Below, one piece after another: positions 1 to 53,587 of a stretch of 53,587 nt of DNA. The notes beneath the pieces were generated by a model that was given only the letters and a program-made list of their open reading frames with translations, was not told the origin of the DNA and made no database searches. Each line of letters opens with the position of its first letter. Positions within the stretch are counted from its first letter, which is position 1. The stretch spans positions 1 to 53,587 of the forward strand of contig QHVM01000053.1 in assembly GCA_003223555.1 (NCBI GenBank). Reading direction: 5' to 3'. The stretch is from Acidobacteriota bacterium (lineage in GTDB: Bacteria; Acidobacteriota; Vicinamibacteria; Fen-336). The position numbers and the translations under genes are program-made.

Positions 1-603
1 TACAAGTTCCTCGGCTCGGTGAAGGTGCTCGACGAGACGACCCACAACCTCGTGATCGCGTTCCTCCTCGCCTCGATCTTCATGTACATGGTGCTGGCCG
101 CCCAGTTCGACAGCTTCCTCCACCCGTTCACGATCATGCTCAGCCTCCCCCTGTCGATCCCGTTCGCGCTCTTCTCGCTGTGGATCACCGGCCGCACCCT
201 CAACCTCTGGAGTGCGCTCGGCGTGCTGCTGCTGCTCGGCATCGTCAAGAAGAACGGCATCCTCCAGGTCGACTACACCAACAAGCTGCTCGCGGAGGGC
301 GTCCCCCGCCGGCAGGCCATCCTCCAGGCCAACCAGGTGCGCCTGCGCCCGATCCTGATGACGACGCTCTCGATCGTGGCCGGCCTCATCCCCACCGCCA
401 TCGGCATCGGCGCCGGGTCGGCCCAGCGCTCGGCGGTCGCGGTGACGATCATCGGCGGCCAGAGCCTGTGCCTGCTCCTCACCCTGGTCGTGACGCCGGT
501 GGCCTATTCGCTGCTGGCCGAGGCGGGGGAGCGAGGCCTGCGGGCCAGCCTGGCCCCGATGCTGGAGCGGGTCCGGCTGGGGGTGGCGCGCCTGCGCACC
601 TGA
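1..603 (+). CDS. RND efflux transporter, C-terminal fragment (5' end outside window)
   Basis: Reading frame 1 is open from the first base and ends at TGA 601-603, so this is the last ~200 residues of a larger gene. The fragment carries the last transmembrane bundle of an AcrB/HAE1-type inner-membrane pump: a helix reading FLLASIFMYMVLAAQFDSF, a second hydrophobic block around SALGVLLLLGIVKKNGIL, the conserved RLRPILMTT loop and a final helix. RND pumps of this family export drugs or lipids using proton motive force as part of a tripartite complex. Substrate cannot be told from this end. The short C-terminal tail is Arg-rich. The next gene (waaA) begins 12 nt downstream, but functional linkage is not implied. 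Confidence 0.9.
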   Translation, partial: YKFLGSVKVLDETTHNLVIAFLLASIFMYMVLAAQFDSFLHPFTIMLSLPLSIPFALFSLWITGRTLNLWSALGVLLLLGIVKKNGILQVDYTNKLLAEGVPRRQAILQANQVRLRPILMTTLSIVAGLIPTAIGIGAGSAQRSAVAVTIIGGQSLCLLLTLVVTPVAYSLLAEAGERGLRASLAPMLERVRLGVARLRT

Positions 604-615
604 GGCGCGCGGGCC

Positions 616-1896
616 TTGTACCTTGCCTACAGCCTGCTCCTGGCCGCGGCCTTCGTCCTCGCGCTTCCTTTCTATGTGTGGAAGGGTCGCCGCGCCGGCA
701 AGTACCTGCCCACCTTCCGCGAGCGGATGGGACGCCTGCCGCCTTCGCTCGGGCGGGGGGAGGGGCCGGCGGTGTGGATACACGCGGTGTCGGTGGGGGA
801 GGTGCTGACCGCCCGCATCCTCGTGGCGCCGCTCAAGCAGCGTCTGCCCGGCCACCGGGTCCTTCTCTCCACCAGCACCACGACCGGCCGCGCGGTCGCG
901 GAGCGCAGCGTGCAGGGCGCCGACGGGCTCTTCTTCGCCCCGTTCGACTGGCCCGGGCCGGTGCGCGAGGTGCTCGACCGGGTGCACCCGGCCCTCCTGG
1001 TCCTGGTGGAAACGGAGATCTGGCCGAACCTCATCCACCAGGCCCACGCCCGTGGCGTGCGGGTGGCGGTCGTGAACGGGCGCATCTCGCCGCGCTCGTT
1101 CGGCCGGTATCGGGCGGTGCGCGGCCTGCTCAGCCGCGTCCTCGCCGAGGTCGACCTCTTCCTCATGCAGTCCGAGCCTCACGCCGAGCGCGCGCGGCAG
1201 ATCGGCGCCCCGCCGGAACGGATCCGCGCCCTCGGCAACCTGAAGTTCGACGCCCTCGGCGACGAGGCGGCGCCGGCAGAGCTGGGCCGGCTCATCCGCG
1301 GCGGCGCAGGCGACCGGCCCCTGTGGGTGGCGGGCAGCACCGTGGAGGGCGAAGAGCCCCTGGTGCTGGCGGCGTTCAAGGCGGTGCGCGAGCGGGCACC
1401 GGCGGCCCGGCTGCTGGTGGCCCCCCGCCACCCGGAGCGCTTCGCGGAGGTGGCGGCCGCGGTCGAGGCCGCGGGTTTCGCGTGCGCCCGCCGCAGCACA
1501 CTCGGCGGCGCGGGCTGGAACGGCGACGTCCTCGTGCTCGACACCCTCGGCGAGCTGGCCCGCGTGTACGCGACGGCCACCGTCGTGTTCGTGGGCGGCA
1601 GCCTGGTCCCGGCGGGCGGCCACAACGTCCTGGAGGCGGCAGTAGCGGCCAAGCCGGTCATCGTCGGCCCGCACATGGAGAACTTCCAGGAGATCGCCGA
1701 CGAGTTCCAGGCCGAAGGCGCCCTGGTGGTCGTCAACTCGGCCGAGGAGCTGGGCCGCGAGGTGGCGGGGCTGATCGCCGATCCTGTCCGGCGCTCCGCC
1801 CTCGGGGGCGCGGCCCGCGCGCTCGTCGACCGCAACCGGGGAGCGCTCGCGCGGACGGTCGACGCCCTGGCCGCGCTGGCGACCCGCCCTCTTTGA
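616..1896 (+). CDS. waaA: 3-deoxy-D-manno-octulosonic acid (Kdo) transferase
   Basis: 426 aa, TTG start. Inner-membrane enzyme that adds Kdo from CMP-Kdo to lipid IVA. An N-terminal hydrophobic anchor (residues 1-22) is followed by the GT30 N-domain motif WIHAVSVGEV, whose Glu62 matches the catalytic base of the family, and by VETEIWPNL. The C-terminal Rossmann half has GGHNVLEAA near residues 333-341 (the family usually has GGHNPLE). Length is normal for WaaA. It opens a run of lipid A/core genes (lpxK, acyltransferase, waaF, gmhB, rfaE1, rfaE2, waaC). No clear Shine-Dalgarno precedes the TTG. Confidence 0.93.
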   Translation: MYLAYSLLLAAAFVLALPFYVWKGRRAGKYLPTFRERMGRLPPSLGRGEGPAVWIHAVSVGEVLTARILVAPLKQRLPGHRVLLSTSTTTGRAVAERSVQGADGLFFAPFDWPGPVREVLDRVHPALLVLVETEIWPNLIHQAHARGVRVAVVNGRISPRSFGRYRAVRGLLSRVLAEVDLFLMQSEPHAERARQIGAPPERIRALGNLKFDALGDEAAPAELGRLIRGGAGDRPLWVAGSTVEGEEPLVLAAFKAVRERAPAARLLVAPRHPERFAEVAAAVEAAGFACARRSTLGGAGWNGDVLVLDTLGELARVYATATVVFVGGSLVPAGGHNVLEAAVAAKPVIVGPHMENFQEIADEFQAEGALVVVNSAEELGREVAGLIADPVRRSALGGAARALVDRNRGALARTVDALAALATRPL

Positions 1897-1899
1897 CAA

Positions 1900-1919
1900 G
1901 GTGACCACCGGTGGTTACC
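1900..1919. promoter_or_regulatory. Candidate operator of the VapB/VapC pair (near-perfect 20-bp palindrome)
   Basis: GGTGACCACCGGTGGTTACC reads as an inverted repeat with a single mismatched pair (positions 1903/1916). It lies immediately after the waaA stop and ends 8 nt before the best antitoxin start (ATG 1928). Antitoxins of the Phd/VapB type usually repress their own operon by binding such a palindrome; that this one is bound is inference. Confidence 0.55.
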
Positions 1920-1927
1920 ATCAAGCG

Positions 1928-2236
1928 ATGAAGTCGGTGGGCATCAAGGAGCTCAAGGCCCGGCTCTCGGAATACGTCCGTCAGGTCAAGGCCGGTGATA
2001 CGGTGCTCGTCACGGAGAGGGACGAGGTCGTGGCCGAGCTGCGGCCGGTCCGGCGGCGCCTCGGGCCCGCAGAGACGCTCGACGACGTGCTCGACGCGCT
2101 GGCCGAGGCGGGCGAGCTGACGCGCGCCAGCCTGCCCAAGGGGAGCTGGACCTGGAAGGCGCGCGGCCTGGGGCTGCCGGCGGGCACCGCCCAGCAGATC
2201 CTGGACGAGGTTCGCGGCGACCGTACCGAGGACTGA
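1928..2236 (+). CDS. Phd/YefM-VapB-type antitoxin
   Basis: 102 aa from ATG 1928, giving the typical antitoxin opening MKSVGIKELKARLSEYVRQV. The open frame extends upstream to a GTG at 1901, but that would run through the palindromic operator. The N-terminal half is the Phd/YefM DNA-binding fold (xVxIxELKxxLSxYL pattern, then VLVTERDEVVAELRP). The C-terminal part carries a Trp/Lys segment expected to wrap the toxin. The stop is 1 nt before the GTG of the PIN toxin, a normal antitoxin-first arrangement. The pair sits between two lipid A genes, so it looks like an insertion into that operon. Confidence 0.85.
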   Translation: MKSVGIKELKARLSEYVRQVKAGDTVLVTERDEVVAELRPVRRRLGPAETLDDVLDALAEAGELTRASLPKGSWTWKARGLGLPAGTAQQILDEVRGDRTED

Positions 2237-2237
2237 G

Positions 2238-2645
2238 GTGTCCGCGCTGTACGTCGACACGTCAGCCCTCCTGCGAGCAACGCTGGAAACGGGCACGACG
2301 CCGGACGTGGAGTCCCGTCTCGAGTCGGCCCGCGTCTTGCTCACTTCTCGGCTGGCGCTGGTGGAGGCCGCGCGGGCGCTCATCCGAGTGCGCAAGCTCG
2401 CCGTCGTAAGCGAAACACGCATCGCGGACGTCGAGCGAGAGCTGGACCGCTTCTGGGCCCGCTGCGAGCTTTGGGAGCTATCGACCGCGGTGTGCGAGCT
2501 GGCGCGCCATGTCGCCCCCGGGAAGACCTTGCGGGCCCTGGATGCTCTCCATCTGGCCACCTTCTTGTTGGCTCGCCGCCGGATCGAAGGCCTGGCCCTC
2601 CTGACCGTCGACGACCGCCTGCGGGAGGCCGCGGGCGAGTCGTGA
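2238..2645 (+). CDS. VapC-like PIN-domain ribonuclease toxin
   Basis: 135 aa, GTG start. PIN domains are Mg-dependent RNases; as toxins they usually cleave tRNA or rRNA. The acidic centre is visible: Asp7 in YVDTSALL, Glu43 in ALVEAARAL, Asp102 in ALDALHLA, and Asp125/126 in LLTVDDRL. The length matches the family. It is translated with the upstream antitoxin (1 nt gap) and its TGA overlaps the GTG of lpxK by 4 nt (GTGA), so toxin and lpxK translation may be coupled. The partner should neutralise it; the target is unknown. Confidence 0.87.
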   Translation: MSALYVDTSALLRATLETGTTPDVESRLESARVLLTSRLALVEAARALIRVRKLAVVSETRIADVERELDRFWARCELWELSTAVCELARHVAPGKTLRALDALHLATFLLARRRIEGLALLTVDDRLREAAGES

Positions 2646-3646
2646 GGCGCCTCGTGCTCGCTCCCCTCGGCGCGCTGACCGGCGTGGCGGCCGGCGTCCG
2701 GGCCGAGGCCTACCGCCGCGGGTGGCTGTCCCGCTCCCGTCTCGCCGGGCCGGTCATCAGCGTCGGCAACATCAGCGTGGGCGGCCGGGGCAAGACGCCG
2801 GTCGTCGCTCGGGTGGCCGAGATGCTAGGGGAGGACGGTCACCCGACGGCCGTGCTGAGCCGCGGGTACGGCGGCTCGTTTGGGGGAGACTGCCTGGTGG
2901 TCGGGGATGGGCGCCGCGTTTGCGCCGGAGCCGACGAGGCCGGTGACGAGCCGGTGATGCTCGCCCGCCGCCTGCCCGGCGTCGTGGTGGCCGTCGGCAA
3001 GCGCCGCGACCGGGTGGGCCGAGCCGTGGAGGGCCGGTTCGGGACCCGCGTCCACGTCCTCGACGACGGCTTCCAGCATATGCGCCTCCGCCGCGACCTG
3101 GACCTCGTCTGTGTGCACGCGAGCGACCTCGCCGACCGTCCGCTGCCGGCCGGGCGGCTGCGGGAATCGCCGTCCGCCCTGGGCCGGGCCGATCTCATCC
3201 TGCTCGACGGGGACGGCGCCGCGGCCGCCGCTCTCGCGGCCCGATATCCCGGCCGCGTCCTACGGCTCGGACGGCAGGTGGTCGGCTTCTTCGGGCTCGA
3301 CGGCCGCGAGCGGCCGACGCCCGAGCGGCCCTTCCTCGTGTCCGGCATCGCCCGGCCCCAGCGCTTCCATGCCGACGTGGCGGCCCGCGTCGCCTCCGTC
3401 GCCGGCACCGCAGTCTTCGCCGACCATCACGTCTACGGCCCGGAAGAGCTGGCGCGCATCGAAGGCCGGGCCCGCGCGGCGGGCTCGGACGTCCTCGTCA
3501 CGACCGACAAGGACGCGGTCCGGCTCCCGCCTTCATCGCTGCCGGTGCTCGTCCTGCGCATCGCGGCCGCTCTACCGGCGGAGGATGAGGCCCGCCTGCG
3601 CGACCGCGTGCGGCTCGTGGCGGGGGGGCTCGGAGGCGCCGCTTGA
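2642..3646 (+). CDS. lpxK: Tetraacyldisaccharide 4'-kinase
   Basis: 334 aa from GTG 2642, chosen because it overlaps the toxin stop as GTGA and gives the normal N-terminus; the frame is open further upstream only because of GC richness. LpxK phosphorylates the 4' position of the lipid A disaccharide at the inner membrane. Visible motifs: the P-loop region SVGNISVGGRGKTPVV near residues 38-54, LSRGYGG, DEAGDEP, and the DDGFQHMRLRRDLD segment near residue 140 with its catalytic Asp. Near the C-terminus VTTDKDAVRL is typical. It overlaps the next gene by 4 nt. Confidence 0.93.
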   Translation: MRRLVLAPLGALTGVAAGVRAEAYRRGWLSRSRLAGPVISVGNISVGGRGKTPVVARVAEMLGEDGHPTAVLSRGYGGSFGGDCLVVGDGRRVCAGADEAGDEPVMLARRLPGVVVAVGKRRDRVGRAVEGRFGTRVHVLDDGFQHMRLRRDLDLVCVHASDLADRPLPAGRLRESPSALGRADLILLDGDGAAAAALAARYPGRVLRLGRQVVGFFGLDGRERPTPERPFLVSGIARPQRFHADVAARVASVAGTAVFADHHVYGPEELARIEGRARAAGSDVLVTTDKDAVRLPPSSLPVLVLRIAAALPAEDEARLRDRVRLVAGGLGGAA

Positions 3647-4572
3647 CCAAGGCCTCGCGCTACCGGCTGGAGGCTCGGGCGGCGGCCGCCGTCGCCGCCC
3701 TGGCCTCCGTCCTGCCGCTGCGCGTGGTGCGGGCCTTCGGCCGGGGACTCGGCCGGCTGCTCGGCGACCTGGACCGGCGCCACGTGGCGGTCGCCACCGC
3801 CAACCTCCGGCAGGCCTTCCCGCACTGGGACGAGGTCCGGCGCCTCCGCACGGCGCGCGAGGTGTACGCGCATTTCGGCCAGGTCCTGCTCGAGATCCTC
3901 TGGCTGCACGGACGCTCGCGCGAGCAGGTGCTGCCCCTCGTCGAGCTGGAGGGGCGGGACAACGTGGAGGCCGCGTTCGCGGCCGGGCGCGGGGTCCTCT
4001 GCGTCACCGCCCACATCGGCAACTGGGAGATGCACGGCCTGACCCACGGCTGGATGTTCGGGCCCATCAGCGTGGTCGCGCGCCCGCTCGACAACCCCGA
4101 CCTCCACCGGCGGCTCTGCGAGGTGCGCACGCTCGGCGGCAACGCCGTCATCGACAAGCGGCACGCGCTGGCCCAGGTCGTGCGCGGCCTCAAGGGCAAC
4201 CGCGGCATCGCGATCCTCATCGACCAGAACGTGCAGGCCCAGGACGGGATCTTCGTGGACTTCTTCGGCCGGGCGGCGGCCACCACCACCGTGGCGGCGG
4301 CCCTCGCCGTCCGCACCGGCTGCGCCCTGCTGCCCAGCCACACCGTCCTCGGCCGCGACGGGCGGTACCGGCTCGTCTACGACCCGCCGCTGCGCTGGAC
4401 CGCCTCCGGAGATCGCCAGGCCGACATCGCCCGGCTCACCCAGCAGCTCACGTCGACGATCGAGGGCTGGATCCGGGACGCGCCGGAGCAGTGGCTCTGG
4501 CTCCACAAGCGCTGGAAGACGGAGCCGAGCTTGGAGCCGTCAGCAGTCGGCGCTGACGACCTGGCTGATTAG
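3643..4572 (+). CDS. Lipid A biosynthesis acyltransferase (LpxL/HtrB family)
   Basis: 309 aa, TTG start overlapping the lpxK stop. These membrane-anchored enzymes transfer a secondary acyl chain to Kdo-lipid A. The HX4(D/E) catalytic motif is present as HIGNWE at residues 124-129, and the region IAILIDQNVQAQDGIFVDFFGR matches the conserved DQ..........FFG block. An N-terminal hydrophobic stretch (AAAVAALASVLPLRVV) is the expected anchor. Which family member (LpxL, LpxM or LpxP) cannot be decided from sequence alone. It closes the lipid A half of the cluster; a 364-bp unassigned stretch follows. Confidence 0.88.
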   Translation: MTKASRYRLEARAAAAVAALASVLPLRVVRAFGRGLGRLLGDLDRRHVAVATANLRQAFPHWDEVRRLRTAREVYAHFGQVLLEILWLHGRSREQVLPLVELEGRDNVEAAFAAGRGVLCVTAHIGNWEMHGLTHGWMFGPISVVARPLDNPDLHRRLCEVRTLGGNAVIDKRHALAQVVRGLKGNRGIAILIDQNVQAQDGIFVDFFGRAAATTTVAAALAVRTGCALLPSHTVLGRDGRYRLVYDPPLRWTASGDRQADIARLTQQLTSTIEGWIRDAPEQWLWLHKRWKTEPSLEPSAVGADDLAD

Positions 4573-4936
4573 CCGGGCTTGCCGAACTGATCTCGCCTTT
4601 GGCCACGTCCCGGGAAGACTACTGCTTCGTCGCTGATTATGGCTATCGTGAACGAGCGGCGCCGCTGACAAAGCTGACCGCCCGACTGCGAACAGGCGCG
4701 GATCGCAAGCCTGTTGAATTTGTGCTGGGCAGGCAATCGCGTGTAGAACCCGTCGGCGAGTGATGCATGGAACTCGCGCTTGAGGTCGTTCTGGAGTACC
4801 TCGAGCTCTGTAGGCGTTTCTGGCGGCTCGGCCAAAGGGAACTGGACTGTTGGAAGAAGCTCGTGACGGACCATCGCGAGGTGTCAGTACAGACCATGGC
4901 CACTCGAATGTCCCGTCTCTAGAACAGCCTGATCGC
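4573..4936 (+). other. Unassigned stretch between acyltransferase gene and waaF
   Basis: 364 bp with visibly lower GC than its neighbours. No confident gene. On the plus strand there is a frame without a clear start reading EDYCFVADYGYRERAAPLTK and ending in VEPVGE at TGA 4761-4763, followed by a 51-codon ORF (ATG 4767 to TAG 4922) beginning MELALEVVLEYLELC. Both have ordinary codon choice and could be remnants of one decayed gene. A minus-strand frame is also open but resembles nothing I recognise. It may be an old insertion into the LPS cluster. Confidence 0.35.
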
Positions 4937-5980
4937 TTGCCCATCCCCGAGCGCATCGTCGTCCGCGCGCCGAACTGGCTGGGGGACGCGGTGCTGTCGC
5001 TGCCGGCGCTGCGGGACCTGCGCCGCAGCTTCCCGCGCTCGCGCATCGAGGTGCTGGCCCGCGCGTGGGTCGCGCCTCTCTACGGAGCGGTGAGGGAGGT
5101 CGACGCGGTGCGCGAGAGCCGTGGTGTCGCCGCCGACGCGGAGGCGCTGCGAGGTGCTTTCGACGCGGCCGTGCTCTTGCCGAACTCGTTCGCCTCGGCG
5201 CTCGCGGCCTGGCGGGCGGCGGTCCCCGAGCGCTGGGGATACGCGACGGAACTGCGGGGACCGCTGCTGACCCGGCATCCGCGCGTTCCCGACGGTGCCC
5301 GGGGCCGCAGCCAGGTGTACTACTATCGGGCCATGCTCGCGGGCCTCGGCCTCGACGTGGCATCGGAGCCCGACGCGTCGCTGCAGTGTCCCGAGGACTG
5401 GGCAGACCGCGGATTGACGAGGCTCGGCGACGGCGGCATGGGCGCTTGGATCGGCCTCAACCCCGGCGCCTTCTTCGGTCCGGCCAAGCGCTGGGTCCCC
5501 GAGCGTTACGCCGCGGCGGGAGAGCTGCTCGCCCGGCGCACCGGCGCCCGCGTGGCGATCCTGGGCGGCGCCGACGAGCGGGAGCTGGGAGAGGCGATCG
5601 CGGCCGGCATGCGCGCGCCGGCCCGGGTGCTCTGCGGCGAGACCACGCTGCCCGAGCTGGTGGGCGTGCTGGCCCGCCTCAGGCTGCTCGTGACGAACGA
5701 CTCCGGTCCCATGCATGTCGCGGCCGCCCTCGGCGTGCCGCTGGTCGCCGTCTTCGGCCCCACCGACTGGCGCGAGACGGCCCCGGTGGGCGACCGGCAC
5801 CGCCTGGTGCGCGAGCCGGTCCACTGCTCGCCCTGCCTGCTCCGGGAGTGCCCCATCGACCACCGCTGCATGAGACGCATCGCCGTCGACCGCGTCGTCG
5901 GCGAGGCGCGAGCGCTCCTCGATCTCAACGGCGCCGTGCCGGCGCCGAAGAGCCGCGTCCTCGGTCGGGATCTTCAATGA
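4937..5980 (+). CDS. waaF: ADP-heptose:LPS heptosyltransferase II
   Basis: 347 aa from TTG 4937, which gives LPIPERIVVRAPNWLGDAVL and a length typical of WaaF; the frame continues upstream to 4850 but that sequence is not family-like. A GT9 enzyme that adds the second heptose of the LPS inner core in the cytoplasm. Evidence: the N-terminal RAPNWLGDAVLSLPAL signature, NPGAFFGPAKRWVPERYA in the second domain, and NDSGPMHVAAALGVPLVAVFG near residue 253 forming the ADP-heptose pocket. Cys-rich CSPCLLRECPIDHRC near the C-terminus is usual in WaaF. A repeat-filled spacer follows before gmhB. Confidence 0.93.
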   Translation: MPIPERIVVRAPNWLGDAVLSLPALRDLRRSFPRSRIEVLARAWVAPLYGAVREVDAVRESRGVAADAEALRGAFDAAVLLPNSFASALAAWRAAVPERWGYATELRGPLLTRHPRVPDGARGRSQVYYYRAMLAGLGLDVASEPDASLQCPEDWADRGLTRLGDGGMGAWIGLNPGAFFGPAKRWVPERYAAAGELLARRTGARVAILGGADERELGEAIAAGMRAPARVLCGETTLPELVGVLARLRLLVTNDSGPMHVAAALGVPLVAVFGPTDWRETAPVGDRHRLVREPVHCSPCLLRECPIDHRCMRRIAVDRVVGEARALLDLNGAVPAPKSRVLGRDLQ

Positions 5981-5983
5981 GTT

Positions 5984-6200
5984 CCGCCCGGCCGGGAATG
6001 AATCCCGTCAGGGCGGTGAGGAGTCCCTCCCTGCGGGCGCTCCGGGACGAGCTGAACCAGCTCTTCCGGCGTGAGCGTTCGGCGCGCGTAGCGGAGCGTT
6101 CCTTCTGCCGTCTCGCGGCGGATTCACTCCGACGCGAGACGTTGGGGGATGACGAGCGCGGAGCAGAGCGCGCCGTATTCGAGTTATGACGCGCGCCGCA
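5984..6200. repeat. Two REP-like hairpin elements in opposite orientation, waaF-gmhB spacer
   Basis: The spacer holds a plus-orientation copy around 5990-6056 with stem-loop CGGGA-ATGAA-TCCCG at 5993-6007, and a minus-orientation copy around 6060-6190 with stem CGGA/TCCG and loop TTCAC at 6119-6131. Read on the minus strand, the second copy (CTCCGCGCT, TCATC, GGAGTGAATCC, then GCTCCGCT, in that order) lines up with the elements at 39667-40155 downstream of smc. The loop (A/G)TGAA is conserved while stem bases change in matched pairs. I see no gene in the spacer. Confidence 0.6.
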
Positions 6201-6213
6201 TTCGAGTCATGAC
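6168..6213. repeat. 23-bp tandem duplication covering the gmhB start
   Basis: Positions 6168-6190 and 6191-6213 are the same 23-bp unit with two differences. Each unit contains ATTCGAGT(T/C)ATGAC. The second unit supplies the gmhB start (ATG ACC CGC, Met-Thr-Arg), and the first reads ATG ACG CGC, also Met-Thr-Arg. It looks like a displaced copy of the gene's 5' edge beside the repeat element. Confidence 0.7.
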
Positions 6214-6808
6214 CCGCCGGGCGGTCTTCATCGACCGCGACGGGACGCTGGCCCATGAGGTCGGCTACGTGAACCACCTCTCGCGCTTCCGCCTCTTCCC
6301 CTGGGCGGTGGATGCCGTTCGGCTGCTCAACCACGGGCGACTGCTGGCGGTCGTCGTCACCAACCAGGCCGGAGTGGCCCGCGGCTATTTCCCGGAAAGC
6401 CTCATCGGCGAGGTCCACGCCCGGATGTCGGAAACCATGCAGGCGGGCGGCGCGCGCCTGGACGGCATCTACTACTGCCCGCACCACCCGTCAGCCGGGG
6501 ACCCGCCCTACCGTCAGGACTGTGCGTGCCGCAAGCCGCGGCCCGGCCTGCTGCGCCGCGCGGCAGACGAGCTGGACATCGACCTCGAGCGGTCATGGGT
6601 CGTGGGTGACCGGGAAGCCGACCTGACGCTCGCCCGGAACGTCGGCGCGCGGGCCTGTCTCGTGCGGACGGGCTACGGAGCGGGCGAGCTGCTCTGGCAC
6701 GCGTCTTCATGGCCACGGCCGCCGGATGTGGTGGCCGACCACCTGCTGGAGGCGGTGGAGCGCATCCTCGGCGAGGCCGGGAACGACGCGGAGGGGCCGC
6801 CGGCGTGA
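6209..6808 (+). CDS. gmhB: D-glycero-D-manno-heptose-1,7-bisphosphate 7-phosphatase
   Basis: 199 aa from ATG 6209; an upstream in-frame start at 6149 would read through the 23-bp duplication and is not family-like. HAD-superfamily phosphatase of the ADP-heptose pathway. The nucleophile/acid pair is in VFIDRDGTL (Asp9, Asp11), followed by VVTNQAGVARG (motif II). A zinc-binding loop has Cys and His ligands in YYCPHHP and CACRKP, and VVGDREADL gives the metal-binding Asp. Its TGA overlaps the GTG of the next gene (rfaE1), consistent with co-translation of the heptose genes. Confidence 0.93.
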   Translation: MTRRAVFIDRDGTLAHEVGYVNHLSRFRLFPWAVDAVRLLNHGRLLAVVVTNQAGVARGYFPESLIGEVHARMSETMQAGGARLDGIYYCPHHPSAGDPPYRQDCACRKPRPGLLRRAADELDIDLERSWVVGDREADLTLARNVGARACLVRTGYGAGELLWHASSWPRPPDVVADHLLEAVERILGEAGNDAEGPPA

Positions 6809-7833
6809 GGCCGACGGCGCCGCCCTCCGCCGAACGCCTGCGCCGGATCATCGCCTCCTTCCGCGGCCGCCGTCTCCTCGTCCTGGCCGACCTCGTGGCC
6901 GACGAGTTCCTCTACGGCCGGGTCCAGCGCGTGAGCCGGGAGGCTCCGGTGCTGATCCTGCAATACGACGGCACCGACGTCCGCCTCGGGGGGGGCGCCA
7001 ACGCCGTCCACAACATCCACACCCTGGGCGGCACGCCGGTGCCGGTGGGCGTGCTCGGGCGAGACGAGCACGGCCGCCGGCTGCGCGGCCTGCTCCGCGA
7101 CACTGGAATCTCCGTCGCCCGCGTCGCCAGCGATCCGGCCTACGTCACGCCGGTAAAGACGCGGATCCTGGCCGGCGGCATCCACGCGACCAAGCAGCAG
7201 ATGGTCCGCATCGACAAGGCCACGCGGCTCGGCGAGCGCAGCGCGGCCCGCCGCGCGGTCCGGACGGCGCTGCGCTCGCTGCGCGGCCGATTCGACGGGG
7301 TGCTGGTGAGCGATTACGGCTTCGGCCTGCTGACCGCGGACCTGGTACAGGCGGCGGTGGCCTTCGCCCGGCGGGTCGGCGTTCCGGTCACGGTGGACTC
7401 GCGCTTCGCCCTGCTCGGCTTCCGCGGCATGACCGCGGTGACGCCCAACGAGCCGGAGGTCGAGGCCGCCCTCGGCATCACCATCGGCAACGACCGGCGG
7501 CGGCTGGAGTGGGCCGGCCGGACCCTGCTCCGGCGCCTGGGTGCGAAGGCCTGCCTCGTCACCCGGGGCAGCGACGGCATGGCGCTCTTCGAGCCCGGCC
7601 GGGCCACGATGCACGTCCCCATCTACGGGTCGGACCAGGTGGCCGACGTGACGGGGGCGGGCGACACGGTGATCGCGGCCTTCACGCTGGCCCTGGCCTC
7701 CGGCGCCAGCCCCGTCGAGGCCAGCCTGCTCGCCAACTACGCGGGCGGCATCGTGGTGATGAAGCGGGGCACGGCCACCGTCTCGGCCGCCGAGCTGTCC
7801 GGCGCGGTGGCCTCCGACCGCGGGCGGGCCTGA
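6805..7833 (+). CDS. rfaE1: D-glycero-beta-D-manno-heptose-7-phosphate kinase (RfaE domain I)
   Basis: 342 aa from GTG 6805 (GTGA overlap with gmhB). PfkB/ribokinase-fold kinase that makes heptose-1,7-bisphosphate, the GmhB substrate. Motifs: [16 protein letters not shown] (PfkB signature 1) near residues 69-84, [20 protein letters not shown], and DVTGAGDTV at about 281-289 with catalytic Asp287. In enterobacteria this domain is fused to the adenylyltransferase as HldE; here the two halves are separate adjacent genes with 1 nt between stop and next start. Confidence 0.93.
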
Positions 7834-7834
7834 A

Positions 7835-8323
7835 TTGCGGACCGCCCGGGCCAAGATCGCGTCGCTGGCCGAGGTGCAGGCGCGCATGGAGGAGGTGCGG
7901 CGGCGCGGGCGCACGGTGGCCCTGGCCAACGGCTGCTTCGACGTGCTGCACGTGGGCCACGTGCGATACCTGCAGGGCGCCAAGCGCGAGGCCGACGTGC
8001 TCGTCGTGGGCGTGAACGGCGACGCATCGGTGCGCCGGCTCAAGGGGCCGGGACGCCCGGTGCTGGGCGAGCAGGACCGGGCGTTCATGGTGGCCGCCTT
8101 GCGGACCGTCGATCACGTCGTCGTCTTCGCGGACGACGACGTGACGCGGCTGCTCCTCGCCCTCCGGCCGGACGTCCACTGCAAGGGTACCGACTACACC
8201 CTGGACACGGTCCCCGAGCGAGAGGTGGTGCGCTCGTACGGCGGACGGACCGCGATCGTGGGCGACCCGAAGGACCACGACACGCGGAGCCTGCTCCGCC
8301 GGATCCGCCGGGAGAAGCCGTGA
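7835..8323 (+). CDS. rfaE2: D-glycero-beta-D-manno-heptose 1-phosphate adenylyltransferase (RfaE domain II)
   Basis: 162 aa, TTG start 1 nt after the rfaE1 stop. Nucleotidyltransferase that makes ADP-heptose from heptose-1-phosphate and ATP. The signature [20 protein letters not shown] (HxGH motif, residues ~28-47) is clear, followed by [18 protein letters not shown] and DYTLDTVPE. With gmhB and rfaE1 it completes the last steps of ADP-L,D-heptose synthesis except the epimerase HldD, which is not in this window. The length matches stand-alone RfaE2 proteins. Confidence 0.94.
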
Positions 8324-8333
8324 AGTCGGGGCG

Positions 8334-9353
8334 ATGAAGGCCCTCCTCGTCCGTCTGTCCGCCATCGGCGACGTCGTGCACACGCTGCCGGCGCTGGCGG
8401 CTCTCCATGATCACGGCTGGGAGACGGGCTGGGTCGTGGAGCCGCCGGCCCGGCCGCTGCTCGAGGCGAACCCCAGCCTCTCCCGGCTGTGGCCCGCTCC
8501 CGCGGCGCGCCTGTCGTCGTGGGGGGTGGCCCACCGCGTGCTGACCGGGGTGCGAGCCAAGGAGTACGACGTTGCCCTGGAGTTCCAGGGGCTGTGGAAG
8601 TCGGCCACGTGGGCGCGGCTGGCCGGAGCGGGACGCGTCGTCGGCCTGGCGCGGCGGTGGCGGCGCGAGCCCGGCTCGGCGGCCCTGCTCGGCGAGCGGG
8701 TCGAGCTGCCCGCCGGCGTCGTCCACGTGATCGACGAGAACCTCGCCCTGTTGCGCCCCCTCGGCATCGAGGCCGTCGGCCGGCGCGAGTTCCCGCTGCC
8801 GCCGGCGGTCATCGAAGGGCACGAGGTCGCGCGCGGCCTGGCCGCGCTCGGCCTGGAGAGCTTCGCCGTCCTGAACCCCGGGGGCGGTTGGGCCAGCAAG
8901 CTCTGGGCCCCCGAGCGCTTCGGGGCCGTCGCCCGAGGACTGCGCGATCGCGGCCTGCCGTGCGTCGTCACGTGGGGGCCGGGGGAGGAGCGACTGGCCG
9001 ACCGCGTCGTGCAGTCCTCGGCGGACGCGGCCCGGCGCGCCTTCCCGACCACGCTCCTGCACTACGTGGAGCTCGTCCGCCGGTCCCGGCTGGTCGTGGC
9101 CGCCGACACCGGCCCGTTGCATCTCGCCTGCGCCGTCGGCACGCCGGTGGTGGCGCTCTTCGGGCCGACCGATCCGGCGCGCAACGGGCCCTTCGCGCCC
9201 GGCGACGTCGTCGTGCGGCCGCCGTCCCTGGAGGCGGATGCGCCCACCGGTCGCTACCGCGTCGAGGGAGCGGTGATGGACGAGATCACGCCCGAGCAGG
9301 TGCTGGCCGCGGTCGACCGCCGCCTCGCCGGGGCCGCGGCCCGTGCCGTCTAG
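8334..9353 (+). CDS. waaC: ADP-heptose:LPS heptosyltransferase I
   Basis: 339 aa, ATG start. GT9 family enzyme that attaches the first heptose to Kdo of the inner core. The N-terminus LLVRLSAIGDVVHTLPAL is the family hallmark. NPGGGWASKLWAPERFG and ADTGPLHLACAVGTPVVALF (near residue 255) form the donor site. The LSAIGD version and absence of the Cys cluster seen in the waaF product favour WaaC over WaaF. It overlaps the following methyltransferase gene by 11 nt. Confidence 0.9.
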   Translation: MKALLVRLSAIGDVVHTLPALAALHDHGWETGWVVEPPARPLLEANPSLSRLWPAPAARLSSWGVAHRVLTGVRAKEYDVALEFQGLWKSATWARLAGAGRVVGLARRWRREPGSAALLGERVELPAGVVHVIDENLALLRPLGIEAVGRREFPLPPAVIEGHEVARGLAALGLESFAVLNPGGGWASKLWAPERFGAVARGLRDRGLPCVVTWGPGEERLADRVVQSSADAARRAFPTTLLHYVELVRRSRLVVAADTGPLHLACAVGTPVVALFGPTDPARNGPFAPGDVVVRPPSLEADAPTGRYRVEGAVMDEITPEQVLAAVDRRLAGAAARAV

Positions 9354-9870
9354 GCTCCGCGTCCCTTTCGGCTACGTCCTCGGCATCCTGGTCGTGGCCG
9401 TCGCCCGGCCGACGCCGGCGACGCTGCTCGCCGGAGGCCTGCTGGCCCTGTCCGGTGAGGCGCTCCGTCTCTGGTCCTCGGGGCACATCGACAAGACGCG
9501 GGCGCTCGCCACGGGGGGCCCCTATGCACACACGCGGAATCCCCTCTACCTGGGCAGCCTGCTCATGGGGGCCGGCGTCGCCGTGGCTGCGGCGAGCCCG
9601 TGGGCGGTCCTGGCGGTGGCCGCGTACTTCGCGGGCTTCTACCCTTCGGTCATGCGCGAGGAAGCCGCTTTCCTGCGCCAGCGCTTTCCCGACGAGTACG
9701 CGGCGTGGGCGGCGGCGGTGCCGCTCTTCCTGCCCCGCCCCACGCCGGCCGGCCCGCGCGCGACGACGTTCGACTGGGAGCGGGTCGGCCGCAACCGCGA
9801 ATGGCGCACCGCCGTGGCCATCCCGGCCTTCGGCATCATCCTGTGGGCGCGCGGCGCGCTGCTTCCCTAG
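9343..9870 (+). CDS. Isoprenylcysteine carboxylmethyltransferase/PEMT-like membrane methyltransferase
   Basis: 175 aa, GTG start inside the 3' end of waaC. Several hydrophobic segments and the conserved GGPYAHTRNPLYLGSLLMG block mark the ICMT/phospholipid methyltransferase superfamily; the downstream MREEAAFLRQRFPDEYAAW segment is also typical (E-x-x-L...F...Y). These integral membrane enzymes methylate small hydrophobic acceptors with SAM. The substrate is not known; its overlap with waaC suggests an envelope lipid, but that is inference. Confidence 0.75.
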   Translation: MPSRLRVPFGYVLGILVVAVARPTPATLLAGGLLALSGEALRLWSSGHIDKTRALATGGPYAHTRNPLYLGSLLMGAGVAVAAASPWAVLAVAAYFAGFYPSVMREEAAFLRQRFPDEYAAWAAAVPLFLPRPTPAGPRATTFDWERVGRNREWRTAVAIPAFGIILWARGALLP

Positions 9871-9925
9871 CCCACCGCGGGCGCTTTCTGCTTGGGACGA
9901 AAACGTGGAGCGGGTATCATTCCGG

Positions 9926-10534
9926 ATGCGCTTTGTCTTCACACCGGTCCTGATCCTCACGATCGTGGCCTGTGGCGGAGGCTCGACGCCGACCGCGCCC
10001 GCCACTCCGCCGCCCACCGCCGCCCCCGCGCCGACGCCCAGCGTCAACCCGTTCGCGGCGGCCTGCGGAGTGCCGCTGCCCGCGTTCGCCGACTCCTACG
10101 GCTTCGGGGTCAAGGTACAGCTCGAGCCCACGCCGGGGAAGAAGGTGTTGAACGCCAGTCCCCTGGTCAAGAATGCCGATTACTGCAGCGCGGCCGGCTT
10201 CGGGAGCCGCGCGATCTGCAACACCCGGTCCGAGGACAGCCCGCAGCGGGTCGCCTGCGACAACTACCTGTCGGGGATGTCCGACCAGGGGATGCCCGGG
10301 CCCAACTGGTTCCAGGACGTCGACGACCGCGGCACGCTGGTGAAGTGCGGCGCGCCGAACACGACCTGCGAGCTGAAGCCCGAGAACGCGTACCTGCTCG
10401 ACGTCTACGCCCCCGGCAGCTACGTCGCATGCGGCGGGAAAGGCTCGCCCGGCACGTGCGGAGTCTGCGTCCTGGCCCCGTCGACGTGGGGGGTGATCCA
10501 CCGGAACCCCTCCGGGTTGTGCGGTCTCAGCTAG
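9926..10534 (+). CDS. Cys-rich lipoprotein of unknown function
   Basis: 202 aa from ATG 9926. A short signal peptide ends in the lipobox IVAC with lipidated Cys16. A Pro/Ala/Thr-rich linker follows (residues ~20-40), then a globular domain with about ten Cys residues (e.g. NADYCSAAGFGSRAICNTR and KCGAPNTTC), suggesting disulfides in the periplasm or at the surface. An alternative start is GTG 9906. No family recognised. The Tat-exported hydrolase gene begins 26 nt downstream and may be co-transcribed. Confidence 0.75.
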   Translation: MRFVFTPVLILTIVACGGGSTPTAPATPPPTAAPAPTPSVNPFAAACGVPLPAFADSYGFGVKVQLEPTPGKKVLNASPLVKNADYCSAAGFGSRAICNTRSEDSPQRVACDNYLSGMSDQGMPGPNWFQDVDDRGTLVKCGAPNTTCELKPENAYLLDVYAPGSYVACGGKGSPGTCGVCVLAPSTWGVIHRNPSGLCGLS

Positions 10535-10560
10535 ACCGGGTCATCACGAAGGAGCCTCCA

Positions 10561-11688
10561 ATGGTCCAGCGATTGAGCCGGCGCGAGTTCGTCAAGGCGG
10601 GCGCGGCGGCGGGAGTGGTGGCGGCGGGCGCGCCCCCGGCCTTCGGCCAGGGTCCGACGCTGCTCGTGCCCGGCGCGGTGAAGGCGATCGTGATCGCCTC
10701 CGCCAACGGCAACAAGTACAAGAACGGCGGCCCGCGCACGGCCGTCGAGGAGGCCTTCGCGCGCATCACGCGCGGCGACGACGTGCTCGACGCCGTGATC
10801 GCGGGTGTCAACATCGTGGAGCTGGACCCCGAGGACGACAGCGTGGGCTACGGCGGGCTGCCCAACGCCGAGGGGGTGGTCCAGCTCGACTCGTGCTGCA
10901 TGCACGGGCCGAAGAAGCGGGCGGGCGGCGTCGCCGCCCTGGAGGGCGTACGCACGCCGTCGCTCGTCGCGAAGGCGGTGGCGGAGCAGACCGACCACCA
11001 CCTGCTGGTGGGCAGGGGGGCCCAGGACTTCGCGCGAGCGATGGGCTTCAGGATCGAGGACGACCTCAACACGGAGAACTCGCGCCGGAAATGGCTGGAA
11101 TGGAAGCGGAGGATCGACCCCAAGCACTACCTCGATCCCGCCACGCGCTCCGAGGCCGCCGAGCGCGCACGGCGGGAGATGGTCGCCGAAGGCCTGCTCG
11201 ACCCCGACCGCGTCTATGGGACGATCAACTGCGACGGCATCAACGCCCGGGGCGACATGTGCGGGGTGACCACCACCAGCGGCTTGTCGTGGAAGATCCC
11301 CGGCCGGGTCGGCGACTCGCCCATCCTGGGCGCGGGACTCTACGTCGACGGCGACGTGGGCGCGGCGGGGTCCACCGGGCGAGGGGAGGCCAATCTCTTC
11401 AACCTCTCGTCGTTCCTCATCGTCGAGAACCTGCGCCGGGGCATGCACCCGAAGGACGCCGGGATGGACGCGCTGAAGCGCGTGGCGGCGAACACGGTCG
11501 AGAAGCGCCTCCTCAACGACAAGGCGCATCCGATGTTCGATCTCAAGTTCTACGTCCTCGACCGGCAGGGCCGTCACGCCGGCGTCTCTCTCCACGGCGG
11601 GAAGGCCAAGAGCTACGCCGTGTGCACCGAGGACGGCCCCCGGACGCTGCCCTGCGACGCACTGTTCGACGAGCCCGACACCGAATGA
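10561..11688 (+). CDS. Tat-exported N4-(beta-N-acetylglucosaminyl)-L-asparaginase family Ntn hydrolase
   Basis: 375 aa, ATG preceded by AAGGAG (10549-10554). A twin-arginine signal (LSRREFVKAG, then an Ala-rich h-region to AFG) sends it to the periplasm. The family cleaves GlcNAc-Asn or isoaspartyl bonds and self-processes to alpha and beta chains. The expected nucleophile is Thr221 in YGTINCDGI, with GDMCGVTTTSGLSWKI and GRVGDSPILGAG downstream as in aspartylglucosaminidase. Many soil bacteria carry this Tat-exported form. It overlaps the PLP dehydratase gene by 4 nt (ATGA). Confidence 0.88.
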   Translation: MVQRLSRREFVKAGAAAGVVAAGAPPAFGQGPTLLVPGAVKAIVIASANGNKYKNGGPRTAVEEAFARITRGDDVLDAVIAGVNIVELDPEDDSVGYGGLPNAEGVVQLDSCCMHGPKKRAGGVAALEGVRTPSLVAKAVAEQTDHHLLVGRGAQDFARAMGFRIEDDLNTENSRRKWLEWKRRIDPKHYLDPATRSEAAERARREMVAEGLLDPDRVYGTINCDGINARGDMCGVTTTSGLSWKIPGRVGDSPILGAGLYVDGDVGAAGSTGRGEANLFNLSSFLIVENLRRGMHPKDAGMDALKRVAANTVEKRLLNDKAHPMFDLKFYVLDRQGRHAGVSLHGGKAKSYAVCTEDGPRTLPCDALFDEPDTE

Positions 11689-12662
11689 GCCTCGACCTGC
11701 CCGCCATCCGCGCCGCCCGGGCGCGGCTGGGCGACCTCGTCGTGACGACGCCCGTGCGGCGATGGGAGGACGAGGCGCTCGAGCGGGACGTCGGACCCGG
11801 GACCGAGGTCTTCCTGAAGGAGGAGCTGTTCCAGCGCACCGGCACATTCAAGCCCCGCGGAGCGCTGACGGTCATGCTGGACCTGACGAGCGAGGCGCTG
11901 GCCCGGGGCGTCACCGCGGTGAGCGCCGGTAACCACGCGATCGCCGTGGCCTACGCCGCCCGGGTGCTGGGGACGACGGCCAAGGTGGCGATGCCGCGGA
12001 CGGCGAACCCGTTCCGCGTCGACCGCTGCCGGCAGCTCGGCGCGGAGGTGGACCTCGTCCAGGACGTCCACCGCGCGTTCGCGCGGGTCAAGGAGATCGA
12101 AGAGCAGGAGGGGCGGACCTTCGTCCATCCCTTCGAGGGGCCCCGCACCGCGCTCGGCACGGCGACCCTGGGACTGGAGCTGGTCGAGCAGCTCCCGGAG
12201 CTGGACGCGGTGGTGGTGCCCGTCGGCGGGGGCGGCCTCTGCGCAGGGGTGGCGGCGGCGGTGAAGCTGGCCCGGCCGTCGTGCCGGGTGTACGGCGTGG
12301 AGCCGGAGGGCGCGGATACCATGCGGCGCAGCTTCGCGGCCGGCTCGCCCCAGGCCATCGACGCGGTGCGGACGATCGCCGACAGCCTCGGCGCGCCCCA
12401 CGCCGCGCCGTACAGCTTCGCGCTGTGCCGGCGCTACGTCGACGAGCTGGCCGTGGTGAGCGACGACGAGCTGCGCCGGGCGATGCGGCGGTTGTTCACC
12501 TCCGCGAAGCTCGCCGTCGAGCCGGCGGGCGCGGCGGCGACCGCGGCCCTCACCGGCCCTCTGCTCGACAGGCTCCGGGGGAAGCGGGTCGGACTGATCG
12601 TCTGCGGGGCCAACATCGATCCCGCGACCTTCTCCGCCCACCTGGCGGCCGCGCCGGCCTAA
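11685..12662 (+). CDS. PLP-dependent threonine/serine dehydratase-like enzyme
   Basis: 325 aa, ATG overlapping the previous TGA. Fold-type II PLP enzyme: the Schiff-base lysine is Lys56 in RTGTFKPRGA, and the phosphate-binding Gly loop is VPVGGGGLCAGV near residues 178-189. Ser/Thr dehydratases deaminate hydroxy amino acids to keto acids. There is no C-terminal ACT domain, so it is of the short catabolic type or a related racemase/ammonia-lyase. The upstream Asn-releasing hydrolase suggests amino-acid salvage, but that link is inference. It converges with doxX, with 3 nt between stops. Confidence 0.85.
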   Translation: MSLDLPAIRAARARLGDLVVTTPVRRWEDEALERDVGPGTEVFLKEELFQRTGTFKPRGALTVMLDLTSEALARGVTAVSAGNHAIAVAYAARVLGTTAKVAMPRTANPFRVDRCRQLGAEVDLVQDVHRAFARVKEIEEQEGRTFVHPFEGPRTALGTATLGLELVEQLPELDAVVVPVGGGGLCAGVAAAVKLARPSCRVYGVEPEGADTMRRSFAAGSPQAIDAVRTIADSLGAPHAAPYSFALCRRYVDELAVVSDDELRRAMRRLFTSAKLAVEPAGAAATAALTGPLLDRLRGKRVGLIVCGANIDPATFSAHLAAAPA

Positions 12663-12665
12663 ACT

Positions 12666-13127
12666 TTACGCGCGGGGCACGGCCTCTCGCGCGGTGAGCG
12701 CGCGGTCGATGGAGGACCGGCCGCCCCCTTTGATCACGAGGGCGAGGGCGATGGCCATGGCCAGCAGGTGGTACTCGTAGCCCTCTCCCTTCTGGTTGCC
12801 GAACCAGTTCATGAAGAAGCCGACCGCCAGGTGGACCTTGAGCACGGCTACCGCCATCACGACCGCGATGCCCAGGGCGGCGACCCGGGTGAGCAGCCCC
12901 ACCACGAGGCCGAGGGAACCCAGGAACTGCGCCATGATGGCCAGAAAGGCGAAGACCGCCGGGATGTGCATGCTCTGGGTGAAGAACTGCATGGTCGCGG
13001 TGAATCCGTTGCCCCCGAACCAGCCCAGGGCCAGTTGGGCCCCGTGGGCGAAGAAGACGATGCCGGTGACCACGCGGAGGACCAGGCTCGCGGTGTCGTC
13101 GTCGGTGGCGATCAGCTTGCGGAACAT
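12666..13127 (-). CDS. DoxX family membrane protein
   Basis: 153 aa, ATG at 13127 with AAAGGAG upstream. Four hydrophobic segments; the N-terminal LVLRVVTGIVFFAHGAQ and the GLLTRVAALGIAVVMAVAV segment are typical of DoxX/DoxD-like proteins, which work with quinones or in redox stress responses. It is transcribed divergently from a FAD-dependent oxidoreductase gene across an 87-bp spacer (13128-13214), so shared regulation is plausible. The precise function is unknown. Confidence 0.85.
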   Translation of the reverse strand: MFRKLIATDDDTASLVLRVVTGIVFFAHGAQLALGWFGGNGFTATMQFFTQSMHIPAVFAFLAIMAQFLGSLGLVVGLLTRVAALGIAVVMAVAVLKVHLAVGFFMNWFGNQKGEGYEYHLLAMAIALALVIKGGGRSSIDRALTAREAVPRA

Positions 13128-13214
13128 GGCGTCCGCTCCTTTCTGTCTCTTTCCGCGGAATAGAATCGCACACGACCTGCGTTCTCGTCTGGAGGGAGCC
13201 GCGTTTCGCCCGCC

Positions 13215-14534
13215 ATGCACTACCTGATCGTCGGCAACGGCGTGGGCGGCATGGAGGCCGCCCTCGGCCTCCGCCGCCGCGACGGCGGCGCCCGCATCAC
13301 GATCGTCGCCGACGAGCACGACCACTTCTACTCCCGGCCGGCCCTCATGTACGTCTTCGCCGGCCAGACGAGCCTGCGCGACACCGAGCCCTACGACCGG
13401 GCGCTCTACGAACGGCTCCGCTTCGAGCGCGTCCGCGGGCGCGTGGCGGCGCTCGACGCCGCCGGGAAGTCCGTCCGCCTGGATGAGGGGCGCACGATCG
13501 GCTACGACCGCTTGCTCCTCGCGGTCGGCTCGACCGGCCGGCCCGCGCCCTGGCCGGGGGCGGCGGGACCGGGCCTCCACTACTTCGTCACGCTGCGCGA
13601 CCTCGAAGGACTGGACCGCGACGCGCGTCCGGGCCGGCACGCCGTGGTGGTGGGGGGCGGTCTCATCGGCGTCGAGGTCGCCGAGATCCTCCGCCATCGG
13701 GGCCTGAAGGTCACGTTCGTGATCCGGGAGAACTGGTACTTCCCCCTCGCCCTCGACGAGCGGGAAGCGGCGATGGTGGCCGAGCATCTCGGCCGCCACG
13801 GAGTCGACGTCCGTCTGGGCGTCAACGTGCAGGAGGTGCGGCGGGGCGAGGACGGGTCGCTCCGCGGCGTGCGCCTCTCGCCGGCGGCCCGCGCGGCGCC
13901 TCCGACCGGAGCGGCGGAGGTTCCCTGCGACCTCCTGGTGTCGGCGATCGGTGTCGTCCCCAATACCGCTTTCCTCGCCGGCAGCGGCCTCGCGCTCTCG
14001 AAGGGCGGGGCGATCGAGGTCGACGAGAGATTGCGCGCGGGCGGCCCGGAAGTGTGGGCGGCGGGCGACTGCGCCAACGTGACCTGGGCCGACGGCTCGC
14101 GCCGCCCCGAGCAGCTCTGGTACACCGCGCGCGACCAGGGCCGGGTGGCGGCCGCCTCCATGCTCGGCGATCCGGCGACCTACATCCGCGGAGCCTGGTA
14201 CAACTCGGCCAAGTTCTTCGACCTCGAGTACACGACCGCCGGGTGGGTCCCGGTCCGCCTGGACTGGGACAACACGCCGCTCGATCCCGGGCCTGACCTG
14301 CGCGAGTGGTTCCAGCGCGCACCGACAGGGTTCGACAGCCAGCGCGTCGTGGGCCGGGGTGACCGCGTGGTCGGCTTCAACATGGTCGGGCGCCGCTGGA
14401 ACCACGAGGTGCTCCTCGACTGGATCGCCGCCCGGCGGACGCTGGAGTTCGTGCTCGATCATCTGGCCGAAGCCCAGTTCGACGAGGAGCTGAGCCCGCG
14501 CTGGCGCCGCCAGGGCCCGGCGGCGCTCACCTGA
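13215..14534 (+). CDS. FAD/NAD(P)-dependent pyridine nucleotide-disulfide oxidoreductase
   Basis: 439 aa, ATG start. The N-terminal FAD-binding motif GNGVGGMEAALGLRRRD (residues 7-23), the NAD(P)-binding motif VVVGGGLIGVEVAEILRHRG (~145-164) and the ATG-like VWAAGDCANV motif near 280 match the NirB/rubredoxin-reductase group. No redox-active Cys pair is seen where glutathione reductases have one. The C-terminal ~120 residues are a distinct domain. GAGGAGG precedes the 4Fe-4S protein gene 10 nt downstream, so the two probably pass electrons to each other; the acceptor is unknown. Confidence 0.87.
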   Translation: MHYLIVGNGVGGMEAALGLRRRDGGARITIVADEHDHFYSRPALMYVFAGQTSLRDTEPYDRALYERLRFERVRGRVAALDAAGKSVRLDEGRTIGYDRLLLAVGSTGRPAPWPGAAGPGLHYFVTLRDLEGLDRDARPGRHAVVVGGGLIGVEVAEILRHRGLKVTFVIRENWYFPLALDEREAAMVAEHLGRHGVDVRLGVNVQEVRRGEDGSLRGVRLSPAARAAPPTGAAEVPCDLLVSAIGVVPNTAFLAGSGLALSKGGAIEVDERLRAGGPEVWAAGDCANVTWADGSRRPEQLWYTARDQGRVAAASMLGDPATYIRGAWYNSAKFFDLEYTTAGWVPVRLDWDNTPLDPGPDLREWFQRAPTGFDSQRVVGRGDRVVGFNMVGRRWNHEVLLDWIAARRTLEFVLDHLAEAQFDEELSPRWRRQGPAALT

Positions 14535-14544
14535 GGAGGACCGC

Positions 14545-15615
14545 ATGCAGGCGGGATTGATGGACACCTACCACCGTCCGCTGCGGAGCCGGAAGGCCGT
14601 GGCGTGGGTGCTGTGCGCCGCGCTGGTCGCCTTCTACCTGCTCGTCTACTACACGGACGTCCTCGAAGGCCCGGCTCGCCGCCTGCGGCTCTCAGGCAAG
14701 TGGACGCTCTACAGCGTCCTGTACACGCTGGCCATGGTGGTGGGCGGCGCCTTCTTCCTCCGCCGCCACGGCAACAGCCCCTATCAGCGCGTCCGCACGG
14801 TCACGGTGGTGTCGGTGCAGGTCGTGCTGGCCTTCGCCCTCCCGCTCGTCATGAAGGTGCTCGGGCATCAAGAGTACTACTTCAGCTATTTCTGGCCCCT
14901 CAAGATCGAGTACTTCTATCCCTCGGTCATCCTGCACCAGCCGTTCCTGATCGTGCTCTACAGCTTCCTCGGCTCGCTGGTGGCGTTCCCGCTCCTCGGC
15001 TACTTCCTGGGCAAGCGCTTCTACTGCTCCTGGATCTGCGGCTGCGGGGGGCTCGCCAACACGGCCGGCGACTCCTTCCGGCACCTCTCCGACAAGTCGA
15101 CCGGGGCCTGGCGCTTCGAGAAGGTGTCGGTCTACACCGTGCTCGCCGCGGCGGTGATCACGACCGTCATCGTCGGCCTCAACTGGGCGGTGGGGAAGGA
15201 CCACCCGGCCTTCTCGGCCTTCGGCTTCGGCGTCCAGCGCTGGTACGGCCTCGTGGTGGGCGGCTTCTTCTCCGGCGTGCTGGGCGTCGGCCTCTATCCG
15301 CTCATGGGCACGCGGGTGTGGTGCCGGTTCGCCTGCCCGATGGCGGCCGTGCTGGGCCTCCTGCAGAAGTTCGGGCGCTTCCGCATCACGGTCAAGAAGG
15401 ACATGTGCATCGCCTGCGGCAACTGCTCGACCTACTGCGAGATGGGCATCGACGTTCGGGCGTATGCCATGGCCAACGAGGACGTCAAGCGCGCCGCCTG
15501 CGTCGGCTGCGGCATGTGCGCCCACGTCTGCCCGCGGGGGGTGCTGAAGCTCGAGTCGAGGCCGGTCCGCTTCAAGGGCGGCGAGCCGATCCGGGTGTAC
15601 GCCGTCGACCTGTAG
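14545..15615 (+). CDS. NapH/NosR-like 4Fe-4S membrane electron-transfer protein
   Basis: 356 aa, ATG with a strong GAGGAGG ribosome-binding site. About six transmembrane segments, with cytoplasmic Cys motifs CSWICGCGG and CRFACPM of the NapH/RdxA type, followed by two ferredoxin clusters near the C-terminus: CIACGNCSTYC (from ~residue 289) and CVGCGMCAHVC (from ~319). Such proteins move electrons between quinol and a soluble redox partner. The adjacent FAD oxidoreductase is the likely partner. No nap or nos genes are nearby, so this is not assigned to nitrate or N2O reduction. Confidence 0.87.
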   Translation: MQAGLMDTYHRPLRSRKAVAWVLCAALVAFYLLVYYTDVLEGPARRLRLSGKWTLYSVLYTLAMVVGGAFFLRRHGNSPYQRVRTVTVVSVQVVLAFALPLVMKVLGHQEYYFSYFWPLKIEYFYPSVILHQPFLIVLYSFLGSLVAFPLLGYFLGKRFYCSWICGCGGLANTAGDSFRHLSDKSTGAWRFEKVSVYTVLAAAVITTVIVGLNWAVGKDHPAFSAFGFGVQRWYGLVVGGFFSGVLGVGLYPLMGTRVWCRFACPMAAVLGLLQKFGRFRITVKKDMCIACGNCSTYCEMGIDVRAYAMANEDVKRAACVGCGMCAHVCPRGVLKLESRPVRFKGGEPIRVYAVDL

Positions 15616-15639
15616 GCGGCCGGCGATCAGCCGGCGGCG

Positions 15640-17511
15640 TCACGATCGAGGGTCGGCCCCGATCTCGTCCACTTCTTCCCGGGCGTCGACCTCGTAGCGG
15701 ATGAACTGGAGCCGCGAGGACAGCTCGGGGACGTCGAGGTCCCGGGCGGCGCCCCGGGTCAGGTCGAGGCGAAGCTGCTTCAGCTGCTGCTCGGCCACGT
15801 CGCGGCGCACACGCAGGCGCTCGAGCACGCGCGCCGCCTTCGCGATGGCCTCCTCGCGTCCCTGCAGGACCTCGATCTGGCGCTCGAAGAGGCGCCGGTC
15901 CTGCGCGAGGTCGGCCCGCTGCAGCCGGGCGCGGGCTTCGGCGACCGCGGCGGCCAGGGCGGCGCGCTCGCGGTCGGAGATCTGCTCTTCCAGGTCCGCC
16001 TGCCGCGCCGCCAGCTCCGCGGTGAGCTTGAGGATGCCGTCCACCTCGGCGAGCAGGCCGGGCGCGCCGCTCCCCCCTCGCTGCTTGATCAACGCGCGCA
16101 CGCGGGCGGCCTCCTGGGCGGCGGTCGAAGCAGCTCCGGCCGCGCTCGGCTGCGGCTCGAGCTGTCGCGCCGGCGGCGGCCCTGGCGCCGCGCCGACCGC
16201 AGCGGCGCGACGCCGTCGCAGGAGCGTCCAGGCCGCCGGTGCCACGCTGAGGGTCTGCATCGCCAGCACCGCGCCCCAGATCGCGAGCCAGAACGGGAGG
16301 TGCCCCTGGATCGCGTACATCGCCACGGCGGTGATGATGAAGCCCGAGAAGTGTCCCGCCACCCCGCGCAGCAGGCGAACGCGCGCCGCGTCGCGCGGGT
16401 CGCCCGAGATGGGGACCTCGCGGCGGTAGATGCGGCTCTCGAACAGGGGCCGCCACCGCTCCTCGTCGCCTTGCCGCACCAGCTCCACGCCGGTCAGCTT
16501 TCCGCGCCGGATGAGGGCGACCAGCTCCGTCTCGTCATAGCTGCGCACGTGAGGGCCCGTCTGCACGTGGTATATCCCCGCCGCGGACGAGGGTGACGCG
16601 GGGGGAAGGACCTCGACCGATACCGCTTCGGTCACCGGCCCCGATCGGGCGCGCCCGGCGAGCGCGGCCAGCTCGGACGCCACTTCCTGGGTCTTCGCGA
16701 AGCGGCGCTCGGGATCCTTCTGGAGGCAGCGCGTGACCAGCGCCTCCAGGGCGGCCGGGACGTCCCGGCGCAGGCGGCCCAGCGGCTCCGGGTCCCGCTC
16801 GATCACCGCCGCGATCACCTGGGCCGGCGTGTCGCGGCGGAACGCTGGACGGCCCGTGGCCATCTCGTGGAGGATGAGGCCGAGGGAGAACTGGTCCGTC
16901 CGGTGGTCCACGGTGCGTCCGCTCGCCTGTTCGGGTGACATGTACTCGAGCGTGCCCATCAGGGTTCCGGCCTGCGTGCCGTGCCGCGACAGCGTCTCGC
17001 GGACGTCGATGTCCTTGAACGGAGCGGCGACGATCTTGGCCAGGCCGAAGTCGAGGATCTTCAGGACCCCGTCGGCCGTGACCATGAGGTTCTCCGGCTT
17101 CAGGTCGCGATGGACGATGCCGGCCAGATGCGCCTTCGCCAGGCCGTCGGCGAGCTGCGCGCCGAGGTCGAGCAGCTCGCGGACGGGGAGGGGGCCGGAC
17201 CGGAGGCGGCGTCGCAGCGTCTCGCCCTCCACCAGCTCCATCACGACGTAGTGCGTCCCCCCCGAGCCGGCGGTCTCGCCGACGTCGTAGATGTGCACGA
17301 TGTTCGGATGGTTGAGGGCCGAAGCCGTCCGCGCCTCGCGGTCGAGCCGATGCAGCAGCTCGGGATCGGCGCCGGAGCGGATCACCTTGATCGCCACCGT
17401 CCGGCCCAGCCTCGTGTCGCGAGCGCGGTAGACCTCGCCCATGCCGCCGGCTCCCAGACGGTCGACCACCTCGTAGGAGCCGATGCGTGCTCCGGACGTG
17501 AAGGCGTCCAC
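15640..17511 (-). CDS. Serine/threonine protein kinase with GYF_2-like, two-TM and coiled-coil regions
   Basis: 623 aa, GTG start at 17511. Hanks-type kinase at residues ~10-275: Gly loop [10 protein letters not shown] (19-28), Lys42, HRDLKPEN (134-141), DFGLAK (154-159) and an APE-like SPEQASG. After it come a GYF_2-like segment ([20 protein letters not shown] to [11 protein letters not shown]), two hydrophobic segments near residues 385-425 ([26 protein letters not shown]) and a long Ala/Arg/Glu-rich coiled coil to the end. The arrangement implies membrane anchoring between kinase and coiled coil. Ligand and targets are unknown. Confidence 0.88.
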
Positions 17512-17639
17512 GATTGCTGCTCCGGTCCGCGGCCGTGCGCGAGGGCGCAGGACCGCACCGCGCGCAGCGTATCACGCCGGCGCGCATCGCGATTGGCATC
17601 GCCGCCCCCAGTAGGGCCCGCGCCCGACGCCGGAGCATC

Positions 17640-17887
17640 TGGACGTGATTCCGGCGTGATCCGTCCCGCTCGAAGAGGTAGGACTGGCCGACCCGGCCCA
17701 CGCCAAAGGCCCACGCCAGCGGCGCCGATAAGGACCGCGGACCATCGCTGACCGAGTAGACGCTCTTCCCGTCGACCCTCGCCACCTGGTAGGCGTAGCG
17801 GTCGATGCGGAAGCTCAGCGTCTCGTGGGCGCGAAGGACCTGGGAATCCGCGGCCCTCATCGCGGTATGGGCCATGGACGTCGACAC
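17640..17887 (-). pseudogene. Possible gene remnant upstream of the kinase
   Basis: A minus-strand frame from GTG 17887 encodes SFRIDRYAYQVARVDGKSVY and SAPLAWAFGVGRVGQSYLFE. It resembles, from memory, a domain found in multiheme cytochrome or TPR proteins of Acidobacteria (pattern YSVSDG...PLxWAFGxGxxGQ). After YLFERDGS the similarity stops and the frame runs out of phase into the kinase gene. No CxxCH is present. Together with the rest of 17512-17998 (promoter region of the MFS gene; weak TATACT at 17984-17989) I see no intact gene here. Confidence 0.35.
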
Positions 17888-17998
17888 CTGGGCGGTTGTC
17901 GGGCCGACGTAATGTCAACGAGGCCGATTCTAACCGGCCCACGGACCAGGGACGGCGGGCGCCGGCCGTTCGAGGGCGAATGCTATACTCGGCGGCTC

Positions 17999-19297
17999 AT
18001 GGCCGCGGAGCGCGACCCACTCTTCACCCCGCGCTTCTTCGTCATGTGCGCTTTCAGCTTCACCGTCTTCCTCTCCGCCTTCCAGCTCCTTCCCACCGCC
18101 CCCTTTCGGATCCTCGACCTCGGCGGCAGCAAGTTCGCGGCCGGCATGTTCCTCGGCTTCCTGACCTACGCCTCGGCCTTCTCCGCTCCCCTCACGGGTG
18201 CGCTGGCCGACCGGGTCGGCAAGCGGCGGATGCTGGTCGCGTGCAGCCTGGTCATCGCCGGCTTCTCCGTGGCCTACGCCCTCAGCCGCAGCTACCGCTT
18301 GCCCCTGGCGCTGGCCTTCGCGCATGGCGTCTTCTGGTCGGGCCTGCTCTCGGCCTCCGCCGCCTACATCACGGACATCATCCCGGAGAGCCGGCGGGCG
18401 GAAGGGATCGGCTACTGGGGGCTGTCCACGATCGTCGCCATCGCGGTGGCGCCGTCGATCGGCTTCTGGGTCTACGGCCACGGCTGGATCTGGCTGTGCG
18501 CGGCCACCGGGACGCTGAACCTGGTCATGGCCGCCATCGCCTTCAGCCTGCCGGAGGCGCACGCGCCGGCCTGGATGGGCGGCGAGCGCTTCTTCACCCG
18601 GCGCCTGCTCGAGTGGCGGGTGCTCGCGGTCTCGTTCACGCTCTTTCTCTATTCGTTCGGCTACGGCGGGGTCACCAGCTTCTCCGCCCTCTACGCCGCC
18701 GCCAACGGCGTCGTGCCGAGGGGAATCTACTTCACCACCCTCGCGCTCGTGGTCCTGGCCACCCGGCCGCTGTGCGTGCCTCTCGCCGACCGCGTGGGGC
18801 ACAAGAAGGTCTTCCTGCCCAGCCTGCTCCTGATCGCAACCGGCCTCGGCCTTCTCGTCCTCGGCGGGACGCGGCCGTGGCTCGTCGCCTCCGCGGTCGT
18901 GTTCGGCACCGGCTTCGGCACCGCCTACCCGGTCTTCGCCGCCTACGTCATGCGGCACGTCGAGCCCGCCCGGCGGGGCGCCGCTTTCGGAGGGATCCTG
19001 GCCGCCTTCGACACCGGCATCGGCAGCGGATCGATCGCCCTCGGCTGGATCATCCAGCGCCGCGGCTTCCCGGCCGCCTTCGCCACCGCGGCGGCGCTGG
19101 CCGCGCTCTCGCTCCCCTTCTTCCTCATCGTCGAGAGACGCCTGCTGCGGGCGCCCGCGCGCCGCGCGCCCGAGGCTCAGGCCGGGCCCGAGGCGTCGGC
19201 CCCCGGCGGCCACAGCCAGGCCGCACCCCGCACGCCGCTGGAGTCGCCGTGGAGCGGGGGTACCAGCCGGGTGTCGACGCGGTCCGAGAACACGTAG
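17999..19297 (+). CDS. MFS transporter
   Basis: 432 aa from ATG 17999. Twelve hydrophobic segments, with the MFS loop motif GALADRVGKRRML between TM2 and TM3 and a second copy PLADRVGHKKVF in the C-terminal half. Major facilitator permeases move small solutes using ion gradients; the substrate cannot be named. The hydrophilic C-terminal tail (about 50 residues, Pro/Ala/Ser-rich) overlaps the 3' end of the convergent ROK gene by 121 bp, an unusually long tail-to-tail overlap. Confidence 0.88.
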   Translation: MAAERDPLFTPRFFVMCAFSFTVFLSAFQLLPTAPFRILDLGGSKFAAGMFLGFLTYASAFSAPLTGALADRVGKRRMLVACSLVIAGFSVAYALSRSYRLPLALAFAHGVFWSGLLSASAAYITDIIPESRRAEGIGYWGLSTIVAIAVAPSIGFWVYGHGWIWLCAATGTLNLVMAAIAFSLPEAHAPAWMGGERFFTRRLLEWRVLAVSFTLFLYSFGYGGVTSFSALYAAANGVVPRGIYFTTLALVVLATRPLCVPLADRVGHKKVFLPSLLLIATGLGLLVLGGTRPWLVASAVVFGTGFGTAYPVFAAYVMRHVEPARRGAAFGGILAAFDTGIGSGSIALGWIIQRRGFPAAFATAAALAALSLPFFLIVERRLLRAPARRAPEAQAGPEASAPGGHSQAAPRTPLESPWSGGTSRVSTRSENT

Positions 19298-20103
19298 CGA
19301 GGCCAGAGGCGGGGCACGCTCGCATACAGGCGAGCCAGGTTCGAGAGCCCGCCTCCGAGGACGACCACGTCCGGATCGAGGAGGTTGACGACCGAGGCGA
19401 GAGCGCGCGCCATGCGGTCCTCGTACCGGCGCAGGGTGGCCTCGGCCTCGACGTCGCCGGCGGCGGCGCGGCCGGCGATGGCGGCCGGGTCGAGCGCCTC
19501 GCCGCGGACGCGCTGGTGGTCGCGGGCGAGGCCGGGTCCGGAAAGGTACGTCTCCACGCAACCGGACTTCCCGCAGTAGCAGGACGGGCCCGGACGCTCG
19601 TCGTCGGCCGGCCACGGCAGCGGGTTGTGGCCCCACTCGCCCGCGATCGCGTTGGGGCCGGTCCAGATGCGTCCGTCGATCACCACCCCACCTCCGGTCC
19701 CGGTGCCCACGATGACGCCGAAGACCGCCCGGGCGCCCCTGGCCGCCCCGTCGACCGCCTCCGACAGCGCGAAGCAGTTGGCGTCGTTGGCAAAGCGCAG
19801 GGGACGGGGGAGCGCGCGGCGAAGGTCCTCGGCCAGCGCCCGGCCGTTCAGCCAGACCGAGTTGGCGTTCTTCACCAGGCCGGTGGCGGGGGAGATCGCG
19901 CCGGGCATGCCGACGCCGACCACGGCCCGGCCGCCCAGCTCGCGCTCGAGGTCCTGGACGAGGGCGGCGATGGCCCGCACCGTCGCTTCGTAGTCGTCAC
20001 GGGGCGTGGCCACGCGGCGGCGCTGGCGCACCGTCCCGTCGTCGGCCACGGCCGCCGCCTCGATCTTGGTCCCGCCGAGGTCGACGCCGACGCGGAGGCC
20101 CAG
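19177..20103 (-). CDS. ROK family sugar kinase (glucokinase/fructokinase type), apparent CTG start
   Basis: 308 aa if started at CTG 20103. The ATP-phosphate motif GVDLGGTKIEAAA lies upstream of the first standard in-frame start (GTG 20049) and right after an in-frame TGA (20107-20109), so a complete protein needs CTG as initiator, a sequence error, or coupling with the upstream methyltransferase. The ROK zinc motif is intact (CYCGKSGCVETYLSG), as are VIVGTGTGGGVVIDG and GEWGHNPL (substrate and zinc His). The family phosphorylates hexoses; specificity is unknown. Confidence 0.8.
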   Translation of the reverse strand: MGLRVGVDLGGTKIEAAAVADDGTVRQRRRVATPRDDYEATVRAIAALVQDLERELGGRAVVGVGMPGAISPATGLVKNANSVWLNGRALAEDLRRALPRPLRFANDANCFALSEAVDGAARGARAVFGVIVGTGTGGGVVIDGRIWTGPNAIAGEWGHNPLPWPADDERPGPSCYCGKSGCVETYLSGPGLARDHQRVRGEALDPAAIAGRAAAGDVEAEATLRRYEDRMARALASVVNLLDPDVVVLGGGLSNLARLYASVPRLWPRYVFSDRVDTRLVPPLHGDSSGVRGAAWLWPPGADASGPA

Positions 20104-20106
20104 GCT

Positions 20107-21000
20107 TCAGTCGCGGCCGGCGATGACGCCGCCCACCACCAGGTCGAGGGGAATGCCGCGCGGCTGCCGGAAGCTCTCCATGCCCTCGGCGAAGAGGCGC
20201 TTCAGGAAGCGCATCGTCACCGGCTCGACGTGCTCGAGGGAGTCGTGGGTCACGTAGCCGGAGTCGACCATCCACGCCACGACCTCGTCCCCCGAGTCGA
20301 ACCACAGCCGGATCGTCTCGGTCCAGGTCTCACGTGTCGCCAGGCCGCCCTGGCCGAGCCTCGCCGCCACCTGGGCGACGTCGTCGGGGACGGTGATGAA
20401 GCGCGGCTCGCCGTAGCTCTCGCGCAGCTTGCGGTAGAGCCGCCAGGTCTCGCCCAGCGAGCGATGGGTGTGCTGGAAGAGCTTCCACGCCGGCTCCGGC
20501 GACTTGCGGAAGCGGCGATACAGCTCGGCGAGCTGCGGGATGCTGGAGGTGAGGCTGGTCAGCACGCCGGCCCGGCCTCCCGGCCGGAGGGTGCGGCCGA
20601 TGCGCGGCAGCACGTCGCGCCAGTCGAGGTAGGCGAGGGCGAAGCGGAGCGAGACCGCGTCGAGGCTGCGCGCCGGCGCCTTGGCGATGAATTCCTCGGC
20701 CCGCGCGTGGACCAGGCTGAGCGAAAGGCCCTCCTGCTCCGCGCGCTCGCGCGCGGTCGCCAGCATGCCTTCGGAGTAGTCGACGCCGACCACCTCTCCG
20801 GGGGTCACCAGGCGCGCCATCTCCAGGGTGTAGAGCCCGGTCCCGCAGGCCAGGTCGGCTACCCGCTCGCCGTGCCGCAGGGCGAGACCACGGGTGAGCC
20901 GCGCGTTGGGGCCGACGACGTGCCGGCTCCACAGATCGTCATAGGCGTCGGCGACGCGGTCATACGCGATCTGGCCGTACTCGGGCAGGCGGATGGCCAC
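20107..21000 (-). CDS. Class I SAM-dependent methyltransferase
   Basis: 297 aa, GTG start at 21000 preceded by GGAGGAGG. The SAM-binding motif I is VADLACGTGLYTLEMARL near residues 47-64, followed by VVGVDYSEGML (motif II acidic residue Asp) and motif III LRPGGRAGVLTS. The N-terminal YDRVADAYDDLW resembles UbiE/COQ5 and other small-molecule methyltransferases. The acceptor is unknown. Its stop lies 3 nt before the CTG proposed as the ROK start, so the two genes are probably co-transcribed. Confidence 0.87.
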   Translation of the reverse strand: MAIRLPEYGQIAYDRVADAYDDLWSRHVVGPNARLTRGLALRHGERVADLACGTGLYTLEMARLVTPGEVVGVDYSEGMLATARERAEQEGLSLSLVHARAEEFIAKAPARSLDAVSLRFALAYLDWRDVLPRIGRTLRPGGRAGVLTSLTSSIPQLAELYRRFRKSPEPAWKLFQHTHRSLGETWRLYRKLRESYGEPRFITVPDDVAQVAARLGQGGLATRETWTETIRLWFDSGDEVVAWMVDSGYVTHDSLEHVEPVTMRFLKRLFAEGMESFRQPRGIPLDLVVGGVIAGRD

Positions 21001-21074
21001 TCCGGTTGTCCTCCTCCGGCTCCAACTTACCGGAAAACGGGACCTGATGTGCGGGCCCCTCGCCCTTTTGTTCC

Positions 21075-21365
21075 CTAGCGGCCGGGGAAGGTTACCACCT
21101 TCGACGTCGGGGCGGGCGGCGCGAACTCGCGGAGGAGACGGGCGAAGCGCGGGGCGAGGATCAGCTCGTAGGTCGCCTCTTTGTCGGGGAACAGCTCGAG
21201 GGCGCGCCGGCGGGCGGCCGCGACCAGCTCTTCGGCCTCCTCCCGGCCCAGCTTCCCCTGCATGATCACGTTGCAGGTCAGGTCCACGACCATGCGGAGC
21301 TGGCGCAGCCGGCGAGTCTCTTCGTCGATCGATTCGGACCCCGGCGCGCCGGCCTCCTCGCTCAC
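21075..21365 (-). CDS. Small protein of unknown function (third gene of a trio)
   Basis: 96 aa, GTG start at 21365 overlapping the stop of the preceding gene as GTGA. Predicted mostly helical: DEETRRLRQLRMVVDLTCNV is followed by KLGREEAEELVAAARRRALELFP and a conserved-looking YELILAPRFARLLREF. No signal peptide or TM segment. Family not recognised. It is the last of three minus-strand genes translated with 4-nt overlaps, which argues that their products act together. Confidence 0.7.
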   Translation of the reverse strand: MSEEAGAPGSESIDEETRRLRQLRMVVDLTCNVIMQGKLGREEAEELVAAARRRALELFPDKEATYELILAPRFARLLREFAPPAPTSKVVTFPGR

Positions 21366-22009
21366 TGCAGCTCCGCGATCTTCTCGAGCTTCTCCCGCTG
21401 GCCGAGGCGGTAGAAGCGCCGGGCCTCGCGGGCGAGGTCGGACAGGCGCGATGGGCGCAGGAAACGCTCCTCCAGCCACCCGCAATACCGGTAGGCCAGC
21501 TCGCTGGCCGTCCGGTAGCGCTCGGCCTGCTCGGCGGAGAGGCTCTCGGCCAGGCGATAGCGGTGGAAGATCAGCTCCCGCAGCCGGGCCGAGACGGCGC
21601 CTTCGTTCTGGAGCGAGAGCAGGAAGGCCGCGCTCAGGTACTTGTCCACCTCGCCCTGCAGCTCCAGCTCGAGCTGGGTGACCGAACGGGAGCTGCGGGC
21701 GCAGAAGAAGAGGTAGACGAAATGGCTGACCTCCTCGGTCAGCGTGCAGAAGGGGCCGAGGTTCCCGTCGTCGAGGTGGATGCGGGGGTCCCACCGCGAC
21801 AGGCACTCGCCGACCTGCCCCTCGAGCACGACGGCCAGGGAAACCTCGTCGCCCTCCTGGGTGACCAGCGTCCGGCTGCCCCCGCCGGGAAGCCCGGCCG
21901 CTTCCTCCTCGCCCAGGACGAAATCCGTCACGGGGGCCTGGGGCTCGAGTGCGTAGAGCGATTCCAGACGGCGCTGGACGTCGATGAGCAGCGACGACAG
22001 CGCGGTCAC
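21362..22009 (-). CDS. Protein of unknown function (second gene of a trio)
   Basis: 215 aa from GTG 22009, chosen because it overlaps the upstream TGA (22006-22008). The sequence is soluble and helical, with an acidic N-terminal third (VTDFVLGEEEAAGLP), a segment EEVSHFVYLFFCARSSRSVT, and a basic C-terminus rich in Arg/Leu (LAREARRFYRLGQREKLEKI). No catalytic motif is recognised. It shares 4-nt overlaps with both neighbours in the operon. Confidence 0.72.
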   Translation of the reverse strand: MTALSSLLIDVQRRLESLYALEPQAPVTDFVLGEEEAAGLPGGGSRTLVTQEGDEVSLAVVLEGQVGECLSRWDPRIHLDDGNLGPFCTLTEEVSHFVYLFFCARSSRSVTQLELELQGEVDKYLSAAFLLSLQNEGAVSARLRELIFHRYRLAESLSAEQAERYRTASELAYRYCGWLEERFLRPSRLSDLAREARRFYRLGQREKLEKIAELQ

Positions 22010-22611
22010 TGCAGCCGGCCCTCTCCGTCGCCGGGCATCACGGGGGTGATGCCGCGCGCGGCGAGGAGGGCGGCGGCGCGCCGGCTGCCGGTCTGGATCC
22101 ATCGGTCATAGAGCGCCAGGACGGACTGGTTGCTGGCGAGGCGGCTCGTCTCCGAGACCTCCGCCAGCAGGTCGGCGAACTCGGTGAAGCGTCCGGCCAG
22201 CTCCAGGAAGAGCGGGGGGCCGTAGACGTGCTCGTTCTCTTCGCGACCCAGCCGCGAATAGGCGTGGCCGCCCATGGACCGGTAGTAGGCGAGGTCGACG
22301 AGCCTTCCGCTCAGGCTGTCGGCGAAGAAACCGGAGATGAAGAGGGCGGTGTCGCCCATCGCGCGCAGCAGACGCGCGCGGTCGGCCCGGGACGCCTCGA
22401 GCGCGCGCGCGTAGAGCAGGGCCAGCGGCGTCTCGTCGTACCCCGGCTCGGGGGCGGGCAGCGGGTCGCCGCGGACGCAGGAGACGAGGAGGTTCACGAG
22501 GTAGAACTCGGTGAAGGCCGAGGTGCTGACTTTCTGGTGCTCCATCGCGCGCTCGAGCTGCTCGCGGAAGAACTCCATCGGGGTCTCCTCGCGCACCAGT
22601 TTTCCTGCCAT
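22006..22611 (-). CDS. Protein of unknown function (first gene of a trio)
   Basis: 201 aa from ATG 22611 with AAGGAGCGAGGAG directly upstream. Helical and soluble. Conserved-looking blocks: STSAFTEFYLVNLLVSC, TPLALLYARALEASRADRAR, GDTALFISGFFADSLSG and YYRSMGGHAYSRLG. I do not recognise the family. It heads a three-gene unit (22611 to 21075) with successive TGA/GTG overlaps; an isolated 138-bp spacer separates it from the CoA-binding gene. Confidence 0.75.
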   Translation of the reverse strand: MAGKLVREETPMEFFREQLERAMEHQKVSTSAFTEFYLVNLLVSCVRGDPLPAPEPGYDETPLALLYARALEASRADRARLLRAMGDTALFISGFFADSLSGRLVDLAYYRSMGGHAYSRLGREENEHVYGPPLFLELAGRFTEFADLLAEVSETSRLASNQSVLALYDRWIQTGSRRAAALLAARGITPVMPGDGEGRLQ

Positions 22612-22749
22612 CTCCTCGCTCCTTCCGCGTCTCCTCCCGACCCGCCACAGATGCACGAAGCGTGCAAGCGGGCGGGGCCCCAGAGTGCTTGGGCCTAACA
22701 GCAGCGAACTGAACGAGTTGACCACCCGGCTCGGGCGAACGTCCCGTCG

Positions 22750-23208
22750 CTAGGAACCTCCCCGGGTGTCACTCTGCGACACCCTCCAGTTACGTCCCAG
22801 CAGGGCGGCATGTTCGACCATCATGCAGCGATCCATCACCACCGTGATGCCGGTCGCCTGGGCGCGCCGCGCCGCCGCATCGTCGATGCAGCCGAGCTGG
22901 AACCACAAGGCGGCGACGCGCGCCGCGAGGGCGTCGTCCACCACCGCCGCCAGCTCCGTGCTCCGGCGGAAGACGTCCACCAGCTCCACGCGGCCCGGCA
23001 CGTCCGGCAGCCGGCGATACACCTTCTGCCCGAGGATGGTCTCCTCCCGCGGATAGACGGGGACGACCTCGTACCCGCGGTCGAGGAGATAGCGCGCCAC
23101 GCGGTTCGAGTCGCGGTGCGGCTTGGGCGACAGCCCGACGACCACGATGCGCCGGGCCGACTCGAGGAGCCGGTGGATGGTGGCGTCGTCCGGGTTCTGG
23201 AACGCCAA
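22750..23208 (-). CDS. CoA-binding domain protein (YccU-like)
   Basis: 152 aa from TTG 23208 (LAFQNPDDATIHRLLESA), preceded by GGAGGACGCACGGAG; the frame is open further upstream but GC-driven. The Rossmann CoA-binding domain is clear: RRIVVVGLSPKPHRDSNRVA, YEVVPVYPREETILGQKVY and AALWFQLGCIDDAAARRA, then VVMDRCMMVEHAALLG. Members bind CoA or act in acyl-CoA regulation; specific function unknown. It sits downstream of pilB on the same strand. Confidence 0.87.
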   Translation of the reverse strand: MAFQNPDDATIHRLLESARRIVVVGLSPKPHRDSNRVARYLLDRGYEVVPVYPREETILGQKVYRRLPDVPGRVELVDVFRRSTELAAVVDDALAARVAALWFQLGCIDDAAARRAQATGITVVMDRCMMVEHAALLGRNWRVSQSDTRGGS

Positions 23209-23263
23209 TGGCTCCGTGCGTCCTCCCCCCGCCGCTCCGGCCGCTCGCCGATCCCTGCGGTCC

Positions 23264-24842
23264 CTACTGGACGAACGTGACCTTGTTGATCTCCCTGAGC
23301 GTGGTCGCCCCCGCAAAGACCGTCTCCAGCGCCGACTCCCGCAGGAACGTCATGCCCTCCTCGCGCGCCGCCTGCTTGATCTCCGCGGTCGGCCGCCGCT
23401 CGAGGATCATCTGCCGGATCCGGTCCGACATGTCGAGCAGCTCCGCCACCGCCGTCCGGCCCCGGAACCCCGTCCCGCCGCACTCCTCGCATCCCGGCGC
23501 GTCGTGGAACACCTGGTCCTGGTAGAGATCGGGATCGAGCCCCGACTCCCGCAGCAGCGTCTCCGACACCTCGGCCGGATGCCGGCACGACCGGCACAGC
23601 AGCCGCACCAGGCGCTGGGCCATCACGCAGTTGAGGGCGGAGACGAAGTTGTAGGGCTCGACGCCCATGTGCAGGAAGCGGCCGATGACGTCGAACACGT
23701 TGTTCGCGTGGACGGTGGTGAAGACCAGGTGTCCGGTGAGGGCCGACTGGACGGCGATCTGGGCCGTCTCGGGGTCGCGCACCTCGCCGACCATGATCTT
23801 GTCCGGGTCGTGGCGGAGGATGGAGCGCAGGCCCCGGGCGAAGGTCAGCCCCTTCTTCCACCGGATCCTCGATGGTGATGATCTTGTCCTCCGGGGTCGC
23901 GATCTCGCTGAGGGCCGCGTAGAGGGTGGTGGTCTTCCCGCTGCCCGTGGGGCCGGTCACCACCACCATGCCGTACGGCTCCGTAATGTACTTCCGGAAC
24001 TTGCGCAGGTCGGCGTCCGTGAAGCCGAGGACGTCCAGGCGGAGGTTGCGGAAGGCCTCGTTCAGCGACTCCTTGTCGAGGATGCGGATCACGGCGTCTT
24101 CCCCGTGCATCGACGGCATGATGGAGACGCGGAAGTCGATGGTGCGCCCCTTCACCCGCAGCCGGAACCGGCCGTCCTGGGGCACCCGCTTCTCGGCGAT
24201 GTCCAGCTCGGACATGACCTTGATGCGGCTGATGATGGTGTCGTGATGGCGCTTGTCGAGCGGCTCCAGCGCCGCATAGAGGACGCCGTCGATGCGGTAC
24301 TTGACCAGCACCTCGCGGTCCTTGGTCTCCACGTGGATGTCCGAGGCCCGGCGGTCGATCGCGCCCAGCACCAGCGAGTCCACCAGGCGCACGATCGGGC
24401 TCTCGGCGGGCAGCACGCGGAGATCGGTGGCCTCGGTCTCGTCGTCGGCCACCAGTTGCAGGCGCAGCGGCTCGCTCGCCTGCTCGAGGAGGAGATCGCC
24501 GCCGCGGTGGCGCTTCAGCGTCTCCTCGACCCGCGTGCGCGGCGCCACCACCGCCTCCACCGGCCGGGCGAGGAGGAACTCCAGCTCGTCCACCTTCAGC
24601 GGGTCGTCGAGCGCGCCGAAAGCGAGCACCAGCCGGCCTCCTCGCCGCGCCACCGGCACGCAGCCGAAGCGCACCATCAGGTCGAGCGGCGCCTCGGCCC
24701 ACAGCTCGGCGTCGTCGGGGGCGGGATCGAGCGGCTCGAAGGCGAGGTGGAGGGCGTCGGCCTGGCGCCGGGCCTGCTCGACGTCGGAGGCCGTCTCGCC
24801 CCTCTCCGGCGCCGGCCGGGGCGAGGTCCGCGGCTCGGGCAT
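23264..24842 (-). pseudogene. PilB/GspE-type secretion or pilus assembly ATPase, frame-disrupted
   Basis: Starts at ATG 24842 and reads in one frame to about 23862, then continues in another frame to the stop at 23264. The first part has an MshEN-like N-terminal domain, GPTGSGKTTTLYAALSEI (Walker A) and TIEDPVE. The second resumes at KKGLTFARGLRSILRHDPDK, then MVGEVRDPETAQ (Walker B), HANNVFDVIGR, and a CxxC...CxxC zinc site (CRSC, CEEC). Family members have about 14 further residues between PVE and KKGL, so a short out-of-frame deletion lies near 23853-23862. Either the gene is dead or the assembly is wrong. No pilus genes are adjacent. Confidence 0.88.
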
Positions 24843-24988
24843 GTGATCGGAATCCTAGCACGTCGGGGAGCATGTTGACTCGTGGCGAGCAACGGCGTAA
24901 CTTGCCCACGGCCCGTGTGTTGGCGCGGGCCGGCGATGAGCACGGAGACCCCTCCCCGGTCGTGATGGAGCCCCGCTAGAGCCCGACC

Positions 24989-27493
24989 ATGGCCGCCCTG
25001 GAACCCGGCAGCCTTCTCGCCCACTACCGGATCCTGGAGAAGCTGGGAGGCGGCGGGCAGGGCACCACATACAAGGCCGAAGACACGCGGCTCAGCCGCC
25101 CGGTCGTGATCAAGACCCTGCGCCCGGAGCTGGCCGACAGCGAAGGCGCGCGCCGGCGCTTCGAGCGCGAGGCGTGCCTGTGCTCCGCCCTCGACAACCC
25201 CAACATCTGCGCCATCTACGACGTGGGCGAAGCGGAAGGGCTCGCCTACATCGTCATGCAGTACATCGAGGGGCCGACGCTCCGTCAGATCATGACCGGC
25301 CGTCCGCTCGACCTGCGGAGCGCGGTCTCGATCGCGGCCCAGATCGCCGACGCGCTGGCGGTCGCTCATTCGCGGGGGATCATCCACCGCGACATCAAGC
25401 CGTCGAACATCGTCGTGCAGGCCGGGGGGCAGGCGAAGGTGCTCGACTTCGGCCTGGCCAAGATGCTGGAGCCGGAGGACGGGAGCGATCCCGCGGCGCG
25501 CGCCGACGAGTCGGCCACCGACCTCGGCGTGCCCTACGGGTCCATGGGCTACGGCTCGCCGGAGCAGGCCCGGGGCGCGCGCGTGGACCACCGCAGCGAC
25601 GTGTTCAGCCTCGGCGCCGTGCTGTACGAGATGCTGACCGGGCAGCGCGCGTTCCGCGGCCGCTACCCGATCGAGGTCCTCCACGCCGTCATCCACGACA
25701 CGCCGCGCCCCGCCGACCAGATCAACCCGCGCATCCCGCCCCCCCTGCAGTCCATCGTCGACCGCGCCCTGGCCAAGGATCCCCGGGAGCGCTACCAGAC
25801 GATGGCGGCGCTGCGCGACGACCTCAAGGCGGTGATGCGGAGGATCGCTCCCGAGGCGGGCGTCGTGCGGGACGAGGCCTGGTCCCGGCTGCGCCGCCGC
25901 CGCCGCGCGCGCGCGACCTGGTTCCTGGCCGGCGGGCTGACCCGCATGCTCGGCCGGCTGCCGCTGCCGAAGGGCCGCCGCCCGCCGGCCGCGCCCGCCC
26001 CCGGAGCGGAGCCCGTGCCCTCCGCTGCCGGCACGAGCCGGCCGGCTTCGTGGGGCACCGAGACCAAGCCCACGATCGCCGTTCTCCCCTTCCGGAACCT
26101 GTCCGGCGGTCCCGAGGCCGACTTCTACGAGTTCTCGCTGGCCGACGGCCTCGTGACCGAGCTGGCCCTCGTCCGCTCGCTGGTCGTGCGCCCCTCCTCC
26201 TACATCGCGCGCTACGCGGGCCAGAACGTCGACCCCCGGCAGGTCGGGGAGGAGCTGGCGGTCGGCCACGTGCTCACCGGCACGTTCATCAAGACGCCGG
26301 AGCGGATGCGGGTGAGCGCGCAGCTGGTGGCCACCGAGACCGGCGAGATCCTGTGGAGCGAGAAGATCGACATCGCGGCCCGGGACCTCATCGGCATCCA
26401 GGACACGCTCGCCGCGCGCGTCGCGGAGGGGTTGCGCCTCAAGCTCACCGCGGAGGAGCAGGAAAAGATCGAACGCCTGCCGACCCGGGACGCGGAGGCC
26501 TGGGAGTTCTACCTGCGCGGGCGGGACCTGCTCTTCCGCTACATCCTCAGCTCCTTCGACGACGCCGACCTGGAGGAGGCGATCCGGATGTTCAACGAGG
26601 CGGTGGGCAAGGACCCGCTCTTCGCCATGGCCCATGCCGCCCTCGGCCGCTGCTACGTCCACCACGCCCAGGGCTACGGCGGCGCCGAGTACTTCCTCCT
26701 GGCCGAGCGCGCGCTGCGCCGCGCGCTGGAGCTGGACCCCGGGCTGGTGGAGGCCCGGCTGCAGATGGTCCACGTGGACCTGCACCAGGGCAACAAGGAC
26801 CGGGCCCACGAGACGGTGGCGGCGCTGCTCAAGGAGGCCCCCACGGATCCCGCGGTGCTGTTCGTGGCCGGGATGCTCTACCGCCTCGACGGGCTCTACG
26901 ACCAGGCCATCGCCGTCTACGACCGGCTGCTGGAGCTGAACCCGCAGGACGTCGTGATCGTCAGTTACAGCAAGGCGCGGGTCCACACCCACCAGCGGCT
27001 CTACGACCGGGCGGTGGAGGAGCTGGAGCAGGCCCGCGCGGCGCAGCCCGACCACCCGCTCGTCAAGACCTTCCTCGCCATGTGCTACTTCAACCAGGGG
27101 CGGGTGGAGGAGGCCCAGGCCCTCATGGAGGAGGTCCTCGCCCAGCATCCCCACCTCGACGGCGTCCAGCCGGTGCTGGCATGGTGCCTGAGCGCCAAGG
27201 GCGACCACGAGGGAGCGCGCGCCCTCATCACCGACCGGGTGAAGGAGACGGCCGCGGCCGACCACGACATCTCCTTCTGGCTGGCTTCCTTCTACGCCAT
27301 GGAAGGAATGAGCGACGAGGCGGTGGAGTGGGTGCGCCGGGCCATCCGGCTCGGCAACGAGAACTACCCCCTGTTCGCCGACAGCTCCAAGCTCGACCGC
27401 CTGCGGAGCGACCCGCGGTTCCAGGAGATCCTGACCGAGCTGAAGCGGCTGTGGGACGAGCGGCGGGCCCGCGACCAGGTCGGGATCGCCTGA
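24989..27493 (+). CDS. Serine/threonine kinase with TolB/FlgO-like and TPR domains
   Basis: 834 aa, ATG start. Kinase domain at residues ~13-275: [10 protein letters not shown] (Gly loop), Lys42, HRDIKPSN (133-140), DFGLAK (153-158), [10 protein letters not shown] Pro/Ala-rich linker leads to [20 protein letters not shown] (from ~residue 362), which begins the TolB-like/FlgO domain seen in adenylate cyclases and kinases of Acidobacteria. From ~500 to the end are TPR units (e.g. [36 protein letters not shown]). The basic [16 protein letters not shown] segment (~303) may be a weak membrane anchor. Role: signalling, target unknown. Confidence 0.9.
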
Positions 27494-27504
27494 GGAGGTG
27501 AGAC

Positions 27505-28860
27505 GTGGCCGCACCCAAGGACCTGCTGGAGCGGATCCAGCTGCGGCTGGAGGAGAGCTTCACCAGCATCGGGGAGCGCGTCTCGGACCTGCCCCCGGCC
27601 GACATCGCCGACCTGCTGAACCAGCTCAACCGCGCGGAGGCGGCCAGCGTCATCACGATGCTGCCGACGCCGCGGGCGGTCGAGGTCCTCGACCAGCCGA
27701 CCATGCGCCGGCGCGCGGCCATCCTGGAGCAGCTCGAGCCCGATCGGGCCGCCCAGGTCCTGGCCGGGCTCTCCGCCGACCAGCGCACCGACATCGTCCA
27801 GCAGATGGGCGAGCACGAGCGGCGGAAGCTCCTGCCCAAGCTCGAGCCCGAGGTGAAGGCCGAGGTCGAGCGCCTCATCCAGTACCCCGACCACACGGCG
27901 GGCGGGATCATGACGACCGAGTTCGTCCGCCTCGATCCGAGGATGACGGTGGCGGACGCCCTCAAGCACATCCGCTCGGTGGCCCGCGAGAAGGAGTCCA
28001 TCTACGCCTGCTACGTGATCGAGCCCGAGACCGGGAGGCTGCTCGGGTCGGTGTCGCTGCGCGACCTGGTGATGGCCGAGTTCGGCCAATCCGTGACCGA
28101 GGTCATGCGCAAGAAGCCGGTCACCGTCAGCGCGCTCGACGACCAGGAGCTGGTGGCCAACAAGATCAGCAAGTACAACCTGCTCGCGGTGCCGGTGCTG
28201 GAGAAGGACGGCGCCGTGGTGGGCTTCGTGACCGTGGACGACGTCATCGACGTCATCCGCGAGGAGGAGACCGAAGACATATTGAAGATGGCCGGCGTGG
28301 AGCCGGGGGCCCTCGACAAGCCCTACTTCGAGAACTCCATCCCCCGCGTCGTCCGCAAGCGCATCGGGTGGCTCCTGTTCCTGTTCGTGGCCGAGACGTT
28401 CACCGGCACGGTGCTGCGCTTCTACGAGAATGAGCTGGCGGCGGTGGTGGCGCTCTCCTTCTTCATCCCGCTCCTCATCGGAACCGGTGGCAACGCGGGG
28501 TCCCAGACGGTGACGACGGTGATCCGCAGCATCGCCCTCGGGGAGATCGGGCTGCGCGACGCATGGCGGGTGCTCGCCCGGGAGGCCTCCACCGGCGTCC
28601 TCATCGGGCTGCTGGTGGGCGCGGTCGCCTTCGGCCGGGCGCTACTGTGGGGGGCCCACATGCCGCTGGCGGTCACGGTCGCCATCACCGTCCTGGTCAT
28701 CTGCTCCTGGTCGACCACGGTGGGCTCCCTGATCCCCATCGCCGCCGAGCGCTTCGGCGTGGACCCGGCCGTGCTGTCGGCGCCGCTCATCGCCACCCTG
28801 GTCGACGCCACCGGGCTCGTCATCTACTTCTCGATCGCGAAGGCGATCCTCCATCTCTAG
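27505..28860 (+). CDS. mgtE: Magnesium transporter MgtE
   Basis: 451 aa, GTG start with GAGGAGGTGAG upstream. Domain order fits MgtE: N-terminal alpha-superhelical domain ([13 protein letters not shown]), two CBS domains beginning at [17 protein letters not shown], and a C-terminal membrane domain of five helices from [13 protein letters not shown]. The selectivity-filter region [16 protein letters not shown] is intact, as is the last helix with [15 protein letters not shown]. It takes up Mg2+, and the N/CBS domains gate the pore in response to cytoplasmic Mg2+. The stop overlaps the next gene by 1 nt. Confidence 0.94.
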
Positions 28861-30269
28861 TGACGCGGGCCCGGTCCGCGCTGCTGGCCGCGGCGACGCT
28901 GCTCGTGCTGGTGGCGGCGCGGCGGGACGTCTGGCCGGGCCTTCGCGGCCCGGCGCCCTATCCGCCCGAATGGCAGTGGGGCTATGCGCCGAAGCCGGTC
29001 CACGCCCGGCCGCTCGTCCCGGTCGTGGTCCTGGTGGGCGGGATCCTCGGCCTGGCTGTCCTGGCCTTTCCGGCGGGCGCCGGCCGCGGAAAAGAGGCCG
29101 GGTTCCTGCTCGCGGCGGCACTGCTCGGCTGGGGCATGCAGCTCGCGCTTCTGGGCCTCGAGCCGGGAGGCATCGCGGGCGAGCTGACGCGGCGGGCCGG
29201 CAGCGGCTCGTTCACGTCGTACTTCAAGGTCGCGGCGGGAGTGGAGGACGCCCGGGAGTTCCTGTCCCGCCATCACGAGCTGCTGCCGGGCTTCCGGCAC
29301 GGCGCCCTGCACGCGGCGACCCACCCGCCCGGCCCGGTGCTGTATTACGCCGGCCTGCTGCGCCTGGCCGCCCGCGCCCCGGCGCTGGCCGGCCTGCTCG
29401 GCGGCCCGGCGCCCGCGGCCGCCGTCGCCGGGGCCGCTCTCTTCGGTCTCCTCGGAGCCGCCGCTTGTTTCCCGGTGGCTGGCCTCGCGCGCGCGCTGGG
29501 CGCCGCGCCGGCATCGTCGCTCCGGGCCGGTCTCCTGTGGACGCTCGTTCCCGGGCTCTGCCTGATGGTCCCCGAGCTGGATCAGGCGCTGGCGCTGCCG
29601 GCGGCGGGGGCCGCGATGGCAGCGGCCTTGGCTTTGTCAGATGAGGGGCTCGCTCTGGTGGCCGGAGCGGTCACGGCCGGGGTCCTGACCGGCCTCGCCG
29701 CGTTCTTCTCCTACGGCGCGCCGCTGCTCGTCGGGTTGGGCGCCGCGGCCGTGGCCGCCCCCTCGCTGGGCACCTCCGCGGGGCGGCGGCGAGTCGCGGT
29801 GTTCGGAGCGATCGCGCTGGCGGTGGCGGTCGCATGCTTCCTCCTGCCGGCCGCCTTCGGACATCACCCGCTGGCGTCGGCGAGGACGGCCCTCGCCATC
29901 CACCGCGAGCAGTTCACCGCCCGCCGCAGCTACCGGCTCTGGCTCCTCTTCGACGTCGTCGACCTCGTGCTCTTCCTCGGCGTGCCCGTCGTTCTCTTCG
30001 GCCTGGGCAGGCCGCGGGCGGGAGGGCTCCGCGCCTTCCGCCGGGCCGCCGCGGGGGGCGTCCTCCTCCTCGGGGCCTCCGGCCTCGTCCGCGGCGAGAT
30101 GGGACGGATCCTGATCCCGCTCATGCCGGTCCTGCTCGTGGCGTGCGTCGTCTCGCGGCCGGCCGCGGGATCTCCCGACGGCCAGCCGTCGGCTTCCACC
30201 GCGCTCCTCCTGGGCGCGCTGCTGGCGGCGACCGACATCGTCCTGCGTCTGTCCTGGGAGTTGCCATGA
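28860..30269 (+). CDS. Polytopic membrane protein, GT-C glycosyltransferase-like
   Basis: 469 aa from GTG 28860, sharing one base with the mgtE stop. About ten hydrophobic segments and a periplasmic-loop motif ATHPPGPVLYYAGLL, a feature of GT-C lipid-linked sugar transferases. A catalytic Asp in the first loop cannot be assigned with confidence. The stop codon (TGA 30267-30269) lies inside a small stem-loop repeat (30260-30327), so the original C-terminus may have been altered by repeat insertion. Confidence 0.65.
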   Translation: MTRARSALLAAATLLVLVAARRDVWPGLRGPAPYPPEWQWGYAPKPVHARPLVPVVVLVGGILGLAVLAFPAGAGRGKEAGFLLAAALLGWGMQLALLGLEPGGIAGELTRRAGSGSFTSYFKVAAGVEDAREFLSRHHELLPGFRHGALHAATHPPGPVLYYAGLLRLAARAPALAGLLGGPAPAAAVAGAALFGLLGAAACFPVAGLARALGAAPASSLRAGLLWTLVPGLCLMVPELDQALALPAAGAAMAAALALSDEGLALVAGAVTAGVLTGLAAFFSYGAPLLVGLGAAAVAAPSLGTSAGRRRVAVFGAIALAVAVACFLLPAAFGHHPLASARTALAIHREQFTARRSYRLWLLFDVVDLVLFLGVPVVLFGLGRPRAGGLRAFRRAAAGGVLLLGASGLVRGEMGRILIPLMPVLLVACVVSRPAAGSPDGQPSASTALLLGALLAATDIVLRLSWELP

Positions 30270-30327
30270 ACCCCTCTGCCCTGGGAGAGGGTGTTGCCAT
30301 GAAACCCTCTCTCCTGGGGGAGAGGGT
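30260..30327. repeat. Tandem pair of stem-loop repeats between two genes
   Basis: Two copies (30260-30292 and 30293-30327) begin GTTGCCATGAA and carry a CCCTCT...AGAGGGT inverted repeat (second copy: ACCCTCT 30304-30310 with AGAGGGT 30321-30327). The first copy provides the stop of the upstream membrane protein gene. The second is followed by AGGGTGAGGGG, which may serve as ribosome-binding site for the DUF885 gene. Confidence 0.7.
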
Positions 30328-30338
30328 AGGGTGAGGGG

Positions 30339-32081
30339 ATGAAGGATTACGAAAAGCGCGCCGAGGAAATCATCGCCGGCCGCGGGTCGGCGGCGGAGGC
30401 CGAACGCCTGCACCGGCTCTTCGACCTCTGCTGGCGATACGCCATGGAGGAGTACCCGGAGTTCGCCACCTACGCGGGCTGGCCCGGACAGAACCACCGC
30501 TGGAGCGACATCTCGCTGGAGGCGATCGAGCGGCGCAACCGCGAGATGGAGGTCCCGGCCCGGGTGCTGGCGACGATCGACCGCGGAGCCCTCGGGACGG
30601 AGGACCAGCTCCATTTCGACCTCTTCCGGCGGGCGGTCGAGGAGAGCCTCGAAGGGCGGCGCTTCAAGGGCGAGTACCTGCCGGTCAACCAGATGCAGGG
30701 CGCGCAGCAGAACGTGGCCCAGACGATCGTCATGATGCCCGTCGCCCGCGCCGCCGATTACGAAGACGTCGTGGAGCGCTTGCGCGGCGTGCCGCGCCTC
30801 GTGGAGCAGACGATCGCCCTCATGGAGAAGGGGCTGGAGACGGGCATCACCCCGCCGCGCGTCACCCTCCGCGACGTGCCCCAGCAGATCCTCAACCAGG
30901 TAGTGGAGCACCCCGCGGCCAGCCCTCTCCTGCGCCCCTTCGCCCGCTTCCCGGAGACGGTGGCCGAGGCCGAGCGCGAGCGGCTGCGGCGGGAGGCCGA
31001 CGCGGTGTACGAGGCCGACGTGTCCCCGGCCTTCCTCCGGCTGCACCGCTTCTTCGTCGAGACGTACCTGCCGCGCACCCGCGAGACGATCGCCCTCTCC
31101 GACCTGCCCGACGGCGAGGCGTGGTATGCCTTCAACGTCCGCCAGTCGACCACCACCCGCCTCACGCCCCGCGAGATCCACGACATCGGGCTCGAGGAGG
31201 TCCGGCGGATCCGCGACCGGATGGACGCCGTCATGCGCGAGAGCGGCTTCGGGGGCAGCTTCCCGGAGTTCATGGACTTCCTGCGCAGCGACCCCCGATT
31301 CTTCTTCGAGCGGGCCGAGGAACTGCTCACCGCGTACCGTGACATCTGCAAGCGGGCCGACCCGGAGCTGGTCCGGCTCTTCGCCACCCTCCCGCGGCTC
31401 CCGTACGGCGTGCTTCCCGTGCCGGCCTACGCCGAGAAGTCGCAGACGACCGCGTACTACGAGCCCGGCTCGCCCGCCGCCGGCCGCCCCGGCTACTTCT
31501 TCGCCAACACCTACGACCTGAAGGCGCGGCCGAAGTGGGAGATGGAAGCGCTCGCGCTCCACGAGGCGGTGCCCGGCCACCACCTGCAGCTCGCCCGCGC
31601 CCAGGAGCTGCCGGACGTGCCGGAGTTCCGCAAGCACGCCTTCTATACCGCCTTCATCGAGGGCTGGGGACTCTACGCCGAGAGCCTGGGCTCGGAGATG
31701 GGCTTCTACCAGGATCCCTATTCACGCTTCGGCCAGCTCACCTACGAGGTGTGGCGGGCCATCCGGCTCGTGCTCGACACGGGCATGCACGCCTTCGGCT
31801 GGCCGCGGGAGAAGGCCATCGCCTACTTCGAGGAGAATGCGGGCAAGGCCTCGCACGACATCGTGGTCGAGATCGACCGCTACATCGTCTGGCCCGCGCA
31901 GGCCCTCGCGTACAAGATCGGCGAGCTGAAGATCAAGCAGCTGCGGTCCCGGGCCACGGCGGCTCTCGGCTCGGGCTTCGACCGGCGGTTCTTCCACGAC
32001 GAGGTCCTGGGCCGCGGGGCGCTTCCCCTCGACGTGCTCGAGGCGCGGGTCGACGAGTGGATAGCCCGGCGGAAGGCGTAA
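30339..32081 (+). CDS. DUF885 family protein (metallopeptidase-like)
   Basis: 580 aa, ATG start after a GA-rich leader. The family signature is complete: ALHEAVPGHHLQLARAQELP (near residues 405-424), with the HEAxPGH variant of HExxH, then FIEGWGLYAESLG and SRFGQLTYEVWRAIRLVLDTG, and the C-terminal HDEVLGRGALPLDVLE. DUF885 proteins are predicted zinc hydrolases with few known substrates. No signal peptide is evident. Only 11 nt separate it from the ABC exporter gene, so peptide processing for the transporter/ligase operon is possible but unproven. Confidence 0.87.
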   Translation: MKDYEKRAEEIIAGRGSAAEAERLHRLFDLCWRYAMEEYPEFATYAGWPGQNHRWSDISLEAIERRNREMEVPARVLATIDRGALGTEDQLHFDLFRRAVEESLEGRRFKGEYLPVNQMQGAQQNVAQTIVMMPVARAADYEDVVERLRGVPRLVEQTIALMEKGLETGITPPRVTLRDVPQQILNQVVEHPAASPLLRPFARFPETVAEAERERLRREADAVYEADVSPAFLRLHRFFVETYLPRTRETIALSDLPDGEAWYAFNVRQSTTTRLTPREIHDIGLEEVRRIRDRMDAVMRESGFGGSFPEFMDFLRSDPRFFFERAEELLTAYRDICKRADPELVRLFATLPRLPYGVLPVPAYAEKSQTTAYYEPGSPAAGRPGYFFANTYDLKARPKWEMEALALHEAVPGHHLQLARAQELPDVPEFRKHAFYTAFIEGWGLYAESLGSEMGFYQDPYSRFGQLTYEVWRAIRLVLDTGMHAFGWPREKAIAYFEENAGKASHDIVVEIDRYIVWPAQALAYKIGELKIKQLRSRATAALGSGFDRRFFHDEVLGRGALPLDVLEARVDEWIARRKA

Positions 32082-32092
32082 GATCCTCCGCC

Positions 32093-34291
32093 ATGCTGGA
32101 CTTCCTCCGGGCGGCCGCCCGCCACCTCCGGCCGTACTGGCGGCAGGCCCTCTTCATCGTCCTCTCCCAGGCGCCGGCGACGGCCTTCATCACGCTCCAG
32201 CCGCTGCTCCTGAGGGCTCTCCTCGACGACGCCATCGTGCCCGGCGACGCGCGCCTGGCCGCCCTCCTGATCGGAGCGATGGTGGGACTCCTCCTGCTCC
32301 ATGGGCTGGGCGACCTCGCCAACCATTACCTGGTCGCGCGCGTCGTGGCGAGCGTGATGAGCGGCCTGCGGCTGCGGATCTTCACCCATCTCCAACGCCT
32401 GTCGGTAGGCTTCTACGCGAGGTCGCGGGCCGGGGACCTCCTGGCCCGGTTCAGCACCGACCTCGAGGGGATCGAGCGCGCCCTCGCCGACGAGGTGCCC
32501 CAGGCCATCTACTGCGTCCTGACCGTGCTCGTGGGCGCGGCCCTGCTCATGGCCATCGAGTGGCGGCTGGGCGCGGTGCTCCTGGCCCTGCTGCCCGCGA
32601 TGCCGCTCCTGCCCCGGCGATTGGCCCCGGCGGCGGCCGCCGCCAGCGACGAACGACAGCAGGCGGCCGCCCGCATGCTGGCCTCGATGCACGAGAACCT
32701 CGCCGGCCAGCTCGTGGTGCGGGCGTTCGGCCTCCAGGGCCTGATGCGGTCGCGCTTCGCGGGCGATCTCGACGCGCTGGCCCGCGCGACCGGCCGGGCC
32801 GGCCTCCAGAGCGGACTGCTGGCGGCGTCCATGACCGCGAGCGGCTACGCCCTGCTCGCCTTCGCCATGGGCTCGGCCACCCTGCTGTCCCTGCGGGGCG
32901 CCCTCACGGTCGGATCGGTCATCGCGATCTTCGAGCTGCTGTGGTTCATGATCTCGGCCGTCCAGCAGCTCTCGGGGATGGTCGAACCGTTCCAGCGGGC
33001 GGCGGCGGGGCTGCGCCGGGTGCAGTCGCTGCTGGACCAGCGGCCGGACGTTGCCGAGCGGCCGGACGCGGCGGCATTGCCGCCGCTCGCCCGGGAGATC
33101 CGGTTCTCCTCGGTGGACTTCGCGTTCCCCCGCGGGGGGACGGTGCTGGAGGATGTCACCCTCGTGCTGGCCGCCCGCCGGACCGTGGCCATCGTGGGCC
33201 AGAGCGGATCGGGCAAGAGCACGCTGCTCGCCCTGATGCTGCGCTTCCACGACCCCACCCGGGGCGTCGTGACCTTCGACGGGCACGACCTCGCCCAGGC
33301 CACCCTGGCTTCCCTCAGCCTCCAGATCGGGGCCGTGTTCCAGGAAAGCTTCCTCTTCGACGCGACGATCGGGGAGAACATCCGCCTCGGCCGCCCCGAG
33401 GCGAGCGACGGGGAAGTGGAGGCCGCCGCCAGGGCGGCCGAGATCCACGAGTTCGTCGCCTCGCTTCCCCTGGGCTACCGCTCGCCGGCCGGAGAAGGCG
33501 GCGGGCGACTCTCCGGCGGTCAGCGGCAGCGCATCGCTCTCGCCCGGGCCCTGGTGCGCCATCCCGCCCTCCTGGTGCTCGACGAGGCCACCTCCGCCCT
33601 CGACGCGGAGACGGAGGCGGGCATCGTCGCGACCCTGAAGCAGCTCCACGGCCGGCACACCCTGGTCTGCGTCACCCACCGGCTGGCCACGGTCAGGGAC
33701 GCCGACCTCATCGTCGTGATGGCCCGGGGCCGCGTGGCCGAGCAGGGCAGCCATGAGGGCCTGCTCGCGCGGAGAGGGGTCTACGCGCGCCTCTGGGACC
33801 AGCAGAGCGGCTTCGTGGTCAGCCCGGACGGACGGCGGGCGGCCATCGAGCCGCGGCGCCTGGCCGCGATACCGCTGTTCTCCAGCCTGCGCGCGGACCT
33901 GCTCGCCCGGCTCGCTTCCCGCTTCACGACCATGGAGGTGCCGGTCGGGCGGACGCTGTTCGAGGAGGACGAGCGGGGGGAGACGTTCTACGTGATCGTG
34001 CGCGGGCGCGTCGGGGTGTCCCGCCGCGGCCGGGGGGGCGCCGAGCTGTACGTGAGCGTGCTCGAAGACGGCGACTTCTTCGGCGAGATCGCGCTTCTGG
34101 AGGAGGTGCGGCGCACGGCGACCGTGCGGGCCCTCACCCCCTGCATGCTGCTGGTGCTCGACCGGAGCGAGTTCCACGACCTGCTGGACGAGGCGCCCGG
34201 GCTGCGGAAGGTCTTCGAGGGAGCGGCCCAGGCGCGGCTGGCCGCCCTGTGTGACGAATCCGCTTCCCTTCCCGGCCCTCCGCCTCTATGA
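32093..34291 (+). CDS. ABC exporter (fused TMD-NBD) with C-terminal cyclic-nucleotide-binding domain
   Basis: 732 aa from ATG 32093. Residues ~1-310 form a six-helix type I exporter domain (YWRQALFIVLSQAPATAF; SVGFYARSRAGDLLARFSTD). The NBD has Walker A GQSGSGKST, signature LSGGQRQR, Walker B LLVLDEATSALD and the H-loop VTHRLATV. The last ~130 residues are a cNMP-binding beta-roll (LFEEDERGETFYVIVRGRVG; DGDFFGEIALLEEVRRTATV). Such fusions are known among lipid/peptide exporters; gating by cAMP or cGMP is inference. Two ATP-grasp genes follow 12 nt later. Confidence 0.92.
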   Translation: MLDFLRAAARHLRPYWRQALFIVLSQAPATAFITLQPLLLRALLDDAIVPGDARLAALLIGAMVGLLLLHGLGDLANHYLVARVVASVMSGLRLRIFTHLQRLSVGFYARSRAGDLLARFSTDLEGIERALADEVPQAIYCVLTVLVGAALLMAIEWRLGAVLLALLPAMPLLPRRLAPAAAAASDERQQAAARMLASMHENLAGQLVVRAFGLQGLMRSRFAGDLDALARATGRAGLQSGLLAASMTASGYALLAFAMGSATLLSLRGALTVGSVIAIFELLWFMISAVQQLSGMVEPFQRAAAGLRRVQSLLDQRPDVAERPDAAALPPLAREIRFSSVDFAFPRGGTVLEDVTLVLAARRTVAIVGQSGSGKSTLLALMLRFHDPTRGVVTFDGHDLAQATLASLSLQIGAVFQESFLFDATIGENIRLGRPEASDGEVEAAARAAEIHEFVASLPLGYRSPAGEGGGRLSGGQRQRIALARALVRHPALLVLDEATSALDAETEAGIVATLKQLHGRHTLVCVTHRLATVRDADLIVVMARGRVAEQGSHEGLLARRGVYARLWDQQSGFVVSPDGRRAAIEPRRLAAIPLFSSLRADLLARLASRFTTMEVPVGRTLFEEDERGETFYVIVRGRVGVSRRGRGGAELYVSVLEDGDFFGEIALLEEVRRTATVRALTPCMLLVLDRSEFHDLLDEAPGLRKVFEGAAQARLAALCDESASLPGPPPL

Positions 34292-34303
34292 TCGCGCGCT
34301 AGA

Positions 34304-35281
34304 GTGCGCATCGGATTCACGTTCAACGTGAAGCCGGGCGGGGTGGCGGCGGTCGACGACCGCTACGCCGAGTGGGAAGACGAGGAGACCGTCGCCGGAG
34401 TCGAGGGCGCGCTCGCGCGCGCCGGCGAGGTGATCCGGTTGGAAGCCGGCGACGAGCTGCCCTTCCGCCTGCGGGAGACCCGCCCGGACATCGTCTTCAA
34501 CATCGCCGAAGGGCTCTCGGGGCCCAACCGCGAGGCCCACGTGCCGGCGATCTGCGAGTTCTGGTCGCTGCCGTACACCGGCAGCGATCCCATGGCCCTC
34601 GCCCTCTGCCTCGACAAGGGGCGGACCAAGGAGATCCTCGCCCATCACGCCATCCCGACCGCGCCCTTCACCGTGGTGGCGGGGCCGGAGGAGCTGGACG
34701 GCTTCGCCGCGTGGCCGGCGATCGTGAACATCACCCGGGCCTCCTACTGCCGCTCCCGGGCCGAGGTCGGGCGGGCCATCGCCGGCGTGGTCGCCCGGTA
34801 CCGGCAGCCCGCGCTCGTGGAGGGATACCTGGGGGGACGGGAGTTCACGTGCGGGATCCTGGGCAACGGCGCGGCGGCCCGCGTGCTCCCGATCATCGAG
34901 ATCAACTTCGCCGCGCTGCCCGCGGACGCCTTGCCGATCTACTCGTACGAGGCCAAGTGGATCTGGGACACCCCGGACCGGCCGCTCGACATCTTCCGCT
35001 GTCCGGCGCCCGTCGACGGCGCCCTGGCGGCCGAGATCGAGCGGACGGCCCTGGCCGCCTACCGCGTGCTGCGCTGCCGCGACTGGGCGCGGGTCGACCT
35101 GCGGTGCGACGAGCGAGGCATACCCCACGTGCTGGAGGTCAACCCGCTGCCCGGCATCCATCCCGACCCGGCCATGAACTCCTGCCTGCCCAAGGCGGCC
35201 CGGGCTGCGGGCATCGACTACGCGGAGATGATCCTGAGCGTGCTGCGGGCCGCAGCGGCCCGCCATGGCCTCGCCGTCTAG
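34304..35281 (+). CDS. D-Ala-D-Ala ligase-like ATP-grasp protein 1, probable internal gap
   Basis: 325 aa, GTG start. Overall resembles Ddl: IVFNIAEGLSGPNREAHVPA and PYTGSDPMALALCLDKGRTK in the first half, LVEGYLGGREFTCGILGN in the ATP-grasp core, and a metal-binding end RVDLRC...LEVNPLPGIHPD. The segment expected as VKPxxEGSSxGI after WPAIV is missing: the sequence goes WPAIVNITRASYCRS (near residue 140, 34721-34735). That removes the usual ATP-binding Lys and the Gly-rich loop, an in-frame loss of roughly ten residues. Enzyme activity is therefore doubtful unless the sequence is wrong here. It overlaps the next gene by 17 nt. Confidence 0.85.
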   Translation: MRIGFTFNVKPGGVAAVDDRYAEWEDEETVAGVEGALARAGEVIRLEAGDELPFRLRETRPDIVFNIAEGLSGPNREAHVPAICEFWSLPYTGSDPMALALCLDKGRTKEILAHHAIPTAPFTVVAGPEELDGFAAWPAIVNITRASYCRSRAEVGRAIAGVVARYRQPALVEGYLGGREFTCGILGNGAAARVLPIIEINFAALPADALPIYSYEAKWIWDTPDRPLDIFRCPAPVDGALAAEIERTALAAYRVLRCRDWARVDLRCDERGIPHVLEVNPLPGIHPDPAMNSCLPKAARAAGIDYAEMILSVLRAAAARHGLAV

Positions 35282-36302
35282 CGGCGCCCGCCGCGGGCGG
35301 GTCGCCGTCATCGCCGACGCCGTGGCCGAGACGGCGGCGCGCTACGAGTCCGCGGTGGCCAGCTCGCTCGGCGACGTGAGGGCGGCCCTCGTCTCCCTGG
35401 GCTTCGAGGCCGTGGTCCTGGAGTACGCGGGCGATCCGGCGTCGTGGCTCCGGGCCCTGCAGGACGGCGACTTCTGCCTCGTCTTCAACCTCTGCGAAGG
35501 GCTGGGAGAGCAGGCCGCCCAGGAGCCCCTGCCGGCCGCGGCGGCGGAGCTGCTGGGCCTGCCCCTGACCGGCGCGCGATCGTTCACCCTCGCCCTCTGC
35601 CTGCGGAAGGACCTCGTCAACGCCCACCTTCGCGCCCACCGCGTGCCCGTGCCCGACTGGGCCGTGGCGCGGGCCGGCCAGCCGATGGAATGGCGCGGCT
35701 ATCCCGCGATCGTGAAGCCGGTGGCCGAGGACGCCTCCCTCGGCGTCGACGCCGAGTCCGTCGTGCGCGACGCGGCCGGGCTGGAAGCGGCTCGGCAGCG
35801 CGGCCACCGAAGCTGGGAGCGCCTGCTCGTGCAGAGGTTCGTGGACGGGCGGGAGCTGAACGTGGCCCTGGTGGGGGATGAGGTGCTGCCCCACGCCGAG
35901 ATCGACTGGGCCCTGCCCGACGGGATGCCTCGCATCCTGACCTACGCCGCGAAATGGGAGACGGGCAGCGCCTACGATCGGGGGACACCTCCGCGCCAGC
36001 TCGGCCCCGGGGAGGGCCGGCTCTCGGCCCGGCTCACGCGGCTGGCCCGCCGCGTCTGGGCGGCCGTGGAAGGCGCCGGCTACGGCCGGGTCGACGTGCG
36101 CATGGACGCGCGCGGCCGCCTCTACGTGATCGACGTCAACCCGAACCCCGACCTCTCCCCGAGCGCCGGGCTGGCCCGGCAGGCGGCGGCGGCCGGCTGG
36201 AGCTACCGGGAGCTGGTCGCCCGCATCGTCGACGTCGCCTTCGCGACCCGGGATCCGCTCGCCCGGCAGCGCGGCGGCCGGGGCGCGGAAGTCTCCGTGT
36301 GA
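35265..36302 (+). CDS. D-Ala-D-Ala ligase-like ATP-grasp protein 2
   Basis: 345 aa, ATG start inside the previous gene. Ddl-like layout: VFNLCEGLGEQAAQEPLPAA, LTGARSFTLALCLRKDLVNA, an intact ATP-binding segment YPAIVKPVAEDASLGV, LLVQRFVDGRELNVALVG, and metal ligands RVDVRMD...VIDVNPNPDLSP. Members join carboxylates to amines with ATP, often making D-amino-acid or other short peptides. Its sequence differs from the upstream ligase throughout, so this is not a recent duplication. GTGA overlap with the Cys-cluster gene. Confidence 0.87.
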   Translation: MASPSSGARRGRVAVIADAVAETAARYESAVASSLGDVRAALVSLGFEAVVLEYAGDPASWLRALQDGDFCLVFNLCEGLGEQAAQEPLPAAAAELLGLPLTGARSFTLALCLRKDLVNAHLRAHRVPVPDWAVARAGQPMEWRGYPAIVKPVAEDASLGVDAESVVRDAAGLEAARQRGHRSWERLLVQRFVDGRELNVALVGDEVLPHAEIDWALPDGMPRILTYAAKWETGSAYDRGTPPRQLGPGEGRLSARLTRLARRVWAAVEGAGYGRVDVRMDARGRLYVIDVNPNPDLSPSAGLARQAAAAGWSYRELVARIVDVAFATRDPLARQRGGRGAEVSV

Positions 36303-36877
36303 AGATCGGCCGGCTGCGCGTCGATCCCTCGCTCTTCGAGGTCCGCTTCGCCGCCGGCTGCGACACGCGGCGATGCGCGGCCGCCTGCTGCCGGGGCGGG
36401 GTGTGGCTCGATACCGCCGAGCGCGACCGCGTCGTCGCCCACGCCGAGCTCGTCCAGCGGGTCATGGATCCCGGTCAACCCCGCGATCCGCGGCACTGGT
36501 TCAGCCGGCGGGTCGTGGCCGACGCCGACTTCCCTTCCGGCCGCGCGGCGCACACGCGTGTGCGCGGTGGCCGATGCGTCTTCCTCGATGGCGCCCGCCG
36601 CTGCGTCCTCCAGAAGGCCTCGCTGGCCGCGGGCAACGGCCTCCAGCTCAAGCCGTACTTCTGTACCGCCTTCCCGATCACGATCGATCACGGGGCGCTG
36701 ATGCTGGACGACGAGGACTATCGTGACGGACAGCCGTGTTGCGGCGCGACCCGGGGCGGTCCCCTGACCGTCTTCGACGTGTGCCGAAAGGAGCTGCGGC
36801 ACGTCCTCGGCCGCCTGGGCCTCTCCCGCCTGCGCCGGATGGCCGTCCGGAATCGGCGCAATCGCGCGCCGTGCTGA
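36299..36877 (+). CDS. YkgJ-like Cys-cluster protein
   Basis: 192 aa from GTG 36299. Conserved Cys pattern: CDTRRCAAACCRGG (residues ~20-33), GGRCVFLDGARRC, PYFCTAFPITIDHG, QPCCGATRGG and FDVCRKEL, about 11 Cys in all. It matches the CxxxCC...CxFL...C...(R/K)PxxCxxFP layout of YkgJ/DUF3109-type proteins, thought to bind Zn or Fe. Its translation is coupled to the ATP-grasp pair, so a metal-dependent step in the same pathway is likely; the reaction is unknown. Confidence 0.75.
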   Translation: MKIGRLRVDPSLFEVRFAAGCDTRRCAAACCRGGVWLDTAERDRVVAHAELVQRVMDPGQPRDPRHWFSRRVVADADFPSGRAAHTRVRGGRCVFLDGARRCVLQKASLAAGNGLQLKPYFCTAFPITIDHGALMLDDEDYRDGQPCCGATRGGPLTVFDVCRKELRHVLGRLGLSRLRRMAVRNRRNRAPC

Positions 36878-39042
36878 GCGCCGTTCTTCTCTTCCTTCTC
36901 GCCGCAGCGTCCCCTCCCGACGAACCCTCGGTGAAGGCCTCCCGGCTGGTGGGCGAGCTGCGGATCGACGGCCGTCTGGACGAGCCGGCCTGGGCCCAGG
37001 CCGCCCCCCTCTCGGACCTGCGCCAGCGCGAGCCTCGAGAGGGCGAGCCGGCCACCGAGCAGACCGAGGTGCGGGTGCTCTTCGACGCGCGGAACCTCTA
37101 CATAGGTATCCTGGCCCGGGACTCTGAGCCCGGCCGGATCGTGAGCCGGATCCGGCAGCGCGACAAGCTGCTGGAGCCGGGCGGCTACGACGGCAGCTTC
37201 GAGTTCTCGGGCGACGACGCGGTGGCGGTCCTGCTCGACCCGTTCCGCGACCGGCGCAACGCGGTCGTCTTCGCCACCAACCCCAACGGCGCCGAGTTCG
37301 AGGCCCTCATCACCGACGAGTCGGGCGCCTTCAACGCCGACTGGCGCACGGTGTGGACGGTGCGGGCGCAGCGGGGGCCGGAAGGCTGGTCGGCCGAGCT
37401 GGCCATCCCTTTCCGTTCCCTGCGCTACCCGTCCTTCCCGGGGCCGGACGGCTGGGGCTTCAACGTCTGGCGGATGATCCGCCGCAAGAACGAAGAAGCG
37501 CTGTGGACGGCATGGTCTCGCACCGGAGGGGGATTCCACCGCGTGAGCCAGGCCGGACGCCTGGACGGGCTGACCGACCTTCCGCGCTCCCGGCGGAACG
37601 TGGAGGTGAAGCCCTATGGCCTGGCCGGCATCTCGCAACGGCCCGCCGCGGGGGGCGCGCTCGACACGGCCCGGGACATGGACCTGGGGCTGGATGCCAA
37701 GTGGGAGGTGACCCCGGGCGTCGTGCTCGACGGCACGATCCATCCCGACTTCGCCCAGGTGGAAGCGGACGACGAGCAGGTGAACCTGACCCGCTTCGAT
37801 CTCTTCTTCCCCGAGAAGCGCGAGTTCTTCCTGGAGAACGCGGGCATCTTCGACTTCGGCTGGCGGGGGTTCGACGAGACGCCGCCCTTCCTCCTGTTCT
37901 TCTCCCGGCGCATCGGGATCGCGCAGGACGACCACAGTCCCATCCCGGTGCGGGGCGGCGTGCGTCTCTCCGGCCGGGCCGGGCGGCAGACGGTGGGCTT
38001 CCTCGACATGTTCACCGGCGCGGGACCGGCCGAAGGGTCGGCGAACTACGGCGTGCTGCGCGTGAAGCGCGACATCCGCCGGAACGGCTATCTCGGCGCC
38101 ATGGTCGTCGACCGTCGGGACACCGCGGGGGGCAACACCGCCGGGGGCGTCGATGCCTCGTTCTGGCCCACCGAAGCCCTCAACGTGCAGGCCTTCGCCG
38201 CCCGCACGTGGACCCGGGGGCCGGGAGGAGACGGCGGAGCGTGGCGGGTCAGCGCCGACTACACCTCCGGCCGCTTCGGGCTCGTGGCCCAGCACCTGGT
38301 GGTCGGGCCGGAAGCGGATCCCCGGGCCGGCTTCGTGACCCGCACCGACATCCGGCGCACCGACGCGTTCGGCCGTTACACCGTGCGGCCGTCCTCCCTG
38401 GGGATCCGCCGGATCGACTTCTTCGCGGAGGGTCAGCACATCGCGCGCACGAGCGGGGAGAAGCAGGACGTCGGCGGGGGACCGATCGTCAACCTGGAGA
38501 TGGACAGCGGCGACAGCATGAGCGCCTACTACTTTCAAGGCCGCACGCGGCTCGACGAGCCGTTCAGCCTCGCCGGCCGGCTGCCGGTGCCGGCGGGCGA
38601 CTACCGTGTCCGCGAATGGTCCGTCTCGGCCAGCTCCAGCACTAACCGTCCCATCATGCTGACCGGAGAGGCGGAGGTGGTCGAGACCTATGGCGGCCGC
38701 CTGGCCACGCTGGGCGCCAGCGCCCGCCTGGCTCGCGACTCCCACCTGGCCCTGACGATGGGCTTCACCCGTCACCGCGTCGAGCTGCCCCGGGGCTCGT
38801 TCGTCGCCGACGTCGCCTCCGCGCGCGGGGTCTACGCCTTCTCCAGCCGGCTGGTCGCCTCCGCGCTGGTGCAGCGAAACAGCCTGGACGGCCGGCTCGT
38901 CACGAACCTCCGGCTGAACTTCATCCACCATCCGGGCAGCGATCTGTTCGTCGTCCTCAACGATGAGCGGCGCGACGGCGTGCCGCGCCGGGTGACCGGA
39001 CGCGACCTGGCGGTGAAGCTGACCTGCCTGGGACGGTTCTGA
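36871..39042 (+). CDS. Exported CBM9-like/DUF5916 protein
   Basis: 723 aa from GTG 36871 (7-nt overlap), giving a signal peptide LSAVLLFLLAAASP. The N-terminal ~200 residues are a carbohydrate-binding family 9/DOMON-like beta-sandwich (LRIDGRLDEPAWAQA, RVLFDARNLYIGI, AELAIPFRSLRYP). The remainder is DUF5916: FAQVEADDEQVNLTRFDLFF, PEKREFFLENAGIF, SRRIGIAQDD, then repeated amphipathic beta strands to the end, compatible with an outer-membrane barrel ending in F. The function is unknown; the domain is common in Acidobacteria, Gemmatimonadota and Bacteroidota. Confidence 0.85.
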   Translation: MLSAVLLFLLAAASPPDEPSVKASRLVGELRIDGRLDEPAWAQAAPLSDLRQREPREGEPATEQTEVRVLFDARNLYIGILARDSEPGRIVSRIRQRDKLLEPGGYDGSFEFSGDDAVAVLLDPFRDRRNAVVFATNPNGAEFEALITDESGAFNADWRTVWTVRAQRGPEGWSAELAIPFRSLRYPSFPGPDGWGFNVWRMIRRKNEEALWTAWSRTGGGFHRVSQAGRLDGLTDLPRSRRNVEVKPYGLAGISQRPAAGGALDTARDMDLGLDAKWEVTPGVVLDGTIHPDFAQVEADDEQVNLTRFDLFFPEKREFFLENAGIFDFGWRGFDETPPFLLFFSRRIGIAQDDHSPIPVRGGVRLSGRAGRQTVGFLDMFTGAGPAEGSANYGVLRVKRDIRRNGYLGAMVVDRRDTAGGNTAGGVDASFWPTEALNVQAFAARTWTRGPGGDGGAWRVSADYTSGRFGLVAQHLVVGPEADPRAGFVTRTDIRRTDAFGRYTVRPSSLGIRRIDFFAEGQHIARTSGEKQDVGGGPIVNLEMDSGDSMSAYYFQGRTRLDEPFSLAGRLPVPAGDYRVREWSVSASSSTNRPIMLTGEAEVVETYGGRLATLGASARLARDSHLALTMGFTRHRVELPRGSFVADVASARGVYAFSSRLVASALVQRNSLDGRLVTNLRLNFIHHPGSDLFVVLNDERRDGVPRRVTGRDLAVKLTCLGRF

Positions 39043-39321
39043 TTACCTCGCCCGACGACTGTGCAGGGCCGCCTCGGCCCGGCGCCGGATGTCGCTCCGG
39101 CTGGCCGCGAGCGGCAAGCCGACCCGCGTCACCCAGCCGGGCTGGTACAGCTCGACGCTCACGACCTCGTCCTCGGAGAGAGCGCTCTCGTTGAGCTGGA
39201 TCCGGCAGCCCAGCGTGTCCTCGAGCCAGTTGGCCGAGGCGCCGATCTCCTCCTCGAACTGCAGGGCCAGGAGCCGGTCTCGCGCCCGAAGCTGGTTCTC
39301 CGCGAAGACCACGTACGCCAC
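39043..39321 (-). CDS. Small protein of unknown function
   Basis: 92 aa, GTG start at 39321 with GGAGGGAGGGG upstream. Reads AYVVFAENQLRARDRLLALQ, then an acidic middle (EDTLGCRIQLNESALSEDEV) and a basic C-terminus (SRSDIRRRAEAALHSRRAR). No signal peptide, TM segment or known motif. Its 3' end abuts that of the DUF5916 gene tail-to-tail. Probably real given the good ribosome-binding site and codon use. Confidence 0.6.
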   Translation of the reverse strand: MAYVVFAENQLRARDRLLALQFEEEIGASANWLEDTLGCRIQLNESALSEDEVVSVELYQPGWVTRVGLPLAASRSDIRRRAEAALHSRRAR

Positions 39322-39618
39322 CGACCCCTCCCTCCGCCGCTGCGTCGGAGCCGCTCATGCGCCGCCGACGCCCGGCAAGATCATTGTATCTCACGAAGGA
39401 TAGTCGGGGAGGGTGACAAAACAGAGACAGGAAGGTCCCGGCAACGGCGCGCCTCGAGTGGCTGAAGCAACGGAGGGCGCGAGCGTCGTGCTGAGCGCGC
39501 GAGTCGTTGATGAATGCCGATATCGACTGCATCCGTCATGTTCGGCAGTCGATCAGGCCCGAGCGCGTGTGCACGACCTCGCGCCCCGATGACAGCCAGG
39601 GCGACTCGCGCGCCTTGG
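39322..39618. other. Intergenic stretch without a recognisable gene
   Basis: About 300 bp between the small minus-strand gene and the smc-tail repeat array. It is slightly less GC-rich than average (e.g. ATCATTGTATCTCACGAAGG near 39380). No convincing start with ribosome-binding site on either strand. I see nothing else in it. Confidence 0.5.
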
Positions 39619-40016
39619 TCAGCTGAAGCGGACGCTGGCCAGCTTGGACACCCCCGGCTCCTCCGTCAACCCGAATGCGGGCGCCTTCGGCTCCGCGCTT
39701 GGCATCATCGAACTGCTCGCGACGGAGTGAATCCGTCGCTCGCGGCAAAGGAGACGCTCCGCCTGCGGCGCCCGGACGCGGAGGAGCCGGGCGCTAACTG
39801 AACCTCACACTGACGAGCTTCGATACGCCCGGCTCCTCCATCAACCCGAATGCGGGCGAGCTCCGCTCCGCACTGCTCATCGTCATGCGCGCTCGCGGGA
39901 GTGAATCCCGCTTCGCGCGACGGAGGAAATGCTCCGCTTCGCTCGCCCGGACGCGGAGGAGCCGGGCGCTAACTGAACCTCACACTGACGAGCTTCGATA
40001 CGCCCGGCTCCTCCAT
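39619..40016 (-). repeat. Tandem array of displaced smc 3' ends (three copies, 175-bp period)
   Basis: Minus-strand copies at 39969-40016, 39794-39841 and 39619-39666 each resemble the last 16 codons of smc (authentic 40156-40203). The first two encode exactly the SMC terminus MEEPGVSKLVSVRFS plus TAG but differ from smc at six bases in five adjacent codons, all synonymous (smc CTG GTG AGC GTC CGT; copies CTC GTC AGT GTG AGG). The outermost copy encodes TEEPGVSKLASVRFS plus TGA. Copies are 175 bp apart (187 bp to smc). They look like gene tails displaced by successive insertions. Confidence 0.88.
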
Positions 40017-40155
40017 CAACCCGAATGCGGGCGCCTTCGGCTCCGCGCTTGGCATCATCGAACTGCTCGCGACGGAGTGAATCCGTCGCTCGCGGCAAAG
40101 GAGACGCTCCGCCTGCGGCGCCCGGACGCGGAGGAGCCGGGGGATTTGCGGTCGC
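39667..40155. mobile_element. Three hairpin-bearing ~127-139-bp elements between the smc-tail copies
   Basis: Elements occupy 39667-39793, 39842-39968 and 40017-40155. The first and third are identical over about 120 bp; the middle one is diverged. Each starts (plus strand) with the hairpin CCCGAATGCGGG, has a central stem-loop with loop GTGAA (GCGACGGA/TCCGTCGC in two, GCGGGA/TCCCGC in the middle one, a compensated change), and ends in GGAGGAGCCGGG. That end is an inverted copy of smc codons, so each tail is bracketed by a 12-14-bp inverted repeat (e.g. 39780-39793 with 39826-39839). No ORF; related sequence occurs at 5984-6200. Confidence 0.7.
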
Positions 40156-43100
40156 CTAACTGAAACGGACGCTCACCAGCTTCGATACGCCCGGCTCCTC
40201 CATCGTCACCCCGTAGAGCTGGTCGGCGATCTCCATGGTCTTGCGGGAATGGGTGATGAGGACGAACTGGGTCTGGTCCTTGAGGCCTTCCAGCATGCGC
40301 ACGAAGCGGCCGATGTTGGCGTCGTCCAGCGGGGCGTCGACCTCGTCCAGGATGCAGAAGGGCGAAGGCTTGTACTGGAAGATCGCGAAGAGCAGGGAGA
40401 TGGCGGTGAGGGCCTTCTCGCCGCCCGAGAGCAGCATCACGTTCTGCAGCCGCTTGCCGGGGGGCTGGGCCATGACGTCGATGCCGCTCTCGAGGATGTC
40501 CTCCTCGTCGAGCAGGCTCAGGCCGGCGGTGCCGCCGCCGAAGAGCTGCTTGAAGATCTCGCCGAAGTGCCGGTTGATGACCTGGAAGGCCTCGCGGAAG
40601 CGCTCCTTCGACGTGCGATCGATGCTCTTGATCGCACGGTCCATCTCGGCGATGGAGTCGACGAGGTCCTGCCGCTGCACGGTGAGGAAGCGGTGGCGCT
40701 CCTCCAGCTCCCGGGCCTGCTCCACGGCGAGCACGTTCACCGGTCCCATGCGGTCCAGCTTCTCGCGCAGCTCCTGGACCCGGCCCTCGAGGGCCGAGCC
40801 TTCCGCGGCCCGGTCCTCGTCGCTCAGACGAGCGGCCGCCTCCGCGGCGCCGGTACCTGCCGTCTGCTGGCAATCGCGGACGAGGTGATCGAGGTCCGAA
40901 CCGGTGCGGGCCCGCGCCACCTCCAGCTCGGCCAGCGCGTCCCGGAGCATGCCGTGCTCGCGGCGGCGCTCCTTCAGGGCCTGCTCGCGGCCCTCCAGCT
41001 CGTTGCGGATCTCGCGCACCCGATCCTCGGCCGCCGCCGTGTCGCCGCCCAGGCGGTCGCGGTCGGCCAGCGCGAGGGCGAGCAGCCGCTCCGACGCCGC
41101 GCGCTCGGCGGCCAGCTCCTCCCCCCGGCGGACCAGCTCGGCGGCGCGGCTGGCCCCGGCGGCGATACGCGCCTCCAGCTCCCGCCGGTCGTCCTCGAGG
41201 CGGCACCGGTCCGCCTCGACCGCCGCGGCCCGCTCGCGCAGGCCGGCCAGGACGCTCCGCGCCTCCGAGGAAGCGGCCTGGGCCGACTCGGTGGCCGCGC
41301 GGGCGGCGGCCACCGCCGCGCCCAGCGAGGCCAGGCGCGCGGTGCCGCTCTCGCGCTCGGCCTCCGCCGCCCGCAGCGCGGCCTCCAGCTCGGCCAGGCG
41401 CACGGCCGCCCGGCCGCGCTCCTGCTCGGCCTGGCTGCGCTCGGCGTCGAGGACGGCCGCCTTGCGGCGGAGCCGGGCCGCCTCCTCGTCGGCGGCGGTC
41501 AGGTCGTGGCGGACGGCCACCAGCTCCTTCTCGGCGGCGTGGATCCGTTCGGCCAGGATCGCTGCCTCGTCCTCCGCCGCCCGGGCGGCGGCCGCGTCCG
41601 CCTCGACGCGCGCGTGCGCCTGCTTCAGGAGCCGCTCCAGCTCGGCGAGGCGGGCGGTCGCTTCGCGGATCTCGCGCCGCGGCGCCAGCAGGCCGGTGCC
41701 CCCGCGGCCTCCTTCGGCGACCGCGCCGTCGAACGTCTCGCCGGCCAGGGTGACGCAGGGGAGCGGACCGTGCGCGCGGGCGACGGCCAGCGCGTCCTCG
41801 AGGCGGTCGACGACCAGCGCATCGGGGAGCGCGGCGCGGATGGCGGCGGCGTGCGGTCCGGTGACGCGGTACCGCTCGCTCAGGCGGCCGCGGACGAGCG
41901 GCTCGCGCCGGGCGATTTCGGCCAGCCGCGGGTCTTCGGCCGTCCGCGGCGCATCGAGGAGCAGCAGCGCGGCGCGCCCCGCCCCGGACTCCTCGAGGAA
42001 GCGCACGCCCTGGAGCGCCTGCTGTCCGTCGACGACGAGGACCGCCTGGAGGCGCTCGCCGAGGAAGGCCTCCACGGCCCGCTCGTGCGCGGAGTCGGTC
42101 TCCACCGTGTCGGCCACCGCGCCCTGCACCTCGATGCCCGCCGGACGGGCCAGCAGCGCGCGCGCGCCCTCGTCGTAAGCGGCATGGGTAGCGACGATCT
42201 CCTCCAGCGACGCCTGCCGGCCAGCCAGGCCGTCGCGCTCGCTCTGCAGGGCGTCCGCCTCGCGCTCGTGCCCGGCTGCTTGCCGGCGGGCCCCGGCGCC
42301 GCGCTCCGCGGCGACCTGCCGCTCGGCGCCCAGGTGGGCGAGCAGGTGTTCGGCCGACTCTTCGCGCCCCCGGGCCTCGGCGCGCAGCGACTCGACGCGC
42401 GCGCGGTCCCGCTCGGTCTCCTCGAGCTCGGCGGCCAGCTTCACGAGGTCGGCCGCGGCCCGCTCGGCGTTGCCGGCCACCGAGGAGCGCGCGTTCTGCA
42501 GCGCGGCCAGCCGGCCGAGCAGGACTACCTGGGCCTCGCGCGCGGCCTCCTGGTCGTCTTCTTCCCGGCGCTCCCGCCCGGCCGCCGACTGCGCGGTCTC
42601 TTCGGCGCGGCGAGCCTCTTCTTCCGCCTGCGAGAGCCGCGTCCGCAGGCGGACCTCGTCCTCGCGTCGGTCGGCCAGTTCGCCGTCCAGCGGCGCGACG
42701 CGCGCGCGCAGCTCTTCCTCCTCGCCGCCCAGCTCGGCGCGCCGCCGCTCCGTATCCTCGATCTGCTCCCGGCAGTAACCGCTGCGTCCCTGATGGCGGT
42801 CGACCGCCAGCGTCAGCTCGCTCAGCCGCGCGCGCGCCTGCTCCAGCATGCCTTCGGCGTCGTAGAGCGCGCCGCGGCGCGCCTCCATGTGCGCCTCTTC
42901 CGTCTGCAGGGCCAGCGCCACGGCCTGCTCCCGGCCCGACTCCTCGGTCACCCGCGCGGCGAGCCCACGCGACTGCTCCTGGAGCTCCAGGAACCGCCGG
43001 CCGAACAGGATGCGCTGCACGGCGACCATCTCGTCGCGCAGGACGCGGTACCGGCGCGCCTTGCTCGCCTGCCGCTTGAGACCCTCGAGCTGCTTTTCCA

Positions 43101-43692
43101 CCTCGTGCACGATGTCATTCACGCGCAGCAGGTTCTGCTGGGCCGCCTCGAGCTTGAGCGCGGTCTGCCGCCGGCGGGCCCTGTACTTGGTGATCCCGGC
43201 CGCCTCCTCGATGAGGGCCCGGCGGTCGGCGGGCTTGCTGGAGAGGATCAGGCCGATCTTGCCCTGCTCGATGATGGAGTACGCCTTGGAGCCGAGGCCG
43301 GTGTCCATGAACAGCTCGTGGATGTCCCGCAGGCGGCAGACCTTGCCGTTCATGAGGTACTCGCTCTCCCCGTTGCGGTAGAGCCGCCGGGTGACGACGC
43401 ACTCGGGGACGCCGTCAGGGCTGCTGCCGTTCAGGCCCGAGACCTTGAGGTTGACCTCGGCCATCGCCAGCGGCTGGCGTGACTGGCTGCCCGCGAAGAT
43501 CACATCCTCCATCGCCGTGCCGCGGAGGCTCTTGACGCTCTGCTCGCCGAGCACCCACGAGATGGCGTCGGAGATGTTGCTCTTCCCGCAGCCGTTCGGG
43601 CCCACGATCCCGGTCACGCCGCCGCGGAAGGACAGCTCCTGGCGGTCACAGAACGATTTGAAGCCGACGATCTCCACTGAGTCGAGACGCAT
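40156..43692 (-). CDS. smc: Chromosome segregation ATPase SMC
   Basis: 1178 aa, ATG at 43692, full length for bacterial SMC. N-terminal Walker A GPNGCGKSN (31-39) in MRLDSVEIVGFKSFC...; Q-loop region KAYSIIEQGKI; two long coiled-coil arms flanking a hinge around residues 500-660 (GIEVQGAVADTVETD, VLVVDGQQALQGVRFL, GPLPCVTLAGETFDGAVAEGG); and a C-terminal ATPase half with signature LLSGGEKALTAISLLFAI and Walker B CILDEVDAPLDD. SMC with ScpAB compacts and resolves chromosomes; scpAB are not in view. Its last 16 codons recur three times downstream. Confidence 0.96.
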   Translation of the reverse strand: MRLDSVEIVGFKSFCDRQELSFRGGVTGIVGPNGCGKSNISDAISWVLGEQSVKSLRGTAMEDVIFAGSQSRQPLAMAEVNLKVSGLNGSSPDGVPECVVTRRLYRNGESEYLMNGKVCRLRDIHELFMDTGLGSKAYSIIEQGKIGLILSSKPADRRALIEEAAGITKYRARRRQTALKLEAAQQNLLRVNDIVHEVEKQLEGLKRQASKARRYRVLRDEMVAVQRILFGRRFLELQEQSRGLAARVTEESGREQAVALALQTEEAHMEARRGALYDAEGMLEQARARLSELTLAVDRHQGRSGYCREQIEDTERRRAELGGEEEELRARVAPLDGELADRREDEVRLRTRLSQAEEEARRAEETAQSAAGRERREEDDQEAAREAQVVLLGRLAALQNARSSVAGNAERAAADLVKLAAELEETERDRARVESLRAEARGREESAEHLLAHLGAERQVAAERGAGARRQAAGHEREADALQSERDGLAGRQASLEEIVATHAAYDEGARALLARPAGIEVQGAVADTVETDSAHERAVEAFLGERLQAVLVVDGQQALQGVRFLEESGAGRAALLLLDAPRTAEDPRLAEIARREPLVRGRLSERYRVTGPHAAAIRAALPDALVVDRLEDALAVARAHGPLPCVTLAGETFDGAVAEGGRGGTGLLAPRREIREATARLAELERLLKQAHARVEADAAAARAAEDEAAILAERIHAAEKELVAVRHDLTAADEEAARLRRKAAVLDAERSQAEQERGRAAVRLAELEAALRAAEAERESGTARLASLGAAVAAARAATESAQAASSEARSVLAGLRERAAAVEADRCRLEDDRRELEARIAAGASRAAELVRRGEELAAERAASERLLALALADRDRLGGDTAAAEDRVREIRNELEGREQALKERRREHGMLRDALAELEVARARTGSDLDHLVRDCQQTAGTGAAEAAARLSDEDRAAEGSALEGRVQELREKLDRMGPVNVLAVEQARELEERHRFLTVQRQDLVDSIAEMDRAIKSIDRTSKERFREAFQVINRHFGEIFKQLFGGGTAGLSLLDEEDILESGIDVMAQPPGKRLQNVMLLSGGEKALTAISLLFAIFQYKPSPFCILDEVDAPLDDANIGRFVRMLEGLKDQTQFVLITHSRKTMEIADQLYGVTMEEPGVSKLVSVRFS

Positions 43693-43826
43693 GAAAACCC
43701 CTAGATATTGCGAACTTCGCGCACTCTAGCACAAGCTGCAGGGGCCGGTAAAGAAACACTTTAGCTTGGCGGAGCGTCGCGACCTCACGTCGCGCATCCG
43801 CGGCTGCGCGACCCCGAAGCGGCCGG

Positions 43827-44057
43827 CTATTCCGCGGTCGGCATCTCGACCATGGCCGTCCGGATGCCGGTCACCTGGCCCTGCCTGTAGGTGAGGAGCC
43901 GGTCTGTCAGCAGCAGCGCAATGCCCACTCCATCCGCGCGGCGGAACGTGCGCAGGAAGGGCTTCAGCTCCTGCTGGCCGGTGAACTTCCGCTGGATCGC
44001 CCGCTGCGACGTGGCCGTCCGGCGCGCCTCGAGCTCCTCGAGAGCGAGAAGTCCCAT
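43827..44057 (-). CDS. Small protein of unknown function
   Basis: 76 aa, ATG at 44057. Reads MGLLALEELEARRTATSQRA, then QELKPFLRTFRRADGVGIAL, ending TGIRTAMVEMPTAE. No TM segment; family not recognised. No Shine-Dalgarno is seen before the ATG; the upstream DNA is strongly AT-rich in an otherwise GC-rich region and contains palindrome ATATC-T-GATAT (44086-44096), which suggests a promoter/operator and possibly a leaderless message. The 134 bp between its stop and smc hold no gene. Confidence 0.5.
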   Translation of the reverse strand: MGLLALEELEARRTATSQRAIQRKFTGQQELKPFLRTFRRADGVGIALLLTDRLLTYRQGQVTGIRTAMVEMPTAE

Positions 44058-44085
44058 AGATATTCAGTAGTTTACACCAAATCAT

Positions 44086-44096
44086 ATATCTGATAT
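44086..44096. promoter_or_regulatory. AT-rich palindrome upstream of small minus-strand gene
   Basis: ATATCTGATAT is an 11-bp palindrome with a central T, within a ~40-bp AT-rich block (44055-44100) between two divergent genes. The flanking CATATATC recurs in the palindrome at 48800-48814, so both could bind the same regulator. That is inference from two sites only. Confidence 0.3.
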
Positions 44097-44200
44097 CTTT
44101 CGTCGACCGATCGGCCCAAGATGTGTAGTCTCTCGCCGAACCCGTCAGGTCGAACCATCCCGCATTTCTCCGAGGTCTCCGCCTCGCGGACTCGCACCGG

Positions 44201-45640
44201 GTGGCTGCGTCTCAGGTAGGCTGGCGGCGCATCGCCACATTGAAGACGGCGGATGCGCTGCGCGTCCACCTCGCGCAGTCGCGGATCGCGCTCGAGCTCG
44301 ACGCCGACCTCCAGTCTCCCTCATCGTCGCCTTTTGCACACCCGTTCGAGATGAACGGCGCGCAGGTCGGCAACCGGTTCTGCGTCCTCCCCATGGAGGG
44401 CTGGGACGGGACGCCGGAAGGGGAGCCGAGCGACCTGACGCGCCGGCGGTGGCGAAACTTCGGCATCAGCGGGGCCAAGCTGATCTGGGGCGGGGAAGCG
44501 GTAGCGGTCCGCTGTGATGGCCGCGCGAACCCCAACCAGCTCGTCCTCAGCGAGAAGACGGCCGGCGCCATGGCTCGGCTGCGGCAGGAGCTCGTCGCCG
44601 CGCACGTCGACCACTTCGGGTCCGACCGTGGCCTGCTCGTCGGGCTCCAGCTCACGCACTCCGGACGTTTCGCGCGTCCCCATGCCGGCGGACGGCCCGA
44701 GCCGCTCGTCGCCTACCACCACCCCGTCCTGGACCGCCGCTTCCCGGCCGGCGTGCGCCTGCTGTCGGACGAGGAGCTGGACCGTCTCGTGGCGGACTTC
44801 GTTCGCGCGGGCCGCCTCGCCCTCGAGGCCGGCTTCGGGTTCGTGGACGTGAAGCACTGCCACGGGTACCTCGGCCACGAGCTGCTGAGCGCGCGGACCC
44901 GCCCCGGTCGCTACGGCGGGAGCTTCGACAACCGCACGCGCTTCCTGCGGGAGATCGTCTCGGGGCTGCGCGCGGAAGCCAAGGGCCTCGGGATCGGGGT
45001 GCGGCTCTCCGCCTTCGACACGGTGCCTTGGCGGAAGGACCCCGACGGCGCCGGCCAGCCGGAGCCTTCCCCCGGCTACGAATGCGCCTTCGGGCTCTTC
45101 GAGGGCGACCTGGGCCGGGCGCTCGACGACGCGCGCGAGCTGCTGCGGCGGCTGGACTCGCTGGGCGTGCGGTGGATCTGCCTCACCGCGGGCAGCCCCT
45201 ACTACAATCCGCACGTGCAGCGTCCCGCGCTCTTCCCGCCGAGCGACGGTTACGCTCCGCCCGAGGATCCGCTGCAGGGCGTGGCGCGGCAGATCGAGGC
45301 GGCGGCCCGGCTCAAGACGGAGTTCCCCCACCTGATGTTCGTGGGCTCGGCCTACAGCTACCTGCAGGAGTGGCTGCCGAACGTGGGCCAGCGTGTCCTG
45401 CGCGAGGGCAAGGCCGACTTCATCGGCATCGGACGGATGGTCCTGGCATATCCGGAGCTTCCGGCCGACGTCCTCGAGGGGCGGCCGCTCCGGCGCAAGT
45501 CCCTCTGCCGCACGTTCAGCGACTGCACCACCGCGCCCCGCAACGGTCTCGTCTCCGGCTGCTATCCGCTCGACCCGTTCTACTCTGAGCGCCCGGAGGC
45601 CGTGAAGCTCGGGCGTCTCAAGGAAACGCTGCGCGCGTGA
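44201..45640 (+). CDS. NADH:flavin oxidoreductase (Old Yellow Enzyme family)
   Basis: 479 aa, GTG start. TIM-barrel FMN enzyme: [13 protein letters not shown] at the start of the barrel, [38 protein letters not shown] (catalytic His region; here HCHGY as in the 2,4-dienoyl-CoA reductase-like group), [15 protein letters not shown], and [16 protein letters not shown] near the FMN phosphate. The C-terminus has Cys residues ([22 protein letters not shown]). The substrate is unknown. Its TGA overlaps the GTG of the MFS gene, suggesting the transporter imports the substrate. Confidence 0.87.
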
Positions 45641-46805
45641 AGCGCGGGCCGATCGGGCGGCAACCCGCGTGGGCCGTGGTCACGGCGTTCCTGGCGCTGT
45701 TCTCGATCGTGGGCTTTGCGACCTACGGCCTGCCCTTCTTCTACGATTTCTTCGTCCGCGAGCTGGGATGGACCCGCCGGGAGGTCACCTCGGGGAACGC
45801 GTACAGCAAGGTGGTCGTCGGTCTGGCGTTCGGCTTTGCCGCCGGCGTCGTCATCGACCGCTTCGGCCCCCGCCGGCTCATGCTGGCCGGAATCCTCATG
45901 GCCGGCCTCGCGCTCGTGGGCCTGGGCGAGGTCCACGGGCTCGGGATCTTCTACTTCTGCTACCTGCTGAACGCGCTCGGCTACGTGTGCGGGGGACCGC
46001 TGCCCAACCAGGTCATGCTCTCGGGCTGGTCGTGGGCGGGGCGCTCGTGCCGCTCATCGCCAACGCGCTCACCCAGGCGCTCGGCTGGCGTGGCGCGCTG
46101 AGGGCGCTCGGCATCGCCATGATCGCGATCGCGTTCCCGGCCGCGTTCTTCGTGCGCGAGCCCCCGGCCGTCGCCACGACCGCGGCCGCTCGCGCGCCGC
46201 TGGGTCCGGTCCTGCGGCAGCCCGCGTTCTACTTCCTCGCCCTGGCCAGCATCTGCTCGATCGGCGCCGTGGGCGGCACCATGCAGAACCTCAAGCTCTA
46301 CCTCAGCCTCGACCGCGGGCTCACGCAAGGCCAGGCCGCCCGCATCCTGTCGCTGATCCTCGTCGGGAGTATCGTGGGACGCATCCTGATGGGCTGGCTC
46401 GCCGACCGGTGGCCGAAGAAACACGTCATGCTTCTCATCTACGCGATCGTGGCGGCGACGATCCCGCTGCTCGCGTTCTCCCCAACGCTCGCGATGATGC
46501 AGATGGCGGCTCTCTTGTTCGGCGTGGGGCTGGGCGGGGACTACATGATCATCCCGCTCATGGCCGCGGAGCTGTTCGGCCTGCGGGTCCTCGGCCGCGT
46601 GATGGGCATCGTCCTCACCGCGGACAGCGTGTCGGAATCGGTCCTGCCGATGGCCGTGGCGACGATGCGTGACCACCTGGCGACGTACCGTCCCGGCTTC
46701 CTGCTCCTGGTCGGGCTGGCCGCCGTGGGGGCGGCCGGGGTCGCGATGCTGCCGCGCCGCGGATCGGCGATCCCCGCCGCGTCCGCGCGGCCGGCATCGC
46801 ACTGA
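45637..46805 (+). pseudogene. MFS transporter, frame-disrupted
   Basis: Starts at GTG 45637 and reads as an MFS protein (GFATYGLPFFYDFFVRELGW; DRFGPRRLMLAGILMAGLAL) to GGPLPNQVMLS near 46022. The frame then runs out of register to a stop at 46101. Homologous sequence resumes in a different frame at about 46035 with GGALVPLIANALTQALGWRG and continues to 46805 (MGWLADRWPKKHVMLLIYAI). About 15 residues usually found between NQV and the GGALVP helix are missing. As with pilB, a small out-of-frame deletion or assembly error is likely. It follows the OYE-family gene with a 4-nt overlap. Confidence 0.85.
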
Positions 46806-46815
46806 GAAAGGAAAC

Positions 46816-48756
46816 ATGGCCCTTCCTGTCCTGCTCGCGATGGCCCTGCTCGCCGCCCCCCGGGCGTCGAGCCACGCGCTGCGCTCGCCCAACCAGCGCC
46901 TCGAGGTCCGCATCGAGGTGGGCGACCGGATCCGCTACGGCGTCTACCTCGACGAAAAGCCGCTGCTGCGGGACGCCACGCTCTCGATGCGGATCGACGG
47001 CTCGACGCTGGGAGCGCCGGCCCGGGTCAGGGCCGCGACGCCGCGCCGGGTCGAGCAGACCCTCCAGCCGCCGGTCCGCCAGAGATCGGCGTCGCTGCGC
47101 GAGCGCTTCCACGAGCTGAGGCTGGACATGCAGGGCGGGTATGCGGTGGTGTTCCGCGCCTACGACGAGGGCGTGGCCTATCGCATCGAGACGTCGCTGC
47201 CCGCGCCGGAGGTGAAGGTCCAGGCCGAGGAAGCCTCCTTCCGCTTCGCCGGCGACTGGAGCGTGTTCTTCCCGCAGGAAGAAGGCTTCATGTCGCACAA
47301 CGAGCGGAGCTACGACTACCTGCGTCTGAAGGACATCCCGGCCACCGCGATCGCGACGCTGCCCGCGGTCGTGGACGCGCCGGGGGTCAAGATCGCGATC
47401 GCAGAGTCGGACGTCGAGGACTATCCGGGCCTGTGGCTGCAAGGCACCGCCGGGCCCGCCCTGCGCGCAACCTTCCCCGCCTATCCGCTCCAGGAGAAGC
47501 TGGAGCGGGACCGCGACCTGAAGGTCACCGAGAGGGCCGACTACATCGCGGTCACGAAGGGCACGCGGGCGTTCCCGTGGCGGATCATCGGCCTCGCCGA
47601 GAAGGACGGCGACCTGCTCACGAACCCCCTCGTCTACCTGCTCGCCAAGCCGTCGCAGGTGGCGGACACCTCGTGGATCCGGCCGGGCAAGGTGGCCTGG
47701 GACTGGTGGAACGCGAACAACCTCCACGGGGTCGGCTTCAAGTCCGGGGTGAACACGCAGACCTACAAGTACTACATCGACTTCGCGTCGCGCTACGGCA
47801 TCGAGTACATCATCCTCGACGAGGGCTGGTACGTGCTCGGCGACGTGATGAAGGTGGCGCCCGAGATGGACATGGACGAGCTGACGGCCTACGCGCGGCA
47901 GAAGAACGTCGGGATCATCCTGTGGCTGGTCTGGAAGACGTTCGACGACAAGATGGAGGAGGCGCTCGACCGGTTCGAGCGCTGGGGCATCAAGGGCCTC
48001 AAGGTCGACTTCATGCAGCGCGACGACCAGCCACTCGTCAACTTCTACCACAAGGTCTGTCGCGAGGCGGCCAAGCGGAAGATGCTGGTGGACTTCCACG
48101 GGGCCCAGAAGCCGGCCACCATGACCCGCACCTGGCCGAACCTCATCTCCACCGAGGGCGTGCGCGGGCTCGAGTGGGTGAAGTGGAGCGACTCGACCCA
48201 CCCCGAGCACGACGTCACGCTGCCCTTCACGCGGATGTTCCTGGGGCCGATGGACTACACGCCGGGCGCGATGCGGAACGCCACCAAGCGCAGCTTCGCC
48301 CACGTCTTCGAGGCGCCCATGAGCATGGGCACCCGCTGCCATCAGCTCGCGATGTACGTGGTCTTCGAGAGCCCGCTGCAGATGCTGGCCGACAGCCCGT
48401 CCAGCTACCTGGCCGAGCCCGAGATCATGGAGTTTCTCGGACCGGTGCCCACGGTGTGGGACGAGACGCGCGTGCTCGACGCGAAGATCGCCGACTACGT
48501 GGTCGTCGCCCGCCGCCACGGGCGCGACTGGTACCTGGGCGCGATGACGGACTGGACCGCCCGCGACCTGGACGTCGACCTCGCGTTCCTGCCCGACGGC
48601 CGCTTCGAGCTGGATGCTTACCAGGACGGCGTCAACGCGGATCGCTGGGCGAGCGACTACTCACGCGTCCGGCGCGACGTGGACAAGACGGCGCGCCTCA
48701 AGCTGCACCTGGCGGAAGGCGGGGGTTGGGCGGCCGTGCTCCATCCAAAACCATGA
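46816..48756 (+). CDS. Glycoside hydrolase family 97 protein
   Basis: 646 aa from ATG 46816 (AAAGGA upstream). A signal peptide (LPVLLAMALLAAPRASSHA) exports it. The N-terminal beta-sandwich opens with LRSPNQRLEVRIEVGDRIRY. The catalytic TIM barrel begins at PGKVAWDWWNANN, with YIILDEGWYVLGDV, IILWLVWKTFDDKM, GLKVDFMQRDDQPLVNFY and MLVDFHGAQKP; a C-terminal beta domain follows. GH97 enzymes are Ca-dependent alpha-glucosidases or alpha-galactosidases with inverting or retaining members. Which one this is was not resolved. Confidence 0.9.
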   Translation: MALPVLLAMALLAAPRASSHALRSPNQRLEVRIEVGDRIRYGVYLDEKPLLRDATLSMRIDGSTLGAPARVRAATPRRVEQTLQPPVRQRSASLRERFHELRLDMQGGYAVVFRAYDEGVAYRIETSLPAPEVKVQAEEASFRFAGDWSVFFPQEEGFMSHNERSYDYLRLKDIPATAIATLPAVVDAPGVKIAIAESDVEDYPGLWLQGTAGPALRATFPAYPLQEKLERDRDLKVTERADYIAVTKGTRAFPWRIIGLAEKDGDLLTNPLVYLLAKPSQVADTSWIRPGKVAWDWWNANNLHGVGFKSGVNTQTYKYYIDFASRYGIEYIILDEGWYVLGDVMKVAPEMDMDELTAYARQKNVGIILWLVWKTFDDKMEEALDRFERWGIKGLKVDFMQRDDQPLVNFYHKVCREAAKRKMLVDFHGAQKPATMTRTWPNLISTEGVRGLEWVKWSDSTHPEHDVTLPFTRMFLGPMDYTPGAMRNATKRSFAHVFEAPMSMGTRCHQLAMYVVFESPLQMLADSPSSYLAEPEIMEFLGPVPTVWDETRVLDAKIADYVVVARRHGRDWYLGAMTDWTARDLDVDLAFLPDGRFELDAYQDGVNADRWASDYSRVRRDVDKTARLKLHLAEGGGWAAVLHPKP

Positions 48757-48785
48757 GCACCAATGATCTGAAGAATACGGCATCC

Positions 48786-48814
48786 TTGACCTGCTTCGCC
48801 ATATATCATATATG
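48786..48814 (+). promoter_or_regulatory. Sigma70-type promoter overlapping a perfect palindrome; likely leaderless start
   Basis: TTGACC (48786-48791), 17-bp spacer, TATATG (48809-48814). The -10 box lies in palindrome CATATATCATATATG (48800-48814), a probable operator. Transcription from here would start near 48820, at or just before ATG 48821, leaving no room for a ribosome-binding site. Confidence 0.6.
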
Positions 48815-48820
48815 CAAAGC

Positions 48821-50500
48821 ATGACAAAGCATCGCCGGCCCAACATCGATCGACTTGCACCGATTTTCCTCACGGGCGCCGTCCTCTTCCTCTGGCCGCC
48901 CTCGGCCCGCGCGGCCGCTCTCAAGGCGGATCCCGGTAACGGGGCCATCACGCTGCCGGCCGGCTTCCATGCCGTCGTGGTCGCCGACAACCTGGGTCCG
49001 CTGCGCTTCCTGACCGCGGCGCCGAACGGCGACGTCTACGTCAAGACGCGCAACGACGGGATCGTTGCGCTGCGCGATACCAACGGCGACGGCCGGGCCG
49101 ACGTCAAGGAGACCTTCGGCTCGGGAGGCGGGACCGGGATCGCCGTGCACGACGGCTGGCTCTACCACTCGACGAACACGGCGGTCTTCCGCTACAAGCT
49201 CGCGCCCGGGGAGCTCGTTCCCAAGGGCGAGCCGGAGACCATCGTCAGCGATCTGCCGGTCGGCCCGCAGCACGAGTCCAAGAGCTTCGCGTTCGACGAG
49301 GCGGGCCGGCTCTTCGTCGAGGTCGGATCCCCATCCAACGCCTACGGGGATCCCGACCGGGCCAAGGGGGCGAAGGGGAAGGACCCGACCGAGTTCTTGA
49401 AGACCCACGGCGGCTGGTGGCGCTTCGATCCCGACAAGCCGAACCAGAAGCAGGCCGACGGCGATCACTTCTCCACCGGCCACCGCCACATGCTCGCCAT
49501 CGCCTGGAACCCCGTCTCGAAGTCCTTCTTCGTGGTGATGATGGGCCGTGACCAGCTCGGCACCGTGGACCCCGAGCACTACAACGACGAAGACAACGCC
49601 GAGGCGCCCGCAGAGGAGATGCACCAGCTCCGCGAGGGCGCCAACTTCGGCTGGCCCTTCACCTACTACGATCCGCGGAAGAAGGCCCGCATGGTGGCGC
49701 CCGAGTTCGGCGGCGACAACCAGAAGCGCGCCGAGCCGGGGAAGTACCCCGAGCCGCTCATCGCCTTCCCCGGCCACTGGGCCCCGCTGCAGATGGCCTA
49801 TTACTCCGGGACGCAGTTCCCGGCCAAGTACCGCGCGGGCATGTTCATCGCGTTCCACGGCTCGTGGAACCGCGCTCCGAAGCCCCAGAAGGGCTACAAC
49901 GTCACCTTCGTCCCGTTCGACGACAAGGGCATGCCCCGCGGCACCTACGAGGTCTTCGCCAGCGGCTTCCCCGGCGTGGCCGAGTTCACCAACCCGCGCG
50001 ACGCGCGCTACCGGCCGTGCGGCCTGGCCGTCGGTCCCGACGGCTCGATCTACGTGAGCGACTCCGAGAAGGGCCGCGTGTGGCGCATCTTCTACGCGGG
50101 CGCGGCGGCGGCCGCGAAGACGCCGGCCGCGGCCCGCCCCGCATCCAAGCCCGCGGCCGCGGCGCCGGCGCGCGGCGCGGAGCTGTACAAGCAGTCCTGC
50201 CTCGTCTGCCACATGGCCGACGGCCGGGGCGTGCCGAACATGCAGCCCGACCTGACCGAGAGCGCGGTCCTCAAAGGCGATCCGCAGACGCTCATCGACG
50301 TGCTCCTGAGGGGACCGGGCAAGGTCCTTCCCGCCGGCCGCGAGCACTACTCGAACCAGATGCCGGAGTTCTCGGCCCTCAGCGACACGGAGCTGGCCGA
50401 CCTGCTGAGCTATGCCCGCCGGCAGTTCGGCCACGGGGCCGGCCCGATCGCCGCCTCCCAGGTCGCGGCGGTGCGGGCCAAGATGGCGGCCGGCAAGTAA
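48821..50500 (+). CDS. PQQ-dependent sugar (sorbosone-type) dehydrogenase with C-terminal cytochrome c
   Basis: 559 aa from ATG 48821; ATG 48812 is in frame but lies inside the -10 box. A signal peptide (RLAPIFLTGAVLFLWPPSARA) sends it to the periplasm. The six-bladed propeller of the sorbosone/glucose dehydrogenase family is seen in GFHAVVVADNLGPLRFLTAA, GWLYHSTNTAVFRY, DHFSTGHRHMLAIAWNP, EMHQLREGANFGWPF, AFHGSWNRAPKPQKGY and CGLAVGPDGSIYVSDSEKGR. After an Ala/Pro linker a cytochrome c domain carries CLVCH (about residues 460-464) and a Met-ligand candidate near NQMPEF. It oxidises a sugar and passes electrons to its own heme. Confidence 0.9.
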   Translation: MTKHRRPNIDRLAPIFLTGAVLFLWPPSARAAALKADPGNGAITLPAGFHAVVVADNLGPLRFLTAAPNGDVYVKTRNDGIVALRDTNGDGRADVKETFGSGGGTGIAVHDGWLYHSTNTAVFRYKLAPGELVPKGEPETIVSDLPVGPQHESKSFAFDEAGRLFVEVGSPSNAYGDPDRAKGAKGKDPTEFLKTHGGWWRFDPDKPNQKQADGDHFSTGHRHMLAIAWNPVSKSFFVVMMGRDQLGTVDPEHYNDEDNAEAPAEEMHQLREGANFGWPFTYYDPRKKARMVAPEFGGDNQKRAEPGKYPEPLIAFPGHWAPLQMAYYSGTQFPAKYRAGMFIAFHGSWNRAPKPQKGYNVTFVPFDDKGMPRGTYEVFASGFPGVAEFTNPRDARYRPCGLAVGPDGSIYVSDSEKGRVWRIFYAGAAAAAKTPAAARPASKPAAAAPARGAELYKQSCLVCHMADGRGVPNMQPDLTESAVLKGDPQTLIDVLLRGPGKVLPAGREHYSNQMPEFSALSDTELADLLSYARRQFGHGAGPIAASQVAAVRAKMAAGK

Positions 50501-50511
50501 GGGTCGCGGCC

Positions 50512-52272
50512 CTGCGCCGCCGAGCTGCCTTCGTCCTCGCTCTGCTGCTGGCCGCCGCCGCCGCCCTGGCCGCTTTCCAGGGCATGGGCAGCCCGACCCG
50601 CGTCCCGCGGCGGGTGCCCGCGATCGAGACCCGACTGCCCCCGATCGCCGTGGACTACCGCGACGTCGCCGTCGAGGCCGGCCTCACCGCCGTGAACGTC
50701 TCGGGCGGCGAGGACAAGAAGAAGTACATCCTCGAGACGACCGGCAGCGGGGTCGCCATCTTCGACTTCGACGGCGACGGATGGATGGACATCTTCCTGG
50801 CGAACGGGACGACACTCGACGGCGGCGGCAAGGGCGAGAAGGCGACCGGCCACCTCTACCGCAACCTCGGCCACCTGCGCTTCCAGGACGTCACCGCTTC
50901 GGCTGGCCTCGCGAGGAGCGGCTGGGGCCAGGGCGTGTGCGCCGGCGACTACGACAACGACGGCCACCCGGACCTGTTCGTGACCTACTACGGCCACAGC
51001 GTCCTCTACCACAACGAGGGCAACGGCGTTTTCCAGGACGTCACCGCCGCGTCCGGGGTGCGCTCGGAGGCGGTCCGCTGGGACACCGGCTGCTCGTGGT
51101 TCGACTATGACAACGACGGCCGGCTCGACCTCGTCGTCACCGCCTACCTCGAGTTCGACCGCGCGAAGGTCCCCGAGCCGGGCTCGGGCAGCTACTGCAT
51201 CTGGAAGGGCATCCCGGTGATGTGCGGTCCCCGCGGCCTGCCGTTCACCCGGAACCTTCTCTTCCACAACGAAGGGGGCGGCCGCTTCAGCGACGTCTCC
51301 GCGGCGAGCGGCATCGGCAAGCCGGCCACCTGCTACGGCTTCACCGTCGTGACATCCGACTTCGACGGCGACGGCTTCTCCGACCTCTACGTGGCGTGCG
51401 ACTCGACGCCGAGCCTGCTCTACCACAACCGCGGCAACGGCACCTTCGAGGAGATCGGGCTGCTGGCCGGGGTGGCCTTGAACGAGAACGGCCAGGAGCA
51501 GGGCGGGATGGGCGTGGCGGTCGCCGACTACGACGAGGACGGCTTCTTCGACATCGTGAAGACCAACTTCAGCGACGACGTCCCCAACCTCTATCACAAC
51601 AACGGCAACGGAACGTTCGAGGACCGGGTCTTCGAGTCGGGCCTCGGCGGCACCATGGAATACGTGGGCTGGGGCGTGCACCTCCTCGACGCCGACCACG
51701 ACGGCCGCAAGGACCTGCTGATGATCAACGGCCACGTCTACCCCGAGGTCGAGCAGAACCCCGAGATCCACTACCGCCAGCCTCGCCTCTTCTACTGGAA
51801 CGTGGGGGGAGGGAAGTTCAAGGACATCTCGAAGACCGCGGGCCCGGGCATCAACGAGCCGTGGTCCTCGCGCGGATCGGCGGCGGGGGACCTCGACAAC
51901 GACGGCTCGCTGGAGGTGGTGGTCAACAACATGGGCGCCCGCCCGAGCCTGCTGAAGAACTTCGGCCCCCGCAAGAACTGGCTGCTCGTCCGCGCCGTGG
52001 GCGTGAAGTGCAACCGCGACGCCGTCGGGGCCCGCGCCTACGTGTACGTCGGCAACCGCCGGCTGTCGGGCGAGGTGCAGACCAGCTCGAGCTTCGTGTC
52101 CCAGAACGACCCCCGCCTCCATTTCGGCCTCGCCGACGACGCGCGGTACGACCGCATCGAGGTCGCGTGGCCGGGAGGGGAGCGGGAGAGCTTCCCGGGC
52201 GGCGCCGCCAACCAGGTGGTCACATTGAAGCAAGGCGCGGGGACACCCGCGCGGGCCCGCGCCGGTGGCTAG
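50512..52272 (+). CDS. CRTAC1-like FG-GAP/VCBS and ASPIC/UnbV domain protein, apparent CTG start
   Basis: 586 aa if started at CTG 50512, which has AAGGG 9 nt upstream and yields a signal peptide (RRRAAFVLALLLAAAAALAA). The next standard in-frame start is ATG 50584, which would lose the export signal. FG-GAP/VCBS repeats with Ca-binding loops recur: IFDFDGDGWMDIFLANG, GDYDNDGHPDLFVTYYG, SDFDGDGFSDLYVACD, ADYDEDGFFDIVKTN, GDLDNDGSLEVVVNN. The C-terminal ASPIC/UnbV module is VGARAYVYVGNRRLSGEVQT to PRLHFGLADDARYDRIEVAW. An exported beta-propeller, probably adhesive or carbohydrate-related; true function unknown. Confidence 0.85.
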   Translation: MRRRAAFVLALLLAAAAALAAFQGMGSPTRVPRRVPAIETRLPPIAVDYRDVAVEAGLTAVNVSGGEDKKKYILETTGSGVAIFDFDGDGWMDIFLANGTTLDGGGKGEKATGHLYRNLGHLRFQDVTASAGLARSGWGQGVCAGDYDNDGHPDLFVTYYGHSVLYHNEGNGVFQDVTAASGVRSEAVRWDTGCSWFDYDNDGRLDLVVTAYLEFDRAKVPEPGSGSYCIWKGIPVMCGPRGLPFTRNLLFHNEGGGRFSDVSAASGIGKPATCYGFTVVTSDFDGDGFSDLYVACDSTPSLLYHNRGNGTFEEIGLLAGVALNENGQEQGGMGVAVADYDEDGFFDIVKTNFSDDVPNLYHNNGNGTFEDRVFESGLGGTMEYVGWGVHLLDADHDGRKDLLMINGHVYPEVEQNPEIHYRQPRLFYWNVGGGKFKDISKTAGPGINEPWSSRGSAAGDLDNDGSLEVVVNNMGARPSLLKNFGPRKNWLLVRAVGVKCNRDAVGARAYVYVGNRRLSGEVQTSSSFVSQNDPRLHFGLADDARYDRIEVAWPGGERESFPGGAANQVVTLKQGAGTPARARAGG

Positions 52273-52448
52273 CCTGGTCTCCAGGCTCAACGCATTTTGG
52301 TGACTGGAACTGCGCGCTCAGACCCACACTGCGCCGCTCTTTCGGGCTACAGACGCGAGCGCACGTAGAGCAGCCTTCTGAGGGTCCACTCGAATTTCAC
52401 CTGCCGAGCCTACAGTCAGCCTGCGTCCCGTCGGGACCTTTGTGGTCG

Positions 52449-52526
52449 GCCGAACACCCGGATCAGCGGCGAACGGCGCTCCGTTTTCGCGCGGCGCCGC
52501 TCGTCCGCTGCATCCGGTTGTTGGAC
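52449..52526 (-). other. attC-like recombination site 1
   Basis: Read on the minus strand: R'' GTCCAAC, arm CCGGATGCAGCGG, central stem CGGCGC/GCGCCG, arm CCGCTGATCCGG, R' GTTCGGC. The long arms pair apart from one extra base in the first arm, the extrahelical base expected of integron attC sites. The brnA stop codon (52463-52465) lies in the second arm. Confidence 0.7.
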
Positions 52527-52762
52527 CGCCTCGCTGCGAGCTTGCGCTTTGAGCGCCGCTCGACGATGACGGCGCGGAGGGCCGCGTTCACGGACTCCGA
52601 CGTCGGAAAGGCGGCAGCCACCTCCGCGTCCAAGACCACCGCCACAGCCTTCCCCTTGAGGCGGGCAGCGTAAGGGTTGGGACGAGCTTTGGAGTAGTCG
52701 AACCGGTACTCCGGCCGGAGGTCTTCCGAATCCTTAGGGACGGTCCTACGACGCTTCCTCAT
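52463..52762 (-). CDS. BrnA-like antitoxin with attC-encoded C-terminal tail
   Basis: 99 aa, ATG at 52762, overlapping brnT by 17 nt. The BrnA core is PEYRFDYSKARPNPYAARLK followed by AVVLDAEVAAAFPTSESVNA and ALRAVIVERRSKR, a ribbon-helix-helix DNA-binding end. From residue ~79 the frame enters attC site 1 and adds about 20 residues (SNNRMQRTSGAARKRSAVRR) before stopping inside that site. BrnA represses its own operon and neutralises BrnT. The NNRMQRT-type tail is a signature of translation through attC and is unlikely to be functional. Confidence 0.8.
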   Translation of the reverse strand: MRKRRRTVPKDSEDLRPEYRFDYSKARPNPYAARLKGKAVAVVLDAEVAAAFPTSESVNAALRAVIVERRSKRKLAARRSNNRMQRTSGAARKRSAVRR

Positions 52763-53030
52763 AGTCGTGCCGTTCGCGCTTCGTAACAGGCCTCGCGCTA
52801 ATCAATCGAATCTTACTCCCCCGGTCGGTGAAAGACACAAGCAGCAGCCGTCCCTGCAGAGAGTGGCCTACGATGATGTCACGGCGTTCGGTGCCCGAAT
52901 GGTCGGGATCGTCGTGGATCTTCGCGAGCGGGTCCTGAAACACCGTCGTGGCCTCCTCAAAGGAGACGCCGTGCTGAAGGACATTAGCCGCGGCCTTCGC
53001 GGGGTCCCACTCGAACGTGGGTCCAGCCAT
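52746..53030 (-). CDS. BrnT-like ribonuclease toxin
   Basis: 94 aa from ATG 53030 (an in-frame TTG lies three codons upstream). Typical BrnT: FEWDPAKAAANVLQHGVSFE at the start, EEATTVFQDPLAKIHDDPDHS, RRDIIVGHSLQGRLLLVSFT and IRLISARPVTKRERHDYEE at the end. It is an RNase of the RelE-like fold that blocks translation until bound by BrnA. Toxin-first order with overlap into brnA is the usual arrangement. The pair is enclosed by attC-like sites 2 and 1, so it forms one mobile cassette. Confidence 0.85.
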   Translation of the reverse strand: MAGPTFEWDPAKAAANVLQHGVSFEEATTVFQDPLAKIHDDPDHSGTERRDIIVGHSLQGRLLLVSFTDRGSKIRLISARPVTKRERHDYEEAS

Positions 53031-53084
53031 CGAGGCCAAAGCCTGGCGCGGCGCGACGTGTCAGCGGGTCCGTTCGCTAGGTCG

Positions 53085-53149
53085 GTCCAACACCGAGATC
53101 AGCGCCGAGGCTCCATCCTGGCCGTGCCTCGTCCCACTCATTGTTGGAC
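53085..53149 (-). other. attC-like recombination site 2
   Basis: Minus strand: R'' GTCCAAC and R' GTTGGAC are perfect complements (8 bp with the next base), with inner stem CGAGGC/GCCTCG and the arm GCTGATCTCGG shared with site 3. It separates the 55-aa ORF cassette from the brnT-brnA cassette. Its first bases provide the CAA CAA TGA end of the 55-aa ORF. Confidence 0.65.
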
Positions 53150-53305
53150 AGCGCCCCGATTCTCCCAGAAGGTATGACGCACCCTCTTGCCCATCTCTTC
53201 AAGATTGGACTCCCCACGGACGTAAGAGAGCAGCGCGTCGATGAGCCCGCGGAGAGCGAGTAGTCCGCCAACCCTTGTCTCCAATGCACCGACTACGCGC
53301 TGCAC
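53138..53305 (-). CDS. 55-aa cassette ORF of unknown function
   Basis: GTG start at 53305 with GGGAGG 5 nt upstream. Reads QRVVGALETRVGGLLALRGL, then IDALLSYVRGESNLEEMGKR and VRHTFWENRGAVQQ. No homolog recognised. Its last two codons and stop lie in attC site 2, as is common for integron cassette genes. It fills almost all of the 195-bp interval between sites 3 and 2. Small proteins of unknown function are typical cargo. Confidence 0.5.
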   Translation of the reverse strand: MQRVVGALETRVGGLLALRGLIDALLSYVRGESNLEEMGKRVRHTFWENRGAVQQ

Positions 53306-53344
53306 CGAAACCTCCCACCGCGATGCGTCGCTCCTGAGATGTCT

Positions 53345-53423
53345 GTCGAATACCGAGATCAGCTGCGAAACCCGCGGCATTCTTGCGAGCGCGGACCTCG
53401 TCAGCCTCATCTCGTTGTTGGAC
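53345..53423 (-). other. attC-like recombination site 3
   Basis: Minus strand: R'' GTCCAAC, arm ACGAGATGAGGCTGACG, second arm CAGCTGATCTCG, then a degenerate R' ATTCGAC. CGAGAT/ATCTCG pair, with AGGCTG/CAGCT pairing around bulged bases. It follows the RidA-family gene and has the same orientation as sites 1 and 2. Confidence 0.62.
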
Positions 53424-53436
53424 CGCCCGCGACTCC

Positions 53437-53587
53437 TCAGTCAATCACAGCCGTCGCTTCCACCTCGATCAGAAATCCTGGATCGGCAAGCGATGCCACG
53501 CCAATCCACGTGGTGGCGGGCATGGGCGGGCCCCTACGTGCCAACATCCGTGAGACAGCCGACCCCCTTGAGTTTAGTGTGCAGGGC
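53437..53587 (-). CDS. RidA/YjgF-family protein, C-terminal fragment (5' part outside window)
   Basis: Frame open from the right edge to TGA 53437-53439. Encodes MLARRGPPMPATTWIGVASL followed by ADPGFLIEVEATAVID, the standard C-terminal strand/helix ending of RidA-family enamine/imine deaminases (P.R.T..GV..L..P..L.E.EA.A). About 50 residues are visible. It lies 13 bp upstream of attC-like site 3 in the same orientation, so it is probably cassette cargo. Confidence 0.7.
   Translation of the reverse strand, partial: PCTLNSRGSAVSRMLARRGPPMPATTWIGVASLADPGFLIEVEATAVID

Follow-up and report, generated by a model that had tools for sequence, protein, structure and literature searches.

Displaced gene tails beside a dispersed hairpin repeat at the 3' ends of smc and other genes in an acidobacterial genome

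The displacement of gene tails is a real and recurrent event at the 3' ends of genes in the acidobacterial family studied here. In the window (the whole stretch of 53,587 nucleotides that was analysed), the smc gene is followed by three further copies of its own end, which alternate with copies of a short hairpin. This hairpin was shown to be a dispersed and structured repeat that sits at gene ends, in some cases with gene tails on both sides. Empty sites, decaying tails and deletions within the element were also observed. The best account of these data, held at a probability of roughly 55%, is that an ORF-less hairpin resembling REPINs and MITEs inserts next to stop codons with a long duplication of the gene tail, and that the duplicated tails later recombine between strains. 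An earlier note on this DNA had interpreted the array as the repeated arrival of a short element that brings its own version of the smc 3' end and displaces the old one. This interpretation has been partly supported.

The smc gene ends in ATGGAGGAGCCGGGCGTATCGAAGCTGGTGAGCGTCCGTTTCAGTTAG, and its last 16 codons recur three times past the gene (Table 1). The copies are spaced 175 bp apart, exactly as the earlier note had it, and the first of them is offset by 187 bp from the end of smc itself. Tandem Repeats Finder gave the array a period of 175 and a score of 739. On the smc strand, the order is tail 0, a 26-nt leader, core A1, tail a, a 14-nt link, core B, tail b, a second link, core A2 and tail c, after which unrelated sequence begins. 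Tails a and b have the same sequence and are contained in a 90-bp exact repeat; compared with smc, six bases are changed in five adjacent codons, all of them silent. The outermost copy, tail c, encodes TEEPGVSKLASVRFS and ends in TGA, with ten differences from smc, two non-silent codons and a changed stop. The array reported in the earlier note was thus confirmed to the base. Units 1 and 3 of the array (cores A1 and A2) are exactly identical over a stretch of 126 bp. Unit 2 (core B) belongs to a different subtype, which is that of the element behind smc in the congener, G001, the one congener compared. Copies of the smc tail outside the array were found neither elsewhere in the genome of this window (G000) nor in 13 family members.

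A 14-bp inverted repeat (GGAGGAGCCGGGCG / CGCCCGGCTCCTCC) flanks every smc tail. The links repeat the beginning of the tail in reverse complement, such that each tail and its link can be drawn as a stem-loop, the stem up to 14 bp long and the loop about 32 nt. Behind smc in the congener, 13 of the 14 bp of this link are kept, and the link was not seen in family members without the element. A link of this kind, an inverted image of the tail's beginning, could reflect snap-back synthesis or a dyad target. A leader of about 26-30 nt between stop and core was also seen at other element loci.

Table 1. Positions of the smc gene, the units of its downstream array and one further element copy in the window
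Feature	Position	Strand	Basis
smc gene, 1178 aa; living tail 0 at 40156-40203	40156..43692	-	ORF; Pfam SMC_N 1.2e-66, SMC_hinge 6e-15
Leader from smc stop to first core, 26 nt; 12-nt spacer at 40144-40155 and inverted-repeat link GGAGGAGCCGGGGG (on +) at 40130-40143	40130..40155	-	Sequence
Hairpin core A1	40018..40129	-	Covariance model R1, E 4.8e-17; 126-bp identity with A2
Displaced smc tail a, MEEPGVSKLVSVRFS and stop, six silent differences from smc	39969..40016	-	Sequence comparison
14-bp link, reverse complement of tail start	39955..39968	.	Inverted repeats
Hairpin core B, other subtype	39843..39954	-	R1 match 3.8e-20; alignment
Displaced smc tail b, same as a	39794..39841	-	Sequence comparison
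14-bp link, reverse complement of tail start	39780..39793	.	Inverted repeats
Hairpin core A2, same as A1	39668..39779	-	R1 match 4.8e-17
Displaced smc tail c, oldest, TEEPGVSKLASVRFS and stop (TGA), two non-silent codons	39619..39666	-	Sequence comparison
Further element copy, intergenic	6075..6185	+	R1 match 1.2e-20

The hairpin between the tails was not found to be specific to smc. A BLAST search of the array against its own genome gave 54 matches, and a covariance model (R1) built from 25 element copies matched 73 copies at 53 loci in G000. Nearly all of these lie just past stop codons, which answers the search for copies abutting gene ends that the earlier note had proposed. More than 50 copies were matched in the congener and a few weak ones in G008 and G010, which represent two further genera of the family; the same model found no element in the remaining relatives searched. 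The element is a high-copy hairpin at many gene ends, most copies having no detectable tail duplication, and the idea of an integrative element dedicated to smc is not supported. The unit of about 127 bp described in the earlier note indeed holds no ORF, but it is not unique to smc and its core of about 111 bp is dispersed. The consensus of this core is roughly GCGTYCGGSGMGCGNAGCGGAGCRTYTCC ... RGATTCAYTCY ... GCGGAGCGNAGCKCGCCGCATTCGG. Imperfect inverted repeats form its arms, which enclose an inner hairpin with the loop TTCAY, and compensatory double changes were found in 7 of 19 consensus pairs. Rfam gave no match up to E=1 for positions 39000-40500 of the window. The element represents a lineage-specific family of hairpin repeats, for which no earlier description was found. 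Its loci often hold tandem arrays in which flanking sequence is repeated as well.

The placement of the element was characterized with gene predictions from a simple caller based on codon usage. Of 98 element loci, none lies inside a predicted gene; a gene 3' end adjoins the element at 89 of them and divergent genes flank it at seven. Elements lie a median of 22.5 nt from the neighboring gene 3' end, and in many cases they directly adjoin the stop codon of the right-hand gene. Both orientations of the element relative to the gene were seen. In the reverse orientation, the element often starts 0-3 nt past the stop in G000 and G001 (TGA, TAA or TAG, then approximately CCGAATGCGG). The loop then reads GTGAA, and this orientation may be the functional RNA.

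About a dozen of the element loci in G000 are shared with the congener by descent. Four G000 sites were at first presumed to be empty in the congener, and three of them were rejected as such when they proved to be internally deleted elements. These three remnants (contigs C435 at ~20.1 kb, C603 at ~22.7 kb and C418 at ~0.15 kb of G001) are deleted between the arms with their ends fused, and they sit where G000 has a full element. Loss at these sites is, to judge by the fused ends, internal deletion and not excision. Together with the loci shared by descent, the remnants argue that much of the element family is old and vertically inherited. Hairpins with a TTCAY or RTGAA loop and other arms (for example GGCGGCGAATTCACTTCGACGCCGC) were also observed in G000 (contig C119 at ~79.0 kb, C3:15110, C30:8209 and C133:1797). 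The shared loops point to a wider repeat superfamily.

Displaced tails have been found at other genes and in other genera. The left and right flanks of about 117 elements were compared, with mismatched pairs as a control. Clear tail duplications were detected only at smc and at a protein-kinase gene, in addition to a decayed case at glnA; most elements have no detectable tail duplication. On contig 3 of G000, the 24-codon tail of the kinase gene (FCWHCRKPLHARSDTCPFCGERQ and stop) lies on both sides of a single element. The duplication extends about 12 nt into the UTR, and the two copies have eight silent and no non-silent differences. The congener has a single tail at this locus. The proposal that the inner kinase tail is the foreign one was weakened, since the two tails, measured against more distant relatives, have diverged to about the same extent. 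In the congener, glnA borders on an element whose far side carries a decayed copy of the glnA tail. An apparent tail duplication of a tRNA on contig C144 of the congener was discarded, as ARAGORN finds no tRNA there.

At smc itself, the clearest case comes from a different genus. In G012, the smc tail is duplicated (42/42 identical) around a 143-bp hairpin, and the outer tail runs into the sequence that lies directly behind smc in the sister species G007. G007 therefore provides the empty site, and a comparison of the two genomes shows the filled and empty states base by base. The likeness between the G012 insert and the family is limited to the hairpin, the TTCAC loop and a few motifs; the insert occurs once in its own genome, is not matched by the covariance model, and possibly belongs to the wider superfamily of loop-sharing hairpins. 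A decayed smc tail is located 473 nt downstream of smc in G006. Between the two (locus L083) lies an antisense ORF of 142 aa that is lipoprotein-like and has no Pfam hit; to judge by this arrangement, larger DNA may also enter at the smc 3' site. In G011, the end of contig C53 (locus L087) stops within the smc tail ATGGAAGAGCC, at the point where a tail repeat would start. No other smc tail was found in the G011 assembly, and the position of the break suggests that an unassembled tail array exists there too. The 88 smc ends read across the class showed no similar case beyond this family in the first few hundred bases (within about 800 nt). The boundaries of the displaced tails vary from case to case, and the visible duplications span 42-85 bp.

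How did tails with only silent differences come to lie behind the same gene? A plain and old tandem duplication of the smc end followed by neutral drift would give the 175-bp period, and the two non-silent changes in the outermost copy would be expected from it. The earlier note had argued that such drift does not fit, and the numbers agree. The chance that all changes are silent under neutral drift is 1.4e-4 at smc (six changes, tails a and b) and 2e-5 at the kinase gene (eight changes), or 0.015 and 0.004 on the assumption that the displaced copy received only half of them. As the all-silent outcome is so improbable under drift, each copy must until recently have served as a working end of its gene. 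Moreover, tails a and b keep the string GTCAGTGTGAGGTTC of the living smc of the congener (codons GTC AGT GTG AGG TTC), and tail 0 is further from the congener than tail a (10 versus 6 differences). Since tails a and b share this string and tail 0 departs more, a different version of the gene end appears to have replaced the old one. We therefore consider plain duplication very improbable. An assembly artefact is even less credible. The genome is fragmented (151 contigs) and probably metagenome-derived, some other arrays are interrupted by runs of N, and tandem identical blocks are hard to assemble; however, the smc array has three distinguishable units without any N, and the same architecture recurs at the kinase gene and in another genus.

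Replacement of the old end could also be the work of a mobile cassette consisting of gene tail and hairpin, which would enter by site-specific recombination within the tail, carry its own silent variant and displace the resident tail, much like a minimal integrative element and in line with the earlier note. Such a cassette would account for silent-only differences at two genes and for the presence of both empty and filled sites. The first 26 nt are shared by tail 0 and tail a and are followed by one differing block, similar to an att core. However, the tails are gene-specific and the hairpin is common to 53 loci, such that each locus would need its own cassette. The variable boundaries of the duplications, the two orientations of the element and the identical tails of G012 also speak against it, and no recombinase-bearing relative was found at any smc end read (about 90 class members, first few hundred bases), where the earlier note had suggested looking for one. 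On balance, this explanation is unlikely. Displacement of the old tail, as claimed in the earlier note, is upheld by the congener's string in tails a and b, by the second gene and second genus and by the empty sites. The further claim that the arriving element always brings its own tail is not: the family is dispersed, and the tails of G012, the youngest insertion, are identical, so an element need not bring a tail. Slightly less probable still is an error of replication, in which template switching or slippage at the hairpin would duplicate the element and its neighbors, tails included, without transposition. Tandem copies with duplicated flanks occur at many loci (C126, C88, C105, C1 and C103), internal deletions between element arms are found, and the 14-bp inverted link made of the tail's own sequence resembles snap-back synthesis. 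Yet duplication of a tail-plus-element unit leaves the element outermost and not the tail, G012 has one element between two tails with the outer one leading into native downstream sequence, and silent-only differences would be left unexplained.

In the preferred account, insertion of a hairpin followed by recombination between strains, the hairpin would insert just past the stop codon and duplicate 42-85 bp of the gene end. The tail copy beside the gene body would stay the working end, and the other copy would be pushed outward and slowly decay, as the series of smc tail c, the glnA tail of the congener and the smc tail of G006 suggests by age. The tail repeats would then act as landing pads for the gene-end versions of related strains, with which they would recombine homologously (by allelic or unequal exchange) and swap silent alleles. 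Silent differences can arise from such later allelic recombination: because it would juxtapose recently working tails of different strains, the differences would all be silent. For smc, the parents may have been smc(tail 0)-A-tail c and smc(tail a)-B-tail b-A-tail c. One unequal crossover between them would yield the observed order, with A1 equal to A2 and a equal to b, and the exact identities of 126 bp and 90 bp fit a recent event of this kind.

Several observations count against this account. A long target duplication is not directly evident at most element copies, which tail decay could explain. The G012 insert is only loosely like the family, the duplication boundaries differ, no mobilizing enzyme was found in a search with PF01797, and three of the four supposedly empty sites in the congener hold deleted elements. 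A more specific proposal, that the ORF-less hairpin of about 110 bp is itself a transposable unit that targets the stop-adjacent position with a duplication that includes the functional gene end, is tentative. If true, every insertion would give a gene a spare tail and a landing pad for recombination, by an insertion chemistry that is unlike known transposases and preserves gene ends.

Small hairpin repeats are common in bacteria, and the finding bears on the manner of their spread where no transposase is obvious and on the reason for their place at gene ends. The displaced tails are dated footprints of insertion, which preserve the gene end as it was when a unit arrived and reveal in which direction units were added. 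If a long duplication of the gene end is the rule at birth, it would constrain the chemistry to nicks placed far apart or to copying through the end, and it would explain how an insertion can do no harm to a gene as important as smc. The mosaics of silent alleles provide a natural record of inter-strain recombination over tens of base pairs. It is moderately surprising that element insertions have left gene-tail duplications so long and readable.

Integrative elements and genomic islands with tyrosine recombinases target gene 3' ends. They leave the gene end functional and the old end behind the insert, with direct repeats on both sides. The element shares with them the kept gene end, the displaced old end and flanking repeats of the gene end, and empty sites are known for it (G007 for the G012 insertion and the congener for the kinase locus). 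It differs in its size (about 111-143 bp), its lack of a recombinase, its many target genes and its variable repeat boundaries. There is no gene in the unit, and no larger tail-flanked element was found within about 800 nt of the 88 smc ends, with the sole exception of the decayed G006 tail behind its ORF. No direct precedent was found in the literature searched for integrative elements at smc or for repeats that duplicate gene tails.

REPINs (REP doublets) have been described as extragenic hairpins of about 100 nt that show compensatory changes and form tandem clusters together with their flanks (PMC3116915). The element is likewise an extragenic, multicopy hairpin of about 100 bp with conserved inverted arms (which pair imperfectly), compensatory changes, dozens of copies and tandem clusters of near-identical units with their flanks. 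Unlike REPINs, its carriers have no RAYT, it is strongly placed just past stops, and it has displaced gene tails, of which none are described for REPINs in the text consulted. A search for RAYT (Y1_Tnp, PF01797) gave no hits in G000 (98% complete) or G001, while the E. coli control was found; mobilization by a REP/RAYT system was rejected on this ground for both carrier genomes. Like MITEs, the element is short, non-coding, intergenic and present in many copies with inverted, if imperfect, ends; a common short target duplication of fixed length was not seen by eye in its flanks. The YPAL or RU-2 element of Yersinia is a 168-bp hairpin, not A+T-rich, that lies at or beside dyad symmetry with target duplications of 3-26 bp, as summarized in PMC2229807. 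By this description, it is similar to the element in size and in its duplications of variable length, and it is the nearest precedent found for the latter, although the duplications reported here cover 42-85 bp of coding end. Taken together, the element resembles a REPIN, a MITE or YPAL with unusually long duplications.
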